Source: Alphaproteobacteria bacterium (lineage in GTDB: Bacteria; Pseudomonadota; Alphaproteobacteria; TMED109). From it: a stretch of DNA of 49,585 nucleotides. Below, piece after piece: positions 1-49,585 of this stretch (positions are counted from its first letter, which is position 1; the number at the start of each line of letters is the position of its first letter). A program made the position numbers and the translations under genes. The notes beneath the pieces were generated by a model that saw only the letters and a program-made list of their open reading frames with translations, had not been told where the DNA came from and ran no database searches. Where the stretch lies: the NCBI GenBank assembly GCA_022825235.1, contig JAJDYI010000079.1:1-49585 (forward strand), read 5' to 3'.

Positions 1-44
1 CGCGCGCCTCCCGGAGCTCGATACAGGTGGCGAGTGTTGCCGGT

Positions 45-76
45 CACGGGCCCGGGGGCATGCCCCCGGGCCCGTG
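45..76. repeat. 32-bp perfect palindrome
   Basis: Sixteen bases (45-60) are followed directly by their exact reverse complement (61-76), with no spacer. The element is pure GC apart from an A and a T in each half. There is no T-tract on either side, so it does not look like a classical terminator. A dyad recognised by a DNA-binding or recombination protein is possible. No gene can be assigned to it. Confidence 0.8.
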
Positions 77-569
77 CGCCAGCCGGCAGACTGGGGACTT
101 TTACTTCGGCGCTATCGGGGAGTTTTCATCCGGCACTGACATGGTGTAATGCCCTGGATCGCCCCCGCGTTGATCTCCGTCATCGCATGACCTCCTTGCC
201 ATATCGCATGCAGTCTGGTCGGCATGCTACCGAAGGCCGAAAGCGGACAGGCGTCAGATCGCTCGGATTACGGCGCGATCGGCTGTCGTGCATGTCAGCC
301 CCGGGACCGATCAGCCGAGTTTTCCTGTTTCAGGTGGTCGAATGTTCGTGGCAGGCGCGGTTTGGCATGCTCGTACTTGCTTGCCATCCAACTGCATGGT
401 GATGCGCTCAGCGAACATGTAGTCAGAAATGAGTTGCACATGACGCGGAAACGAACAGGACATCAATCCTGAGACTGAGTTTCGCGTGATTACAATTAGA
501 TATGTGACACAACAGGTTAGGCAATCATTACCGACTGAGTTTAGAAACGGGCTGCGCAATGACGCCGAA
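77..569. other. No gene recognised
   Basis: Open frames here are short, overlap one another on both strands and show no domain or convincing ribosome binding site. Base composition falls from GC-rich to roughly balanced towards position 500. This suggests foreign or decaying DNA next to the frameshifted gene that follows. Confidence 0.5.
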
Positions 570-787
570 ATGAAAGTACATTCGTCCATTCCAGATCATT
601 GGATTCGATATGACCCGCTGGCGATTAGCGACGAACTGGAGGAATCAAAGGAGCTGATTTCACGGAACGCGAATTTGAAGAAGCCCTCGCGGACGACATC
701 CCTGAAGAACATTTCAGCCGCTCACAACGGCAAGCCCGAGCCGAGATGAACACGTACCGGTGGATAGAGAGAATCTCTCACGATTGA
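570..787 (+). pseudogene. Small frameshifted gene, unknown family
   Basis: From ATG 570 the frame reads MKVHSSIPDHWIRYD and continues to about codon 27 (DELEESK). The coding-like sequence then moves to another frame starting at 650 (GADFTEREFEEALADD, then a charged helix) and stops at TGA 785-787. One missing G in the GG run near 650 would join the two parts into a protein of about 72 residues rich in acidic and aromatic residues. A/T content is higher than in neighbouring genes. The size and acidic character resemble an antitoxin, but I do not recognise the family. The lesion could also be a sequencing error. Confidence 0.4.
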
Positions 788-827
788 CCGGTCAATGAGG
801 ACCTGGTCGTTGAACCGCCTTGCCTGT

Positions 828-1826
828 CTACGCGTAGAGAACCGCGCAGCGAACCTCGATGCTCCAGCGATCGGGGGCGTCCGGCGGGGTCGCAGGATCC
901 TCGAAGGCACTGTGGAAGCTGAAGGTGCAGTGCTGGTCGACACCGTCAGGGTCACCCCTCGCCCCCTCCGACCGGGCCAGCTCGCCGGCTGAATCCCATT
1001 GCTTGATGAGCAACGCCTCGTCGCGGGTCATCGCGGACCAGTAGACCCAGCGGTGGCGGGCGTCGTGCTTGGCGAAGTAGTTCTCACCGATCCGGTCGCT
1101 GTAATGGATCTCGAAGACGACGAGTTCTTCCGGGTGCACGCTCATGCCGTCGCAGAGCGCGAGCGGCCGCGTCGCCACCGGCTCGCCGGCGATGTTGCGC
1201 CACACATTGATGAGCGCGAACCGTCCGTCCGTGATCGCCTGTTCGACCGCCCCGGCGTCGAGCAGCGTCTCGCCCTCGGCCAGCACCGTGCGATAGGTGT
1301 CGTTGAGGGTGGGCGGCCGGGTCAGGTCGCGCATTCGCTGGGGCGCGCTGGTCAGGGTGTAGTCGCCGTGCACCAGGTGCGCCGGCCCCTGGACCTGCTG
1401 GCCGCCGGCGATGCGCCGCTTGCCCGACTTGCCGGTCGCGGAGCGGACGTTGTGATCGAAGGCTGCGACGGCGGCTGCTCCGGTGGCGGCGCGCACGATC
1501 TCGGCGCATTCGGGGTAGTACGACCGCGTCACCGCGTCGTGATCGAGAAAGTCCAGATCAGGGCTGGCCGTCGGCCGATCCAGGAGCTCGAAGCCGTTTT
1601 CGACGAGCGTCGGCTGTTCGGTTTGCGTCACCGTGCGGGCGTCGAGGATCGTCATCTCGCGATCCTCCAGATCGACGCCGAGGACGCCGCTGTCGCTGCC
1701 GTCCCGGTCGCGGCGGCTGAGCACCTTGCCGTTCCGGTAGAGCGAGGATTCCGCCGTCGGCTGCATGTAGCGGAAGGTTCCGAGGCGAACCCCTTCGCGG
1801 GTTCCCTCCGCGGCCAGTCTGGTCAT
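828..1826 (-). CDS. CmcJ/NvfI family oxidoreductase
   Basis: Predicted 332-residue soluble enzyme. The frame stays open further upstream, but the ATG at 1826 is preferred because AGGTGA sits five bases ahead of it. Family features visible are an LVHGDYTLTSAPQRMRDL segment (the metal-binding-like HxD region), FALINVWRNI, RPLALCDGMSV, VYWSAMTRDEALLIKQWDS and the C-terminal FHSAFEDP and RWSIEVRC blocks. CmcJ/NvfI/AsaB relatives are non-heme-iron-like hydroxylases and related proteins found mostly in secondary metabolism. The substrate here is unknown. The gene stands alone, with no biosynthetic cluster beside it. A degradative role is equally possible. Confidence 0.75.
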   Translation of the reverse strand: MTRLAAEGTREGVRLGTFRYMQPTAESSLYRNGKVLSRRDRDGSDSGVLGVDLEDREMTILDARTVTQTEQPTLVENGFELLDRPTASPDLDFLDHDAVTRSYYPECAEIVRAATGAAAVAAFDHNVRSATGKSGKRRIAGGQQVQGPAHLVHGDYTLTSAPQRMRDLTRPPTLNDTYRTVLAEGETLLDAGAVEQAITDGRFALINVWRNIAGEPVATRPLALCDGMSVHPEELVVFEIHYSDRIGENYFAKHDARHRWVYWSAMTRDEALLIKQWDSAGELARSEGARGDPDGVDQHCTFSFHSAFEDPATPPDAPDRWSIEVRCAVLYA

Positions 1827-1987
1827 GCCGGTCACCTGTTCTCGTGCGAGGTCGTTCCCTGTCCGGCCGCCATTCGACAAGACCGCCAGCGACCAGGGAC
1901 GGACGCTCCCCACCCGCATACATAGTCCGCCAGCAGCCAAATGACCATCGCTGCCGGGTACTCGCAGTACGTACTCGAAGCGTCACT

Positions 1988-2033
1988 TCGTAAATCTGGG
2001 TGTCGCCTTAGCTCGTAAAACTAGGTGTCGCTT
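1988..2033. repeat. Two imperfect 21-bp direct repeats, 25-bp period
   Basis: Copies at 1988-2008 and 2013-2033 share TCGTAAA and GGTGTCGC cores with few mismatches. They lie upstream of both the oxidoreductase (minus) and the lipoprotein (plus). They could be tandem protein-binding sites or the relic end of a transposable element. Confidence 0.55.
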
Positions 2034-2173
2034 GACACCATGCCGGGAATCCGTCAGCAGGCGAGCCGAAGAGCAGCAGATCCCGAACCGCCGGCGATTG
2101 GACCTTCGACGACTTGACGCGCTCGGCACCGCTGCTCCGCCCGGCCCATGTCTCACCGTTGTGATGGGATCAT

Positions 2174-2230
2174 GTCCTAAATGGTTGATAGACTGTCGTA
2201 ATCAGTGGAACCGCGGTTCCATATTAGGAC
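2174..2230. promoter_or_regulatory. Nested inverted repeats upstream of lipoprotein
   Basis: A perfect 16-bp dyad (TGGAACCGCGGTTCCA, 2206-2221) sits inside a wider pair of 7-bp arms, GTCCTAA at 2174-2180 and TTAGGAC at 2224-2230. It ends about 70 bases before the lipoprotein start at 2299. The symmetry suggests a repressor or activator site for that gene. No matching regulator gene is nearby. Confidence 0.5.
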
Positions 2231-2298
2231 TGTTGGGGTCACATACTGACGACTGGGCGTCCGCCCCTCATTTTGGCGCGATCGTTGGAGGCATCCTG

Positions 2299-2703
2299 AT
2301 GCGCTTTTCTCGGGTTTTTCCATCCTTGATAGTGGCCAGTACCCTTGCGTTCTTGTGCGCTTGTGCCGGAACGATGCACGGCGTCGTCAGGGGCGAAGGC
2401 ACCCCGGTTACCTTTCAGTATCAGCAAGGCCTAGATCGTGATTTCTACGAGGCGGTTGTTTACGGTGAGTATTTCAAGGGTCAGGCGGTGCATGCTGATG
2501 CTAGGACAGGCGTAGCGGTCGCGGATGGAACCTTTGTTAGAACCTCGTCAACCAGCGGCAATTTCGTCGCCGTCATGTTCGGCAACCAGGGTTCCACAAT
2601 GCGCTGTCACATGAACTATGCGGATAGTTCGGGCTTCACCACCGCTGGCGGCGTCGGCATGTGTCAGCATAGTGCCGGTCCTGTCATCGACATCATGTGG
2701 TGA
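2299..2703 (+). CDS. Small secreted lipoprotein, unknown function
   Basis: Predicted 134 residues. ATG 2299 follows a GGAG-like site and begins a lipoprotein signal peptide: MRFSR, a hydrophobic stretch, then LCAC with Cys22 as the likely lipidated residue. The mature part has short beta-like segments, two further cysteines (MRCHMNYAD and VGMCQHS) that could form a disulfide, and ends PVIDIMW. The frame is open upstream to 2032, but that part lacks coding character. A nested dyad lies just upstream. It is probably an envelope protein of the periplasm or outer membrane. I cannot assign a function. Confidence 0.7.
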   Translation: MRFSRVFPSLIVASTLAFLCACAGTMHGVVRGEGTPVTFQYQQGLDRDFYEAVVYGEYFKGQAVHADARTGVAVADGTFVRTSSTSGNFVAVMFGNQGSTMRCHMNYADSSGFTTAGGVGMCQHSAGPVIDIMW

Positions 2704-2892
2704 GGTTCAGCGGCCCACAGGCCTTTGTCCGAAGGGATTGCTGCCGCGACGGCGCCTCTGGCCCGCTGGCCCCGTCGGCCACACGCGTGACGCCGGTTGT
2801 CGTGGAGCGTGCGTTTGCGTCGTTGTCGCCAGCCTCATAGAACGTCCATCGTTTCCACCTTGGCGGAAAGTCGGACGCTCGGAGGCAGCTTC

Positions 2893-3315
2893 ATGGGGAG
2901 ATGGCCCCTCTGGTGGGGGGCGCCGGCACTGGCCTTTGCCCTGCCTTTCCTGATTGTCGCCGCGCTCGGCGCAGACACCGCGATCCTGGACGACGACGCC
3001 CACGAGTGGGCACCCTGGGTGCTGCTTGTCACCGGTGCCGTCGGGATGGGGGCCCCACTCTTCTGGAAGAAGGACGCGCCCGCAGGCGTTCTCGGGCGCC
3101 GCGCCCCGTGCTGGATCTGGGCTGCGGCCGCGCTCGCCTACGCCGTGAATCTGCTGGCGCGCGGCGCCCCGGCTCTGGCAACCGGGCCAGTGCCGGCCGG
3201 CTGGCAGACCGTGTGGATGGCCCTGATGCTGGCCGTGTGCGCCGCGATCGCGGTCTGCACCCACGACGAGGACGAGGCTGACGGAGCGGATGAGGCCGAC
3301 GACGACCGGGAATGA
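2893..3315 (+). CDS. Small inner-membrane protein
   Basis: Predicted 140 residues starting at ATG 2893 behind a strong GGAGG. It shows three or four hydrophobic segments at residues about 5-23, 32-50, 66-85 and 100-117. The C-terminal tail is very acidic (DEDEADGADEADDDRE) and probably cytoplasmic. A short WKKDAPAG loop separates helices two and three. The topology is reminiscent of small uncharacterised membrane proteins. No catalytic motif or neighbouring partner is visible, so function is unknown. Confidence 0.6.
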   Translation: MGRWPLWWGAPALAFALPFLIVAALGADTAILDDDAHEWAPWVLLVTGAVGMGAPLFWKKDAPAGVLGRRAPCWIWAAAALAYAVNLLARGAPALATGPVPAGWQTVWMALMLAVCAAIAVCTHDEDEADGADEADDDRE

Positions 3316-3577
3316 GACGGCGAGCCGCACCCCGGGGCAGAAGAGGCAGCCCGGCATCGTGGGTGGTCGGCCGGACTGCTGTGGCCGGCCGGGCCCGCGC
3401 CGGGATCGTGGTAGCGAGGCCAAGCCCCCGGTCGTTATCCAGGCTGACGAGAATGGCGCCTGGCAAGGACAGATGTGCCGTTTTCCGGGCCTTCTGGGCG
3501 GATGATCAAGGCCGCACAGTCCCTGCACCGATTTCTGCCGGACCGGGTCATCCAGCCGAAAGGCGCCGCTCCGGCGC

Positions 3578-3883
3578 TCAAATCGTCTGGACGAGTTCCA
3601 CCACCTCGCGGGTGCGCGTCACCTGGCCGCTCCACAGCCGGTCGAATTCCCCGATCATTCCCTTGAGCGCGTCCGAGCCCATCACCCGGTTCACGTCCGG
3701 CATGTCCCGGAACTCGTAGAAGGCGATGTGCACGTTCTCTTCCAGTTCGCTCCAGCCGCGGCTGGCGCCGACAGCATCGAAGGCGTCAACCGCCTGCGGA
3801 AGGTGCTCGTTCTGGTACCAGGTGTCGAACGCGTCTTTCGCGGCCGGGTCCACCTGGGCGCGGACAATGAGGAAAGCAGCCAT
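3578..3883 (-). CDS. Dimeric alpha/beta-barrel protein, EthD-like
   Basis: Predicted 101 residues from ATG 3883. An in-frame upstream ATG at 3919 is less likely because conserved-looking sequence begins at MAAFLIVRAQVD. The pattern of an N-terminal beta strand, then FDTWYQNEHLPQAVDAF, HIAFYEFRD and a C-terminal strand fits the ferredoxin-like fold of EthD and small monooxygenase-type proteins. These usually act as homodimers in catabolic or stress pathways. The substrate is unknown. It is separated from the RES gene by about 95 bases. Confidence 0.6.
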   Translation of the reverse strand: MAAFLIVRAQVDPAAKDAFDTWYQNEHLPQAVDAFDAVGASRGWSELEENVHIAFYEFRDMPDVNRVMGSDALKGMIGEFDRLWSGQVTRTREVVELVQTI

Positions 3884-3977
3884 TGTCGGGTCCCTGTTGA
3901 ACGGAGTCGCGGGCAGCATTCGGCCCGTCTGGACCGGATGCTAACCGGATGTGTACCAGGAGTACCTTACGGCGAAA

Positions 3978-4673
3978 TCAAGACTGGTTGTCATCGCCGA
4001 TTTCGCGTTTCTCGTAGACGGTCTCAACCTTCTGGCCGTTCCATACGTAGCAGAGGTGCCGCTCCTGGCGGGCATTCGAGAGAAGGGGCGGTCGGAACAC
4101 CGCCACACATTCGCCGCTCGTCCGGCGAATGCTGTCATAGGCAATCCCGTTCGAGCCGTGCGCGCGCAGCGTTCTCGCCAGATGCTGGCCAGCGGCGTAG
4201 TTGTCGTTGTGGTAGACGAGCGGCTGGGCCGCCTTCTGGCCGCGCAGGTCATGCAGATTCCCGTTGAGGTCGACCAGGTAGACCCGCATGTCCAGTTCCA
4301 TGCGCGCCTGCGCCGTAGCGCTCAGGAATCGCTCGCGGTGATGTTTGGTCTCGGCAATGGCCGTGTTGAGATCGTTCGCGGCATAGAAGACACCGTAAGT
4401 GCCGTCCGAGAAGCGGCTGCCGGTCGGGTTCAGGTGGGTGAAGGCTGCCATGATGACGGTGGTCCCGGGCCCGCTGATGCGATCCTCCGGCGGAACAAGC
4501 TCGATAGCGCCAGCCTCGTGACGAAGCCTGGGATTCGTGAGCGCCTCCAGCGCAAAGACCGCCTCGAGGTCGTCTGGATTGGCCACCCGCTCGAAGAGCT
4601 GTATCGGCGGAAACCGGCTGGGGATGATTCGCCAGCACGGCTCCCATTGGATGCGTGTGACCGGCAGCGTCAC
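3978..4673 (-). CDS. RES-domain toxin (NAD+ degrading)
   Basis: Predicted 231-residue toxin of the RES family, which degrades NAD+ (phosphorylase or glycohydrolase). Visible family blocks are NPTGSRFSDGTYGVFYAA, NTAIAETKHHRERF and GSNGIAYDSIRRTSGECVAVF, which include the conserved Arg, Glu and Ser that name the family. Its ATG overlaps the stop of the upstream antitoxin gene by four bases, so the two are translationally coupled. Length and motifs look intact. This is one of only two toxin-antitoxin pairs in the window without a lesion. Confidence 0.88.
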   Translation of the reverse strand: MTLPVTRIQWEPCWRIIPSRFPPIQLFERVANPDDLEAVFALEALTNPRLRHEAGAIELVPPEDRISGPGTTVIMAAFTHLNPTGSRFSDGTYGVFYAANDLNTAIAETKHHRERFLSATAQARMELDMRVYLVDLNGNLHDLRGQKAAQPLVYHNDNYAAGQHLARTLRAHGSNGIAYDSIRRTSGECVAVFRPPLLSNARQERHLCYVWNGQKVETVYEKREIGDDNQS

Positions 4674-5074
4674 GCCCAGCCGCCCCGCTGTGCGTCAAGG
4701 TATTGCCGTACGACGAAGAGGTCTGCCACCTGGCCCGAGAGCATGCGTTCAAGGGCCGATCGACCGCCGAACCCTGCCGCCGCGTTCGGACGCTTCACCC
4801 ATTCATCGGCCGCCTGTTCGTTGGGAAGCAGAACCTGAAGCGCCTTGTAGATACCCAAAATGTAGGAAATGCGCTCCAGCGTGTCCTTCGGCAGAACAGT
4901 GTTCGGATGCTTCTTCCACTTGAAGAAGGTCGATCGAGCCGTGAGCCCAAGCAGGGTCATCTGTTCCTCGACCGAGAGGCTCCAGAGATCCGCGATCCGG
5001 AAGAACGTGCGCAACGCCGGGCCGGAGAGGCCCTTCCGGTCAATGGCTGTCGCCGGATGCGCCTGTGCAACCAT
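4670..5074 (-). CDS. MbcA/ParS/Xre-type antitoxin partner of RES
   Basis: Predicted 134 residues from ATG 5074 (an upstream in-frame start lies in the promoter region). An N-terminal helix-turn-helix-like region includes LSVEEQMTLLGLTARSTFFKW. It is followed by the DUF2384-type C-terminal part ERISYILGIYKALQVLLPNE and a GGRSALERMLSG segment. It should bind and neutralise the RES toxin encoded immediately downstream and repress the shared promoter. The AT-rich stretch at about 5095-5130 probably holds that promoter. The four-base overlap with the toxin supports an operon. Confidence 0.88.
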   Translation of the reverse strand: MVAQAHPATAIDRKGLSGPALRTFFRIADLWSLSVEEQMTLLGLTARSTFFKWKKHPNTVLPKDTLERISYILGIYKALQVLLPNEQAADEWVKRPNAAAGFGGRSALERMLSGQVADLFVVRQYLDAQRGGWA

Positions 5075-5320
5075 GGTCAAATCCACAAATGTCTTTGAGA
5101 GGACAATTAGTCTATATCTAGACCGATTGCAAGATCGGAGTGATCGAACTGAAGGAGGGCTCATTGGCCGTGCGCGGACGACGGCGCCACGAGGGTGTTG
5201 CCCGGTGTTGACGCAGCAAGGCCCTCACCCAAGGCCAGTATCCGGGAGGCAAGCGTGTGCCACCGGTCCCACGCCGTGCCGTACGCCCGGGGCGCCTCGA
5301 TTGCCCCTGCCCAGGGGCAG

Positions 5321-6244
5321 TCACACCCCGTTCAGCAGCGCTTCCACCTCGGCACGACGCGGCATGGAGAGCGCCGTTCCCGGCCGCGTGACCGAGAGGC
5401 CAGCAACCGCACATCCGAAGCGCACCGCCTGGCCCAGCTCCCGGCCTTCGGCAAGCGCCACCGCGAACGCTCCGTTGAACGCGTCCCCGGCCCCCGTGGT
5501 TTCCACCACCGGGCCAGCCTGAAACGCCGGCACGAGGTGTCCGCCGGCGGGACAGATGAAGAGCGCCCCCTCGGCGCCCAGCGTGATCACGGCCGCCCCC
5601 GCCCCGCGCCCCCTGAGCGCGCGCGCCGCCGCGCGGGCCTCGTCTTTGCTCCCCACCGGCAGGCCGGTCATGGCCGAAGCCTCCACCTCGTTGGGCGTCA
5701 CGTAGTCACAGAGGCTGAGCATGGGCTCCGGCACCGCTGCCGCCGGCGCCGGGTTGAGCACGGTCGTCACCCCCGCCTCCCTCGCGATCGCAAGTCCCCG
5801 CATTGCCGCCTCCACCGGCTGCTCGAGCTGGGTGACGAAGACGGCCGCTGAGCGGATCGCGTCGGCAGCCGCATCGACATCGGCCTCCGAGAGCTCGAAG
5901 GCAGCGCCCGGGCACACGACGATCGCGTTCTCCCCGCTCGCGGTGTTCACCATCACCGAAGCGGCCCCGGTCGCCGCACTTTCTGACCGGGCCACCAGCG
6001 GCTCCACGCCCGCATCGGCCCACACCGCAAAGCCCAGGTCCGCAAAGGCGTCGCGACCCACCCTCGAGATGAACCGGACGTCGGCGCCAAGCCGGGCAGC
6101 AGCGACCGACTGGTTGGATCCCTTACCGCCCGGGCTCAACGCGACACTCTCGCCGATGACGGTCTCACCCATCTGGGGCAGACGATCCGTCCGGAACGTG
6201 GCGTCGGCAACGAAGATGCCGAGAATCGCGATGTGACCAGCCAT
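5321..6244 (-). CDS. rbsK: Ribokinase (PfkB family)
   Basis: Predicted 307 residues from ATG 6244. PfkB sugar kinases phosphorylate a sugar with ATP, in ribokinase at O5 of ribose. The N-terminal signature has GETVIGESVALSPGGKGSNQ (sugar-binding GG). The C-terminal signature VVETTGAGDAFNGAFAVAL carries the catalytic Asp and anion hole. Length matches ribokinases. No ribose transporter or regulator is adjacent, so the natural substrate could be another pentose or nucleoside-derived sugar. It is transcribed away from the DUF3237 gene across a region of about 320 bases. Confidence 0.85.
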   Translation of the reverse strand: MAGHIAILGIFVADATFRTDRLPQMGETVIGESVALSPGGKGSNQSVAAARLGADVRFISRVGRDAFADLGFAVWADAGVEPLVARSESAATGAASVMVNTASGENAIVVCPGAAFELSEADVDAAADAIRSAAVFVTQLEQPVEAAMRGLAIAREAGVTTVLNPAPAAAVPEPMLSLCDYVTPNEVEASAMTGLPVGSKDEARAAARALRGRGAGAAVITLGAEGALFICPAGGHLVPAFQAGPVVETTGAGDAFNGAFAVALAEGRELGQAVRFGCAVAGLSVTRPGTALSMPRRAEVEALLNGV

Positions 6245-6563
6245 GGCGTGGTCCTCAACCTGGATCGTCGCGCACCAGCCAACCGCGGAAGACACCGGGC
6301 GCACGTGCACCTGCAACAGTCGGCTCGCGGAGGGCTGTTGCCCTGGCCCTGTCAGCTGCAGGACCTGCCGCCGAAGATACCTTGGGCAAAGTGCGTCAGG
6401 CGCGGCCGTCGGCGAAGCCTCGGCCGGTCATGCCCTGCCGGCACCGGACATCGTGGCGGCATCCGGGCCTCAGGGAGGCCGCCCCGGCAAACCGGGACCA
6501 ACCGAGGCGTGTATAACGAGCGGCGCACACGATGCGTCTCCCCCGCCCTTCCAGGAGTCCCCA
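6245..6563. other. Divergent intergenic region, no gene seen
   Basis: This spacer lies between the ribokinase (minus) and the DUF3237 gene (plus) and should contain both promoters. No clear -35/-10 pair or operator stands out. Open frames here only extend the neighbours upstream. Confidence 0.5.
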
Positions 6564-7019
6564 ATGCCACTCGAATCCGAACTGCTCGCCGTCTTTGACC
6601 TGACCGTCGACAAGCCCATCGTGCTCGACAACACGCCGTCCGGCCGGCGTCTCAACGTCAACGTCACCGGCGGCACGTTCGAGGGCCCCGACTTCCGGGG
6701 CGAGGTGCTCCAAGGCGGCGGCGACTGGCTGGTCCTCCGCGCCGACGGATCGCTCCGACTCGACGTCCGGGCGACCCTTCGCACCCACGACGGGGCGCTG
6801 GTCTACATGACCTATTTCGGCGTCCGGCACGGACCCGAGGACGTGATGCGTCGGCTCAACGCAGGGGAAACGGTCGACCCTTCCGAGTACTACTTCCGGA
6901 TCGCCCCGTTCTTCGAGACTGGCGCACCGGAATACGCCTGGCTCAATGGCCTGGTCTGCGTGGGCAAGGGCGACCGCAAGCCGACCGGCCCGACCTACGA
7001 GGTCTACCGAATCTTGTAA
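6564..7019 (+). CDS. DUF3237 (UPF0311) family protein
   Basis: Predicted 151 residues. ATG 6564 follows AGGAG with good spacing. The all-beta pattern with PSGRRLNVNVTGGTFEGP, GDWLVLRADGSLRLDVRATLRT, ALVYMTYFGVRHG and a C-terminal YAWLNGLVCVGKGDR is typical of DUF3237. This family of small barrel proteins is common in Proteobacteria and has no settled biochemical role. It appears to be a single-gene unit. Confidence 0.85.
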   Translation: MPLESELLAVFDLTVDKPIVLDNTPSGRRLNVNVTGGTFEGPDFRGEVLQGGGDWLVLRADGSLRLDVRATLRTHDGALVYMTYFGVRHGPEDVMRRLNAGETVDPSEYYFRIAPFFETGAPEYAWLNGLVCVGKGDRKPTGPTYEVYRIL

Positions 7020-7349
7020 CAGTCCTGAGCCGACCGGCTTCAGGTGGCGTCATCGCGGTGTGACAGCGCCTGTCGGCAGGTCCTCGGCACGCCGCGACCC
7101 GGTTCGGTTCTTCGCGACCGACTGACGATGTGGAATGGCGCGGTTTCCGGCCGATGGGGCCGGGCACGATTTACCTGGCCGCGTCGCCTGCCGTGGACGG
7201 CGGCGGATAGTCGCTCGCGCAGGGGAATGGAGCCGTTCCGGGGCCGGCCCTCCTCCCCCTCGCCCCGTCCAGCCGCTCGCTGCGCCGGCGTGGACTGCAG
7301 GGATCTGGGGAGATACATCCCGCTGCCATAATCCGCCGTGGAGGTTCCG
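7020..7349. other. No gene recognised
   Basis: About 330 bases between the DUF3237 gene and vapB. Open frames on both strands overlap each other and lack motifs. The only clear element is the ribosome binding site GGAGG just before vapB. Confidence 0.5.
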
Positions 7350-7598
7350 ATGGCCGCAACCGCCAAACTCTTCTGGTCGGGCCGTTGGCAGGCCGTCCGG
7401 CTGCCGAAGGAATTCCAGATGGCAGGCGCCGAAGTGCGCATCCGCCGGCAGGGCGCCGCAGTAATCCTCGAACCCATCGCATCGGACTGGGACTGGCTCG
7501 ACGACGTTGTGGGCCGGCTCTCGGAGGATTTCTTCGCCGCGGGCCGCAACCAGCCGGCGCTTCCGCCGCGGTCGCGACTCGGCAGCGCCTTCCGCTGA
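7350..7598 (+). CDS. vapB: VapB-type AbrB-fold antitoxin, orphan
   Basis: Predicted 82 residues from ATG 7350, placed by GGAGG eight bases upstream. An alternative GTG lies at 7338. The SpoVT/AbrB pattern is clear: AKLFWSGRWQAVRLPKEFQ, then GAEVRIRRQGAAVILEP, followed by an acidic and aromatic C-terminal toxin-binding tail (DWDWLDDVVGRL). It normally represses its operon and blocks the VapC PIN RNase. The stop codon overlaps the vapC start as ATGA, but vapC is destroyed. The antitoxin frame itself is undamaged. Confidence 0.88.
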   Translation: MAATAKLFWSGRWQAVRLPKEFQMAGAEVRIRRQGAAVILEPIASDWDWLDDVVGRLSEDFFAAGRNQPALPPRSRLGSAFR

Positions 7599-7750
7599 TG
7601 CGCTACCTATTCGACACCAATGCCTGCATCGCCCTGCTCAACAACGCCTCGCTGCCGCTGCAGGCGCGTCTGCACCGCCTCCTCCCGCAGATGTCGGTTT
7701 GCCCGCGCCCGTTGCATACGAACTTCAACGAACCGCCAGAACCCGATCCC
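7598..7750 (+). pseudogene. vapC: vapC toxin remnant, frameshifted and truncated
   Basis: The gene starts correctly with MRYLFDTNACIALLNN, which carries the first PIN-domain Asp, and runs to about LLPQ. The next recognisable VapC segment, DVGLPAPVAYELQRTARTRSR with its conserved acidic YEL, lies in a different frame from 7690. The remainder of the PIN domain, including the later catalytic acids, is absent. At about 7725-7750 the sequence runs into the end of an abiEii remnant on the opposite strand. Residual length is roughly 50 of the usual 130 residues, so the toxin cannot be active. Confidence 0.8.
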
Positions 7751-7862
7751 GCGCGATCTCCTGCAACACGTCCAGAAGCCGCAGCACCTTCTCCAGCGTG
7801 CCGGCCTGGTGACCGATCATGTCGGCGACACGCTGCAGGGTTTAGGCAGACGGCGGCGCCAT
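7725..7862 (-). pseudogene. abiEii/abiGii toxin remnant
   Basis: The frame begins at ATG 7862, directly after the abiEi stop. It hits TAA at codon 7, then continues in the same frame with LQRVADMIGHQAGTLEKV and LRLLDVLQEIARDRVLAVR before a stop at 7725. AbiEii nucleotidyltransferases normally have this helical start followed by a LALKGGTALN segment. Everything from there on is missing. The residue is about 45 codons of a protein usually over 250 long. The 3' end abuts the vapC remnant, consistent with one deletion removing the 3' parts of both convergent toxin genes. Confidence 0.75.
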
Positions 7863-8657
7863 CTATAGGCCCTCGAAGCGGCGTTCGAGGACATCGACCG
7901 GGAGAATGACGTTCCAGCCCCTGGCCGTCATTCCCTCGCCCGATTTGGTGCCAAGGGCATATCGGGGCTGAGCCGGCATGAATGTACGAAGATCCTCCAG
8001 TGCAGCATCCTGGACGCCCAGCCGCTTCCGCTCGCGCTCCAGCCAGAAGCCCGTGGCGCCGGCGGCGGTGGCCTTGCCGAGCGCGCGCACGTACCGGACC
8101 AGCGCCAGGGCGTCGACCCGCGCCACCAAGTCCAGGGAATTGAAGAGTTCCTCCGCGCCACCGGCTAGGTCGTAGCGGTCGAACAGGTCGACAATCGTCC
8201 GCTCGATCGTCATTACCTTGACCTCTTGCCCCATGCGGTCGACCGTCATGACGCCATCCGGGGGCGCGAAGCCGCGCGGCGGCCTGACGAAACGGCAGGC
8301 GAAACCGGACGCCTCGAACATGCCGGGTTCTCCCTGCGCGATGACCTGCACGTCATGCCCCTCCGTATAGGCGTATCCTTGCAGCTCAAGGGCCGAGTGA
8401 TAGGCGATCGTGCCGCCCTGGCGCAGACGGGAGACGGCCAGGAATCGGTCGACCGACCAGGTCGCGGCGTCGGCATGCTTGGGCACCGAGGCGAAGACGC
8501 CACGGGCGATGCGCCGGATATTGCCGGCCCGGAGATGCTGGGTGAGCATCGCCGTGACGACCCTGTCCTGGGGGCGGCGGCCAACGGCCGCGGCGTATTC
8601 GGCCCGGCGGAAGACCGGGTTGGCGCTGAAGAAGGGCGCGGAGAGGAGCCGGGGCAT
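7863..8657 (-). CDS. AbiEi-type antitoxin (type IV), orphan
   Basis: Predicted 264 residues from ATG 8657. A TTG seven codons upstream is less likely. The N-terminal winged-helix part (FRRAEYAAAVGRRPQDRVV, LRAGNIRRIARGVFASV) and the C-terminal region with GQEVKVMTIERTIVDLFDR and GGAEELFNSLD match AbiEi antitoxins. Such proteins repress their own operon and counteract the AbiEii toxin. Length and domain order look complete. The toxin gene that should follow is only a remnant, so this is an orphan. A promoter with an overlapping dyad lies just upstream. Confidence 0.85.
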   Translation of the reverse strand: MPRLLSAPFFSANPVFRRAEYAAAVGRRPQDRVVTAMLTQHLRAGNIRRIARGVFASVPKHADAATWSVDRFLAVSRLRQGGTIAYHSALELQGYAYTEGHDVQVIAQGEPGMFEASGFACRFVRPPRGFAPPDGVMTVDRMGQEVKVMTIERTIVDLFDRYDLAGGAEELFNSLDLVARVDALALVRYVRALGKATAAGATGFWLERERKRLGVQDAALEDLRTFMPAQPRYALGTKSGEGMTARGWNVILPVDVLERRFEGL

Positions 8658-8686
8658 GGAGGTTCGGGGAGCTTTCAATTGATTCG

Positions 8687-8712
8687 ATTATAGCGATATA
8701 TGAACTATCGCT
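8687..8712 (-). promoter_or_regulatory. Promoter and operator of the AbiEi gene
   Basis: On the minus strand TATAAT (8692-8687) lies about 30 bases before the ATG. Overlapping and upstream of it is a 7-bp inverted repeat with a 7-base spacer (AGCGATA 8692-8698, TATCGCT 8706-8712). A dyad at the -10/-35 spacer fits autorepression, which is known for AbiEi proteins. The -35 element is weak. Confidence 0.6.
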
Positions 8713-8856
8713 TCAGACGTCGTTCATGAAGTCAGCGGCATCGACCACGTTCTCTCCTGCGCGGCTCGATCTGATGCGCTGGACCGCAGGTGGTTTCGGC
8801 AAGGACGGGATCCCGCTCCGCCAGTTCCGGCGGCGTGGTGCCCGAGCCGGCAGCAC
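8713..8856 (-). pseudogene. Possible C-terminal fragment of an unrecognised protein
   Basis: A 47-codon frame from GTG 8856 reads arginine-rich, then GIPSLPKPPAVQRIRSS, and ends AGENVVDAADFMNDV before TGA 8713. Its codons look coding-like, but no domain is recognisable. The complementary strand frame from 8726 is also open. It may be the tail of a gene truncated upstream. Confidence is low. Confidence 0.25.
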
Positions 8857-8913
8857 AGGAATTCAAGTGCGGGTCCATTCAGCCGCTTCCGGCTACGCTT
8901 GTTCCATCTCACG

Positions 8914-9486
8914 ATGACGCGCCTGCTTATCCTCTTCGCCTTCATCGCGGCCATCGGCCTCCCGCTTGCGCCGACCGCCGCCGACCAGCGTTTCGCCCGT
9001 CTGTCGGAGCCCGGTATCGTCGCCATCATGCGCCACGCCCTGGCGCCCGGAAGCGGAGATTCCGCATCGTTCACGCTCGACGACTGTGCCACTCAGCGCA
9101 ATCTCGATGCTCGTGGACGGGAACAGGCGCGAGAGATCGGCGCGGCCATCCGATCCGCGGGCGTGACCATCGACCGGGTGCTCAGCAGCCAATGGTGCCG
9201 TTGCCGCGACACAGGCGAGCTCCTCGACCTCGGGCCGGTCGAGGACCTCCCCGCGCTCAACTCGTTCTTCCGGAACCCGGCCAGCGCCGACCCGCAGACC
9301 GCCGACCTACGGCGATACCTGTTGAGTCTCCCGCCGGGAGAGACCGTCATCCTGGTCACCCATTACGTGAACATCAGGGCGCTGACCGGCAGGCCCGTCG
9401 CCTCCGGCGAGGTCGTCCTGCTCAAGATCGGACGCGACCGCATGGTCTCTGTGGTCGACGAGATTCTCATCGATCCCAGCCGCTGA
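8914..9486 (+). CDS. Exported histidine phosphatase family protein
   Basis: Predicted 190 residues from ATG 8914. A signal peptide (MTRLLILFAFIAAIGLPLAP, cleavage near ADQ) points to the periplasm. The phosphohistidine motif appears as IVAIMRHALAPGSGD, with RHA instead of the usual RHG. The second active-site His is in ILVTHYVNIRALTG. The intervening DCATQRNLDARGREQAREIG and SSQWCRCRDTGELL are typical of exported branch members. Members remove phosphate from varied small substrates; the substrate here is unknown. The gene is monocistronic. Confidence 0.82.
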   Translation: MTRLLILFAFIAAIGLPLAPTAADQRFARLSEPGIVAIMRHALAPGSGDSASFTLDDCATQRNLDARGREQAREIGAAIRSAGVTIDRVLSSQWCRCRDTGELLDLGPVEDLPALNSFFRNPASADPQTADLRRYLLSLPPGETVILVTHYVNIRALTGRPVASGEVVLLKIGRDRMVSVVDEILIDPSR

Positions 9487-9795
9487 AATCTCTCGGATCG
9501 CGCCAGCAAGCTGCCCCGGACCGTCGGCAGGTCGTTGGACCGCTGCCGTCGACCCTTGGCGCCGAAACCTCCAGGGCGCAGTCCCGACCCTGGCTGCGGG
9601 AAACACCCGGGTAAACATCGTGGTCGACCAAGCTGTGCTTGCAGGCGCACAAGTCGCGCTGACGTAGACGACCCGCCAGCGAGCAATCGGCCTGAACGTC
9701 AGTCCGCGCGCTTACCCTTGATCTGGCGACTGCGGTCGGTCAGCCGCAGCCCCGCGTTGGACAGGCCGGGCGCCGGCCAGCGGGGTTGCGGTCAT
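9487..9795. other. No gene recognised
   Basis: About 310 bases downstream of the phosphatase. The long plus-strand frame crossing this region is a shadow that continues under other genes. No repeat or terminator with a T-tract was seen. Confidence 0.45.
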
Positions 9796-9864
9796 TCAGA
9801 CGGGACGTCGGCGTTCCGGCGTGAAATCCCTGGTCAGGTCGTGATAGCTGTTCCGTCCAGTCAT
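9796..9864 (-). pseudogene. Truncated XRE-type helix-turn-helix gene start
   Basis: ATG 9864 follows GGAGG and gives MTGRNSYHDLTRDFTPERRR before ending at codon 23. That opening closely resembles the N-terminus of HigA-like XRE antitoxins about 100 residues long (S/F-x-DLTK-x-FTPERR), but no helix-turn-helix follows in any frame. The gene overlaps the end of the RHH antitoxin gene upstream, where a RelE/ParE toxin would normally be expected. I infer a truncated second gene of a rearranged module. Confidence 0.5.
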
Positions 9865-9868
9865 CGAA

Positions 9869-10093
9869 TCAATCCTCCAAGCCAAGGTCGCGCGCTACTT
9901 CCTCGAGCGTATAGGTGCGCGACCGGCCTTCCCGCAACTCGATCAGGGCCTGCTCGGCGAAGTACACATCCTCGAGGTCCTCCAGATGCCGGAGGATGGC
10001 CTCGCGCGCGTAGAAGGTCTTGGTGCGGCCGGTCGCCTTCGCGAGTTGCTCCAGGCGCTTCTCGATGTCGGCCGGCAGGCGGATTGTCAACAT
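9869..10093 (-). CDS. Ribbon-helix-helix antitoxin (RelB/CopG-like), orphan
   Basis: Predicted 74 residues from ATG 10093 behind GGAG. A longer start at 10132 is unlikely. MLTIRLPADIEKRLEQLAK, then GRTKTFYAREAILRHLEDLED, form the RHH DNA-binding fold. The tail AEQALIELREGRSRTYTLEEVARDLGL is the toxin-binding part of the RelB/DUF6290-like group. Such proteins bind DNA as dimers and neutralise RelE/ParE RNases. No toxin follows, only a 22-codon XRE fragment, so this is another orphan antitoxin. Confidence 0.8.
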   Translation of the reverse strand: MLTIRLPADIEKRLEQLAKATGRTKTFYAREAILRHLEDLEDVYFAEQALIELREGRSRTYTLEEVARDLGLED

Positions 10094-10417
10094 GGGTCGA
10101 TACTCCGGGCGTAATGTACGTATATTTGGCACGCTCAGCCCAACCTTGCCGCCCGCGCACTGCGGACGGGATCAGGAAAACGGTCGATCGGAAAGCGTCC
10201 TCAGGCGGACGGGTAGCCACCTCGCAATCGGTCTACAAGAACGCCATGGACTGTCTCGTGTCCGTAGCTTGGCCACAGCTACTGGACTGCCGGTCGAAGC
10301 GATTCAGAATACGCTTGAATGGGCCGCGAATGGCCGGAACGCGCCGGTCTGGCGCGGTAAGGAACGACCGATACCCGCTGTTCGAGACGCACGAAGCGTC
10401 GCGGTACGGGAGGAGCC

Positions 10418-11290
10418 ATGTTTCTGATCGAAGAGCCGCGTTCCTCGGATATTCGGCGCTTTCGCAGGGATGGCTTCCTCGTGGTCGAACGGCTCATCGA
10501 ACCCGAGGCTGCCGCCCGCCTGGCCGCGCGCTTCGGGCCGCTCTTCCGCGGCGAATTCAAGACCGGCCTCGACCCCGACGAGTGGAACTGGCGCGAAGGG
10601 GGGGACGCCGAAGACCTGACCCGCCAGATCTGCAATGCGTGGAAGTCGGACCGCGAGGTGGCGCGCGCGGTCCTGCATCCCCGCATCGGCCTCTGGTGCG
10701 CGCGGCTCAGCGGCTGGCCGGGCGCCAGAATCAACCAAGACAACGTGCTGTGGAAGCCGCCGGGCGCCCGCCCGCTCGCCTTCCACCAGGACGACAGCTA
10801 CCAGCAGTGGGTGGTGCCGCGCGAGCTATGCACCTGCTGGATGGCGCTCGACGCGACCAGCGGGGCCGGCGGCACCATCGAGTACGTCGCGCGTTCGCAC
10901 CGCTGGGACCTGGGCCCGCCGGCGTCCCGATTCCATGCGCCCGACGACTACGAGCGCGAGATGCGCGAGGCCGCCGCGCGGGCGGGCGCCGTCCCCGACG
11001 TGGTGCGGGTCGAGGTTCCGGCGGGAGGCGGGGTTTTTCACCACGGAAGGACGTTCCACGGCTCGGGCACCAACCACACCGGCGCGCCGCGACGGGCGCT
11101 GGTGTCGCACTGCATGTCTTCGGAAGCCCGCTACCACGCGACCCACGTGGGCAACATCTACGGCCGCTACAAGCGCGCCGGCAGCACGGAGATGGACGAG
11201 TCCTTCTTTCCCGTGCTGTGGACCGAGGACGACTACCGGAGCGCCTTTCTCGACGGCTATCTCGGCGCCGTCTCCGACGCCGGGGGCTGA
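10418..11290 (+). CDS. Phytanoyl-CoA dioxygenase (PhyH) family protein
   Basis: Predicted 290 residues. ATG 10418 follows GGGAGGAG. PhyH enzymes are Fe(II)/2-oxoglutarate hydroxylases. The iron facial triad is visible as HQDD (FHQDDSYQQWV) and a distal His in FHHGRTFHGSGTNHTG, followed by the 2-oxoglutarate-binding Arg in APRRALVSHC. The N-terminal FRRDGFLVVERLIEPEAA is typical. The ending RYHATHVGNIYGRYKR is shared with a subgroup found in metabolite degradation and natural-product pathways. The substrate is unknown. It stands alone, convergent with ilvD. Confidence 0.85.
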   Translation: MFLIEEPRSSDIRRFRRDGFLVVERLIEPEAAARLAARFGPLFRGEFKTGLDPDEWNWREGGDAEDLTRQICNAWKSDREVARAVLHPRIGLWCARLSGWPGARINQDNVLWKPPGARPLAFHQDDSYQQWVVPRELCTCWMALDATSGAGGTIEYVARSHRWDLGPPASRFHAPDDYEREMREAAARAGAVPDVVRVEVPAGGGVFHHGRTFHGSGTNHTGAPRRALVSHCMSSEARYHATHVGNIYGRYKRAGSTEMDESFFPVLWTEDDYRSAFLDGYLGAVSDAGG

Positions 11291-11380
11291 TCCGCGCGGG
11301 CGGCGGTCCGCTCCCGACGGCCGGGGGCGTCGAACTTCGACACCCCCCGGGGGCAGCGGTGTACGTGACCCTTCGACGAA

Positions 11381-13096
11381 CTATGTGTCCGCGTAGCAGT
11401 GGGTCTCCGCCTGCCCGCCAGGATGCGTCACCGCACCGCCCACGGCCGGGCCCACGAGTTGCGAGTACTTCCAGAGCTCGCCCGACGTGTACTCGTGCGT
11501 GCGCGGCGACCAGCCGGCGCGCCGCGACTCCATTTCTTCGTCGCTGAGCGCGACCGACAGCTCGCCGGTCTCCGCGTCGATCGTGATCTGGTCGCCGTCC
11601 CGAAGGAGGCCGATCGGGCCCCCCACCGCCGCCTCGGGCCCGACGTGGCCGATGCAGAAGCCGCGCGTCGCGCCCGAGAACCGCCCGTCGGTGATCAGGG
11701 CGACCTTCTCGCCGAGCCCCTGGCCGTAAATCGCGGACGTCGTGGCCAGCATCTCCCGCATGCCGGGGCCGCCCTTGGGCCCCTCGTAGCGGATGACGAC
11801 CACGTCGCCGTCGCGGATCCGCTTCTCCTTCACCGCCTTGAAGGCCTCCTCCTCGGTGTCGAACACGCGCGCCGGCCCCTCGTGGCGCAGCCGCTGCATG
11901 CCCGCCACCTTCACGATCGCACCCTCCGGGGCGAGGTTCCCCCGGAGCCCCACCACGCCGCCGGTCGGCGTGATCGGGTTCGACACCGGGCGGATGACGT
12001 CCTGGTCCTCGGGGAAGGTGACGTCCGCGAGGTTTTCGGCCACCGTGCGCCCGGTCACCGTCACGCAGTCACCGTGGATGTAGCCGCCCTCGTAAAGCGC
12101 CTTCATCAGCACCGGCAACCCGCCCGCCTCGTAGAGGTCCTTCGCCACGTACTTGCCGCCGGGCTTGAGATCGCCGATGTACGGCGTCGAGCGAAAGAGG
12201 TCCGCGACGTCGTTCAGGTCGAACTTGATGCCGCACTCGTGCGCGATCGCCGGGAGGTGCAGCCCGGCATTGGTCGAGCCGCCGCTCGCGGCCACGACGC
12301 GCGCCGCGTTCTCGAGCGCCTCGCGGGTGATGATGTCGCGCGGGCGGAGGTTGCTCTCGATCAGCTTCATGACCGCCTGGCCCGACGCGAAGGCGTATTC
12401 GTCCCGCGACTGGTACGGGGCCGGCGCACTGGCGGAATGCGGCAGCGCGATCCCGAGCGCCTCGGACACGCAGGCCATTGTGTTCGCCGTGAACTGGCCG
12501 CCGCAGGAGCCCGCCGACGGGCAGGCGACCCGCTCGATCTCGGCGAGGTCGTCCGCGTTCATGTTGCCGCCCTGGAACTGCCCGACCGCCTCGAAGACGT
12601 CCTGGACGGTCACGTCGCGTCCGCGGAACCGCCCCGGCATGATCGAGCCGCCGTAGAGGAACACGCTCGGCACGTTGAGGCGCGCCATCGCCATCATCAC
12701 GCCCGGGAGCGACTTGTCGCACCCGGCGAGGCCCACGAGCCCGTCGTAGGCGTGGCCGCGCACGGTGAGCTCGATCGTGTCCGCGATCGCCTCCCGGCTC
12801 GCGAGCGACGCCTTCATGCCCTGGTGCCCCATCGCGATCCCGTCGGTCACCGTGATCGTCGTGAACTCGCGCGGCGTCCCGTCGGCCTGGTCGACGCCCG
12901 CCTTGGCCGCCTGGGCCTGGCGGCGGAGCGTGATGTTGCAGGGCGCCGCCTCGTTCCAGGTCGTGGCCACCCCGATCAAGGGCTGGTGGATCTGCTTCTC
13001 GGTGAGCCCCATCGCGTAGTAGAAGGAACGGTGCGGGGCGCGCTCCGGGCCCTCGGTCGTGTGCCGGCTGGGAAGTCTGCTCTTGTCGATCGTCAT
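11381..13096 (-). CDS. ilvD: Dihydroxy-acid dehydratase
   Basis: Predicted 571 residues from ATG 13096. It dehydrates 2,3-dihydroxyisovalerate and its methylvalerate homologue in isoleucine, valine and pantothenate synthesis. The three Fe-S cysteines are Cys53 ([10 protein letters not shown]), Cys126 ([11 protein letters not shown]) and Cys198 ([19 protein letters not shown]). The glycine-rich segments [16 protein letters not shown] and [19 protein letters not shown] are family hallmarks. Length is normal. It is about 60 bases downstream of valS on the same strand, so co-transcription is possible. Other ilv genes are not in the window. Confidence 0.96.
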
Positions 13097-13156
13097 GGCG
13101 TGAAGTCCGTGGCTGTGGGGGCGGCGCGGGGCGGCCGGGGGCAGGATACGAATGTA

Positions 13157-15823
13157 TTACGCCGCTTCCATCCCGGTCCCGAGCCGCGCGAGCGCGCGCT
13201 CGATCCGTTCGGAGCGGACCGTCGCATCGGTCTTCCGGTCGCGCTGCTCCTGCACGACCGCCGGCGGGGCCCGGTCCACGAACGACGGGTTGGCGAGCTT
13301 GGCGTCGAAGCGCGCGATGTCCTTCCGCAGGGCATCGAGCTCCTTCCCGAGCCGGACGCGCTCCGCCGCGATGTCGATGGTGCCGGCGAGCGGCATGAGC
13401 GCCACCGTCCCGGCCGCCTCCAGCTCCGCGGCCTCGGTGTCCTCGCCCGCGTCGGCCGCGAACGATTCGATCCGGGCGAGGCGCCGCATGGCTTCCTCGT
13501 GGACGGCGAGGGCGCGCTCCGCCTCGGGGGTGAGGGTGCGGAACCGGATGCCGACCGCCGCCGCCTGCGGCACGCGGAGCTCGGAGCGCACCGAGCGCAC
13601 CTCGTTGACGAAGGCCATCAGCCATTCGATCTCGCCGCTGGCCTCCGGGTCCGGCGCCGGCGCCTCGCCGGGCCATGGCGTGAGCGCGAGCAACTGCCCC
13701 GATTCCTGCCGGAGCGACCAGAGTTCCTCCGTGACGAACGGCATGACCGGGTGGAGCATCCGGAGCACCTCTGCGAACACCGCCGCCGCGCTCGCCTGCG
13801 TCTCCGCCCGGGCAGCGGCGTCATCGCCTGCAAGCAGCGGCTTCGCGAGCTCGAGGTACCAGTCGCAGTAGGTGTGCCAGAGGAACCGGTAGGCCACCGC
13901 GGCCGCCTCGTCGAAGCGGTAGGCCTCGATCGCGGCGCCGACCGCCGCCGCCGCCCCGGCCGCCTCCGCCTCGATCCACCGGTTAAGGCTCAACTTAGAT
14001 GCCGGCCGCTCGGCGGGCGCCGCCTGGCCTGCGCCCTGCAGCTCCAGGAAGCGCGCGGCATTCCAGAGCTTGGTGACGAAGTTCCGGTAGCCCTTCACCC
14101 GATCCTCGGCGAGACGGATGTCGCGGCCCTGCGCGGCCATGGCGACGAGCGTGAACCGCACCGCGTCGGTCCCGTACCGGTCCATCAGCTCGAGGGGGTC
14201 GATCACGTTCCCCTCGGACTTCGACATCTTCCGCCCCTTCGCGTCGCGCACGAGGGCGTGGATGTAGACCTCCCGGAACGGCACCTGCTCCTGAATGTGC
14301 ATTCCCATCATCATCATCCGGGCCACCCAGAAGAAGATGATGTCGAAGCCCGTGACCAGCACGGTCCCCGGGTAGTAGCGCCCGACCAGGTCGTCCCTGG
14401 CCGGCCAGTCGAGCGTCGAGAACGGCCAGAGCCCGGACGAGAACCAGGTGTCGAGCACGTCCTCGTCCTGGGCCAGCGGCACCGGCTTGCCGAACGCCTG
14501 TTCGGCCGCCGCCATCGCCTCCGCCTCCGATTCGGCGACGAACACCGTGCCGTCGGGGCCGTACCACGCCGGGATGCGATGGCCCCACCAGAGCTGGCGC
14601 GAGATGCACCAGGGCTGGATGTTCCGCATCCATTCGAAGTAGGTGTTGGCCCAGTTCGCCGGGACGAAGCGGGTCGTCCCCTCCTCGACCGCCCGGATCG
14701 CCGGGCCCGCCAACGTCTTCGCGTCGACGAACCACTGGTCCGTGAGCCACGGCTCGATCACCGTCTGCGAGCGGTCGCCGAAGGGGACCGTGTGCACGAT
14801 CTCCTCCTCGCGCTCGAGCAGGCCGGCGGCCTCAAGGTCCGCCACCACGCGCTTCCGGGCCTCGAAGCGGTCCAGATCCCGGTAGACCACCGGCACGTTG
14901 GCGTTCAGCGTGCCGTCCGCGTTCAGGATGTTGATCGGCGTCTGGTCGTGCCGCCGCCCCACCTCGAAGTCGTTGAAGTCGTGGGCGGGCGTGATCTTGA
15001 CCGCGCCCGTCCCCTTCTCCGGATCGACGTAGGTGTCCGCGACGACGGGGATCACCCGGTCGGTGAGCGGCAGCCGGACGTCGCGTCCGACGAAGCCTGC
15101 GGTCCTGGGATCCTCCGGGTGCACGGCGACGCTGGTGTCCCCCAGCATCGTCTCCGGGCGGGTGGTCGCCACCGTGACGTGGCCGCCACCGTCCACGAAC
15201 GGATAGCGGATGTACCAGAAGCCGCCCTTGACCTCGCGGGTGTCGACCTCGAGGTCCGAGATCGCGGTGCGGAGCTGGGTATCCCAGTTCACCAGCCGCT
15301 TGTCGCGGTAGATCAGCCCGTCCCGGTGCAGGCGGACGAACACCTGCCGGACCGCCGCCGAGAGGCCGTCATCCAGTGTGAAGCGCTCGCGGGACCAGTC
15401 GGCAGAGGCGCCGAGGCGCCGCAGCTGGCGGTTGATCGTCCCGCCCGACTCCCGCTTCCACGCCCAGACCCGCTCGACGAAGGCCTCGCGACCGAGCGCC
15501 TTCCTGTCCGGGCCGCCCTCGTCCGCCAGCTGCCGCTCCACCACCATCTGGGTGGCGATCCCGGCATGGTCGGACCCCGGCTGCCACAGCACGTCGCGCC
15601 CGCGCATCCGCCAGTACCGGCTTAGGACGTCCTGGAGCGTCATGTTGAGCGCGTGCCCGATGTGGAGGCTCCCCGTGACGTTGGGGGGCGGCATCATCAC
15701 GACGAATGGGTCCTCGGCGGCGGTCGGATCGCAGGCGAACGCGCCCGTATCCTCCCAGGCCTGGTAGACGCGTGATTCCACGCTGGCCGGCTCGTACGCC
15801 CGGCCGATCCGCTGTTCTGGCAT
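13157..15823 (-). CDS. valS: Valine--tRNA ligase
   Basis: Predicted 888 residues. This class I aminoacyl-tRNA synthetase charges tRNA-Val and edits mischarged Thr. The HIGH motif is at residues 54-57 (NVTGSLHIGHALNM) and KMSKS at 532-536 (GRKMSKSEGNVIDPLELMD). The editing domain lies between them. The C-terminal coiled coil (AAERVRLGKELDALRKDIAR, KLANPSFVDRAPPAVV) is typical of bacterial ValRS. It follows the PopZ-like gene by two bases, so translation is probably coupled. Confidence 0.97.
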   Translation of the reverse strand: MPEQRIGRAYEPASVESRVYQAWEDTGAFACDPTAAEDPFVVMMPPPNVTGSLHIGHALNMTLQDVLSRYWRMRGRDVLWQPGSDHAGIATQMVVERQLADEGGPDRKALGREAFVERVWAWKRESGGTINRQLRRLGASADWSRERFTLDDGLSAAVRQVFVRLHRDGLIYRDKRLVNWDTQLRTAISDLEVDTREVKGGFWYIRYPFVDGGGHVTVATTRPETMLGDTSVAVHPEDPRTAGFVGRDVRLPLTDRVIPVVADTYVDPEKGTGAVKITPAHDFNDFEVGRRHDQTPINILNADGTLNANVPVVYRDLDRFEARKRVVADLEAAGLLEREEEIVHTVPFGDRSQTVIEPWLTDQWFVDAKTLAGPAIRAVEEGTTRFVPANWANTYFEWMRNIQPWCISRQLWWGHRIPAWYGPDGTVFVAESEAEAMAAAEQAFGKPVPLAQDEDVLDTWFSSGLWPFSTLDWPARDDLVGRYYPGTVLVTGFDIIFFWVARMMMMGMHIQEQVPFREVYIHALVRDAKGRKMSKSEGNVIDPLELMDRYGTDAVRFTLVAMAAQGRDIRLAEDRVKGYRNFVTKLWNAARFLELQGAGQAAPAERPASKLSLNRWIEAEAAGAAAAVGAAIEAYRFDEAAAVAYRFLWHTYCDWYLELAKPLLAGDDAAARAETQASAAAVFAEVLRMLHPVMPFVTEELWSLRQESGQLLALTPWPGEAPAPDPEASGEIEWLMAFVNEVRSVRSELRVPQAAAVGIRFRTLTPEAERALAVHEEAMRRLARIESFAADAGEDTEAAELEAAGTVALMPLAGTIDIAAERVRLGKELDALRKDIARFDAKLANPSFVDRAPPAVVQEQRDRKTDATVRSERIERALARLGTGMEAA

Positions 15824-15825
15824 GG

Positions 15826-16092
15826 TCAGGTCGGTTCGTCGGAACGGGGGCCCTCAGGCCGGGATGTGAGCTCGGCGCGGAGCAGTTCGCGGACCGTCGC
15901 GTGGAGATTCTCGCGGAGCCACGCCCGGATCAGCTCGTCCACCCGGCGGCGCACGTACTCATCGAGCGGGTCGTCCACGCGGTCCTCGAGGCCTGCGGAC
16001 ACCGGGCCTTCCGGGCGGGGACCTGCCCGCTCCAGGTCGGCCCGGATCGCCTCCAGCGTCGCCTCGATCCGGTCCTGCGACGGTGCGGTCAC
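15826..16092 (-). CDS. Short PopZ-like DUF2497 protein
   Basis: Predicted 88 residues from GTG 16092. The C-terminal half LDEYVRRRVDELIRAWLREN, then LHATVRELLRAEL, matches the oligomerisation helices of PopZ/DUF2497, which sits just upstream of valS in many Alphaproteobacteria. Caulobacter PopZ organises the cell pole and is about twice this length. Here the proline-rich acidic linker is nearly absent, leaving a short N-terminal helix. It lies seven bases after the TolC-like gene and two bases before valS. Whether a protein this short can build a polar matrix is unclear. Confidence 0.75.
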   Translation of the reverse strand: MTAPSQDRIEATLEAIRADLERAGPRPEGPVSAGLEDRVDDPLDEYVRRRVDELIRAWLRENLHATVRELLRAELTSRPEGPRSDEPT

Positions 16093-16099
16093 GAACGGC

Positions 16100-17437
16100 T
16101 CAGAGGCCCAGTTGCTCGGCCGTCATCCGGCCGGTGGCGCGGAGCAGCCCGTAGGCCGCCACCTGCAGGACGTGCCGCGCCTCGTCGAGGCGGTCCTCGG
16201 CGACCAGCAGCTCCTGGTTGGCGTTCAGCACGTCGAGGGTGGTGCGGTTGCCGACCTCGGCCTCGCGGCGGACCCCCTCGGAGGCGATGCGGTTCGCGCG
16301 CGCCGAGGATTCGAGCGCCGTGATGGTCTCCGACGCACTCCGGAAGCGGTGCCACGCGCTCAGCGCCTGCAGCCGGACGCCCCGCATCTCGGCATCGAGC
16401 TCGCGCCGCGTCTGCCCCAGCAGCTCGTCGCTGCTGCGCACCGCGGCATCGACGCGCCCGCCCGACCACAGCGGGACGGTCGCGCCGATCCCGATCGAGA
16501 GGTCCGTCGACGACTGGAAGAACGTATTCGGGTTGCGTGCGTAGGTCGCAGTCCCGGTCACGTCGAACGTCGGCAGGATCTGGAGCGCCATCGTGTCCTT
16601 GCCCCGGGTCGCCGCGTCCACCCGGGCCCGCCGCATGAGCACCGCGGGGTGCATGTTGACGGCGCTGTCCTCGACCTCGATCTCGCTCGCCGGAACCGGC
16701 GGGAGCTCGTTCGGGTAGGCCGCGTTTTCCGCGAACTCGGAACCGGTCGCGAGGCGGTACTCCCGGAGCGCCTGGTCCAAGTCCTGTTCACGGTTCAGCC
16801 GGTCGGCCCGGCGGTCGGCCAGTCGCGCCTCGGCCTGGGCGACGTCGGTCGGGGTCACGTCACCGACCTCGAAGCGTTCCTGCGTCGCCTTGAGATCGCT
16901 CTGCACCAGCTCCTCGCCCTTGACGGCGAGTTCCAGCCGGGCCCGGGCCCGGAACACGTTCAGGTAGGCGATCACCGCGTCGTGCAGAACCTGCTGCTCG
17001 ACCACCTGCAGCTGGTAGCGGGCGGCGTCGAGCAGCGACTGCTCCACGCCGACACGCCCGCGGACCCGGCCGAAGTCAAAAACCCGCTTGGAGAGCGTCA
17101 ACCGCGCCGACGTGAACAGCGGCTTGGCCTCGCTCTGGCTGGACCCGCTGGCCATCTTTGCCGTCCGTTCGGTCATGGAGGCGCCGAAATCCCCGGTCGC
17201 GGTCAGGCTGTTCCCCAGCCCGACCTCGTCCACGCTGGCCTCCGCGATGCGCACCTGCGCGCGCGCGGTCTGGATGGCCGGATGCCAGGCGTGCGCCTCG
17301 GCAATCGCCGTCTGCAGGGTCTCCGCGGCGGCAACGGGTGCGGCCAGCAGGCCCCAGGCCATCGCGAGCGGAAGCAGCCGGCGCACGGTTGCGCGCCCCG
17401 GCAGGCCCGGTTCAGGGCTCGAATAGGTCAGTCGCAT
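16100..17437 (-). CDS. tolC: TolC family outer-membrane channel protein
   Basis: Predicted 445 residues from ATG 17437. The frame is open far upstream, but a signal peptide begins here (MRLTYSS, then RRLLPLAMAWGLLAAPVAAA). Two repeats of the TolC fold are evident: ETLQTAIAEAHAWHPAIQTARAQV near the start and ALRASAR-type helices, VRREAEVGNRTTLDVLNANQ and VGDVTPTDVAQAEARL, which are strong TolC signatures. It forms the trimeric outer-membrane duct for type I secretion or RND efflux. The start overlaps the end of the upstream binding-protein gene by ten bases. Confidence 0.9.
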   Translation of the reverse strand: MRLTYSSPEPGLPGRATVRRLLPLAMAWGLLAAPVAAAETLQTAIAEAHAWHPAIQTARAQVRIAEASVDEVGLGNSLTATGDFGASMTERTAKMASGSSQSEAKPLFTSARLTLSKRVFDFGRVRGRVGVEQSLLDAARYQLQVVEQQVLHDAVIAYLNVFRARARLELAVKGEELVQSDLKATQERFEVGDVTPTDVAQAEARLADRRADRLNREQDLDQALREYRLATGSEFAENAAYPNELPPVPASEIEVEDSAVNMHPAVLMRRARVDAATRGKDTMALQILPTFDVTGTATYARNPNTFFQSSTDLSIGIGATVPLWSGGRVDAAVRSSDELLGQTRRELDAEMRGVRLQALSAWHRFRSASETITALESSARANRIASEGVRREAEVGNRTTLDVLNANQELLVAEDRLDEARHVLQVAAYGLLRATGRMTAEQLGL

Positions 17438-18741
17438 TGGGCACCCGGCATGCCGTCCTCGATCCACTCGACGGCCAGCACTCCTTCTGGGGGGTTCACG
17501 CAACGGGCAGCGTACCGCTTGATGTCCACCAGTTCGACACGCTCCTCCTCGTCGTTCCAGCGGGTGACACCGATCGCCGACGCCTGGATGGCCTGATGCC
17601 CCTTGCCGAGCGCCAGCTCCACAGGCCCCGACGGGGTGTCCCATTCCAGGTACTCGAAGGCGTCGATCACCTCCTCGTTGGTCGGGAAACGTCCGAGCTC
17701 CGCCGCCGCCTTCTCGAACGCAGCCTTGACGGCCAGGATCGCCATGGCCGCCTTGTGGGAGGGCTGCGTGGTGAGCTTCCCGTACTGCTCCTTGAAACCC
17801 GCCCGGAACCAGTCCGCAAGCTCGGTGTCCGGCGAGAAGTCGCCGTGCGGGCCCCGGGCGCCCACGATCACGCCGTCCGGGACGTTCCGTCCCAGCATCG
17901 GCAGCACGTGATCGGCGGCGACCATCACAACGTGGCGGTTCATGAAGAGGCCGCGCTGGGCGCCCTGCAGCACGAAGGCCTCCAGGTCCGCCCCCCACAG
18001 CGAAGTGTGGATCACCTCCGGGGCGCGGACGGTGAGCGCCGAGATTTCGGTGCTGTACTGCCCGGCGAAGAGCTTGGGGAACTGCTCGGTCACCGATTCC
18101 ACACCCGGGTACAGGACGCCCATGGCGCTCGAGAAGTCGGCCCAGGCGTCGAGGCCCCATGCGTAGTTCTGGTTGATCCCGGCCATCGTCGCGATGTCCG
18201 GGTCGATGTCGTGCAGGTAACGGACCGCGGAAATGTTGTCCATGGCCGCGTGCGGGCCGGTGCGGAAGACGTAGCGGTAGTCCGCCTCCTCGAAGACACG
18301 GGGCGTGCCGCAGTCGACCAGGATCGTGAGCTGGCGGAGTTCCTCCGCCACCGGCGGGATCGCGAGGCAGTCGCCGGAGGAGATGTAGCCCATGACCAGG
18401 TCAACGTTCCGGCGCTCGACCATGTTCCGGAACTCGGTGACTTGCTTGGTGGGGCCCCCGGACTCGTCGACGACGAAGAACTCGACCTGGGCGCCCGCGA
18501 TGCCCGGCGTGTCGTACGGCGCCGGGACCTCGCCCGCGTTGATGGCATTGACCATGAACTCGAAGCCCTCGAAGTTCGGAATGCCGAAGCTTCCCGCCGC
18601 GGGCCCGGACAGGAAGGCCACGTAGCCGATGGTGAGAGTGCGGCCCTCGCCGGATTCCTGGGCGTGCAGGGCTGCAGGCGCCAGGCCCAGCAGGACGGTG
18701 CAGGCCAGGGCACTCGGCATGCGCCAAAGAGCTGATCTCAT
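17428..18741 (-). CDS. ABC transporter substrate-binding protein, branched-chain amino acid type
   Basis: Predicted 437 residues from ATG 18741. A signal peptide (MRSALWRMPSALACTVLLGL, ending LHAQE) precedes a Leu/Ile/Val-binding-like periplasmic protein: LTIGYVAFLSGPAAGSFGIP, DLVMGYISSGDCLAIPPVAEE, YRYVFRTGPHAAMDN and QNYAWGLDAWADFSSAMG. The permease and ATPase genes of an ABC importer are not adjacent. The overlap with the TolC-like gene is unusual company. The ligand is unknown, perhaps an amide or amino acid. The C-terminus carries two cysteines (AARCVNPPEG and PGAQCD). Confidence 0.87.
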   Translation of the reverse strand: MRSALWRMPSALACTVLLGLAPAALHAQESGEGRTLTIGYVAFLSGPAAGSFGIPNFEGFEFMVNAINAGEVPAPYDTPGIAGAQVEFFVVDESGGPTKQVTEFRNMVERRNVDLVMGYISSGDCLAIPPVAEELRQLTILVDCGTPRVFEEADYRYVFRTGPHAAMDNISAVRYLHDIDPDIATMAGINQNYAWGLDAWADFSSAMGVLYPGVESVTEQFPKLFAGQYSTEISALTVRAPEVIHTSLWGADLEAFVLQGAQRGLFMNRHVVMVAADHVLPMLGRNVPDGVIVGARGPHGDFSPDTELADWFRAGFKEQYGKLTTQPSHKAAMAILAVKAAFEKAAAELGRFPTNEEVIDAFEYLEWDTPSGPVELALGKGHQAIQASAIGVTRWNDEEERVELVDIKRYAARCVNPPEGVLAVEWIEDGMPGAQCD

Positions 18742-18932
18742 GAAGTACGGTCTCCCGGGGCTGGCGCGCGCTCGCTGTTCGCGCCCCCGCACAGGGTACC
18801 CGAAGTCGCGGCCAACTTCCTGCGCCGCTGCCTGCACGGCGCAGGTAACGGCCAAGCGCCGGCAGAAGGATTCCCGGCGTCGTGGCACTGGTGCCCGAGG
18901 TCCGCGCCTCGAAGAGGGTCGCGGGCGCGCCG
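18742..18932. other. Intergenic region, no gene seen
   Basis: This spacer should contain the promoter of the binding-protein gene and the end of the DUF721 gene transcript. No T-tract terminator or clear promoter was identified. Confidence 0.4.
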
Positions 18933-19466
18933 CTAGCCCTCTTCCGGTCCCGCAGCGTCCGTGCCGATCGCCTCGCCGAGTTTCATCAGGGCTTCGCGGA
19001 GCGGGGCGTGCCGGACATCCGCGGTCCGCGCCGCCGCATGCCGCTGCACGCCTTCCGTCGGCGTCGTCCCGATCCGGCCGGCCGGTGCCAGTCGGATCCG
19101 GCCTTCCACCGGCCCCTGCCTGATCGCGATCCGCTTCACCACCTGCAGGCCGTATGTCGTGGCGATCCGCTCCATCACCATGGCGCTCCGGTGCTGGAAC
19201 TCGGTGGCGAACGCGGGCTCGACGCGGACGGTCAGGACGCCCCCCCGCGAGAGGCTCACGGGGGCCGTCCGGCGGGCCAGCTGCGGCCCGATGATCTCGT
19301 GCCAGTGGCGGATCAGCGCCGTTTCCCGGAACCCGCGCTTCCGGAGCAACGGGCGGACGGCCTCTTCGGCGGCACTCCCGAGCGGCCGGTTGCCCCGCCG
19401 CGGCGGCTCCCGGCGCCCTTTCCCGTGCTGCGCCGCGCCGCCTGCCGCCCGTCGCTCAGGCGGCAT
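18933..19466 (-). CDS. DUF721 / DciA-like protein
   Basis: Predicted 177 residues from ATG 19466. The frame is open upstream but conserved sequence starts near GNRPLGSAAEEAVRPLLRKR. The DUF721 signature is visible: a helix (FRETALIRHWHEIIGPQLAR), then TAPVSLSRGGVLTVRVEPAF and ATEFQHRSAMVMERI. DciA proteins of this family load the replicative helicase. Alphaproteobacteria carry a variant next to mutY, as here. Its start overlaps the end of the cupin-like gene by 11 bases. Confidence 0.82.
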   Translation of the reverse strand: MPPERRAAGGAAQHGKGRREPPRRGNRPLGSAAEEAVRPLLRKRGFRETALIRHWHEIIGPQLARRTAPVSLSRGGVLTVRVEPAFATEFQHRSAMVMERIATTYGLQVVKRIAIRQGPVEGRIRLAPAGRIGTTPTEGVQRHAAARTADVRHAPLREALMKLGEAIGTDAAGPEEG

Positions 19467-20130
19467 CTCTCGATGCGATCGCCGACAGGCGGGACTGGTA
19501 CTCGGCCTCGGGCACGAACCGGCCCTCCGGCCAGAACCCCCAGCCGCGCACCCGCCGCCCGGTCGCGAACAGGGTCGTCGCCGGAATCCAGGTGCCCTCG
19601 GCGTCCCGGGGGAGCCCCAGGCAATGGGCGTGGGCGGCTGGGCGGCAGACGAGGTTCCCGGGCACCAGCCGATGGCGCGACGGCGGTCCGGCCGTCCCGC
19701 CGGCCGTCTTCCACACCTCCGTCTGCTCGCCGAAGAGCAGCCAGGACGCGCTCGGCCAGGGGTGGTCGTGCAGGACCGTCTCGTCAGGCTGCAGGAAGCG
19801 GTGCAGGTAGAGCGCGAACTGGCTCCGCCCCGTCTGTTTGGGCCGCAGGTGCCAGCGCAGCAGGTAGGGCTGGATCCGCCCGTCCGCGTCGCGCACGCCC
19901 GAATCCGGCCGGTAGATGGTCTCGTGCGGCGGAATGCGCGTGATGATCTCGTCGCAGAGCGCGAAGAGATCGGGGACCGGCTCGGTCCGGGCCACCGAAT
20001 AGGCCATGGCCGCCTGGTCCGATCGGGCGAGGAGATCGAGCGGCTGGGCCGCGCGGCCGACCTCGGCCGCCAACTCATCCCAGAGTCTTCCCGGTTGTGC
20101 GTGGGATTTCCGTGTAGCAGACTGATTCAT
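19456..20130 (-). CDS. Cupin-like conserved protein
   Basis: Predicted 224 residues from ATG 20130. RWHLRPKQTGRSQFALYLHR, then ETVLHDHPWPSASWLLFGEQ, contain an HDH pair suited to metal binding in a beta-barrel. AHAHCLGLPRDAEGTWIPAT supplies a second HxH, and WGFWPEGRFVPEAEYQSRL ends the domain. This arrangement resembles small cupin-like proteins of unknown function. It lies between the DUF721 gene and the divergently oriented mutY, a position I do not know as standard. The ribosome binding site is weak and the true start uncertain. Confidence 0.65.
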   Translation of the reverse strand: MNQSATRKSHAQPGRLWDELAAEVGRAAQPLDLLARSDQAAMAYSVARTEPVPDLFALCDEIITRIPPHETIYRPDSGVRDADGRIQPYLLRWHLRPKQTGRSQFALYLHRFLQPDETVLHDHPWPSASWLLFGEQTEVWKTAGGTAGPPSRHRLVPGNLVCRPAAHAHCLGLPRDAEGTWIPATTLFATGRRVRGWGFWPEGRFVPEAEYQSRLSAIASRDAA

Positions 20131-20243
20131 AGGACTAGTTTTATGGCCGCCACCTGCGATCGTCACGCGTCTCTGTACGCAACCCGCCGCCCTCCTGCAA
20201 GCGGCGGGGCCCGCATCCCCGGCCGGCCCGCTCCCCGCCCCTA

Positions 20244-21314
20244 GTGCCCGCGCGTCCCACGCCTGACGCCGGGCAATTGCTCGCCTGGTTCAAGCGGCAC
20301 CGGCGGGCCCTCCCGTGGCGCGGTCCGTGGGGGCGGAAGCGCGATCCCTATCACGTCTGGCTCAGCGAGATCATGCTGCAGCAGACCCAGGCCGCCACGG
20401 TCGCGCCGCGGTACGAGGCGTTCCTGGCCCGCTGGCCGACCGTGGGCGCGCTGGCGGCGGCCGAAGAGCGGGAGGTCCTCGACGCCTGGGCCGGGCTGGG
20501 GTACTACCGGCGCGCACGGAACCTCCACCGTGCCGCCAGAGTCGTCGCCGAGACTTGCAACAGCCGGTTTCCGGACACGGTCCGGGCGCTTGAAACGCTA
20601 CCCGGGGTCGGGGCCTATACCGCCGCTGCCATCGCGGCCCTGGCGTTCGGCGTGCGGACGGTGGCCGTGGACGGCAACGTCGCCCGGGTCCTGGCACGGG
20701 TATTCGCGATGGCCGACCCCGCCGGCCCGGCGTCGCGACGGCTGCAGGCGATGGGCGCCGACCTGGCGCCCGAGTCCCTCTCCGGCGAGTTCGCCGAGGC
20801 GCTGATCGAACTGGGCGCGCTGGTCTGCCGGCCGCGCGAGCCCCGGTGCGACAGCTGTCCGTGGCAGGGCGCGTGCAAGGCCTTCCGGACGGGCCGGACG
20901 GCGGACTTCCCGGTGTCGGTCCCCAGGAAGCGCCCGGCCGTCCGCTACAGCGTCGCCTTCCGGCTGACCAACCGCTGCGGCGAGGTGCTGCTCCGACGGC
21001 AGTCGGACCCGGGGCCGTTCCAGGGGATGCTCGTGCTCCCCGCGACCCCCTGGGGCGCCTCCCGCCCCTCGCCGGCCGCCGTGCGGGCGGCCGCGCCGCC
21101 GGCCACCGCCTGGCGCCGCGTGGCGGGGCGGGTCGAGCACGGCCTCACGCACCTCACCCTCCGGACCGAGATCCGCGCCGGCGCGACGACGCGCGACCCC
21201 GCCCCGGGCGAAATCTGGCATCCCGGGCGGGACGATGGCCGGCGCCTCCCCGCGTATACGCGGAAGCTCCTCGCGCACGGAGCGGCCCCCGAACCCGCCG
21301 AGGCGACGCGCTGA
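20244..21314 (+). CDS. mutY: A/G-specific adenine glycosylase
   Basis: Predicted 356 residues from GTG 20244. MutY removes adenine paired with 8-oxoguanine. Glu42 (WLSEIMLQQTQ) matches the catalytic glutamate. The helix-hairpin-helix LPGVGAYTAAAIAAL precedes the catalytic Asp143 (AVDGNVARVLAR). The iron-sulfur loop is Cys195-x6-Cys202-x2-Cys205-x5-Cys211. A NUDIX-like C-terminal domain starts near residue 240. Length is normal. The gene is divergent from the cupin-like/DUF721 pair, sharing a promoter region of about 110 bases. Confidence 0.95.
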   Translation: MPARPTPDAGQLLAWFKRHRRALPWRGPWGRKRDPYHVWLSEIMLQQTQAATVAPRYEAFLARWPTVGALAAAEEREVLDAWAGLGYYRRARNLHRAARVVAETCNSRFPDTVRALETLPGVGAYTAAAIAALAFGVRTVAVDGNVARVLARVFAMADPAGPASRRLQAMGADLAPESLSGEFAEALIELGALVCRPREPRCDSCPWQGACKAFRTGRTADFPVSVPRKRPAVRYSVAFRLTNRCGEVLLRRQSDPGPFQGMLVLPATPWGASRPSPAAVRAAAPPATAWRRVAGRVEHGLTHLTLRTEIRAGATTRDPAPGEIWHPGRDDGRRLPAYTRKLLAHGAAPEPAEATR

Positions 21315-21520
21315 ACGGGCGGGCGGTTTTCCTGACGCCGAATTCGCTCCGGATCGGAGCCGTCACGGGCCGGACGGCACCAAATTGACCCGCCTGCGGG
21401 CCCGGCTACAGTCCATCTTGTCGCCGGCTCGCCGGACGGAGTCCGGGATCTGACCCGCGGTTCCCGTCGCCGCCCTCGGGCCCGGGCGGGCATTCCGGCG
21501 CCGCAACCGTGAGCTTTGCC

Positions 21521-22495
21521 ATGCAGGTGAACCGCAACCTCTTCGGGATCGCCGGGGCCGCGCTGCTGGCCCTCGCGGTCGCACTGCCCGCTGCCGACGC
21601 GGCCGGCAAGCGCATGGTCTTCGGCGGTGGGCCGGCCGGCGGCACGTTCCAGATCGTCGCCAACGCCATCCAGACCTACGGGCCGGTCAAGGAGGCCGAG
21701 GACTACACGGTCAAGGCGCAGTCGTCGGCGGGCTCCCTCGAAAACCTCCGCCGGATCAACCGCGGCAAGATGCAGTTCGGGGTGGTGTACTCGGGCCACG
21801 TGTACCTGGGCCGGGAAGGCCAGCTGAAGAATGACGACCGCACGTACGAGGACGTGCTTGCCGTCGCCTACCTGTACGGCGCGCCGGCCCAACTGATCGT
21901 CCGCCAGGGGTCGGGGATCAAGAGCGTGAAGGACCTCGTCGGCAAGAAGGTCGGGGTCGGGAATGCCGGCTCCGGCGCCTTCGCGAACTGCGAGCTCTTT
22001 TTCACCCACATGGGCGTCTGGGACGCGATCGAGCGGAACGCGATGGGCTACAACGACGCGGCGGCCGCGTTCGGCAACCGTCAGCTCGACGCATTCTGGC
22101 TGTTCACGGCCTTCCCGAGCGGGGCCGTGATCATGGCCGCCCAGACCTACGACATCGATCTCGTCGACCTGGCAGCTGACGCGGAGGGGACCGGCTTCTT
22201 CGAGCGGTACCCCTACTTCTCCAGTCTCGCCGTCCCCGCCGGTACCTACCGGGGCGTGGATTACGCGGCGCCCTCCTTCCAGGACTCGGCGCTGTGGGTC
22301 GCCAACGCGAACGTCCCGGACGACGTGGTCTACGACCTGCTCTCCAGGATCTACACCGATGCCGGGCTCGCGTACATGCGGAAGCAGAAGGAGACCTTCA
22401 AGGAAATGAGTGTGGAGGGCGCGCTCAAGGGGATCGTGACACCGTTGCATCCGGGCGCCGAGCGGTTCTGGCGGGAGCAGGGCCTGCTGCAGTGA
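21521..22495 (+). CDS. TAXI family TRAP transporter solute-binding protein
   Basis: Predicted 324 residues from ATG 21521 (a GTG at 21509 is possible). A signal peptide (LFGIAGAALLALAVALPAAD) leads into the TAXI signature KRMVFGGGPAGGTFQIVANA, followed by YTVKAQSSAGSLENLRRINR and LVGKKVGVGNAGSGAFANCE. It is a periplasmic receptor delivering organic acids, amino acids or similar ligands to a TRAP permease. A small membrane gene follows, but the matching fused permease lies 8 kb downstream, beyond the heme-copper cluster. Confidence 0.92.
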   Translation: MQVNRNLFGIAGAALLALAVALPAADAAGKRMVFGGGPAGGTFQIVANAIQTYGPVKEAEDYTVKAQSSAGSLENLRRINRGKMQFGVVYSGHVYLGREGQLKNDDRTYEDVLAVAYLYGAPAQLIVRQGSGIKSVKDLVGKKVGVGNAGSGAFANCELFFTHMGVWDAIERNAMGYNDAAAAFGNRQLDAFWLFTAFPSGAVIMAAQTYDIDLVDLAADAEGTGFFERYPYFSSLAVPAGTYRGVDYAAPSFQDSALWVANANVPDDVVYDLLSRIYTDAGLAYMRKQKETFKEMSVEGALKGIVTPLHPGAERFWREQGLLQ

Positions 22496-22520
22496 GCAGA
22501 ACCCCGGCCGGCACCTAGGG

Positions 22521-22706
22521 ATGGAGCTGCTCTATTTCACCGTCGCGGCGATCGCGCTCTACTTCGTCTCCGACTGGATCGTGGACCGGATCGAGCGTGC
22601 GGCGGGACGCCGTTTCGAACACCGCACGCTGCTCTTCTTCGCCATCATCTTCGCTCTCGGGACGGTCGTCTTCTGGCTGATTCGAGCACTCACGGGCGGA
22701 TCGTAG
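22521..22706 (+). CDS. Small two-helix membrane protein linked to TAXI transporter
   Basis: Predicted 61 residues with two hydrophobic segments (LLYFTVAAIALYFVSDWIV and TLLFFAIIFALGTVVFWLI) joined by a basic loop (DRIERAAGRRFEHR). Small membrane genes of this size often follow TAXI binding-protein genes. Its role may be in coupling to the permease, but this is inference. It starts 25 bases after the binding protein and ends just before the oxidase promoter. Confidence 0.7.
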   Translation: MELLYFTVAAIALYFVSDWIVDRIERAAGRRFEHRTLLFFAIIFALGTVVFWLIRALTGGS

Positions 22707-22710
22707 TGAG

Positions 22711-22739
22711 TTGAATGATGGCGGGTTTTGGGGTATACT
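22711..22739 (+). promoter_or_regulatory. Sigma70-like promoter of the heme-copper cluster
   Basis: TTGAAT (22711-22716) and TATACT (22734-22739) are separated by 17 bases, close to consensus. A leader of about 60 bases follows, with AGAGAGAAGGGG before the first start at 22803. This supports transcription of the cluster independently of the TRAP genes. Confidence 0.65.
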
Positions 22740-22802
22740 GCCCGTCTACTGCCTCACCCTGACTCGAGCGCATCGCGGCGAGGCAGAGAGAAGGGGCAAA
22801 TC

Positions 22803-22979
22803 ATGACAGATACAGGTCAAGACGCTGGTTCGCCGGAGCAACCGGTCGAGCGCGTGCCCTTCATGCAGCGCTTGCTGGACAACCCGTTCCTGCTGCTCTT
22901 CCTGGGTGTCGCCGTGCCAGCGGTTCTCTATCTCATGTGGGGCCTCATGGAGGTAGCCCAGATTCCCATCGCGCAATAA
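22803..22979 (+). CDS. Heme-copper oxidase small subunit (IIa/CbaD-like)
   Basis: Predicted 58 residues from ATG 22803, 15 bases before the subunit II gene. A soluble N-terminal tail is followed by one hydrophobic helix, NPFLLLFLGVAVPAVLYLMW. Single-helix subunits in this position are known in ba3-type (B-family) heme-copper enzymes, where they pack against subunit I. Assignment rests on position and topology because such peptides diverge strongly. Confidence 0.7.
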   Translation: MTDTGQDAGSPEQPVERVPFMQRLLDNPFLLLFLGVAVPAVLYLMWGLMEVAQIPIAQ

Positions 22980-22994
22980 TCCGGAGGCCCCGAC

Positions 22995-23540
22995 ATGGCC
23001 ATTCACCCGCCTGAAAAACGGATCTGGTGGAACGAGCCGCTCGAAAAATCGGAAATCACCTGGATCACGATCGCGTTTATCTGGGGCCTGGTGATGTTCT
23101 TCACCATGGTCTTCTGGCACTTCACCGGCGAACAGAACCTCTCGAACGAGGCCTACCGAATCCACCCCGAAACGTTCGCCGAGCGCACCGAGGCAATGGT
23201 GGACCAGTACACGGTGCGCGAGGAGGGGGAGACGGGCCTGCCCGTCGTGCGTCCGCCCCCGGGCAGCGACGTGTACATGCTCGCGCGCCTCTGGGAGTGG
23301 TGGCCGATCCTCGAGCTGGAGGAAGGGAAGGACTACCGCCTGCACCTCTCCTCGATGGACTGGCAGCACGGCTTCTCGCTGCAGCCGGAGAACATCAACA
23401 TCCAGATCCATCCCGGCTACGAGCTAGTGCTGACGCTGACGCCCGAGGGCGTCGGGGAGTACGGGGTCGTGTGCAACGAGTACTGCGGGATCGGCCACCA
23501 CCAGATGGTGGGCAAGATCCACGTGGTCGCCGCGGAATAG
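22995..23540 (+). CDS. Heme-copper oxidase subunit II with CuA site
   Basis: Predicted 181 residues. One N-terminal membrane helix (WITIAFIWGLVMFFTMVFWH) anchors a periplasmic cupredoxin domain. The binuclear CuA ligands are complete: His125 (DWQHGFSLQ), Cys160 and Cys164, His168 and Met171 (CNEYCGIGHHQM). The protein should therefore accept electrons from cytochrome c or a cupredoxin. It is short like ba3-type subunits and NorS proteins. It sits ten bases before subunit I. No cytochrome c gene is in the window. Confidence 0.9.
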   Translation: MAIHPPEKRIWWNEPLEKSEITWITIAFIWGLVMFFTMVFWHFTGEQNLSNEAYRIHPETFAERTEAMVDQYTVREEGETGLPVVRPPPGSDVYMLARLWEWWPILELEEGKDYRLHLSSMDWQHGFSLQPENINIQIHPGYELVLTLTPEGVGEYGVVCNEYCGIGHHQMVGKIHVVAAE

Positions 23541-23550
23541 GGAGCTAGTC

Positions 23551-25275
23551 ATGGCGAGCATCGCGCATACCGGTTCACTGCCGAGAGCTGCGGAATTCCG
23601 GACCTGTCCCGACACCGGCCTCAGGGTAGATCTTGCGGCCGAAAAGCTGATCCGGTGGAACGCGGTCGTGGCCGTCGTGTTCCTTGCCATCGGGGGCCTC
23701 TTCGGCCTGCTGGTGGCGCTGACGCGCTGGCCGGCGGTCCACCTGCTGCCCGCGGAGTGGTTCTACCTGGCCCTGACGGCGCACGGCGCCGACGTCCTGC
23801 TGTTCTGGGTCATCTTCTTCGAAATTGCCATCCTCTACTTCGCCTCCGCGATCCTGCTCAACTGCCGGCTCGCGACCCCCCGGATGGCGTGGCTCGGGTT
23901 CTGGCTGATGCTGGCCGGCGCCCTCCTCGCCAACGTGGCGGTCCTGCAGGGCGAATCGAGCGTCATGTTCACGTCCTACGTGCCCATGCAGGCGGCCCCC
24001 CACTTCTATCTCGGCCTGATCCTCTTTGCGGTCGGCGCCCTGGTGGCCGTGGCCGTGTTCTTCGGCACGCTGGTAATCGCGAAGGACGAGGGCACCTACG
24101 AGGGCTCGGTCCCGCTGGTCACGTTCGGCGCCATCGCCGCGGCGGTGATCGCGGTGTTCACGATCACCTCGGGCGCCATCATCCTCATTCCCACCTTCCT
24201 CTGGTCGATCGGCCTGATCAGCCACATCGACCCGGTGATGTACAAGGTCGTGTGGTGGGGCATGGGCCACTCCTCCCAACAGATCAACGTCTCGGCCCAC
24301 GTGGCCGTGTGGTACGCCATCGCCGCCATGGTGCTGGGAGCCAAGCCCCTGTCCGAGAAGGTGAGCCGCTTCGCCTTCCTCATGTACATCCTGTTCCTGC
24401 AGATCGCCGCCGCCCACCACCTCCTGGTGGAACCCGGCATCAGCTCGGAATGGAAGATCTTCAACACGAGCTACGCGCTCTACCTCGCGGTGCTCGGAAG
24501 CCTCATCCACGGCCTGAGCGTCCCCGGCGCCATCGAGGCGGCCCAGCGCCGGCGAGGCTATACCAAGGGCGTGTTCGAGTGGTTGCGGAAGGCCCCGTGG
24601 GGCAATCCCGCCTTCTCGGGGATGTTCCTGTCGCTCGTCATGTTCGGCTTCCTCGGCGGGATCTCGGGCGTGGTGCTGGGCTCGGAGCAGATCAACCTGC
24701 TCATGCACAACACCATGTACGTGCCCGGGCATTTCCACGGCACCGTGGTCGCGGGGACGACGCTCGCCTTCATGGCGATCACCTACCTCGTGGTGCCGCT
24801 GATCTTCCGCCGCGAGATCATGTTCAAGAAACTGGCGCAGTGGCAGCCGTACGTCTTCGGCCTCGGCGTCGGCGGGATCTCGCTCTTCATGATGGGAGCG
24901 GGCACGCTCGGCGTCAGCCGGCGCCACTGGGACATCACCTTCGCCGATGCGCCCGTGGCGTTTGACTACCCCGGCACGGCGTTCCTCATGATGGGGCTGA
25001 ACGGCGTGTTCGGCGTCCTCTCGGCCCTGGGCGGCCTGATGTACATCGTGGTCGTGGTCAGCTCGGTTTTCTTCGGAGAACGACGGACCGAGGAGAAGGC
25101 GAAGGCCGAACCCCTGCTGCCCCAGGGCGGCGCCGAGGCGGTGGCGAGCTACGGCAGCGAGGGCACGCTCAAGCTGCCGGGCACGATCACGCTCGTGGCG
25201 ATCTTCTTCGTGGCGTTCGTGCTCTACTACTTCGTCAACTGGAAGTTCCTCTCGGAGGTCTGGCCTTTGAGTTGA
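23551..25275 (+). CDS. Heme-copper subunit I lacking the active-site tyrosine; NorY-like
   Basis: Predicted 574 residues and at least 12 membrane helices. Histidine ligands are all present: low-spin heme His78 (LTAHGADVLLF) and His396, CuB ligands His240, His289 and His290, and high-spin heme His394 (VPGHFHGTVV). The helix VI motif reads GHSSQQINV, so residue 244, normally the Tyr crosslinked to His240 in GHPxVY, is Gln. Oxygen reductases need that Tyr for catalysis. Its loss is characteristic of nitric oxide reductases derived from this superfamily, such as NorY of ammonia oxidisers. Automatic annotation would probably say ba3-type cytochrome oxidase. I infer NO reduction; this is not proven. 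Confidence 0.85.
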   Translation: MASIAHTGSLPRAAEFRTCPDTGLRVDLAAEKLIRWNAVVAVVFLAIGGLFGLLVALTRWPAVHLLPAEWFYLALTAHGADVLLFWVIFFEIAILYFASAILLNCRLATPRMAWLGFWLMLAGALLANVAVLQGESSVMFTSYVPMQAAPHFYLGLILFAVGALVAVAVFFGTLVIAKDEGTYEGSVPLVTFGAIAAAVIAVFTITSGAIILIPTFLWSIGLISHIDPVMYKVVWWGMGHSSQQINVSAHVAVWYAIAAMVLGAKPLSEKVSRFAFLMYILFLQIAAAHHLLVEPGISSEWKIFNTSYALYLAVLGSLIHGLSVPGAIEAAQRRRGYTKGVFEWLRKAPWGNPAFSGMFLSLVMFGFLGGISGVVLGSEQINLLMHNTMYVPGHFHGTVVAGTTLAFMAITYLVVPLIFRREIMFKKLAQWQPYVFGLGVGGISLFMMGAGTLGVSRRHWDITFADAPVAFDYPGTAFLMMGLNGVFGVLSALGGLMYIVVVVSSVFFGERRTEEKAKAEPLLPQGGAEAVASYGSEGTLKLPGTITLVAIFFVAFVLYYFVNWKFLSEVWPLS

Positions 25276-25291
25276 GCGGAGGCGTCCCGGC

Positions 25292-26158
25292 ATGGCGGCA
25301 GACATCCGTGAGCTGTGCGGTGTCTTCAAGCTGCGGATCGGATTCGCGATTGCCCTGAGCGCCTTGGCGGGCCTGGCGGTGACGCCCGGTCCGTCCGTCC
25401 CGTTCTGGAACGCCGTGGCACTCGCCCTCGCCGTACTCCTCGGCGCCGCGAGCGCCGGCGCCTTCAACCAGTTCGCCGAGCGCGACCTCGACGCGCGCAT
25501 GGTCCGCACCCGTGACCGGCCCTTCGTCTCGGGCCGCTACACCGCTGGCCCGGCCTGGCTCGCGATCATCGCTGCGCTGCTGGTGGCGTCCGTGACGCTC
25601 GCCGCCTGGGCCACCAACCTGGTGGCCGCCGCCCACGTGTTCCTCGGCGCCTTCGTCTACGGGATCGTCTACACCGTGTGGCTCAAGCGCCGCACCTGGC
25701 TCAACATCGTGATCGGCGGCCTCTCCGGCAGCTTCGCGGTGCTGGCGGGCGCGGCCGCCGTCGATCCGACCCCCTCCGCCCTGCCGGTCTGCCTCGCCGT
25801 CGTGCTGTTCCTCTGGACGCCGCCGCACTTCTGGAGCCTGGCGATGGCGACGCGCGACGACTATGTCCGCGCCGGGGTCCCGATGCTGCCCGTCGTGATC
25901 GGCGATGCACGGGCGGCCAGGGTCATCCTGGTCCATACCGTCGCGCTCGTCGCTGCGTCCCTGCTGCCGTTCTTCTTCGGACTCGGCCTGGTCTATCTCG
26001 CGCTGGCGGTGATCGGCGGCTGGCTATTCTTGGAGAAGAGCATCGCGCTCGTGCGGGCGCCCGGGCCGGCAGCGGCGGAAGCGAACTTCAAGGCCTCCCT
26101 GCTGCAGCTCTCGTTGATCCTGGTCGGGGCCATGGCGGACGGATGGTTGCCCCTTTAG
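25292..26158 (+). CDS. ctaB: Protoheme IX farnesyltransferase-like UbiA protein
   Basis: Predicted 288 residues with about eight membrane helices. This UbiA prenyltransferase makes heme O from protoheme. The Mg-diphosphate motif is NQFAERDLDARMVRTRDRP, and the second signature is LFLWTPPHFWSLAMATRDDY. Length is normal. It begins 17 bases after subunit I, suggesting the enzyme may use heme O or heme A, or that the gene travels with the cluster. Its 3' end overlaps the SCO gene by 16 bases. Confidence 0.9.
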   Translation: MAADIRELCGVFKLRIGFAIALSALAGLAVTPGPSVPFWNAVALALAVLLGAASAGAFNQFAERDLDARMVRTRDRPFVSGRYTAGPAWLAIIAALLVASVTLAAWATNLVAAAHVFLGAFVYGIVYTVWLKRRTWLNIVIGGLSGSFAVLAGAAAVDPTPSALPVCLAVVLFLWTPPHFWSLAMATRDDYVRAGVPMLPVVIGDARAARVILVHTVALVAASLLPFFFGLGLVYLALAVIGGWLFLEKSIALVRAPGPAAAEANFKASLLQLSLILVGAMADGWLPL

Positions 26159-26970
26159 GGCGGGTTGGCGCGTGGGCCCTCGCGGCGCTTTGCCTGCTCC
26201 CGGCCCTGCCGGGACTGGCGGCGGCCCCGGCCACGACCGGCTTCGATCCTGACCAGGCGCTCGCGGACAGCCAGGCGGCCCTGGGACGGACCCTCACGGG
26301 CTACGAATTCCGCGATTCGTCATTGCGACGGGTCACGCTCTCCGAGTTTCGCGGCCGCCCGCTGCTGATCAACCTGGTCTACACCAGCTGCGCCTTCGGC
26401 TGCCCGCTCGTCATCGAGACGCTGGCGGACGCCGTCGACGTCGCGCGCGACGCGGTCGGCCGGGAGAGTTTCCAGGTGCTGACCGTGGGCTTCGACACGC
26501 GGATGGACACGCCCGAGCGGATGCGGGAATTCGCCGCGAACCACGGGATCCGCGACGACGGCTGGCGGTTCGCCAGCGCCGATGCCGAGACCATCGCCCG
26601 GCTGTCGAAGGAGCTGGGCTTCCTGTTCTTCCCGTCGCCGAAGGGCTTCGACCATCTCACCCAGACGACGGTCGTCGACGCGGACGGCGTCGTCTACCGC
26701 CAGGTGTACGGGGCGATGTTCGATCCGCCGTTCCTGGTGGAGCCGTTGAAGGACCTGGTCTTCGGGCGCCGGAGCATGCCGACGTCATACGAGGGGCTGA
26801 TCAACCGCATCCGCCTGTTCTGCACGATCTACGACCCGTGGAGCGGCCGCTACCGGTTCGATTACTCCCCCTTCATCGGCATCGCCGTCGGCGCCGCCTT
26901 GCTCGGCACCCTGGGCTTCTTCGTCGCCCGCGGCTGGCTCCGGCATCGCCGCCCGCGCACGCGGACCTGA
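26143..26970 (+). CDS. SCO1/SenC family copper chaperone
   Basis: Predicted 275 residues from ATG 26143, overlapping ctaB. A signal sequence or anchor precedes a thioredoxin-fold domain with the copper motif Cys83-x3-Cys87 (YTSCAFGCPL) and His171 (GFDHLTQTTVVDADG). SCO proteins deliver copper to CuA of subunit II, which is present in this cluster. A second hydrophobic helix near the C-terminus (FIGIAVGAALLGTLGFFVAR) anchors the domain from the other end, which is longer than usual. NorSY clusters of ammonia oxidisers also carry a senC gene. Confidence 0.9.
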   Translation: MVAPLGRVGAWALAALCLLPALPGLAAAPATTGFDPDQALADSQAALGRTLTGYEFRDSSLRRVTLSEFRGRPLLINLVYTSCAFGCPLVIETLADAVDVARDAVGRESFQVLTVGFDTRMDTPERMREFAANHGIRDDGWRFASADAETIARLSKELGFLFFPSPKGFDHLTQTTVVDADGVVYRQVYGAMFDPPFLVEPLKDLVFGRRSMPTSYEGLINRIRLFCTIYDPWSGRYRFDYSPFIGIAVGAALLGTLGFFVARGWLRHRRPRTRT

Positions 26971-26987
26971 CGGCGGCGGACCGGCGC

Positions 26988-28577
26988 GTGACGGCGCTCC
27001 AACGCGTCCTGCGGCCGGCATTCTGGCGCCTCGACTCCTGGGCGTCGGGGGTGTTCGGGGCCGCCTGGAACCCCCTCTACAACCTCGGCGCGCTGGGCTT
27101 CTTCTGCTACTGGATCGTCGCGGTCAGCGGGATCTACGTCTACGTCTTCTTCGATACCGGCGTCACCGAAGCCTACGACTCCGTCGCCTACATGACGGAG
27201 GACCAGTGGTACCTCGCCGGCGTGATGCGGAGCCTGCACCGGTACGCCGGGGACGCCCTGGTCGTGGTCATGGTGGTGCATCTCGTTCGCGAGTTCGCCT
27301 ATGACCGATTTCGCGGCGCACGCTGGTTCAGCTGGCTCACCGGCGTCCCGATCATCCTGCTGGTCCTCGCATCCGGCATCACCGGCTACTGGCTGGTGTG
27401 GGACCAGCTCGCGCAGTACGTCGCCATCACCACCACGGAGTGGCTCGACTGGTTGCCGATCTTCGGCGAGCCCATCGCCCGCAATTTCCTCGCGCCCGAC
27501 GCGCTCGATGACCGGTTCTTCACTCTGCTCGTGTTCCTGCACATCGCCGTGCCGCTGCTGTTGCTGCTGGCGCTGTGGCTGCACCTGCAACGCGTGAGCC
27601 GGCCGCGCATCAACCCGCCGCGCGGCCTGGCGGCGGCCAGCTTCGCGGCGCTGCTCGCCCTGTCGCTCGTCGTGCCGGCGACGAGTCATGCGCCGGCCGA
27701 TCTCGCGAAGGTGCCGACGGTCCTCGACCTCGACTGGTTCTACCTCGGGTTCTACCCCCTGCTGGACCTCTGGTCCCACGGCACGGTGTGGGCCACGGCG
27801 GCAGTGCTGACGTTCACGATTGCTGCCATGCCGTGGCTGCCGCCGTTTCGCCGTCCCGCGGTCGCGCGGGTCGATCTCGACAACTGCAACGGCTGTGCCC
27901 GCTGTGCCGAGGACTGCCCGTTCAACGCGATCTCGATGGAGCGCCGCACCGACGGCAAGCCGTTCGACCGGGAGGCGGTCGTGAAGGGCTCACTCTGCGT
28001 GAGCTGCGGCATCTGCGCGGGGTCCTGCCCGACGGCGACCCCCTTCCGCCGCGCCGGCGCTCTCGTCCCGGGGATCGAGCTGCCTGACGCCACGCTGGTG
28101 GCCTTGCGGGACCGGCTCGACCGCATGGCGGATGCGGACGGCCAGCAGGTCTACGTCATCGCCTGTGAGCACGGGGTGAGGCCGGAGACGCTCCGGCGCC
28201 CGGGCCTCGCCGTGGCCGAGCTGCCCTGCGTCGGCGCCCTGCCCCCCTCGTTCATCGACTACCTCCTGGGCCGCTGCGGCGCCGCCGGCGTCTACCTGGC
28301 CGGTTGCGCCGAGGGAAACTGTCACTTCCGTCTTGGCGACACGTGGACCGACGCCCGCCTGGACCGCCGGCGGGACCCGGGCCTCCGCAAACGGGTGCCA
28401 CGTGAACGCGTGCGCTGCGACGGGTTCGAGGCGCACCAGTCGTCCAGGCTGCAGCAGTCCGTCGAGACCTTCCTCGACGATGTCCGCAAGCTGCCGCCGC
28501 AGGAGGTTCCCTCCGCCCGGCAGCTCGGCGCGCGCCTGGGACGCGCACGCGAGACTGGAGGCGTCCGCAGCCCATGA
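26988..28577 (+). CDS. Cytochrome b - 2[4Fe-4S] ferredoxin - FlpD triple fusion
   Basis: Predicted 529 residues from GTG 26988. Residues 1-285 are a cytochrome b/b6-type membrane domain with His84/His98 and His185/His199 as diheme ligands. Residues 295-350 carry two ferredoxin clusters, CNGCARCAEDCP (300-310) and CVSCGICAGSCP (337-347). Residues 388-480 resemble FlpD/MvhD, the hydrogenase-type iron-sulfur subunit, with VYVIACEHG, LPCVGALPPSFID and GVYLAGCAEGNCHFRLG. There is no Rieske or cytochrome c1 nearby. The chain suggests electron transfer between a soluble donor or acceptor and the quinone pool. It overlaps the next gene by four bases. Confidence 0.8.
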   Translation: MTALQRVLRPAFWRLDSWASGVFGAAWNPLYNLGALGFFCYWIVAVSGIYVYVFFDTGVTEAYDSVAYMTEDQWYLAGVMRSLHRYAGDALVVVMVVHLVREFAYDRFRGARWFSWLTGVPIILLVLASGITGYWLVWDQLAQYVAITTTEWLDWLPIFGEPIARNFLAPDALDDRFFTLLVFLHIAVPLLLLLALWLHLQRVSRPRINPPRGLAAASFAALLALSLVVPATSHAPADLAKVPTVLDLDWFYLGFYPLLDLWSHGTVWATAAVLTFTIAAMPWLPPFRRPAVARVDLDNCNGCARCAEDCPFNAISMERRTDGKPFDREAVVKGSLCVSCGICAGSCPTATPFRRAGALVPGIELPDATLVALRDRLDRMADADGQQVYVIACEHGVRPETLRRPGLAVAELPCVGALPPSFIDYLLGRCGAAGVYLAGCAEGNCHFRLGDTWTDARLDRRRDPGLRKRVPRERVRCDGFEAHQSSRLQQSVETFLDDVRKLPPQEVPSARQLGARLGRARETGGVRSP

Positions 28578-29074
28578 CCAGGGTGCTCCGCTACGCGGGC
28601 CAGGCCGCCGTGCTCGCCGCCTTTGTCGCGGCGGTCGGGTTCTTTTCGGGCAATCCATCGTTCCGCCATTTCCCCGAGGGGGAGGCCCTCCTCAAGGTGA
28701 GCTTCACGCACGGCGGGGACCGGAAGGTCGAATGCCGGAAACGGACGCGCGAGGAACTTGCCGAACTGGCGGCCAACATGCGGAGCGCAATGGACTGCCC
28801 GCGCGAACGGGTGGAGCTGCGCTTCGAGATCGACCTCGACGGGGTGCCGCTCTACCAGGCGCTGCTGCCGCCGACGGGGCTGGCCGGGGACGGCCCGTCT
28901 CGCATCTACGAACGGTTTGCCCTCCCCGCCGGCCGTCACGTCCTCGATCTCCGCCTGCGCGATTCCCGGCGGAGCGAAGGTTTCGATCATGTCGCCCGGA
29001 AGGCCGTCGAGTTTGCCGCCGGGCAAAGCGTGGCCGTCGATTTCCGCGGCGGCGACGGATTCATCATCCGATGA
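28574..29074 (+). CDS. Membrane-anchored conserved protein of the cluster
   Basis: Predicted 166 residues. ATG 28574 overlaps the stop of the fusion gene. An N-terminal helix (AGQAAVLAAFVAAVGFFSG) anchors a beta-rich periplasmic domain with two cysteines (KVECRKRTREELAEL and RSAMDCPRERVELRFE). The later ALLPPTGLAGDGPSRIYERF and LPAGRHVLDLRLRD resemble a carbohydrate-binding or immunoglobulin-like sheet. I know no function. Coupling to the cytochrome b fusion suggests an assembly or structural partner. Confidence 0.65.
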   Translation: MTRVLRYAGQAAVLAAFVAAVGFFSGNPSFRHFPEGEALLKVSFTHGGDRKVECRKRTREELAELAANMRSAMDCPRERVELRFEIDLDGVPLYQALLPPTGLAGDGPSRIYERFALPAGRHVLDLRLRDSRRSEGFDHVARKAVEFAAGQSVAVDFRGGDGFIIR

Positions 29075-29111
29075 CCGGCTATGTGCACGGGACAGTCCCG
29101 GGGAGGACGTC

Positions 29112-29519
29112 ATGGCGCTGATCGCCTGGCGCAAGGCCTTCGAAATCGGGATCGAGGCGGTCGATCACGAGCACCGCGAGCTGATCGAGCTCATCAACGA
29201 GCTCCATGAGGGGCTCGGGCGTGGCGCCAAGCGCGAGACGGTGGCCGAATTTCTCGGTGAGATCCACGCCCGCATCTCCGCGCATTTCGCCCTCGAGGAA
29301 CGCGTGATGCGCGAGCTGGAATACGACGAGTACGCGGACCACAAGGAAGACCACGAGACTCTGCTGGACGACATCAGGGACATCATGGACGCGTTCGAGG
29401 AAGGCAGCTATGCCGAGTTCGAGGCGGAACTGGGTGAGCAGCTGGAAACGTGGTTCGGCGGGCACTTCCGCACGAAGGATGCCCGCCTGCACACCTTCCT
29501 CCATGACCGGGGCTTGTGA
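29112..29519 (+). CDS. Bacteriohemerythrin
   Basis: Predicted 135 residues from ATG 29112 behind GGGAGG. The diiron ligand set is complete: His21 (VDHEHREL), His58 and Glu62 (HFALEERVM), His77 and His81 (DHKEDHETL), His118 and Asp123 (WFGGHFRTKDARL). Bacteriohemerythrins reversibly bind O2, and some bind NO or supply O2 to membrane enzymes. It is 37 bases downstream of the cluster and probably in the same transcript. That places a diatomic-gas carrier beside a gas-reducing enzyme. Confidence 0.9.
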   Translation: MALIAWRKAFEIGIEAVDHEHRELIELINELHEGLGRGAKRETVAEFLGEIHARISAHFALEERVMRELEYDEYADHKEDHETLLDDIRDIMDAFEEGSYAEFEAELGEQLETWFGGHFRTKDARLHTFLHDRGL

Positions 29520-29623
29520 TCGAGAGCTGCGCGTCCATCGACGCGGCAGGGCCGCTGCACGGCCAGCTGAACATTCGAACACCACGCGTCCCGCTCCTGC
29601 ACGCCCCGCCGGGCGCCGCGCGG

Positions 29624-29675
29624 GGTTGTGTCCCTCGGCGTGGTGTAGCAGCGGCAAGCTCGCCGCTGCGCAACC
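29624..29675. repeat. Structured dispersed repeat, copy A
   Basis: Thirty-six bases (29624-29659) match 42515-42550 with two mismatches. Both copies are then followed by a hairpin of different sequence. Here it is CAGCGGC / GCCGCTG with a six-base loop. An outer GGTTG (start) pairs with CAACC (29671-29675). The element lies between the hemerythrin and RHH genes. Confidence 0.6.
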
Positions 29676-29765
29676 AAGGCGCCGGCGGTGGCGGTGGGAA
29701 CCTCGCCAATGATTGCCGGAAAGAGTCTCGCTAGGTTGGCAACGGCCGCGCCCTCGGCAACCGCA

Positions 29766-30002
29766 TCACTTGCGGTTACCGGCTTCCGCGTGCCGACGGT
29801 CGAGTTCCGCAAGCAGCTTCAGTCCGCGCCCAGTATCACCGCGCGCCGCACGCATCCGAAACCGCATTTCGGTGTCGTGTTCGGCCAATGCCCTTACCGC
29901 AAGCTCTTCCATCAGCTGATTCAGGCTCAGGCCACGCCGTGCCGCCATTGCCGCCAACCGGTCGCGATGCGCATCGGGAAGCCGAATTGTCAATGTCGCC
30001 AC
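29766..30002 (-). CDS. Ribbon-helix-helix antitoxin
   Basis: Predicted 78 residues from ATG 30002. MATLTIRLPDAHRDRLAAMA, then GLSLNQLMEELAVRALAEHD, form an Arc/CopG-like DNA-binding fold. The tail RMRAARGDTGRGLKLLAELD should bind the toxin. It begins one base after the stop of the PIN-family gene, giving a toxin-first operon, which I remember as common for PIN-family modules of this kind. The frame is intact although the toxin gene upstream has lost its N-terminus. Confidence 0.82.
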   Translation of the reverse strand: MATLTIRLPDAHRDRLAAMAARRGLSLNQLMEELAVRALAEHDTEMRFRMRAARGDTGRGLKLLAELDRRHAEAGNRK

Positions 30003-30003
30003 G

Positions 30004-30354
30004 TCAGTCGTCCTCCTTCAGCCAGGCCACCGGGGGCACGACACGGAAACCGTCGAAAACCAACTCGCCCGCCTCCATATCCCTCGTATTACCCGTCAAA
30101 ATCCATGCTGCATTTCCCGCAACCGCCAGTTCGACCAAGTGGTTGTCGGACTCGTCCCGGAGGTTCGGGCGCCAGAGATATGAGATGTTGATCCACTCGC
30201 AGGCACCAAGAACGGCATCCAACAGCGCCGTCCGGTCTTCTGGACCGATTGGTGCCGCGGCGAACAACTTCTCCCTCGACAGGACATCCTCATACTCCAG
30301 AAACAACGCGTTGCCGGTCAGGGGCCGCGCCGTACCGGTCAGACACCTTCGCAA
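30004..30354 (-). CDS. PIN-family toxin, N-terminally truncated
   Basis: The open frame from the codon at 30354 gives 116 residues. Coding sequence can be followed a little further upstream (NPDPDGAAREVL), merging into a GC hairpin. Retained PIN features are GNALFLEYEDVLSRE, LRDESDNHLVELAVAG and AWILTGNTRDM. The first strand with the DTN motif and its catalytic Asp is missing, and no alternative frame supplies it. Full relatives (COG1569-like) have about 140 residues. The nuclease is probably inactive, and its promoter may be lost too. Confidence 0.75.
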   Translation of the reverse strand: MRRCLTGTARPLTGNALFLEYEDVLSREKLFAAAPIGPEDRTALLDAVLGACEWINISYLWRPNLRDESDNHLVELAVAGNAAWILTGNTRDMEAGELVFDGFRVVPPVAWLKEDD

Positions 30355-30390
30355 GACCTCCCGGGCCGCGCCGTCGGGGTCTGGATTGTG

Positions 30391-30415
30391 CCGGCGGGGC
30401 TTTGCGCCCCGTCGG
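30391..30415. other. Strong GC hairpin replacing the PIN gene 5' end
   Basis: Ten base pairs (one G-U) close a five-base TTTGC loop. It lies exactly where the lost N-terminus and promoter of the PIN toxin should be. No T-tract follows, so termination is uncertain. It may mark a rearrangement point. Confidence 0.5.
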
Positions 30416-30567
30416 TACGGGCCTTGCCAGCCCGATTTAGGGGCGGCTCCATCTGGCTCGGTAAGGCTCTGAATCTCCTGCCTATATCATGCATATCTGC
30501 CCCATGTACAGCCTCCACGGTGATTTGTTCGGGCTAGCACCCCGATCCTGACCATAATGCCCGGAAG

Positions 30568-32292
30568 ATGTTCGATGAACTGAATCGCGTCGAGCGGTGG
30601 ATCTTCGACGGCCTGTCGCTCGGCCTCGTCAGCTTCTACTCGTACGCAGCCGTACTCGACCCGGCCGCGACGCAGTTCCACCGCGGCATCTACGTCGTCA
30701 TCACCTACGTTCTCGTGTTCCTCCTCTACCGGTCCCGGAGCCGGCTGGGCAGGATCTGCGACTACCTGCTGATCGCCGCTTCCATCGCCTGCATCGGCTA
30801 CTGGATGTGGAACTTCGAGGCCATCAACTACCGGGTCGGCGCCGAGACGGAGCTCGACCAGTGGATCGCCGTGGCGGGCGTCCTGCTCGGGATCGAGCTG
30901 GCCCGCCGGGTGGTCGGCAACGTCTTCGTCGTACTCAGCGTCGTCATGCTGATCTACGGCGTCTACGGGGAGTACGCGCCGGAACTCATCTCGCACGCCG
31001 GGGACACCTTCCCCGAGCTCTGCACCAGCATCTTCTACAAGAGCGACGGCGTGTTCGGGATCATGGCCAACGTCCTGGCGACGTACGTGATCCTCTTTGT
31101 CATCTTCGGAGCCTATCTCGAAGCGAGCGGGGCCCAGCGCTTCTTCGTGGATTTCCCGCTGGCGGCAGTCGGGCACCGGACGGGCGGCCCCGCCAATGTG
31201 TCCGTCATCGCGAGCGGCCTCTTCGGATCCATTTCCGGGAGCGCCATCGCCAACACCGTCTCGACGGGCAACTTCACCATCCCGATGATGAAGAAGGCCG
31301 GCTTCAAGCCCCATGTGGCCGGCGGCATCGAGCCAGCGGCTTCGATCGGCGGGATGTTCATGCCGCCCATCATGGGCGCCGGCGGCTTCATCATGGCCGA
31401 GCTCACGGGCGCCCCCTACTCCACCATCATGCTCGTCGCCGTCGGCCCGGCCCTCATCTACTTCTTCAGCGTGTTCGTGATGGTGCACTACGAGGCCAAG
31501 CGCTACGGCATCAGAGGGGAGCCATCAGCGCAATCGGCCGGCACGATCTTCCGGCGCGGCTGGTACTACAGCCTGCCGCTCGTGGTCATCACCGTGCTCA
31601 TGCTGGCGGGGTTCTCGCCGGGCTACTCCGCCATCCTGGGGCTCGTCGCCTGCCTTGCCGTGAGCTGGATCCGGAAGGACACCCGCATCGGCCCGAGGCG
31701 GTTCCTGGTGGCCGCCCGCACCGGCGCCCAGAACAGCCTCAAGATCGGCGCCACCGTGGGCGTGATCGGCATCATCATCGGGGTCCTCACGTACAGCGGC
31801 CTGGTGCTCACCTTCGCCGACATCGTGATCGCCCTGGCCGACGGCCGGCTCTGGCTCACCATCCTGCTCATCGCCCTCGCATCCCTGATCCTCGGCATGG
31901 GTGTGCCGGTGACCGCCGCCTACCTCATCACTGCCGTGGTCGCGGTGCCGCCGCTCACGGAACTCGGCGTGAACCCCATCGCCGCGCACATGATCGTCTA
32001 CTGGCTGTCGCAGGATTCGAACGTCACGCCGCCGGTCTGCATCGCGGCCTTCACGGGAGCGGCCATCGCGAAGGCCAACATGTGGAAGACCGCCTTCTCC
32101 GCGTTCAGGTTCGCGAAGTTCCTCTATCTGGCCCCCTTCATCTTCGGCTACGTGCCGGCATTTTCCCTCGACGGAAGCCCGCGCGACATTGCGGTCGCCT
32201 TTGCCCTGATCCTCGTGGGAACCTGGGCCTACTCCTGGTTCCTGAGCGGCATCTGGATCGACCGGATCAAGCGCAGCAGGTCAAACGCCTGA
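30568..32292 (+). CDS. TRAP transporter fused permease (TAXI type)
   Basis: Predicted 574 residues with many membrane helices. The N-terminal part corresponds to the small DctQ-like subunit and the rest to DctM. Signature segments include IVTSGLFGSISGSA-like sequence (here IASGLFGSISGSAIANTVST), then GGIEPAASIGGMFMPPIMGA, and GMGVPVTAAYLITAVVAVPP. It should pair with the TAXI binding protein at 21.5 kb and use an ion gradient to import organic anions or related solutes. The separation from that gene is unusual. The ribosome binding site (GGAAG) is close to the ATG and weak. Confidence 0.92.
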   Translation: MFDELNRVERWIFDGLSLGLVSFYSYAAVLDPAATQFHRGIYVVITYVLVFLLYRSRSRLGRICDYLLIAASIACIGYWMWNFEAINYRVGAETELDQWIAVAGVLLGIELARRVVGNVFVVLSVVMLIYGVYGEYAPELISHAGDTFPELCTSIFYKSDGVFGIMANVLATYVILFVIFGAYLEASGAQRFFVDFPLAAVGHRTGGPANVSVIASGLFGSISGSAIANTVSTGNFTIPMMKKAGFKPHVAGGIEPAASIGGMFMPPIMGAGGFIMAELTGAPYSTIMLVAVGPALIYFFSVFVMVHYEAKRYGIRGEPSAQSAGTIFRRGWYYSLPLVVITVLMLAGFSPGYSAILGLVACLAVSWIRKDTRIGPRRFLVAARTGAQNSLKIGATVGVIGIIIGVLTYSGLVLTFADIVIALADGRLWLTILLIALASLILGMGVPVTAAYLITAVVAVPPLTELGVNPIAAHMIVYWLSQDSNVTPPVCIAAFTGAAIAKANMWKTAFSAFRFAKFLYLAPFIFGYVPAFSLDGSPRDIAVAFALILVGTWAYSWFLSGIWIDRIKRSRSNA

Positions 32293-32406
32293 CGGCCGCT
32301 CGGGCGGGCCCGGCATCCACGCTTCCGCGCAAATGCCCCGCCACGCGGCTCGTTGCACAGCGGAAGCCGGCTCCGGCGGATTGCCAGTCACCCGGGCAGC
32401 GCCCGA

Positions 32407-32820
32407 TCAACGGCTCTTCCGCTCCTTCGGCGGGTCGACCGGCGCCTCCGCCTCGATCCAGGCCTCCATCCCGCCCTGCAGGTGGGCCACCGGGCGGAGC
32501 CCCATGTCCTGTGCGGTCTTGGCCGCGAGCGCCGATCGCCATCCCCCGGCGCAGTAGAAGACGAACGTCTTGTCCTCTGCGAACACCGGCTTGTGGTACG
32601 GGCTTTCCGGGTCGATCCAGAACTCGAGCATCCCGCGCGGCACGTGGTGCGCCCCGGCCACGGTTCCGGTCCGCGCCACCTCGCGGATATCGCGCAGGTC
32701 GATGAAGACGACATCCTCGCGCCCGTGCAGCGCGACCGCTTCGCTGACGTCAAGCGTGCGGACCGCGGCGTCTGCCTCCGCAACCAGGTCCCTGAATGAG
32801 CGAGTGATGGTCTGGGGCAC
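32407..32820 (-). CDS. Rhodanese-like sulfurtransferase
   Basis: Predicted 137 residues from GTG 32820, chosen because GGGGAGG lies seven bases upstream. The single rhodanese domain has VVFIDLRDIREVARTGTVAG, AHHVPRGMLEFWIDP and the active loop VFYCAGGWRSALAAK with the catalytic Cys, ending LQGGMEAWIEAEAPV. Such proteins transfer sulfane sulfur to cyanide, thiols or protein partners. The substrate is not predictable. It converges on the TRAP permease and diverges from the decarboxylase. Confidence 0.88.
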   Translation of the reverse strand: MPQTITRSFRDLVAEADAAVRTLDVSEAVALHGREDVVFIDLRDIREVARTGTVAGAHHVPRGMLEFWIDPESPYHKPVFAEDKTFVFYCAGGWRSALAAKTAQDMGLRPVAHLQGGMEAWIEAEAPVDPPKERKSR

Positions 32821-33085
32821 GTCTCTGCCTCCCCTGTGCTCGTGGATGCAGCGGCCAGCGTACCGCATCTGGCGGCTGGCTGGCTTCACCGGAGATGGCC
32901 CAACGCCGACCGGGGCAGTTTCGCCCTTGACGAAAGGGGGTTATGTATACGTGCCTTGTCCCGAGGGTCTCGCATGGGTTTCAAGGCGGCGATCTGACGT
33001 TCTGGATGGCCAGTGTGTCGTCCGGGTCGGAGATCTGTCGTCCCGGCGTTCCAGGGATATCGCGAAGTGTGATCGGGGATTGACG
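32821..33085. other. Divergent promoter region, no gene seen
   Basis: This region separates the rhodanese and decarboxylase starts. A stretch lower in GC near 32930-32955 (GGGGGTTATGTATACGTG) may contain a promoter. The upstream extension of the decarboxylase frame has no coding character. Confidence 0.4.
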
Positions 33086-34519
33086 ATGGACGGAACAGCA
33101 CCGGGCGATCTGACGATGACACCGCAGGCCATGCGGCAATTGGCGGCCAAGGCGACGGAGGCCCTCGTCGAACGCATCACCGGACTTGAGAACGACAAGG
33201 CCTGGGACGGCGAATTTCGCAATGTGCTGGAGGGGCAGCTGGGCGGCCCGCCGCCGGAGGCCGGCCTACCCGCCGAGGACGTGCTCGCGCTCGTGGTGCG
33301 GCAGGTTCTTCCGTTTGCGGCGCGGTTGGACCATCCGCGGTTCTTCGGTTTCGTTCCGTCGTCGCCTACCTGGCCGAGCGTGATTGCGGACTTCCTCGCT
33401 GCCGGGTTCAACATCAACTCGTGCACCTGGCTGGTATCGAGTGGGACCGGTCAGCTGGAGCTCGTGGTCACCGACTGGATGCGCCACTGGATCGGCTATC
33501 CGGAAACTGCCGGGGGACTGCTGACCAGCGGCGGCTCGGCGGCGAGCGTCGAGGCCATGGTGGCGGCGCGCGAAGCGGCGGGCCATCCGGACCGGCCCGC
33601 CGTGTACATGAGTGATCAGAGCCACGGCGCCTTGAAGCGGGCCGCGTTGATCGCCGGTGCACGGCGGGACCACATTCGTGTGGTGCCTTCCGACGAGAAC
33701 TTCCGCATGGACGTGAACGAGTTGGCGCGTCAGGTGGCCCAAGACCGGGACGACGGACTGCAGCCCCTTGCCGTGTGCGTGAACGCGGGGACCGCCAGCA
33801 CCGGCTCGATCGATCCCCTGCCGGCCACTGCGGATTTCTGTGAACAGGAAGGGATCTGGCTTCACGCCGACGCTGCGTACGGTGGATTCGCGCTGGTCAC
33901 CGAGCGGGGTCAGGAACTGCTCGACGGAATAGACCGGGCGGATTCCGTGGGCCTGGACGCGCACAAGTGGTTCTTCCAGCCGTACGAGGCGGGTGCGCTC
34001 ATCCTCAAGGACAAGCAGCACCTCGAGAACGCATTCGCCATCGGCAACGATGTCCTGCAGGACACGGTGTGGGGGAAGAACCACCCCAATTTCGCCGACC
34101 GAGGCCAGCAGCTGAGCCGGCAGGCACGTGCACTGAAGATCTGGATGTCCGTGCGGACATTTGGCATGGCGAGGTTCCGGGCCGCGGTCCAGAACGGGCT
34201 GGACCTGGCGCACCGGGCCGCGACTTACGTCGACGACAGCCCGGTACTGGAATTGATGGCTCCGGTATCGCTCGGGATCGTGTGCTTCCGGGTGAACCCC
34301 GCCGGCCGCGACTGCAGCGAGGAAACCCTGGAGAAGATCAACCGGACCGTGCTGGCACGCGTGTTTTGGGACGACCTGGCGTTCTTCTCATCCACGTCAC
34401 TCAAGGGGGTTTTTTCGCTGCGGATGTGCATTCTGAACCACACCACGACCTGGGACGACGTGCGGAGGACGCTGGAGACGTCCTCGGACCTCGGAGAGGA
34501 GGCCTTGGCGGACCTGTAA
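33086..34519 (+). CDS. PLP-dependent aromatic-amino-acid-decarboxylase-like protein
   Basis: Predicted 477 residues from ATG 33086. Group II PLP decarboxylase fold: GFVPSSPTWPSVIADFLAAG, GLLTSGGSAASVEAMVAARE, VYMSDQSHGALKRAALIAG, AGTASTGSIDPLPATADFCE and WLHADAAYGGFAL, where the Asp contacts PLP. The Schiff-base Lys is in GLDAHKWFFQPYEAG. Relatives act on tyrosine, phenylalanine, tryptophan, DOPA or branched substrates, and some are aldehyde synthases. No transporter or partner gene is adjacent. The ending SSTSLKGVFSLRMCILNHTT is typical. Confidence 0.9.
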   Translation: MDGTAPGDLTMTPQAMRQLAAKATEALVERITGLENDKAWDGEFRNVLEGQLGGPPPEAGLPAEDVLALVVRQVLPFAARLDHPRFFGFVPSSPTWPSVIADFLAAGFNINSCTWLVSSGTGQLELVVTDWMRHWIGYPETAGGLLTSGGSAASVEAMVAAREAAGHPDRPAVYMSDQSHGALKRAALIAGARRDHIRVVPSDENFRMDVNELARQVAQDRDDGLQPLAVCVNAGTASTGSIDPLPATADFCEQEGIWLHADAAYGGFALVTERGQELLDGIDRADSVGLDAHKWFFQPYEAGALILKDKQHLENAFAIGNDVLQDTVWGKNHPNFADRGQQLSRQARALKIWMSVRTFGMARFRAAVQNGLDLAHRAATYVDDSPVLELMAPVSLGIVCFRVNPAGRDCSEETLEKINRTVLARVFWDDLAFFSSTSLKGVFSLRMCILNHTTTWDDVRRTLETSSDLGEEALADL

Positions 34520-34699
34520 AGGGACGATGCGGCTCGGTCGCCATGACCGCTCCCTGACAACCGGTCTCCACGGGTGTGGCAAGCTGGAAGAGACGTGCGC
34601 GCGGCGTGTGAACCCGCACGCAACAGAGCGTCCCGTACTATGCCTTGGGAGAACTGCGGCTCCCGGTTCGGCCTGCGGATTTTCGCGAACGCGCTCGGG

Positions 34700-34987
34700 T
34701 CAGGCGGGGGCGAACCGGCGGATCGGGATGCCCTGCCGGTTCTGCTGCGCGTGCCAGAGATCGTGCTGCATCTGCTGTGTCAGCCAACTCTCGGGGCTGC
34801 CGCCGAACGCCTCGGACAGCCGGATCGCCATCTCGGGAGAGATGCGGAGGCGGCCGTTGAGCAGCATTGAAAGCATGTTGCGTGAGACCGCGAGGCCCTT
34901 CGCGGCCTCGGTCACCGTCAGGCCGAGAGGCTCGAGGCACTGGCGCCGGATCAACGCGCCGGGATGGGGCGGGTCGTTCATGAGCAT
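34700..34987 (-). CDS. higA: HigA-type antitoxin, orphan
   Basis: Predicted 95 residues from ATG 34987, eight bases after GGGGAGG. The sequence HPGALIRRQCLEPLGLTVTE, then AAKGLAVSRNMLSMLLNGRL and RISPEMAIRLSEAFGGSPES, is a textbook HigA helix-turn-helix of the VapI/HigA group. It binds operator DNA and neutralises HigB, an RNase. The upstream higB is a relic with a nonsense codon, so this antitoxin appears to be an orphan. The frame is intact. Confidence 0.9.
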   Translation of the reverse strand: MLMNDPPHPGALIRRQCLEPLGLTVTEAAKGLAVSRNMLSMLLNGRLRISPEMAIRLSEAFGGSPESWLTQQMQHDLWHAQQNRQGIPIRRFAPA

Positions 34988-35003
34988 GGCTGCAGCCTCC
35001 CCG

Positions 35004-35105
35004 GTGGTAGTCCAGGTAGTCGACGTCGACGGCGTCGCCGTCCTCGAAGCGGAAGATCACGCGTCAGTCGGCGCGAACGTTCACCGCCTCTAGTCCTCTA
35101 CACGC
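35004..35105 (-). pseudogene. higB: higB toxin C-terminal remnant with nonsense codon
   Basis: Upstream of higA the frame reads RGLEAVNVRAD, then TGA (35066-35064), then RVIFRFEDGDAVDVDYLDYH. HigB proteins end with (N/D)WR-(I/L/V)-x-F-rich sequence and DYxDYH. The TGA sits exactly where a conserved Trp (TGG) is expected, so a single G-to-A change explains it. The first half of HigB is not recognisable upstream in any frame, and the natural stop after DYH is missing. The toxin cannot be made. Confidence 0.75.
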
Positions 35106-35433
35106 ACCTATGGCGCAAGGCCAGTTTCGAAAGCAGTGAGGCGGCAGAGTGTGTCAGACGGGACGCGCTCGATGTCGGCCATCAACATTCGGCCGCCACC
35201 GAGGCCCGCATTGCACCAGTGAGCCCGTGAGCGCCGCCTTCGGGCCACATGGAAAAGACTTCCTGCAATTCCGTGAATTGCGCTCCCGCCACCCCGGTAA
35301 ATCCCTTGCGACTAGAATGCGTGGACCACGCCGGCCCCTCGGCGATGGGGTACGGGACGTCCGACCCGACAGTTTTGGGCCGTGCCCGTAGCAGACAGAT
35401 TCCAACCATTCCTCCAGACGGGCAGCCGACCTC
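35106..35433. other. No gene recognised
   Basis: About 330 bases between the higB relic and the AtuA-like operon. Decayed higB 5' sequence may occupy the left part. The right part should hold the operon promoter, but no clear -35/-10 pair was seen. Confidence 0.45.
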
Positions 35434-36768
35434 GTGACACGTGACTTCCGAATTGGCTGCGGCGCCGGCTTCTCGTCGGACCGGCTGGACCCGGCCGTCG
35501 ACCTCGCAACGCACGGTGCCCTCGACGTCCTCGTGTTCGAGTGCTTGGGGGAGCGCACCCTGGCCTTCGGGCATCGCGATCGGCAGGCGGATCCGTCGGG
35601 CGGCTACAACCCTCTCCTCCCCCGCCGGATGCGAGCCCTGCTGCCGTTGGTCTTCCCGGACGGCCCGCGCATCGTCACCAACATGGGCGCGGCGAACCCA
35701 CTGGCCGCCGCCGAGCAGACCGTTTCCGTAGCCCGTGAGCTCGGCCTGGCAGGGCTCAAGGTCGCGGCGCTGATCGGCGACGACATCGGGTCGCTGCTCC
35801 CGTCCGACACCCCGCTCTGGGAAGGCATGACTCTCGAACAGGTCGGCCGGCCCTACATCGGGGCCAACGCGTACCTGGGCGCCGAGGAGATCCTCGCCGC
35901 GCTGGATACGGACGCGCATGTCGTCATCACCGGCCGGGTCGCCGACCCCTCGCTGTTCGTGGCACCGCTGCGCCGGCACTTCGGCTGGCAGGCCGACGCC
36001 TGGATGTCGCTCGGCCGGGCGACCGCCGTCGGCCATCTCCTGGAGTGCGGCGCGCAGGTCACCGGCGGGTATTTCGCGGATCCCGGGTACAAGGACGTGG
36101 GACGCCAGGCGAACATCGGTTTCCCGTACGCCGAGGTCGGCCCCGACGGCAGCATCTGCGTGACCAAGCTCCCCGAGACCGGCGGGCTGGTCGACGAGCG
36201 CACCGTCAAGGAGCAGCTGCTCTACGAGGTCCACGATCCCGCGCGCTATCTCACGCCCGACGTCACCGCCGATTTCTCGAACGCCCGCGTCGCCGCGACC
36301 GGCACCGACCGGGTCACAGTGCGCGACATCTCGGGAAGCGCCAGGCCGGAGCAACTGAAGGCGACCGTGGCATTCGACGGCGGCTGGCTGGCGGAGGCGG
36401 CGGTCTCCTACGCCGGCGACGGCGCGCAGGATCGCGCGGCACTGGCCGGCGAGATCGTCGGCGAACGCATGCAGACGGTGCATGACAGCCGATCCGACCT
36501 CCGCGTCGACCTGATCGGGGCAGGGTCCCTGCACGCCACCGCCCGCCGGTACGCGGATGCGGCCCGGGACGTGCGGCTCCGCTGCGCACTCCGTACCGAT
36601 TCGCGCGAAGAGGCCGACCTGCTGCTGTGGGAAATGGAATCGCTCCTCTGCTGCGGCCCGAGCGGCGGCGGCGGCTACCGGGGCACGGTCACCCCGTCGG
36701 TCGTCACGTACTCCGCCTCGATCGACCGGGACCTGATCACTCCCCGTGTGGAGGTCCTCGGCGCGTGA
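35434..36768 (+). CDS. AtuA-like acyclic terpene utilisation protein (DUF1446)
   Basis: Predicted 444 residues from GTG 35434. DUF1446 features: RIGCGAGFSSDRLDPAVDLA, LVFECLGERTLAF, RIVTNMGAANPLAAAEQTV, VVITGRVADPSLFVAPL and GYFADPGYKDV. In Pseudomonas AtuA belongs to the citronellol/geraniol degradation cluster, but its reaction is not established. AtuA-like proteins there also carry a C-terminal domain, which here is encoded as a separate overlapping gene. No other atu genes are present, so the substrate may differ. Confidence 0.88.
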   Translation: MTRDFRIGCGAGFSSDRLDPAVDLATHGALDVLVFECLGERTLAFGHRDRQADPSGGYNPLLPRRMRALLPLVFPDGPRIVTNMGAANPLAAAEQTVSVARELGLAGLKVAALIGDDIGSLLPSDTPLWEGMTLEQVGRPYIGANAYLGAEEILAALDTDAHVVITGRVADPSLFVAPLRRHFGWQADAWMSLGRATAVGHLLECGAQVTGGYFADPGYKDVGRQANIGFPYAEVGPDGSICVTKLPETGGLVDERTVKEQLLYEVHDPARYLTPDVTADFSNARVAATGTDRVTVRDISGSARPEQLKATVAFDGGWLAEAAVSYAGDGAQDRAALAGEIVGERMQTVHDSRSDLRVDLIGAGSLHATARRYADAARDVRLRCALRTDSREEADLLLWEMESLLCCGPSGGGGYRGTVTPSVVTYSASIDRDLITPRVEVLGA

Positions 36769-37085
36769 CCGGCACGACGCGGCTCCGGTCGATCGCCCAC
36801 TCCCGGGCGGGCGACAAGGGCAACCGTTCCAACGTGTCAGTCTTCGTCTTCGACCGGGAGCACTACCCGGCCCTCCTCGAGCAGGTGACCGCCGAGCGGG
36901 TGAAACGCGAGTTCGGGGCCCTGGTGCAGGGCCCGGTGACGCGCTACGAACTCCCGACCCTGGGCGGCCTGAATTTCGTCCTGGACGATGCCCTCGAAGG
37001 CGGGGTCAACGGATCCCTGAACCTTGACGGCCACGGCAAGTCCTGGAGCAGCCTGCTCCTCGGGCTGGAGATCGAACTGCCATGA
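36765..37085 (+). CDS. AtuA-like ferredoxin-fold domain protein
   Basis: Predicted 106 residues from GTG 36765, overlapping the DUF1446 stop (GTGA). The opening RLRSIAHSRAGDKGNRSNVS and the later LGGLNFVLDDALEGGVNGSL, ending DGHGKSWSSLLLGLEIELP, match the C-terminal domain of AtuA. The split form is common outside Pseudomonas. It very likely forms a complex with the DUF1446 protein. Its stop overlaps the next gene start by four bases, so three genes are tightly coupled. Confidence 0.88.
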   Translation: MTGTTRLRSIAHSRAGDKGNRSNVSVFVFDREHYPALLEQVTAERVKREFGALVQGPVTRYELPTLGGLNFVLDDALEGGVNGSLNLDGHGKSWSSLLLGLEIELP

Positions 37086-38026
37086 CCACAGAAGCCCTCA
37101 ACCTTCGTGAAGTCACAACCGGCCTGGCGTTTCCGGAAGGGCCGGTCGCGATGCCTGACGGAAGCGTGATCGTGGTCGAGATCCGTAAGGGATGCCTCAC
37201 GCGCGTGTGGCCGGACGGCGGCAAGGAGGTCGTCGCCACCCCCGGGGGCGGGCCCAACGGCGCGGCCATCGGGCCCGACGGGCGCTGCTACGTATGCAAC
37301 AACGGCGGGTTCGAGTGGGCCGACACGCCGTTGGGAGCCCGGCCGGTCATGCAGGCGCGCGACTACAGCGGCGGGCGGATCGAGGCCATCGACCTCGACA
37401 CCGGCGAGGTCGAGGTGCTCTACACCGAATCGGATGGTCATCCCCTAAAGGGGCCGAACGACATCGTGTTCGACGCCCACGGCGGTTTCTGGTTCTCGGA
37501 CCTCGGAAAGCTCCGCGAACGCGACATGGACCGCGGCCGCGTGCTCTACGCCCGGGCCGACGGCACCGCGATCCACGAGGTGTGCCACCCGATGGTGACG
37601 CCCAACGGCGTCGGGCTCTCGCCGGACGGATCGAGACTGTACGTCGCCGAGACCGAGCCCTGCCGGCTGTGGGAGTTCGACGTCATCGCGCCCGGACAGG
37701 TCCGGGCGGAGCCCTGGCCGTCGCCGCACGGCGGCCGTTTCCTGACCGGGGTCTCCCGGTACCGCCGCTTCGACAGTCTCGCGGTGGAGCACGGCGGCAA
37801 CATCTGCGTGGCGACCCTGATCGAGGGTGGAATCACGGTCGTGGCGCCAGACGGTTCGCGGGCGGACCACGTGCCGATGCCCGACCTGTATGCGACCAAC
37901 ATCTGCTTCGGCGGCCCCGATCTCCGGACGGCGTTCATCACGCTGTCGGCGGGCGGACGCCTCGCCGCCTGTGACTGGCCGCGCCCCGGGCTGGCCCTCA
38001 ACTTCCCGCCGTCTTCCGGCAGCTGA
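37082..38026 (+). CDS. SMP-30/gluconolactonase family lactonase
   Basis: Predicted 314 residues. Six-bladed beta-propeller metal-dependent lactonase family: AFPEGPVAMPDGSVIVVEIR supplies the metal-binding Glu, GPNGAAIGPDGRCYVCNNGG and KGPNDIVFDAHGGFWFSDLG the Asn ligands, and VTPNGVGLSPDGSRLYVAET the distal Asp region. It hydrolyses sugar or other lactones. Translational coupling to the AtuA-like pair suggests the operon opens a lactone intermediate of a catabolic pathway. The identity of the lactone is unknown. Confidence 0.88.
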   Translation: MTTEALNLREVTTGLAFPEGPVAMPDGSVIVVEIRKGCLTRVWPDGGKEVVATPGGGPNGAAIGPDGRCYVCNNGGFEWADTPLGARPVMQARDYSGGRIEAIDLDTGEVEVLYTESDGHPLKGPNDIVFDAHGGFWFSDLGKLRERDMDRGRVLYARADGTAIHEVCHPMVTPNGVGLSPDGSRLYVAETEPCRLWEFDVIAPGQVRAEPWPSPHGGRFLTGVSRYRRFDSLAVEHGGNICVATLIEGGITVVAPDGSRADHVPMPDLYATNICFGGPDLRTAFITLSAGGRLAACDWPRPGLALNFPPSSGS

Positions 38027-38119
38027 GGCCAGCCGGAGGCCGCTGCCGGAGCGACGGTTTCCGAGGGCGGCCATGAGCACCTCCGCGAGCCGCGTCCGGC
38101 CATGCCCGCGGGAGCCCGG

Positions 38120-38908
38120 ATGACGCGCGGGCGGGTGCGCGCCGACCGGCTGCTGGTGGCGCGCGGGGAGTGCGAAAGCGGCGCAGCCGCCCGGGCCCTC
38201 ATCCTCGCAGGATGCGTCTATCGCGGCGAAACCCGGATCACGAAGGCCGGCACCCTCCTGCCGGACGACACCGAACTCCACGTCCGCCGCCCACCGCATC
38301 CCTGGGTCTCGCGCGGCGGGATCAAGCTCGCCCACGCCCTCGATCACTTTCAGCTGGATCCCGCGGGGGCGGTCGCGATCGACGTGGGTGCCTCGACCGG
38401 CGGATTCACCGACGTGCTGCTCCAGCGGGGAGCCCGCCGAGTGTACGCGGTGGACGTCGGCTACGGACAGCTGGCCTGGAAGCTGCGGACGGACCCGCGG
38501 GTGACAGTGCTGGATCGGACCAATGCACGTTACCTCGACTCCGGGCACGTGCCGGAGACGGCCGACGTGGTGGTCTGCGACACGAGCTTCATCAGCCTCA
38601 ACAAGGTGCTGCCGGCACCGCTCGCCCTGACGCATGCCGGCGCCCACCTCGTGGCACTGGTGAAGCCGCAGTTCGAGGTCGGTCGGGCGGACGTCGGCAA
38701 GGGCGGCATCGTCCGCTACCCGGCCGCCCGAGCGCGTGCCGTCGAAGGCGTCGTCCAGTTCCTGTCTGACCAGCCCGGCTGGCGCGTGCTCGGGCAAACG
38801 GAAAGCCCGATCCAGGGTGCCGACGGGAACCGCGAGAGCCTGGTCGCGGCTGTCCGCTCCGCGTCACGGCCGGGCGCGGCACGCGCCCTGCGGGACCCGG
38901 CCGGCTGA
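38120..38908 (+). CDS. tlyA: TlyA family rRNA 2'-O-methyltransferase
   Basis: Predicted 262 residues from ATG 38120, preferred over 38102 because GGGAG precedes it. An N-terminal S4 RNA-binding domain (RVRADRLLVARGECESGAAA, RALILAGCVYRGE) is followed by the SAM-binding methyltransferase fold (PHPWVSRGGIKLAHAL, AIDVGASTGGFTDVLLQRGA, VYAVDVGYGQLAWKLR). TlyA methylates ribose in 16S and 23S rRNA and affects capreomycin sensitivity. The old name hemolysin A is misleading. It starts about 95 bases after the lactonase gene. Confidence 0.92.
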   Translation: MTRGRVRADRLLVARGECESGAAARALILAGCVYRGETRITKAGTLLPDDTELHVRRPPHPWVSRGGIKLAHALDHFQLDPAGAVAIDVGASTGGFTDVLLQRGARRVYAVDVGYGQLAWKLRTDPRVTVLDRTNARYLDSGHVPETADVVVCDTSFISLNKVLPAPLALTHAGAHLVALVKPQFEVGRADVGKGGIVRYPAARARAVEGVVQFLSDQPGWRVLGQTESPIQGADGNRESLVAAVRSASRPGAARALRDPAG

Positions 38909-39111
38909 AGCCGGCGGGGGCCGGGTCCGGCCGCTGCGGGCCGGCGATGGATTGGATGTCCCCGCTGTCTGTGTCCTTCGCGCGAATTCCCGACTGACAC
39001 CAACGATGCCGCTTGTCGCGGGGCATCCACTCCGTTTCCAACGACGTCAGCGCCGCGGCGAGCGTCGCGACGCTATCGCGCTCGCGCGGCGGCGGGCCTG
39101 CCCCTTCGGCA
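38909..39111. other. Convergent spacer with GC dyads
   Basis: Just at the tlyA stop, GCCGGC-TGAA-GCCGGC (about 38900-38916) forms a short hairpin without a T-tract. Termination here is possible but weakly supported. No gene is seen. Confidence 0.4.
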
Positions 39112-39474
39112 TCAGGGTGTCGGGACGTCCTCCTCGTCTCGTGGCTGGGGGGTCGTGGTAGGAGGAGGCTGGGTTGCACAGGTGTATTTCAGGTCGCCGC
39201 TGCAGTTCAGAAAATACTGGAGCCAAACCGGCTCCCTCCAGCGGGTGTTGGATTGGTGGCTGCCGTCAGGGGTAGGGCAATCCACCTCCAGCTTGCATTT
39301 CCCCGAGGTCGGCCACCACGAGATCCAGAGGTTCTGGGTGCAGACGGAAGCGGCCGGAGCAGCATTCCACTTGTCCTGGCATTCCTGCTGGCTGGCGGCC
39401 GAAGCGTCGTGCGGCATTGCCACCAGCAGCACCGCAGCAGTGATGATCGCCAATGGGAACCGAATGTAGCGCAC
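39112..39474 (-). CDS. Secreted six-cysteine small protein
   Basis: Predicted 120 residues from GTG 39474, chosen for the strong AGGAGG nine bases upstream. A signal peptide (IRFPLAIITAAVLLVAMPHD, cleavage near ASA) gives a mature protein of about 95 residues. It has six cysteines (QQECQDKW, ASVCTQN, SGKCKLEVDC, LNCSGDLKYTC), which would allow three disulfides, several tryptophans and a proline/threonine-rich acidic tail. It is likely periplasmic or extracellular. I recognise no family. The aromatic and disulfide-rich character would suit a binding or inhibitor protein. Confidence 0.65.
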   Translation of the reverse strand: MRYIRFPLAIITAAVLLVAMPHDASAASQQECQDKWNAAPAASVCTQNLWISWWPTSGKCKLEVDCPTPDGSHQSNTRWREPVWLQYFLNCSGDLKYTCATQPPPTTTPQPRDEEDVPTP

Positions 39475-39951
39475 GAGACTTCTCCTCCTGGAAGTTTCCC
39501 GGAGCCGGAACGGCTCCCGCAATCACCAGGGGATTTATACCGCTATCTGCGCAATAGCCGCACTGGACTATGCATATCTATGACATCACCTGCGGAGCAG
39601 ATCGACTCGCCCGACCCACCATCCTCACCCGGACCCGCTTCCACGAGATTCGGCAATGGCAGCAGCTCGACAGGACGTCCTCGAGCAAAGTCGCGAGAAG
39701 GTGGATCGCGATTGCCCACTTCCGTGGTAGCAATCGAAGACACGCCGGCGCCGATCGGGTACTGACGCTGTGCTGCCTTCGACCATCCGAGCGCCAATAG
39801 TCCAGGACGCCGCCGTGGCCCGTGCCATCTCGGTCGTCTGACCTGACGCGATGCGGCCACGGCATGCCCGCAGGAATGGAACCGCTCGAGATCCCGCCGG
39901 AAGCGGCGCGCGCCTCCTCGCGTTACCGCGCACCGTCGGTGTGCATCCCGA
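39475..39951. other. No gene recognised
   Basis: Several overlapping short frames occur on both strands without motifs. GC is lower near 39540-39600, where the promoter of the six-cysteine protein probably lies (GGTATAAAT on the minus strand). The right part may include the lost 5' portion of the following fragment. Confidence 0.45.
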
Positions 39952-40098
39952 CACGAGGGGGACCATCTCGTCGGGTTCGGGTTCTACGGCCCGTGGCTGA
40001 AGCACGGCGCGAACTACGTGCCACTGCCGGATGACGAGGACGTGCTCGCGATCGGCCTCAACCGGCCCGTCGCGCTGGTGGATGCGCGGCGGGGGTGA
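39952..40098 (+). pseudogene. C-terminal fragment of an unrecognised protein
   Basis: A 48-codon stretch ending at TGA 40098 looks strongly coding: HEGDHLVGFGFYGPWLKHGA, then NYVPLPDDEDVLAIGLNRPV and ALVDARRG. There is no start codon or ribosome binding site in front of it, and the same frame upstream is arginine-rich shadow sequence. I infer the 3' end of a truncated gene. The family is unknown. Confidence 0.4.
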
Positions 40099-40280
40099 GC
40101 AGGGCGCTCGCGGCGGGTCAGCGGGACGGGCGCAAGCCCGCAGATACGCTGCTTTACGCCCATCGTGAGTGCCGGAAACGGCACCGCTGCAATCCGGCAG
40201 GGTACCTCCGGCCCCGTCGCGTCAAAGTCGGGCCGCGGCGCGGGCGGAGCCAGGCCACCGCCGGCGCATACAAGCTCCCA

Positions 40281-40625
40281 TTACGACGCCCCGTACAGGC
40301 AGGCGTCCAGAATGGCGAGAACATCGTTGAGAACGGGTGCGGGCGCCTTTTCGACAAAGCGGGCCCTGCGGCTGGCGCAATCGACGGACTTGATCTGCTC
40401 CACCATGATGTAACCGGTCAGGGACGACGCGTCCGGCACCGGAACATGAAAGGGGACATTCCGGAAGGTATTGGTGATCGGACACACCATAGCGAGCCCC
40501 GTATGGCGGTTGAACAGAGTGTTGCTGACCACCAGAGCCGGGCGGCGCCCCCGCTGCTCCCGCCCGGCCTGCGGGTCGAACGTCAGGGTCACGAAATCCC
40601 CCTTCTCCGGAACGTAGCGGGCCAC
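40281..40625 (-). CDS. mazF: MazF/PemK-type mRNA interferase toxin
   Basis: Predicted 114 residues from GTG 40625, one base after the mazE stop (TAGGTG). MazF features: VPEKGDFVTLTFDPQAGREQ, RGRRPALVVSNTLFNRHTGL, AMVCPITNTFRNVPFHVPV, GYIMVEQIKSVDCASRRARF, with the catalytic-region Arg in the RGRRPALV loop and Thr in CPITNT. It cuts single-stranded mRNA at short sequences. Length and motifs look complete, so this pair may be functional. Confidence 0.92.
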   Translation of the reverse strand: MARYVPEKGDFVTLTFDPQAGREQRGRRPALVVSNTLFNRHTGLAMVCPITNTFRNVPFHVPVPDASSLTGYIMVEQIKSVDCASRRARFVEKAPAPVLNDVLAILDACLYGAS

Positions 40626-40874
40626 CTACCAGAGCTCCTTGTCAGCCGGCGGCCCCCAGTCGAGCTCCTCCGGCGGGTACTCCCCGGGCATTTTCGACAC
40701 CAGGTCCTTCAGGTCGTACCTGCCCCGGATTCTCGATACGGGTTCGACGATGATCCGTCCGCTCCCGGCCGACACATTGACCTCGTCGCCCACGTGGATG
40801 CCGGCTTCGTCCAATAGCGCCTTCGTGACCCGCAGCCCCTGGCTGTTGCCCCATTTCTGAACCTTGGTCAGCAT
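40626..40874 (-). CDS. mazE: MazE-type AbrB-fold antitoxin
   Basis: Predicted 82 residues from ATG 40874. TKVQKWGNSQGLRVTKALLD, then GIHVGDEVNVSAGSGRIIVE, is a classic MazE/AbrB swapped-hairpin fold. The acidic tail MPGEYPPEELDWGPPADKEL, ending in Trp, wraps the toxin. It represses the operon and neutralises MazF encoded directly after it. Upstream on the minus strand TATACATGGGATATA near 40890-40905 may combine promoter and operator. Confidence 0.92.
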   Translation of the reverse strand: MLTKVQKWGNSQGLRVTKALLDEAGIHVGDEVNVSAGSGRIIVEPVSRIRGRYDLKDLVSKMPGEYPPEELDWGPPADKELW

Positions 40875-41421
40875 CGTCCATCTCCATGCAGGTATATCCC
40901 ATGTATAGCCTGTGTCAGAACACGAACGCAACGCCGGGGCTCGGGTCGATCCTCCGGGCTCCCATCCGGAATGGTCGGGTATCCTCATCACGTCCCGGTC
41001 GAGGGCCTGGCTCCTGCTTGACACTCTTTCCCCGAACCCGGCAGGTGGCGGCGGCGGGCCCCCGGCCTCTCAGCGGGAACCGTGGCCAGGGACTGCGCCA
41101 ACCTGAGGTTCAGTGCGCCGCGGCAAGGGCGCACGGAACTTCGGACCAACAGCCACCTACCAGAGCTCCTTGCCGGCCGGCGGGGAGTTCGATCTCGACT
41201 TCGCTCAGGCCGGGAGCGGCGCGGCGCTCGACGGTAATGACGATCTGCTTGTCGCAGCGGGAGCGAGCGATCTATGTCGTGCACACGGACGGCAGGCTCA
41301 TCGTGAAGCGCGCGGTGAGCTGCGGCGTCGGCGAGCTTGGCGATGCGCCGCTCCGTGCCAATCTACCCGCCGAGACGCAGTGCCCGTTGCTCGAGCTTGC
41401 CGCATCTTCCCCGCCGGGACA
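40875..41421. other. Scarred spacer with partial mazE copy
   Basis: About 550 bases without an intact gene. A 32-bp copy of the mazE/mazF junction lies at 41152-41183. Beside it, on the minus strand, a short coding-like piece reads RCDKQIVITVERR, then AAPGLSEVEIELPAG, out of frame with that junction. Plus-strand frames over the same bases have no motif. I interpret the region as remains of another antitoxin-like gene. Confidence 0.4.
41152..41183 (-). repeat. Partial duplicate of the mazE-mazF junction
   Basis: Positions 41152-41183 match 40621-40652 at 30 of 32 bases, covering the last mazE codons (KELW, stop) and the first bases of mazF. Sequence on both sides is unrelated. This indicates a decayed second mazEF-like module or a recombination scar. 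Confidence 0.6.
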
Positions 41422-42112
41422 TCAAAAACGGATTGGCGCGGACAACGGCGCCCGGAGCGCATCGGGTAAATTGCTGTGACGCTCGACCCACGCGCGGACG
41501 TCAGATGCAATCCATCCCAAGGCCTCCAGGAGGTCATCATGATCCCTGTTCAGATCCCGGCCGACAATCAGTTCGTGATGCGCGATCCGGTTCCGAAGCT
41601 GTCTCAGGCTATTCAGTCTTCGCTGCACTTCCCTGCGGGGGTGGCCCGGAAACGCCCTGCGTAGAGCCGGACGCCAAAGCGTCCTGTCGTAGTCCGCCTT
41701 GCGACCGCCATTGACCCGTCCGCCACGGCCCACGAGCCGGACCCAGAAGCCCAGCGACATCGATGCCACAAACCGATCCGCGGTCGGCACGTCCGCACCG
41801 TGACGGAGGACGCCCGCCATGCTGTCATGCGCGTGACTGTCGAGGCCGGCGGCAGGGTGCGTGTACCATTGGCTGCCGTATCGTTCCTCAAGCCGGCCGT
41901 GCATGGCGTTCCGCAAGGCAACCTCAAGGGCCTGCAACGGCCCATGGAACGCGGCCCCCAGCTGAGCGTTTCTCGCATAGAGCTGCAGGGCGGCCCCATG
42001 ATCGCCCCCGGAAGCATCCAGGTAGGTCTGCATCCGCTGCATCCAGGTAGGTCTGCATCCGCTCGGGTGAGAAAGCTCTTGCAAGCGCATGAAAGGCGTT
42101 GACATCCGTCAT
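41422..42112 (-). pseudogene. Abi-like HEPN-domain gene broken by a 25-bp duplication
   Basis: The ancestral start is ATG 42112 (MTDVNAFHALARAFSPERMQ, then TYLDA). The rest, SGGDHGAALQLYARNAQLGA onward, lies in another frame. The two parts are separated by a 25-bp tandem duplication (42014-42063); removing one copy restores a single frame of about 221 residues. The protein resembles Abi-like abortive-infection proteins: FHGPLQALEVALRNAMHGRL, and a HEPN RNase motif RNRIAHHE (R-x4-H). As it stands only a start inside the duplicated segment or the 42105 frame could produce a product with a false N-terminus. Confidence 0.75.
42014..42063. repeat. 25-bp exact tandem duplication
   Basis: Two identical adjacent 25-base units (42014-42038 and 42039-42063) lie in the 5' part of the Abi-like gene. 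The unit length is not a multiple of three, so it shifts the reading frame. It is a candidate phase-variable or reversible lesion by slippage. Confidence 0.9.
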
Positions 42113-42136
42113 CGAACGACTTACCTTCAAGTCCGT

Positions 42137-42186
42137 AACCCCCCGGGCCCGCCTCTGCTTTCAGCATGCGCCCGGGGTTTGCTTTT
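42137..42186 (+). terminator. Terminator-like hairpin
   Basis: Arms 42137-42148 and 42170-42179 (GCCCGGGGTT on the right) pair with two bulged C bases around a loop of about 21 bases. The right arm runs into TTTGCTTTT on the plus strand. It lies upstream of the Abi-like gene on the other strand. No plus-strand gene ends here, so its purpose is unclear. Confidence 0.4.
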
Positions 42187-42514
42187 GTACGGGTTGTGAT
42201 CGGCCTCAATACACAGGCCCGTATGCAGGTTAGTCAGCGCAATGTCGCCGGAAGTGTATTTGCACCGCCCCCGGCGCAGCAGACTCGATTTACCGCGTCG
42301 TGCGCGACCTCAAGCCATACCCGCGCTCCGGCGCACCGCAACGGCGAGGGCGTGGCAATCCCTGGGCGATACCTAGTTCTCTCAGACCTTCGTTCGACGC
42401 CATGGTTCTTCGCGGCCCTGCGGGCACGGACGCCTGGCGAAAGTAACTGACTTTCTCCCTACCGTCATGTCTTCTGACACGATTCTCCCTATGGCGCGAT
42501 CTTCGACTTGTCTT
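42187..42514. other. No gene recognised
   Basis: About 330 bases with only short arginine-rich frames and no motif. It separates the hairpin from copy B of the dispersed repeat. Confidence 0.45.
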
Positions 42515-42571
42515 GGTTGTGTCCCTCGGCGTGATGTAGCAGGGGCAAGCCCGGTGCAAATCCGGGCAACG
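42515..42571. repeat. Structured dispersed repeat, copy B
   Basis: The first 36 bases match copy A (29624-29659) with two mismatches. The following hairpin is GCCCGG / CCGGGC with loop TGCAAAT, different in sequence from copy A but similar in position. GTTG at the start can pair with CAAC at 42567-42570. It ends against the stop of the AhpD-like gene. Confidence 0.6.
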
Positions 42572-42573
42572 AG

Positions 42574-43212
42574 CTAGCGGGCGAGTGCGTGATACTCCGG
42601 GTTCGGGAGCATGCCGGTCGCGGCGGCGATCCGGTTCGACATGTTGAAGAAGCCCGCCACCTCGGCCACCTCCAGGATCGTGCGGTCGTCGCACCCGGCC
42701 GCCCGGAGCGTTTCCCGGTCAGGCTCGTCCATGCCCGCCGGATCCGTCGTCAGCTTCGCCGCGAAGTCGAGGATCGCCCGATGCCTGGGCGACAGGTCGG
42801 CGGCCCGGTAGTTGAACGCAATCGCCTCGGCCAGGATGGGATCGCCGGTGACCTCCCGGAGAGCGGCCCCGTGCGCGACCAAGCAGTAGAAGCACCGGTT
42901 GATGCTCGAAACCAGCACCGCGATCATCTCGCGCTCCGCCTTCGACAGGCTGCCGTCGCCCAGCATCAGGCGGTTGTAGCTGTCGGCGAAGGTACGCAGC
43001 CGCTCGGAATCCAGGGCGTTCGCGCTGATCACGTTGGGGATCAGCCCCAAGCGCTCCCGGCAGACGGCGATGTACCGCTTCAGGCCATCATCGAGCGCGT
43101 CGAACTGCGGTTCGAGCGCCAGCTCCCAGACCTTGTCCGGATCGCGCATGCCCTGGCTGTCCAGAGTCTCGGGCGGCGCGGTGGTGGCATGCACCTCACG
43201 AGCTTCGGTCAC
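42574..43212 (-). CDS. AhpD/CMD-like peroxidase-related enzyme
   Basis: Predicted 212 residues from GTG 43212, with AAGGAA eight bases upstream. The AhpD core motif is SINRCFYCLVAHGAALREVT, a Cys-x2-Cys-x3-His that supports disulfide-based peroxide reduction. LIPNVISANALDSERLRTFA and YNRLMLGDGSLSKAEREMIA are typical of the uncharacterised peroxidase-related branch of the carboxymuconolactone decarboxylase superfamily. It is probably a cytoplasmic antioxidant protein. It lies 44 bases downstream of aroC. Confidence 0.88.
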   Translation of the reverse strand: MTEAREVHATTAPPETLDSQGMRDPDKVWELALEPQFDALDDGLKRYIAVCRERLGLIPNVISANALDSERLRTFADSYNRLMLGDGSLSKAEREMIAVLVSSINRCFYCLVAHGAALREVTGDPILAEAIAFNYRAADLSPRHRAILDFAAKLTTDPAGMDEPDRETLRAAGCDDRTILEVAEVAGFFNMSNRIAAATGMLPNPEYHALAR

Positions 43213-43256
43213 GGGGTTTCCTTCCCTTTTTGGTCTGCAGTCGGTGGCGTTCCCGC

Positions 43257-44345
43257 TCAGGCGGGGTGACCCGCGCCCACCAGCCCGCGGTGGCGGATCA
43301 GGTGATCGGCGAGGACCAGCGCCAGCATCGCCTCGCCGATCGGCACCGCGCGGATGCCCACGCACGGGTCGTGCCGGCCCTGGGTCGAGATCTCCGCATC
43401 GTTGCCGTCCCGGTCCACGGTGCGGCGCGGCTGCGGAATCGAGCTCGTCGGCTTGACCGCGAAGCGGACGACGACCGGCTGACCCGACGAGATCCCGCCG
43501 AGAATCCCCCCGGCGTTGTTCGAGAGGAACGTGACCTCGCCGGGCTGGGAGCCCGCACGCATCTCGTCGGCGTGCTCGACGCCCGTCTGCGCGGCCGCCG
43601 CGAACCCGGCCCCGATCTCGACCCCCTTGACCGCGTTGATGCTCATCATCGCGCGGGCGAGGTCAGCATCGAGCCGGTCGTAGACCGGTTCGCCGAGGCC
43701 GGCGGGGACGTTCTCCGCCTGGACCTCGATCACCGCCCCGCAGGACGACCGGTCGCGCCGAACGTCGTCCAGGTAGCTCTCCCAGGCGTCCACGCTCTCC
43801 GGGTCCGGGCAGAAGAAGGGATTGCGGCCCACCGCCTCCCAGTCCCACCGGTCGCGGTCGATCGCCAGGGGTCCCAGCTGCACCAGCGCGCCGCGGACGG
43901 AGGCCGGCGCGATGACCTTCTTCGCGACCGCGCCGGCCGCCACCCGCATCGCCGTCTCCCGCGCGGACGACCGCCCCCCGCCCCGGTGATCGCGGATGCC
44001 GTACTTCTTCCAGTACGTGTAGTCCGCATGTGCCGGGCGGAACACCGTGCGATGCCGCTCGTAGTCGCTCGATCGCGCATCCTGATTCTGGATCACCATC
44101 GCAAGCGGGGTGCCGGTGGTGCGGCCCTCGAACACGCCCGACTCGATGCGGACGGTGTCCGGCTCCCGGCGCTGGCTCGTGTGGCGCGAGGTCCCCGGCC
44201 GACGGCGGTCGAGATCGCGCTGGATGTCCGCCTCGGCCAGCGGGATGCCCGGCGGCACGCCGTCCAGCACGCAGCCGATCGCCGGCCCGTGGCTTTCGCC
44301 CCAGGTCGACAGGCGAAACGCGGTTCCGAAGGAGTTGCCGGCCAT
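43257..44345 (-). CDS. aroC: Chorismate synthase
   Basis: Predicted 362 residues from ATG 44345. It converts 5-enolpyruvylshikimate-3-phosphate to chorismate using reduced FMN. Signatures: [20 protein letters not shown] (catalytic His region), [60 protein letters not shown] and [20 protein letters not shown]. Length is normal. It lies 20 bases after fabI on the same strand. Confidence 0.97.
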
Positions 44346-44365
44346 GCGAGCCCCGATTCCGGCGG

Positions 44366-45199
44366 TTAGACGGTGGTGATATCGGGGGCGTCAACCGCCT
44401 TCATGCCGACCACATGGTAGCCGCTGTCGACGTGCACGACCTCGCCGGTCGTGCCCCGGCCGAGGTCGGACAGGAGAAACAGGGCGGCCCCGCCGATGTC
44501 GTCCTGATCCGTATTCCGTTTCAGCGGCGCGTTGTACTCGTTCCACTTCAGGATGTAGCGGAAGTCGCCGATCCCGGACGCGGCCAGGGTCTTCATCGGC
44601 CCCGCCGAGATCGCGTTGACCCGTACCTGCGCATCGCCTAGGTCGACCGCGAGATAGCGGACGCTCGCCTCGAGCGCGGCCTTGGCCACGCCCATGACGT
44701 TGTAGTGCGGCACCACGCGTTCGGCCCCGATGTAGGTGAGGGTGAGGACGCTGCCGCCAGGGCCGATGTGCCGCGCGGCGGCCCGGGTCGCTTCCGTCAG
44801 CGAGTAGCAGGAAATCTCCAGCGTCCTGAGAAAGTTTGCGCGGGTCGTGTCGACGTACCTCCCCGTGAGCTCGGTCTTGTCCGAGAATGCGATGGCATGT
44901 ACCAGAAAATCCAACCCGCCCAGACGACTGGCGGCCTCATCCACCGTGGCGTCGAGGGCCCCCTCTTCGGCGACGTCGCACGGCAGGACGATGTCCGACC
45001 CGGCCCGTTCCGCCAACGGCCGGACCCGCTTCAGCAGGGCCTCGCCCTGGTAGGTGAACGCGAGGCGCGCCCCGTGCGCGGCGACGGCCCGGGCGACGCC
45101 CCAGGCCAGCGAACGCTCGTTGGCGACGCCGAGGACCAGCCCCCTGCGCCCGGCCATCAGCGGCCCAGCGGCCGTGGTCACAAGCCCAGTCTCGGGCAT
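44366..45199 (-). CDS. fabI: Enoyl-[acyl-carrier-protein] reductase (NADH)
   Basis: Predicted 277 residues from ATG 45199 behind GAGGG. A shorter start at [10 protein letters not shown] is possible. FabI carries out the last reduction of fatty-acid elongation. Rossmann start [40 protein letters not shown], and the active-site Tyr-x6-Lys in [20 protein letters not shown], followed by [20 protein letters not shown]. The gene order fabI-aroC on one strand is seen in Alphaproteobacteria. It diverges from mtnA across about 80 bases. Confidence 0.96.
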
Positions 45200-45280
45200 C
45201 GGAAAACCCTCGGTGGGCAAAATTGGCGCCTCCATCCTAATCTGGCCCCCCCTAGCGTCAACGATCAGGATCACGCCGCA

Positions 45281-46387
45281 ATGCAGGTTGAGTCGCCACC
45301 GACGCGCACCATCTGGCGCTCCCCGGATTCGGCCGCGGTCGAGATCATCGACCAGACCCGCCTGCCGGCGGCGCTGGAGACCTGCCGCCTCACATCGCTC
45401 GAGGACGCGGCCGTCGCCATCCGCACCATGCAGGTGCGCGGTGCCCCCCTGATCGGCGTGACCGCCGCGTACGGAGTCGCGCTGGGACTGGCCGAACACG
45501 CCGACGACGACGCGCTGGCCGCTGTTATCGCCACCCTTGCCGGCACCCGGCCGACCGGGCGGGACCTCTTCACGGTCCTCGCGAAAATGCGGGACGCACT
45601 CGCCGGCCTCCCCCCGGCCGAGCGCCCGCAGGCAGCCTGGAGCCTGGCCGACGAGCTGGCGGAGGAGTGCGTCCGCACGTGCCGCGCCATCGGCCAGCAC
45701 GGCGCAGCGCTCATCGAGCGCATCGCCAAGGACAAGAAGGGGGGCCCGGTGAACGTGCTCACCCACTGCAACGCGGGGTGGCTCGCGTGCATTGAATGGG
45801 GCACCGCGCTTGCCCCTGTCTACGTCGCTGCGGAGCGCGGCTGCGACGTCCATGTCTGGGTCGGGGAAACCCGGCCCCGCAACCAGGGCGCCGCGCTCAC
45901 GTGCTGGGAGCTCGGATCAGGCGGGATTCCCCACACCCTCACCGTCGACAGTGCGACCGGCTACCTGATGTCGGAAGCCCGGGTGGACCTCGCGATCACG
46001 GGCGCCGACCGGGTCCTCCGCGACGGCACCGTGTGCAACAAGATTGGCACCTACATGAAGGCGCTGGCCGCCCGGGACAACGGCGTGCCGTTCTATGTGG
46101 CGGTGCCGGAAACGACGGTCGACCGCACGACGTCGCCCGGCCCGGGCGCCATCCCGATCGAGGAGCGGGACGCCGGGGAGGTGCTGCGGGCGAGCGGGCG
46201 GAACGCCGCCGGAGCACATGATTCGATCGCGGTCGCCCCCCTGGCCACCGCCGCCTTCAACCCGGCGTTCGACGTGACCCCGCCCCACCTGGTCCACGGC
46301 CTCGTGACCGAGGCCGGCGTGGGACCCGCGACCCCGGAGGGCATTGAGGCCCTGTTCGGCCCAGCGCCGGAAGGGCGCCCGGCGTGA
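45281..46387 (+). CDS. mtnA: S-methyl-5-thioribose-1-phosphate isomerase
   Basis: Predicted 368 residues from ATG 45281. It isomerises 5-methylthioribose-1-phosphate, and in some bacteria 5-deoxyribose-1-phosphate, to the ribulose form. Catalytic Cys163 is in LTHCNAGWLACIEWGTALAP and Asp243 in LAITGADRVLRDGTVCNKIG. RTMQVRGAPLIGVTAAYGVA is the substrate-binding start. Length is normal. Its stop overlaps the start of the aldolase-SDR gene by four bases. The rest of a standard methionine salvage pathway is absent from the window. Confidence 0.95.
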   Translation: MQVESPPTRTIWRSPDSAAVEIIDQTRLPAALETCRLTSLEDAAVAIRTMQVRGAPLIGVTAAYGVALGLAEHADDDALAAVIATLAGTRPTGRDLFTVLAKMRDALAGLPPAERPQAAWSLADELAEECVRTCRAIGQHGAALIERIAKDKKGGPVNVLTHCNAGWLACIEWGTALAPVYVAAERGCDVHVWVGETRPRNQGAALTCWELGSGGIPHTLTVDSATGYLMSEARVDLAITGADRVLRDGTVCNKIGTYMKALAARDNGVPFYVAVPETTVDRTTSPGPGAIPIEERDAGEVLRASGRNAAGAHDSIAVAPLATAAFNPAFDVTPPHLVHGLVTEAGVGPATPEGIEALFGPAPEGRPA

Positions 46388-48435
46388 GGAACCGCTGGCG
46401 GACGGCCGACGCTGCGGCCCTGGTCCGGCGGCTGCGGCGACGCGGCGTGGCGGAGGATCTGGCGCTCCGCGTGTACTCGAGCCGCCTGCTCGGCGGCGAC
46501 CCGCGCCTGGTGCTGCACGGCGGCGGCAACACGTCGGTGAAGGTATCCCGGCCCGGCGCGCGGACGGACACGCTCGACGTCCTCCACGTCAAGGGGAGCG
46601 GCTGGGACATGGCGGCGATCGAGCCGGAGGGCCTGCCCGGGATCCGATTGGCGCCGCTCCGGGCCCTTCGGGGACGCCCGGAGCTATCCGACGAGGCCAT
46701 GGTGCAGGCCCACCGCGCGCACCTGCTGGACCCCTCCGCCCCCTCGCCCTCCGTCGAAACCCTGCTCCACGCGTTCCTGCCGCACACGTACATCGACCAT
46801 ACCCACGCCAATGCCGTGTTGGCGGTCACCAACCAGCCCGATGGGGCCGCGCGGGCCCGCGCGATCTGGGGGGACCGCGTCGGCATCGTGCCCTACGTGA
46901 TGCCCGGATTCCGGCTCGCGAAGGCCTGCGCCGCGGCCTACGAGGAAGCGCCCGAGGTCGAAGGGCTCATCCTGCTGGCGCACGGGATCTTCACGTTCGG
47001 CCCGACCGCGCGGATCGCCTACGACCGCATGATCAGCCTGGTGAGCGCCGCCGAACGTGCAGTCGCCCGCAAGCAGCGTTCGGTACGGCCTGTCCGGTCG
47101 CGGCCGCCGGCCGATCGCACCGTGTCCGCCGCCGCCCCGGTGCTGCGGGGCCTCCTCTGCCGGGCGCTGGATCCCGACCGCACCGAGCGCCCGGCCCGCC
47201 GACTGGTGCTCGTGCACCGCGCAAGTGCCCGCGCGCGGTGGCTCGCCGACCATCCCGATCTCGCGACCGGGCCGGTGACGCCCGACCACGTACTCAGGAC
47301 CAAGCCGCGCCCCCTGGTCGTCCCCGACCACGGGCGGGCTGCCGGCACGCCCGGGTTTCGGTGTACGGCATCTTCTGCAATCAACGCGTACACAGATCGT
47401 TACCGGTCCTATCTCAAGGCACATGCAGGACGGGCCGACGGGCCGCTCACACCGCTGGATCCCGCGCCCCGGGTGCTGCTGGCGCCCGGCCTCGGCGTCA
47501 TTGCGGCGGGGCCCAGCCGCCGGGCCGCCGACATCACCGCGGACCTGGCCGAGGCCACGGCCGAAGTGGTCCGGGCGGCGGACGCCCTTGGATCGTTCCA
47601 GGCATTGCCCGACGCGGACCTGTTCGACGTCGAATACTGGCCCCTCGAGCAGGCGAAGCTCGGGACCCGCCGTCAACTCCCGTTCGAGGGCCACGTGGTG
47701 GTGGTGACGGGCGCCGGCGGGGCCATCGGGCAGGCCACCGCGCAGGCCTTCCGCGCCGAGGGCGCCGAGGTGGCGCTGCTCGACCGGAACCGGCGCACGC
47801 TCGAGCAGGCGGCGGCGGAGGTCGGAGGCCTGGCGGTCGAGACGGATCTCACCCGTCCGGACAGCGTGGCGCGCGCCTTCGACCGGATCGTCCGGACCTT
47901 CGGCGGTCTCGACGTCCTGGTCTCCAACGCGGGCGTCGCCTACTCCGGCGCGATCGCCGACGTCGATGAAGCGACGCTCCGCGAGAGTTTCGAGGTGAAC
48001 TTCTTCGCGCATCAGCGCGTGGCGCAGGCCGCGCTCGCCGTGTTCCGGGCGCAGGGCATCGGCGGGTGCCTGCTCTTCAACGTATCCAAGCAGGCGGTGT
48101 ACCCGGGGCCGAAACTCGGCGCCTACAGCACCGCCAAGGCAGCGACGCTGGCCCTGATGCGCCAGTACGCCCTGGAGTGCGGCGGCGAAGGCATTCGCGC
48201 CAACGCGGTCAATCCCGACCGAATCCGAAGCGGCATCCTCGACGATGCCATGATCAGGGCACGCGCCAGGGAGCGGAATTTGAGCGTGGACGACTACATG
48301 GCCGGCAACCTGCTGGGCGAGGAAGTACGGGCGGCGGACGTGGCGCAGGCCTTCGTGCTGCTTGCGCGCCAGGAGCGGACGACGGCCGCCGTGCTCACGG
48401 TGGACGGCGGCAACCTTGCGGCGGCGGTGCGCTGA
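46384..48435 (+). CDS. Class II aldolase - short-chain dehydrogenase fusion
   Basis: Predicted 683 residues from GTG 46384. Residues about 1-430 are a class II (RhaD/fuculose-type) aldolase: LVLHGGGNTSVKVSRP, the zinc-binding HTYIDHTHANAVLAVTNQ and LLAHGIFTFGPTARIAYDR. Residues about 435-683 are an SDR: VVVVTGAGGAIGQATAQAFR, VSNAGVAYSG, active-site LGAYSTAKAATLALMRQY. Relatives couple rhamnulose-1-phosphate cleavage to lactaldehyde oxidation. Overlap with mtnA suggests the substrate here may be 5-methylthio- or 5-deoxyribulose-1-phosphate. No rhamnose genes are nearby. Confidence 0.9.
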   Translation: MRNRWRTADAAALVRRLRRRGVAEDLALRVYSSRLLGGDPRLVLHGGGNTSVKVSRPGARTDTLDVLHVKGSGWDMAAIEPEGLPGIRLAPLRALRGRPELSDEAMVQAHRAHLLDPSAPSPSVETLLHAFLPHTYIDHTHANAVLAVTNQPDGAARARAIWGDRVGIVPYVMPGFRLAKACAAAYEEAPEVEGLILLAHGIFTFGPTARIAYDRMISLVSAAERAVARKQRSVRPVRSRPPADRTVSAAAPVLRGLLCRALDPDRTERPARRLVLVHRASARARWLADHPDLATGPVTPDHVLRTKPRPLVVPDHGRAAGTPGFRCTASSAINAYTDRYRSYLKAHAGRADGPLTPLDPAPRVLLAPGLGVIAAGPSRRAADITADLAEATAEVVRAADALGSFQALPDADLFDVEYWPLEQAKLGTRRQLPFEGHVVVVTGAGGAIGQATAQAFRAEGAEVALLDRNRRTLEQAAAEVGGLAVETDLTRPDSVARAFDRIVRTFGGLDVLVSNAGVAYSGAIADVDEATLRESFEVNFFAHQRVAQAALAVFRAQGIGGCLLFNVSKQAVYPGPKLGAYSTAKAATLALMRQYALECGGEGIRANAVNPDRIRSGILDDAMIRARARERNLSVDDYMAGNLLGEEVRAADVAQAFVLLARQERTTAAVLTVDGGNLAAAVR

Positions 48436-48437
48436 CC

Positions 48438-49448
48438 ATGCAGGTATGGGAGCTCACGGCCTGGTCCCGCGACGGCCTGCGGCAGGCGGAACGCCCCGAT
48501 CCGGTGCCCGGCCCGGGCGAGGTCGTCGTCGGGATCGAGGCGGCGTCACTCAACTACCGTGACCTCGTGATGGTTAACGGCGGCTACGGCCGCGCGGGCG
48601 GTGGCCTTCCCGTCGTGCCGCTGTCCGATGGGGCCGGACGAATCGTCGCCGTCGGTGACAGGGTCGACCCGTCGCTGGAAGGGCAGCTCGTGGTCCCCTC
48701 GTTCTTCCAGCACTGGCGAAGCGGGCGCTTTCCTCCCGACGCCCTGACCGGAGCGCTCGGCGGGCCGCTCGACGGGGTCCTGCAGGAGCGGATGCTCCTC
48801 GACGCGGGCGGCGTGGTCGCCGCTCCCAAGGGCTGGAGTGCCGCGGAGGCCAGCACGCTGCCGTGCGCCGCGATCACCGCATGGAGCGCGGTGTCGGGGC
48901 TGGCCCGTACCCGGCCCGGAGACGTGGTCGTCGTGGAGGGGACGGGCGGGGTCGCCTGCTTTGCCGTCCAGTTCGCACACCTGTGCGGTGCGCACGTCGT
49001 CGTCGTGTCCTCGAGCGACGCCAAGCTCGCGGCCGTCCAGCGCCTGGGCGCCGATACCCTGATCAACTACCGCCGCACCCCGCAATGGGGTAAGACAGTC
49101 CGCGCCGACGTGGGGGAGGCTGACTTGGTGATTGAGCTGGGCGGCGCGGAAACGCTCGGGCAGGCGCTCCGGGCCGTGCGGCCGGGCGGGACCATCGCGC
49201 TGATCGGCGTGCTGTCCGGCGGCCTGGCCGAGCTGCCGCTCGGACCGGCGGTCACCCGCGAAATCCGCTTCCAGTCGGTGACCTGCGGGTCACGCGATGA
49301 TCTCAGGGACATGGTCCGGGCCATCGACGCCAGCACCCTCCGGCCGATGATCGACCGGACCTATCCGTTCGAAGCCCTGCCCGACGCGTTCGACCGGCTG
49401 GAGGCGGCCGAACACATCGGCAAGATCTGCGTGAACGGAGCGGCCTAG
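48438..49448 (+). CDS. MDR-family NAD(P)-dependent oxidoreductase
   Basis: Predicted 336 residues from ATG 48438, two bases after the preceding stop. Medium-chain dehydrogenase fold: VVVGIEAASLNYRDLVMVNG, the nucleotide loop VVVEGTGGVACFAVQFAHLC, and VRPGGTIALIGVLSGGLAEL. The catalytic-zinc Cys and structural Cys quartet are absent, as in quinone oxidoreductase-like members. Tight spacing with mtnA and the aldolase fusion suggests it handles the aldehyde released by the aldolase or its reduced product. This is inference from context. Confidence 0.88.
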   Translation: MQVWELTAWSRDGLRQAERPDPVPGPGEVVVGIEAASLNYRDLVMVNGGYGRAGGGLPVVPLSDGAGRIVAVGDRVDPSLEGQLVVPSFFQHWRSGRFPPDALTGALGGPLDGVLQERMLLDAGGVVAAPKGWSAAEASTLPCAAITAWSAVSGLARTRPGDVVVVEGTGGVACFAVQFAHLCGAHVVVVSSSDAKLAAVQRLGADTLINYRRTPQWGKTVRADVGEADLVIELGGAETLGQALRAVRPGGTIALIGVLSGGLAELPLGPAVTREIRFQSVTCGSRDDLRDMVRAIDASTLRPMIDRTYPFEALPDAFDRLEAAEHIGKICVNGAA

Positions 49449-49518
49449 ACTGAAGTTCCAGAGAGTGGAAGAAGTAAGAGCCTGTTTTGGCGGGCAGTCA
49501 TAAATTGTCAGCGGCGCG

Positions 49519-49585
49519 CTACTGGCTACGCGTCAACCGTACGCCGAGCAGCTTGAAGGCCTGTTGCTGGAGCGGGGTGGGCCGT
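49519..49585 (-). CDS. Possible transposase C-terminus, cut by window edge
   Basis: Reading leftward from the window edge, the frame RPTPLQQQAFKLLGVRLTRS ends in Gln and TAG at 49521-49519. Endings such as TPxQxxAFELLGV are remembered from IS1634-like transposases. Only 22 codons are visible. The sequence between the MDR gene and this frame shows no clear terminal repeat. Confidence 0.35.
   Translation of the reverse strand, partial: RPTPLQQQAFKLLGVRLTRSQ

Follow-up and report, generated by a model that had tools for sequence, protein, structure and literature searches.

The window, the whole stretch of 49,585 nucleotides that was analysed, carries a group of eight genes on the forward strand, in the order small subunit, subunit II, subunit I, CtaB, SCO, cytochrome b-FlpD fusion, 166-aa protein and hemerythrin-like protein (Table 1). 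The original prediction had placed the small ORF, subunit II and subunit I correctly. Searches of Pfam and NCBIfam with the small subunit gave no match. No Pfam model matched subunit II, its NCBIfam matches all fell under the cut-off, and none of the NCBIfam models reached the cut-off with subunit I either. The Pfam search with the 166-aa protein was likewise without a match.

Table 1. Genes of the eNOR locus, with the evidence for each assignment.
Gene product	Coordinates	Strand	Evidence
Small subunit, 58 aa	22803..22979	+	First ORF of the operon, ATG; single hydrophobic stretch
Subunit II, CuA-binding	22995..23540	+	phmmer against T. thermophilus ba3 subunit II, E 3.3e-16
Subunit I, predicted catalytic, 574 aa	23551..25275	+	ATG; PF00115 E 1e-66; Gln244 eNOR signature
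CtaB/CyoE heme O synthase	25292..26158	+	TIGR01473 256.7 bits, above cut-off
SCO1/SenC copper chaperone	26143..26970	+	PF02630 45.9 bits for 26146-26970; ATG at 26143
Cytochrome b - 2x[4Fe-4S] - FlpD/MvhD fusion	26988..28577	+	GTG at 26988; PF00033, Fer4, PF02662
Conserved 166-aa protein, hydrophobic N-terminus	28574..29074	+	ORF
Hemerythrin-like (HHE) protein	29112..29519	+	PF01814 48.7 bits for 29085-29519; ATG at 29112

Subunit I was aligned with subunit I of the T. thermophilus ba3 oxidase (phmmer E about 1e-45), and its sites were read from the roles of the ba3 residues. H78, H240, H289, H290, H394 and H396 align with H72, H233, H282, H283, H384 and H386 of ba3. Four residues past the first CuB histidine, where B-family oxygen reductases carry their tyrosine, subunit I has Gln244 (codon CAG, 24280-24282) aligned with Tyr237 of ba3. 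Both the six retained histidine ligands and the glutamine in place of tyrosine had been predicted, and the alignment and the codon bear this out; the predicted full CuA set was also found in subunit II (H125, C160, E162, C164, H168 and M171). Besides these ligands, subunit I retains Y248, S261 and S309 of ba3, while Y244 is changed to Val, T312 to His and a Phe to Tyr279. An AF2 model of subunit I (pTM 0.82) has the same fold, with ba3 oxidases as its best PDB matches and a TM-score of 0.77 to 1xme (normalised by query length); the model is weak (pLDDT <50) at residues 376-379 and 384-393, beside the heme-ligand loop.

Named genomes of bacteria and archaea were scanned by alignment and yielded at least 562 relatives, of which the best 80 were combined with the window and five other relatives into a set of 86 aligned rows. 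Gln244 is present in all 86 rows, as are Gln243, Asn246 and Tyr279. Five of the six ligand histidines are equally invariant in this set, H396 being His in 84 rows and Lys in both Thermus rows, and the CuA ligands are found throughout except at E162 (Glu in 84, Asp in 2). In the same rows, drawn mainly from the best 80 of at least 562 relatives, the K-channel-like residues Y255, S317 and H320 are each present in 86 of 86 and S268 in 84, and Glu20 of subunit II in 85, the remaining row having a gap. A draw of 398 genomes of the phylum gave 29 further relatives, every one with Gln at the site. Since Gln occurs in 86/86 and 29/29 relatives, it is neither a chance substitution nor a sequencing error.

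For this position, Table A4 of PMC8756737 lists Gln in eNOR, Asn in sNOR and Glu in cNOR/qNOR. Gln244 thus differs from the Glu of cNOR and qNOR, with which the predicted reaction, 2 NO to N2O, is shared. The ba3-a1 subtype is equated with eNOR in PMC8879329, a name given on reported NO reductase activity, and the isolate BS150m-G9 is described there as having cd1 and as one that would use ba3-a1 as its NOR. A relative whose record bears the name of this isolate (L034) is 79% identical. According to PMC11388526, eNOR counts among the biochemically characterised NORs; a Tyr-less ba3-a1 enzyme with SCO in its operon was noted in Alphaproteobacteria in 2019, its oxidase function being doubted (PMC6431628), and the family has been used in surveys (PMC10734462, PMC10359470). 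Compared with the features given in the relevant parts of PMC8756737 and PMC8879329, namely Gln at the Tyr site, a CuA subunit II encoded directly upstream and the B-family fold and ligands, the catalytic subunits of the window show no difference. The eNOR family is already known, and these subunits add a member to it; as far as can be judged from sequence, the locus very probably encodes an eNOR-family nitric oxide reductase.

The sNOR (NorSY) of ammonia oxidisers has a similar make-up. It likewise combines a CuA subunit with a Tyr-less subunit I and has SenC nearby, in the order norSY-senC-orf1 according to the pertinent part of PMC4940428, and a resemblance to norS-norY-senC had been claimed for the present locus. 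The resemblance holds for the start, subunit II followed by subunit I, but not for a SenC gene directly next: CtaB separates subunit I from SCO, so that the real order is II-I-CtaB-SCO. Moreover, Gln and not the Asn of sNOR (PMC8756737 Table A4) is found in 86 of 86 rows, which include the best 80 of at least 562 relatives. On these two grounds membership of sNOR was rejected, and we consider it hardly credible.

The eNOR assignment was then set in a phylogenetic frame. A maximum-likelihood tree of 49 rows was built from the window, L008, L020-L023, 14 of the 80 loci, 8 of the 29 phylum loci, 16 ba3-like rows, L009 and 4 A-type rows. Further copies from the same genus were kept out of it, as were the remaining loci (to limit its size), the A-type or fragment rows L010, L011, L013 and L016, and L161 (28% identity, with Phe at the site and its other ligands out of alignment). 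All 28 eNOR-like rows fall into one clade with support of 100/99, and the 16 Tyr-bearing ba3-like rows group at 90/91; a tree of this kind had been proposed as a check with the original prediction, and in it subunit I does not fall among the B-type rows that carry Tyr. The aberrant row L009, which aligns with Tyr at the site, joins the eNOR-like rows as their sister (99/95) through a very long branch, and the tree program warned of long branches. As the rows include neither an eNOR-labelled nor an identified sNOR sequence, the clade takes its name through the Gln criterion and the BS150m-G9 relative.

A protein so close to ba3 might be an oxygen reductase after all, with the tyrosine supplied from elsewhere. 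In the C-type cbb3 enzymes the tyrosine comes from a helix of the kind that bears His289 and His290, 6 residues before the His, and the invariant Tyr279 lies on that helix in subunit I. Tyr279 is found in 86/86 eNOR-like rows (the best 80 of at least 562 relatives among them), while the 16 ba3-like rows, which carry Tyr at the Gln244 site, have Phe or Leu at position 279; the ba3 fold and PDB matches of subunit I point the same way. However, Tyr279 is separated from His289 by a distance of 10 residues; the cbb3 tyrosine, at 6, is about one helical turn nearer CuB. In addition, the aberrant row L009 has, by alignment, Tyr at both the Gln244 site and position 279; the A-type rows have Tyr at the former and Ala at the latter. 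The genomic surroundings of the family, described below, are those of nitrite reduction to NO, and NO reductase activity is reported for it in the citing papers (PMC8879329, PMC11388526, the relevant parts). An oxygen reductase therefore seems quite improbable to us, and the eNOR reading is preferred.

Denitrification genes accompany eNOR in several lineages. In T. thermophilus TF24 the distance between nirS and a 46%-identical relative is 3.6 kb, and an Rrf2 regulator gene comes after the relative; in T. thermophilus HB5018 Rrf2 and DUF542 genes are found 3' of the relative. Heme d1 genes and nirS stand upstream of eNOR on the same contig in genome G028 (75% identical), with putative multiheme NapC-like, cupredoxin and CtaA-like genes, so named from a reading of their sequences alone, in between. 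Among the best 80 of at least 562 relatives, NirS at 350 bits or more was detected in the flank of 12 loci, any NirS/NirN/NirF/NirDL match at E<=1e-8 in 21, and NirK in one (L091).

Whole genomes were also searched for 49 carriers taken from these best 80 of at least 562 relatives (L031-L079, mostly MAGs; L028-L030, L080 and L081-L107 were left out). Genes of the cd1 family, meaning NirS, NirN and NirF taken together, were present at E<=1e-60 in 48 of the 49 carriers, and NirK in 4. A cNOR or qNOR was detectable in 7, all of them with cd1, and in none of the other 42; the query was the qNOR of the window's own genome, which reached two cNOR-like matches at 28-31%, and a more divergent cNOR could escape it. 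Among 53 non-carrying relatives, cd1 was found at the same threshold in 0 and NirK above the cut-off in two, a contrast that is inflated by the many small genomes among the non-carriers. The residue at the active site, the phylogeny and the genomic context together support the original prediction of a candidate NO reductase.

The genome to which the window belongs encodes NirK (486 bits) with an adjoining qNOR gene. The product of the latter (about 765 aa, PF00115 181 bits, no NCBIfam match) was assigned as qNOR by its sequence and reads HLWVEGVFE, with Glu, at the active-site position. Because this qNOR is present, eNOR is not the only NOR of the organism. An aa3 oxidase with CtaA is encoded as well. 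No NosZ match above the cut-off was obtained in this genome, the sole match, at 33 bits, being the CuA domain of subunit II. In the same genus, 6 of 6 genomes carry the enzyme at 96-99% identity; NirK is above the cut-off in five and is split into two fragments on two contigs in the sixth. A search of the genus for a strong cd1 match gave none, and NirK pairs with the enzyme instead.

The qNOR beside nirK, together with the hemerythrin gene that closes the cassette, would fit an NO reductase that serves NO detoxification and not respiration. This reading concerns the role alone and overlaps with the eNOR assignment. It is opposed by the fact that cNOR/qNOR went undetected in 42 of the 49 carrier genomes (themselves taken from the best 80 of at least 562 relatives), and by the CuA input and the conserved channel-like residues, which suit an energy-conserving enzyme. 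We regard detoxification as rather unlikely, and the respiratory role of eNOR is followed below.

The genes around eNOR were scored in the best 80 of at least 562 relatives, with a separate count for loci on sufficiently long contigs. In this set the small subunit is present in 77/80 loci (77/77 where the contig is long enough; on the opposite strand in L057), CtaB in 64/80 (63/76), SCO in 77/80 (73/73), the 166-aa gene in 66/80 (65/65) and hemerythrin in 64/80 (62/63); where the contig is long enough, subunit II is found in 77 of 77 loci and the fusion in 65 of 65. An eight-gene cassette is thus conserved around eNOR. Its cultured carriers include Defluviimonas sp. SAOS-178_SWC (L020), Bradyrhizobium sp. 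AUGA SZCCT0283 (L100) and Pseudaminobacter arsenicus CB3 (L104). As for the fusion itself, PF00033, the Fer4 families and PF02662 were matched in 20/20 aligned members, and four His and eleven Cys are shared by all 69 full-length members, a twelfth Cys by 67. Its AF2 model (pTM 0.71) resembles the cytochrome b of b6/bc1 complexes and MvhD (5odc_D); domains and predicted folds match those of the known proteins, here all three in one chain. Those parts of the eNOR papers that served for comparison do not mention the genes for the fusion, the 166-aa protein and hemerythrin, the gene clusters in Figure 5 of PMC6431628 lying outside the comparison. Table A3 of PMC8756737 contains a Chloroflexi protein that combines cytochrome b6, Fe-S and FlpD domains; it is given there as one of the ORFs that have a C1 cytochrome domain and not as an eNOR partner.

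To see how closely the fusion follows eNOR, genomes of the 398-genome phylum draw were sorted by eNOR, irrespective of NirS. Of 36 matched genomes, 31 were counted as carriers, 30 of them at 51% identity or more (own genome included) and G332 by an 84-aa-long fragment at 69%; the other five, at 27-32%, have Tyr (four) or Phe (one) at the site and were not counted. The fusion is present in 30/31 carriers versus 4/367 other genomes. The carrier scored as a miss, G174, has a contig that ends just past SCO. Four genomes have the fusion without eNOR (G226, G242, G250 and G383), and other genomes of their genera have both; completeness is 69-82% for three of the four, and the G250 assembly comprises about 730 contigs, all being counted unadjusted. 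In 13 of the 30 genomes the fusion is on a different contig from eNOR, some assemblies being fragmented, and in G171 the two share a contig but are about 19 kb apart. In the three of these genomes that were examined (G171, G178 and G151), nirS has both the fusion and the 166-aa gene beside it. It suggests that the fusion, separate from eNOR yet co-present with it, travels with the system and is not a mere neighbour.

This association has its bounds. A search of 12 kb around the Thermus and Thermomicrobium relatives did not reveal the fusion, and among the plasmids of the collection the Defluviimonas plasmid alone gave a full-length match. The fusion is therefore not part of eNOR everywhere. 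Our best guess is that it may be an overlooked electron-transfer partner of eNOR. More tentatively, and with less than even confidence, proteobacterial eNOR might be no stand-alone enzyme but part of a conserved denitrification module in which the membrane-bound fusion and the 166-aa protein act as a dedicated partner, carrying electrons between the periplasmic NirS/eNOR chain and either the quinone pool or a donor in the cytoplasm, and possibly bypassing the bc1 complex. No description of the fusion-eNOR pairing was found in the open-licence literature searched, a scope outside which the primary eNOR paper (Murali et al., PNAS 2024) lies.

By analogy with ba3 oxidases and cNOR, CuA would accept electrons from cytochrome c, and two NO would be reduced at the heme/CuB site; the tyrosine of the oxidases gives an electron and a proton for O2 splitting, which the coupling of NO does not need. 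While gene content, the conserved ligands and Gln, the tree, and the linkage and co-occurrence with nitrite reductase are direct observations, the activity of the present enzyme, its electron donor, proton path, heme type, end product and energy conservation are inferred as follows. Electrons, probably from cytochrome c, would enter at CuA of subunit II and pass through a low-spin heme (H78, H396) to a binuclear centre made up of a high-spin heme on H394 and CuB on H240, H289 and H290. There two NO would be converted to N2O, with Gln244 replacing the O2-splitting tyrosine. One K-like proton channel is predicted for eNOR; here Y255, S268, S317 and H320 (at the position of T312 in ba3) may form a K-channel-like path for protons from the cytoplasm, and energy may be conserved; since these residues and Glu20 of subunit II are invariant or nearly so, cytoplasmic proton uptake is plausible. 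CtaB would make the heme and SCO would load CuA. In the organism itself the enzyme would work downstream of NirK, alongside qNOR, in a truncated denitrification ending at N2O.

It had been foreseen that standard annotation would take such an enzyme for an oxidase, and plasmid relatives are indeed labelled 'cbb3-type' or 'b(o/a)3-type' cytochrome c oxidase subunit I. Because such genes stand in public records as cytochrome oxidases, it is easy to overlook that uncultured Alpha- and Gammaproteobacteria may be able to form the greenhouse gas N2O: among the carriers drawn from the best 80 of at least 562 relatives, 41 of the 48 cd1-carrying genomes would score as lacking cNOR/qNOR. The tight pairing of the fusion with eNOR provides a simple marker by which eNOR can be recognised in genomes of the phylum, and points to a candidate electron-transfer partner.

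Table. Positions of the features considered in this part (residue numbers are those of subunit I in the window).
Feature	Locus and position	Genome	Remark
T. thermophilus plasmid eNOR relative	L021:11983-13662		Lys at H396
T. thermophilus plasmid eNOR relative	L022:11983-13665		Lys at H396
Aberrant heme-copper subunit I	L009:1383-3108	G043	subunit II match upstream
Distant heme-copper subunit I relative	L161 (G169:C6:708214-709512)	G169	site GHVLQF
Periplasmic receptor gene	window 21509-22495	own genome (G000)	Pfam NMT1_3; ahead of eNOR operon
573-aa multiheme protein	L116:10098-11819	G028	between nirS and eNOR; sequence reading
Two neighbouring cytochrome b-Fe-S-FlpD gene matches	L173:4554-8619	G471	second match partial
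nirK, formylglycine-enzyme-like gene and qNOR, grouped	L117 (G000:C68:36000-54000)	own genome (G000)

In both T. thermophilus plasmid relatives (L021 and L022), the low-spin heme ligand H396 is replaced and the motif HFH becomes HFK. This substitution suggests that the low-spin heme of these proteins is His/Lys-ligated. Other changes were seen in two further subunit I relatives. By alignment, L009 carries tyrosine at the places of both the CuB ligand H289 and the high-spin heme ligand H394, and its CuB site reads HNVHY; NirK is also present, above cut-off, in the same genome. L161, from an alphaproteobacterial genome of 1.9 Mb, has phenylalanine at the Tyr place.

The NMT1_3 receptor gene precedes the operon in the window; among the related loci compared, it also occurs in L028 and L029 and was not seen in L030 or the remaining ones. 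The protein encoded between nirS and eNOR in G028 appears NapC/NirT-like and multiheme in its N-terminal part, and its C-terminal part seems to resemble ethylbenzene dehydrogenase heme domains. Closely spaced pairs of cytochrome b-Fe-S-FlpD gene matches were found in G471, G241, G306, G332 and G383; the pair of G471 has next to it a weak match (25%) to heme-copper subunit I.

In the nirK-qNOR cluster of the window's own genome, the formylglycine-enzyme-like gene is presumably nirV-like. As no NosZ was found above cut-off in this genome, the end product is probably N2O.

Follow-up and report, generated by a model that had tools for sequence, protein, structure and literature searches.

An aldolase/short-chain dehydrogenase fusion encoded in an operon with mtnA is a candidate aldolase of the DHAP shunt

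In a window of 49,585 nucleotides (the whole stretch of DNA analysed here) from an alphaproteobacterium, the gene mtnA is directly followed by a gene coding for a class II aldolase fused to a short-chain dehydrogenase (SDR). This raises the question of which enzyme acts on the MtnA product in this organism, and whether it could be the fusion. The genes and the parts of the fusion protein are located as follows:

45281..46387, + strand: mtnA, S-methyl-5-thioribose-1-phosphate isomerase; ATG start, TGA stop; TIGR00512, NF004326
46384..48435, + strand: class II aldolase/SDR fusion, 683 aa; GTG start; NF006192
46384..47073, + strand: aldolase domain of the fusion, residues 1-230; Aldolase_II match at residues 33-225
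47074..47673, + strand: connecting region of the fusion, residues 231-430; no Pfam family; folded domain in the AlphaFold model
47674..48435, + strand: SDR domain of the fusion, residues 431-683; adh_short at 132.7 bits, residues 438-618
48438..49448, + strand: MDR oxidoreductase without catalytic-zinc ligands; ATG start; PF08240 and PF00107

A preliminary description of this DNA had claimed that mtnA overlaps the fusion gene and that the MDR gene follows two bases later. Both claims are borne out: the GTG start codon of the fusion at 46384 lies in the final codons of mtnA, with GTGA as the overlap, and the MDR gene starts with the ATG at 48438, two bases past the fusion stop codon ending at 48435. 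This confirms that mtnA, the fusion gene and the MDR gene form a tight operon close to the contig end. As the contig terminates at 49585, 137 bases beyond the MDR gene, the operon is possibly longer downstream. In profile searches, the mtnA product scored 358.4 bits with TIGR00512 (cut-off 279) and 406.5 bits with NF004326 (cut-off 271), and mtnA was the sole IF-2B-family gene detected in the whole genome.

The presence of Aldolase_II and adh_short on one protein (Pfam) also agrees with the earlier claim of an aldolase-SDR fusion. With 885.9 bits against a cut-off of 639, the protein is a member of the NF006192 (PRK08324.1-6) family. Its AlphaFold model has a mean pLDDT of 87 and a pTM of 0.88, and a Foldseek search matched the model to the class II aldolase domain structure 3m4r (target TM-score 0.93, 40% identity) as well as to many SDRs. 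In alignments of 15 and 20 sequences, residues E125, H139, H141 and H200 of the aldolase half, which are putative metal ligands by analogy with class II aldolases, are invariant, and so are the SDR tetrad N539, S568, Y581 and K585 and residue D467, located after the second SDR strand. Given the invariant tetrad and putative metal site, both halves of the fusion look active, and by the SDR rule D467 suggests a preference for NAD(H). Within the connecting region, residues 364-402 resemble the final part of the aldolase domain and may be a degenerate repeat of it.

Which other salvage enzymes does the genome encode? The gene for the MTA phosphorylase MtnP is present on another contig (C35), outside the operon, and its product scored 296.5 bits with TIGR01694 (cut-off 274.85) and 470 bits with NF006492 (cut-off 437). 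Whole-genome searches found neither the MTR kinase MtnK nor a match for acireductone dioxygenase (ARD, MtnD), nor any match to PF00016 for RuBisCO or a RuBisCO-like protein (RLP). Besides the fusion, four of the five Aldolase_II genes code for adducin-type proteins, none of which matched MtnB or a fuculose-type Ald2; the fusion likewise did not match MtnB. Thus, none of the five is a stand-alone fuculose-type Ald2, the aldolase of the known DHAP shunt. In this genome, a defining gene is missing for canonical methionine salvage, for the variant from Bacillus and for the MTA-isoprenoid shunt alike. With ARD, MtnB and RLP unmatched, we reject a complete methionine salvage set elsewhere in the genome, which the preliminary description had named as evidence against its proposal. 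The genome is 96% complete, so that any single absence could be an assembly gap. Taking the missing ARD, MtnB, RLP, MtnK and rhizobial-type rhamnose isomerase together, no recognisable enzyme other than the fusion is left to take the MtnA product. A second phosphorylase-superfamily protein (L003, contig C47:22904-23710) has an apparent N-terminal signal peptide, which suggests a periplasmic nucleosidase.

On the strength of these sequence data, we propose, with a probability of roughly 85%, that the operon supplies two steps of a DHAP shunt, isomerase and aldolase, and that the fusion cuts 5-methylthioribulose-1-phosphate and/or 5-deoxyribulose-1-phosphate. Ald2 and DrdA are precedents for a class II aldolase acting after an MtnA-type isomerase (PMC5893883, PMC6079011, PMC10986504). 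The substrate, reaction, cofactor and aldehyde fate that we infer for the fusion would fit into the following route. MtnP would carry out the phosphorolysis of 5'-methylthioadenosine (MTA) and probably also of 5'-deoxyadenosine, and MtnA would isomerise the resulting sugar-1-phosphate. From 5-methylthioribulose-1-phosphate, the aldolase half of the fusion would then produce DHAP and 2-(methylthio)acetaldehyde, or from 5-deoxyribulose-1-phosphate DHAP and acetaldehyde, and the SDR half would convert the released aldehyde with NAD(H). In this way, one protein would replace the separate Ald2/DrdA aldolase and the 'alcohol dehydrogenase' of the known pathway. The path from MtnA through a class II aldolase with a fused SDR to DHAP, as put forward in the preliminary description, fits every genomic test made. 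Its designation as a 'two-enzyme' route omits MtnP, which is encoded on the other contig.

The strongest evidence for the proposed role of the fusion comes from a gene replacement. In genomes of the window's family that lack the fusion, the gene after mtnA codes for a class II aldolase that stands alone, and in five genomes (G007, G009, G010, G014 and G020) this gene is followed by genes for the MDR and a response regulator. According to profile scores, the stand-alone aldolase in this slot is of the fuculose type and not MtnB. The loci of G027 and G010, which belong to the same genus (g5), are collinear: the three upstream genes are 85, 63 and 86% identical, mtnA 73%, the MDR gene 71%, the regulator gene 76% and the next gene 64%. 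Between mtnA and the MDR gene, G010 codes for a 214-aa fuculose-type aldolase and G027 for a 672-aa fusion. In this pair, the fusion has naturally taken the place of an Ald2-like aldolase. That the fusion-lacking genomes do without an SDR in that slot counts against our explanation, as does the location of the window genome's mtnP outside the operon.

The arrangement also recurs well beyond the window. The fusion is present in all six congeners searched, and the order mtnA-fusion-MDR is kept at the complete congener loci (G001, G002, G004, G005 and G006) and in two named MAGs (L051 and L052), the remaining congener locus, G003, being broken by a contig end. The order is no chance arrangement. 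A scan of GTDB species genomes yielded at least 593 stretches related to the fusion. Among the best 80 of these, which share ancestry, so that the counts are non-independent, mtnA was found nearby in 42, in keeping with the linkage noted in the preliminary description, mtnP in 30 and the adenine phosphoribosyltransferase gene apt in 21. Within the same best 80, mtnA lies immediately 5' of the fusion gene on the same strand in 16 and is convergent within 700 bases at eleven SAR11-like loci; where the fusion gene has no mtnA nearby, 28 of 31 such genomes carry an above-cut-off mtnA elsewhere and two more carry pieces of it. The linkage recurs across several phyla, in the order mtnP-mtnA-fusion in Tistrella, mtnK-mtnA-fusion, an order seen on plasmids, in Gemmatirosa and regulator-fusion-ABC transporter-mtnK-mtnA on rhizobial plasmids. 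As the partner arrangements differ by lineage, the linkage of mtn genes and the fusion seems to have been selected for repeatedly. In three rhizobial plasmid clusters, a split transketolase pair is encoded after mtnK-mtnA (L042:8731-10462, L043:16318-18052 and L050:18820-21883), and the L050 cluster additionally contains a gene for a RuBisCO-like protein, which suggests another branch for the same intermediate.

In a presence/absence comparison of 61 relatives, a set whose fusion-bearing lineages are too few for a clear result, mtnA is often found where there is no fusion, which is explained by the occurrence of stand-alone aldolases. The question of how cyanobacteria without Ald2 manage has been raised before (PMC8102628). 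As a general answer the fusion was rejected, since a close form (70-79% identity) is present in only 3 of 194 cyanobacterial genomes; 13 further genomes of this set contain relatives with 40-45% identity.

Methylthio- and deoxy- substrates are not distinguishable from sequence. At 17 SAR11-type loci, the fusion gene is divergent from a gene for SpeD-SpeE, a SAM decarboxylase fused to spermidine synthase, and as the spermidine-synthase reaction yields MTA, these neighbours favour methylthio substrates. The known pathway takes both methylthio and 5-deoxy compounds (PMC10986504, PMC6079011), so that both are likely substrates of the fusion. One might alternatively propose that the disposal of 5-deoxyribose is the sole physiological role and that methylthio substrates are incidental. 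DrdKIA of Bacillus thuringiensis indeed works in this way (PMC6079011), and in other bacteria one enzyme set takes both substrates (PMC10986504), but we consider this restriction unlikely, as no other known enzyme for 5-methylthioribulose-1-phosphate remains when ARD, MtnB and RLP are not found in the genome, and as the SAR11 SpeD-SpeE neighbours indicate MTA.

We regard it as very unlikely that the operon serves general pentose-1-phosphate catabolism, with MtnA isomerising another aldose-1-phosphate (e.g. ribose-1-phosphate to ribulose-1-phosphate) and the fusion taking another ketose-1-phosphate. Promiscuity is known for class II aldolases (PMC6079011), the stand-alone slot aldolases match the ribulose-1-phosphate aldolase model, though under its cut-off, and some members of the fusion clade are found in polyol-like clusters. 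However, MtnA is above the cut-off for methylthioribose-1-phosphate isomerase and, in the profile search, far under that for ribose-1,5-bisphosphate isomerase, and the neighbours MtnP, MtnK, Apt and SpeD-SpeE indicate MTA. The polyol-like clusters, found in Rhizobium and Agrobacterium (L048, L135 and L044), carry a related fusion without mtn genes, together with genes for dehydrogenases plus glpD, a HAD phosphatase, a sugar ABC transporter or an FGGY kinase. One further clade member occurs in a genome (G057) in which mtnA was not detected. The last gene of the lsr (autoinducer-2) operons of Sinorhizobium meliloti (L131:7001-8251) and Alloyangia (L137:6926-8167) codes for a relative of the aldolase half that has no SDR and may process phospho-AI-2. 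Considering the polyol-like, G057 and autoinducer-2 contexts, the family is not strictly MTA-specific.

The idea that the fusion is a RhaEW-type L-rhamnulose-1-phosphate aldolase/lactaldehyde dehydrogenase that adjoins mtnA by chance is hardly credible and was rejected on tree, score and gene context, even though the fusion has the domain architecture of RhaEW and TIGR02632 (RhaD_aldol-ADH) matches it along its full length. This match, at 447.9 bits, is under the cut-off of 567.75, whereas the two rhamnose-operon proteins tested scored 878-1193, above it. Five mtn-type or unlinked relatives, the G027 fusion and a polyol-type fusion are under the TIGR02632 and over the NF006192 cut-off. Fusions from rhamnose operons, recognised by neighbouring rhaI, rhamnulokinase, rhaM or rhaS genes, share 31-34% identity with the window fusion, compared with 42-57% for relatives that include mtn-linked ones outside the genus. 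In a quick tree of 103 proteins, which has some long branches, they group on a branch of their own with full support. In addition, the mtnA linkage of the fusion is repeated in several phyla, and TIGR02629 had no match in the genome, which upholds the earlier claim that rhamnose genes are absent as far as the rhizobial-type rhamnose isomerase is concerned, the E. coli-type RhaA being outside this search.

If the fusion is the aldolase of a DHAP shunt, what happens to the aldehyde? In R. palustris, it is reduced to 2-(methylthio)ethanol by a 'putative alcohol dehydrogenase' (PMC5893883). RhaEW from Chloroflexus and Bacillus, which has been validated in vitro, links the aldolase reaction to an NAD-dependent oxidation of lactaldehyde (PMC3870299), and by analogy this suggests a possible oxidative direction for the SDR of the fusion, which may instead reduce the aldehyde as in R. 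palustris. One could further speculate about an oxidative, O2-dependent shunt, in which the SDR would form methylthioacetate and an Fe(II)/2-oxoglutarate dioxygenase (PhyH in SAR11, a TauD-family protein in Reyranella) would release methanethiol and glyoxylate by alpha-hydroxylation, although we think this quite unlikely. Were it true, SAR11 would gain a route recovering sulfur from MTA, and the methanethiol-forming step of the aerobic shunt would be supplied.

PhyH-family (2-oxoglutarate dioxygenase) genes are present in six SAR11 loci, either between mtnP and mtnA or in a cluster on the speDE side. Three of them are located at:

L112:12720-13508: PhyH-family gene, between mtnP and mtnA
L122:3635-4426: PhyH-family gene, between mtnP and mtnA
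L097:4759-5547: PhyH-family gene

Downstream of the fusion gene, usually directly, there is a gene for a TauD-family dioxygenase at L079:9093-9977, L058:11158-12045 and eight similar loci. These belong to Reyranella and Enhydrobacter relatives, and most also have an MDR gene upstream of the fusion gene.

The window MDR contains the motifs SLNYRD and PLSDGAG and, when aligned with MDRs encoded beside other fusions and stand-alone aldolases, lacks the zinc ligands, for which reason a classical zinc alcohol dehydrogenase was rejected. A role as partner of the SDR only was also rejected, since the MDR is encoded beside stand-alone aldolases too. As it accompanies both types of aldolase, it is probably responsible for a separate step.

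Automatic annotation labels the fusion a 'bifunctional aldolase/short-chain dehydrogenase' or a rhamnose enzyme, with the consequence that genomes relying on it seem unable to dispose of MTA and 5-deoxyadenosine past MtnA. Reassignment of the subfamily would close this gap in many Alphaproteobacteria, Gemmatimonadota, some Synechococcus and the abundant marine SAR11, and the proposed role would be the recycling of a sulfur-containing leftover of polyamine and methionine metabolism. The SDR half is also a candidate for the aldehyde-handling 'putative alcohol dehydrogenase' of R. palustris (PMC5893883). No paper tying the fusion to mtnA was found in an incomplete literature search, outside of which lay a 2020 Mol Microbiol survey of the DHAP shunt that possibly holds a prior mention; in two papers on SAR11 polyamine and purine metabolism, we found no mention of an aldolase or mtnA.

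Among described systems, NF006192 (PRK08324.1-6) includes the window fusion, but the model names no substrate or pathway. The architecture itself is already known from RhaEW, which resembles the window fusion in its aldolase-SDR domain order and full-length homology and differs from it in its neighbours, which are rhaI, rhamnulokinase or rhaS rather than mtn genes. DrdKIA of B. thuringiensis (PMC6079011) likewise combines an isomerase with a class II aldolase to give DHAP, but uses a kinase and a stand-alone fuculose-type aldolase where the window genome has a phosphorylase and a fused aldolase. The DHAP shunt or DHAP-methanethiol shunt of Rhodospirillum rubrum, Rhodopseudomonas palustris and E. 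coli consists of MtnP or MtnK, MtnA and Ald2 (PMC5893883, PMC10986504). The window genome shares with it MtnP, MtnA, an mtnA-linked class II aldolase and the lack of detected canonical methionine salvage genes, and in sister genomes the slot of the fusion is taken by a stand-alone aldolase; what sets the window genome apart is an aldolase of the PRK08324 subfamily with an SDR fused to it. The window's system is best read as a variant of this known route that has an aldolase-SDR fusion in place of Ald2.
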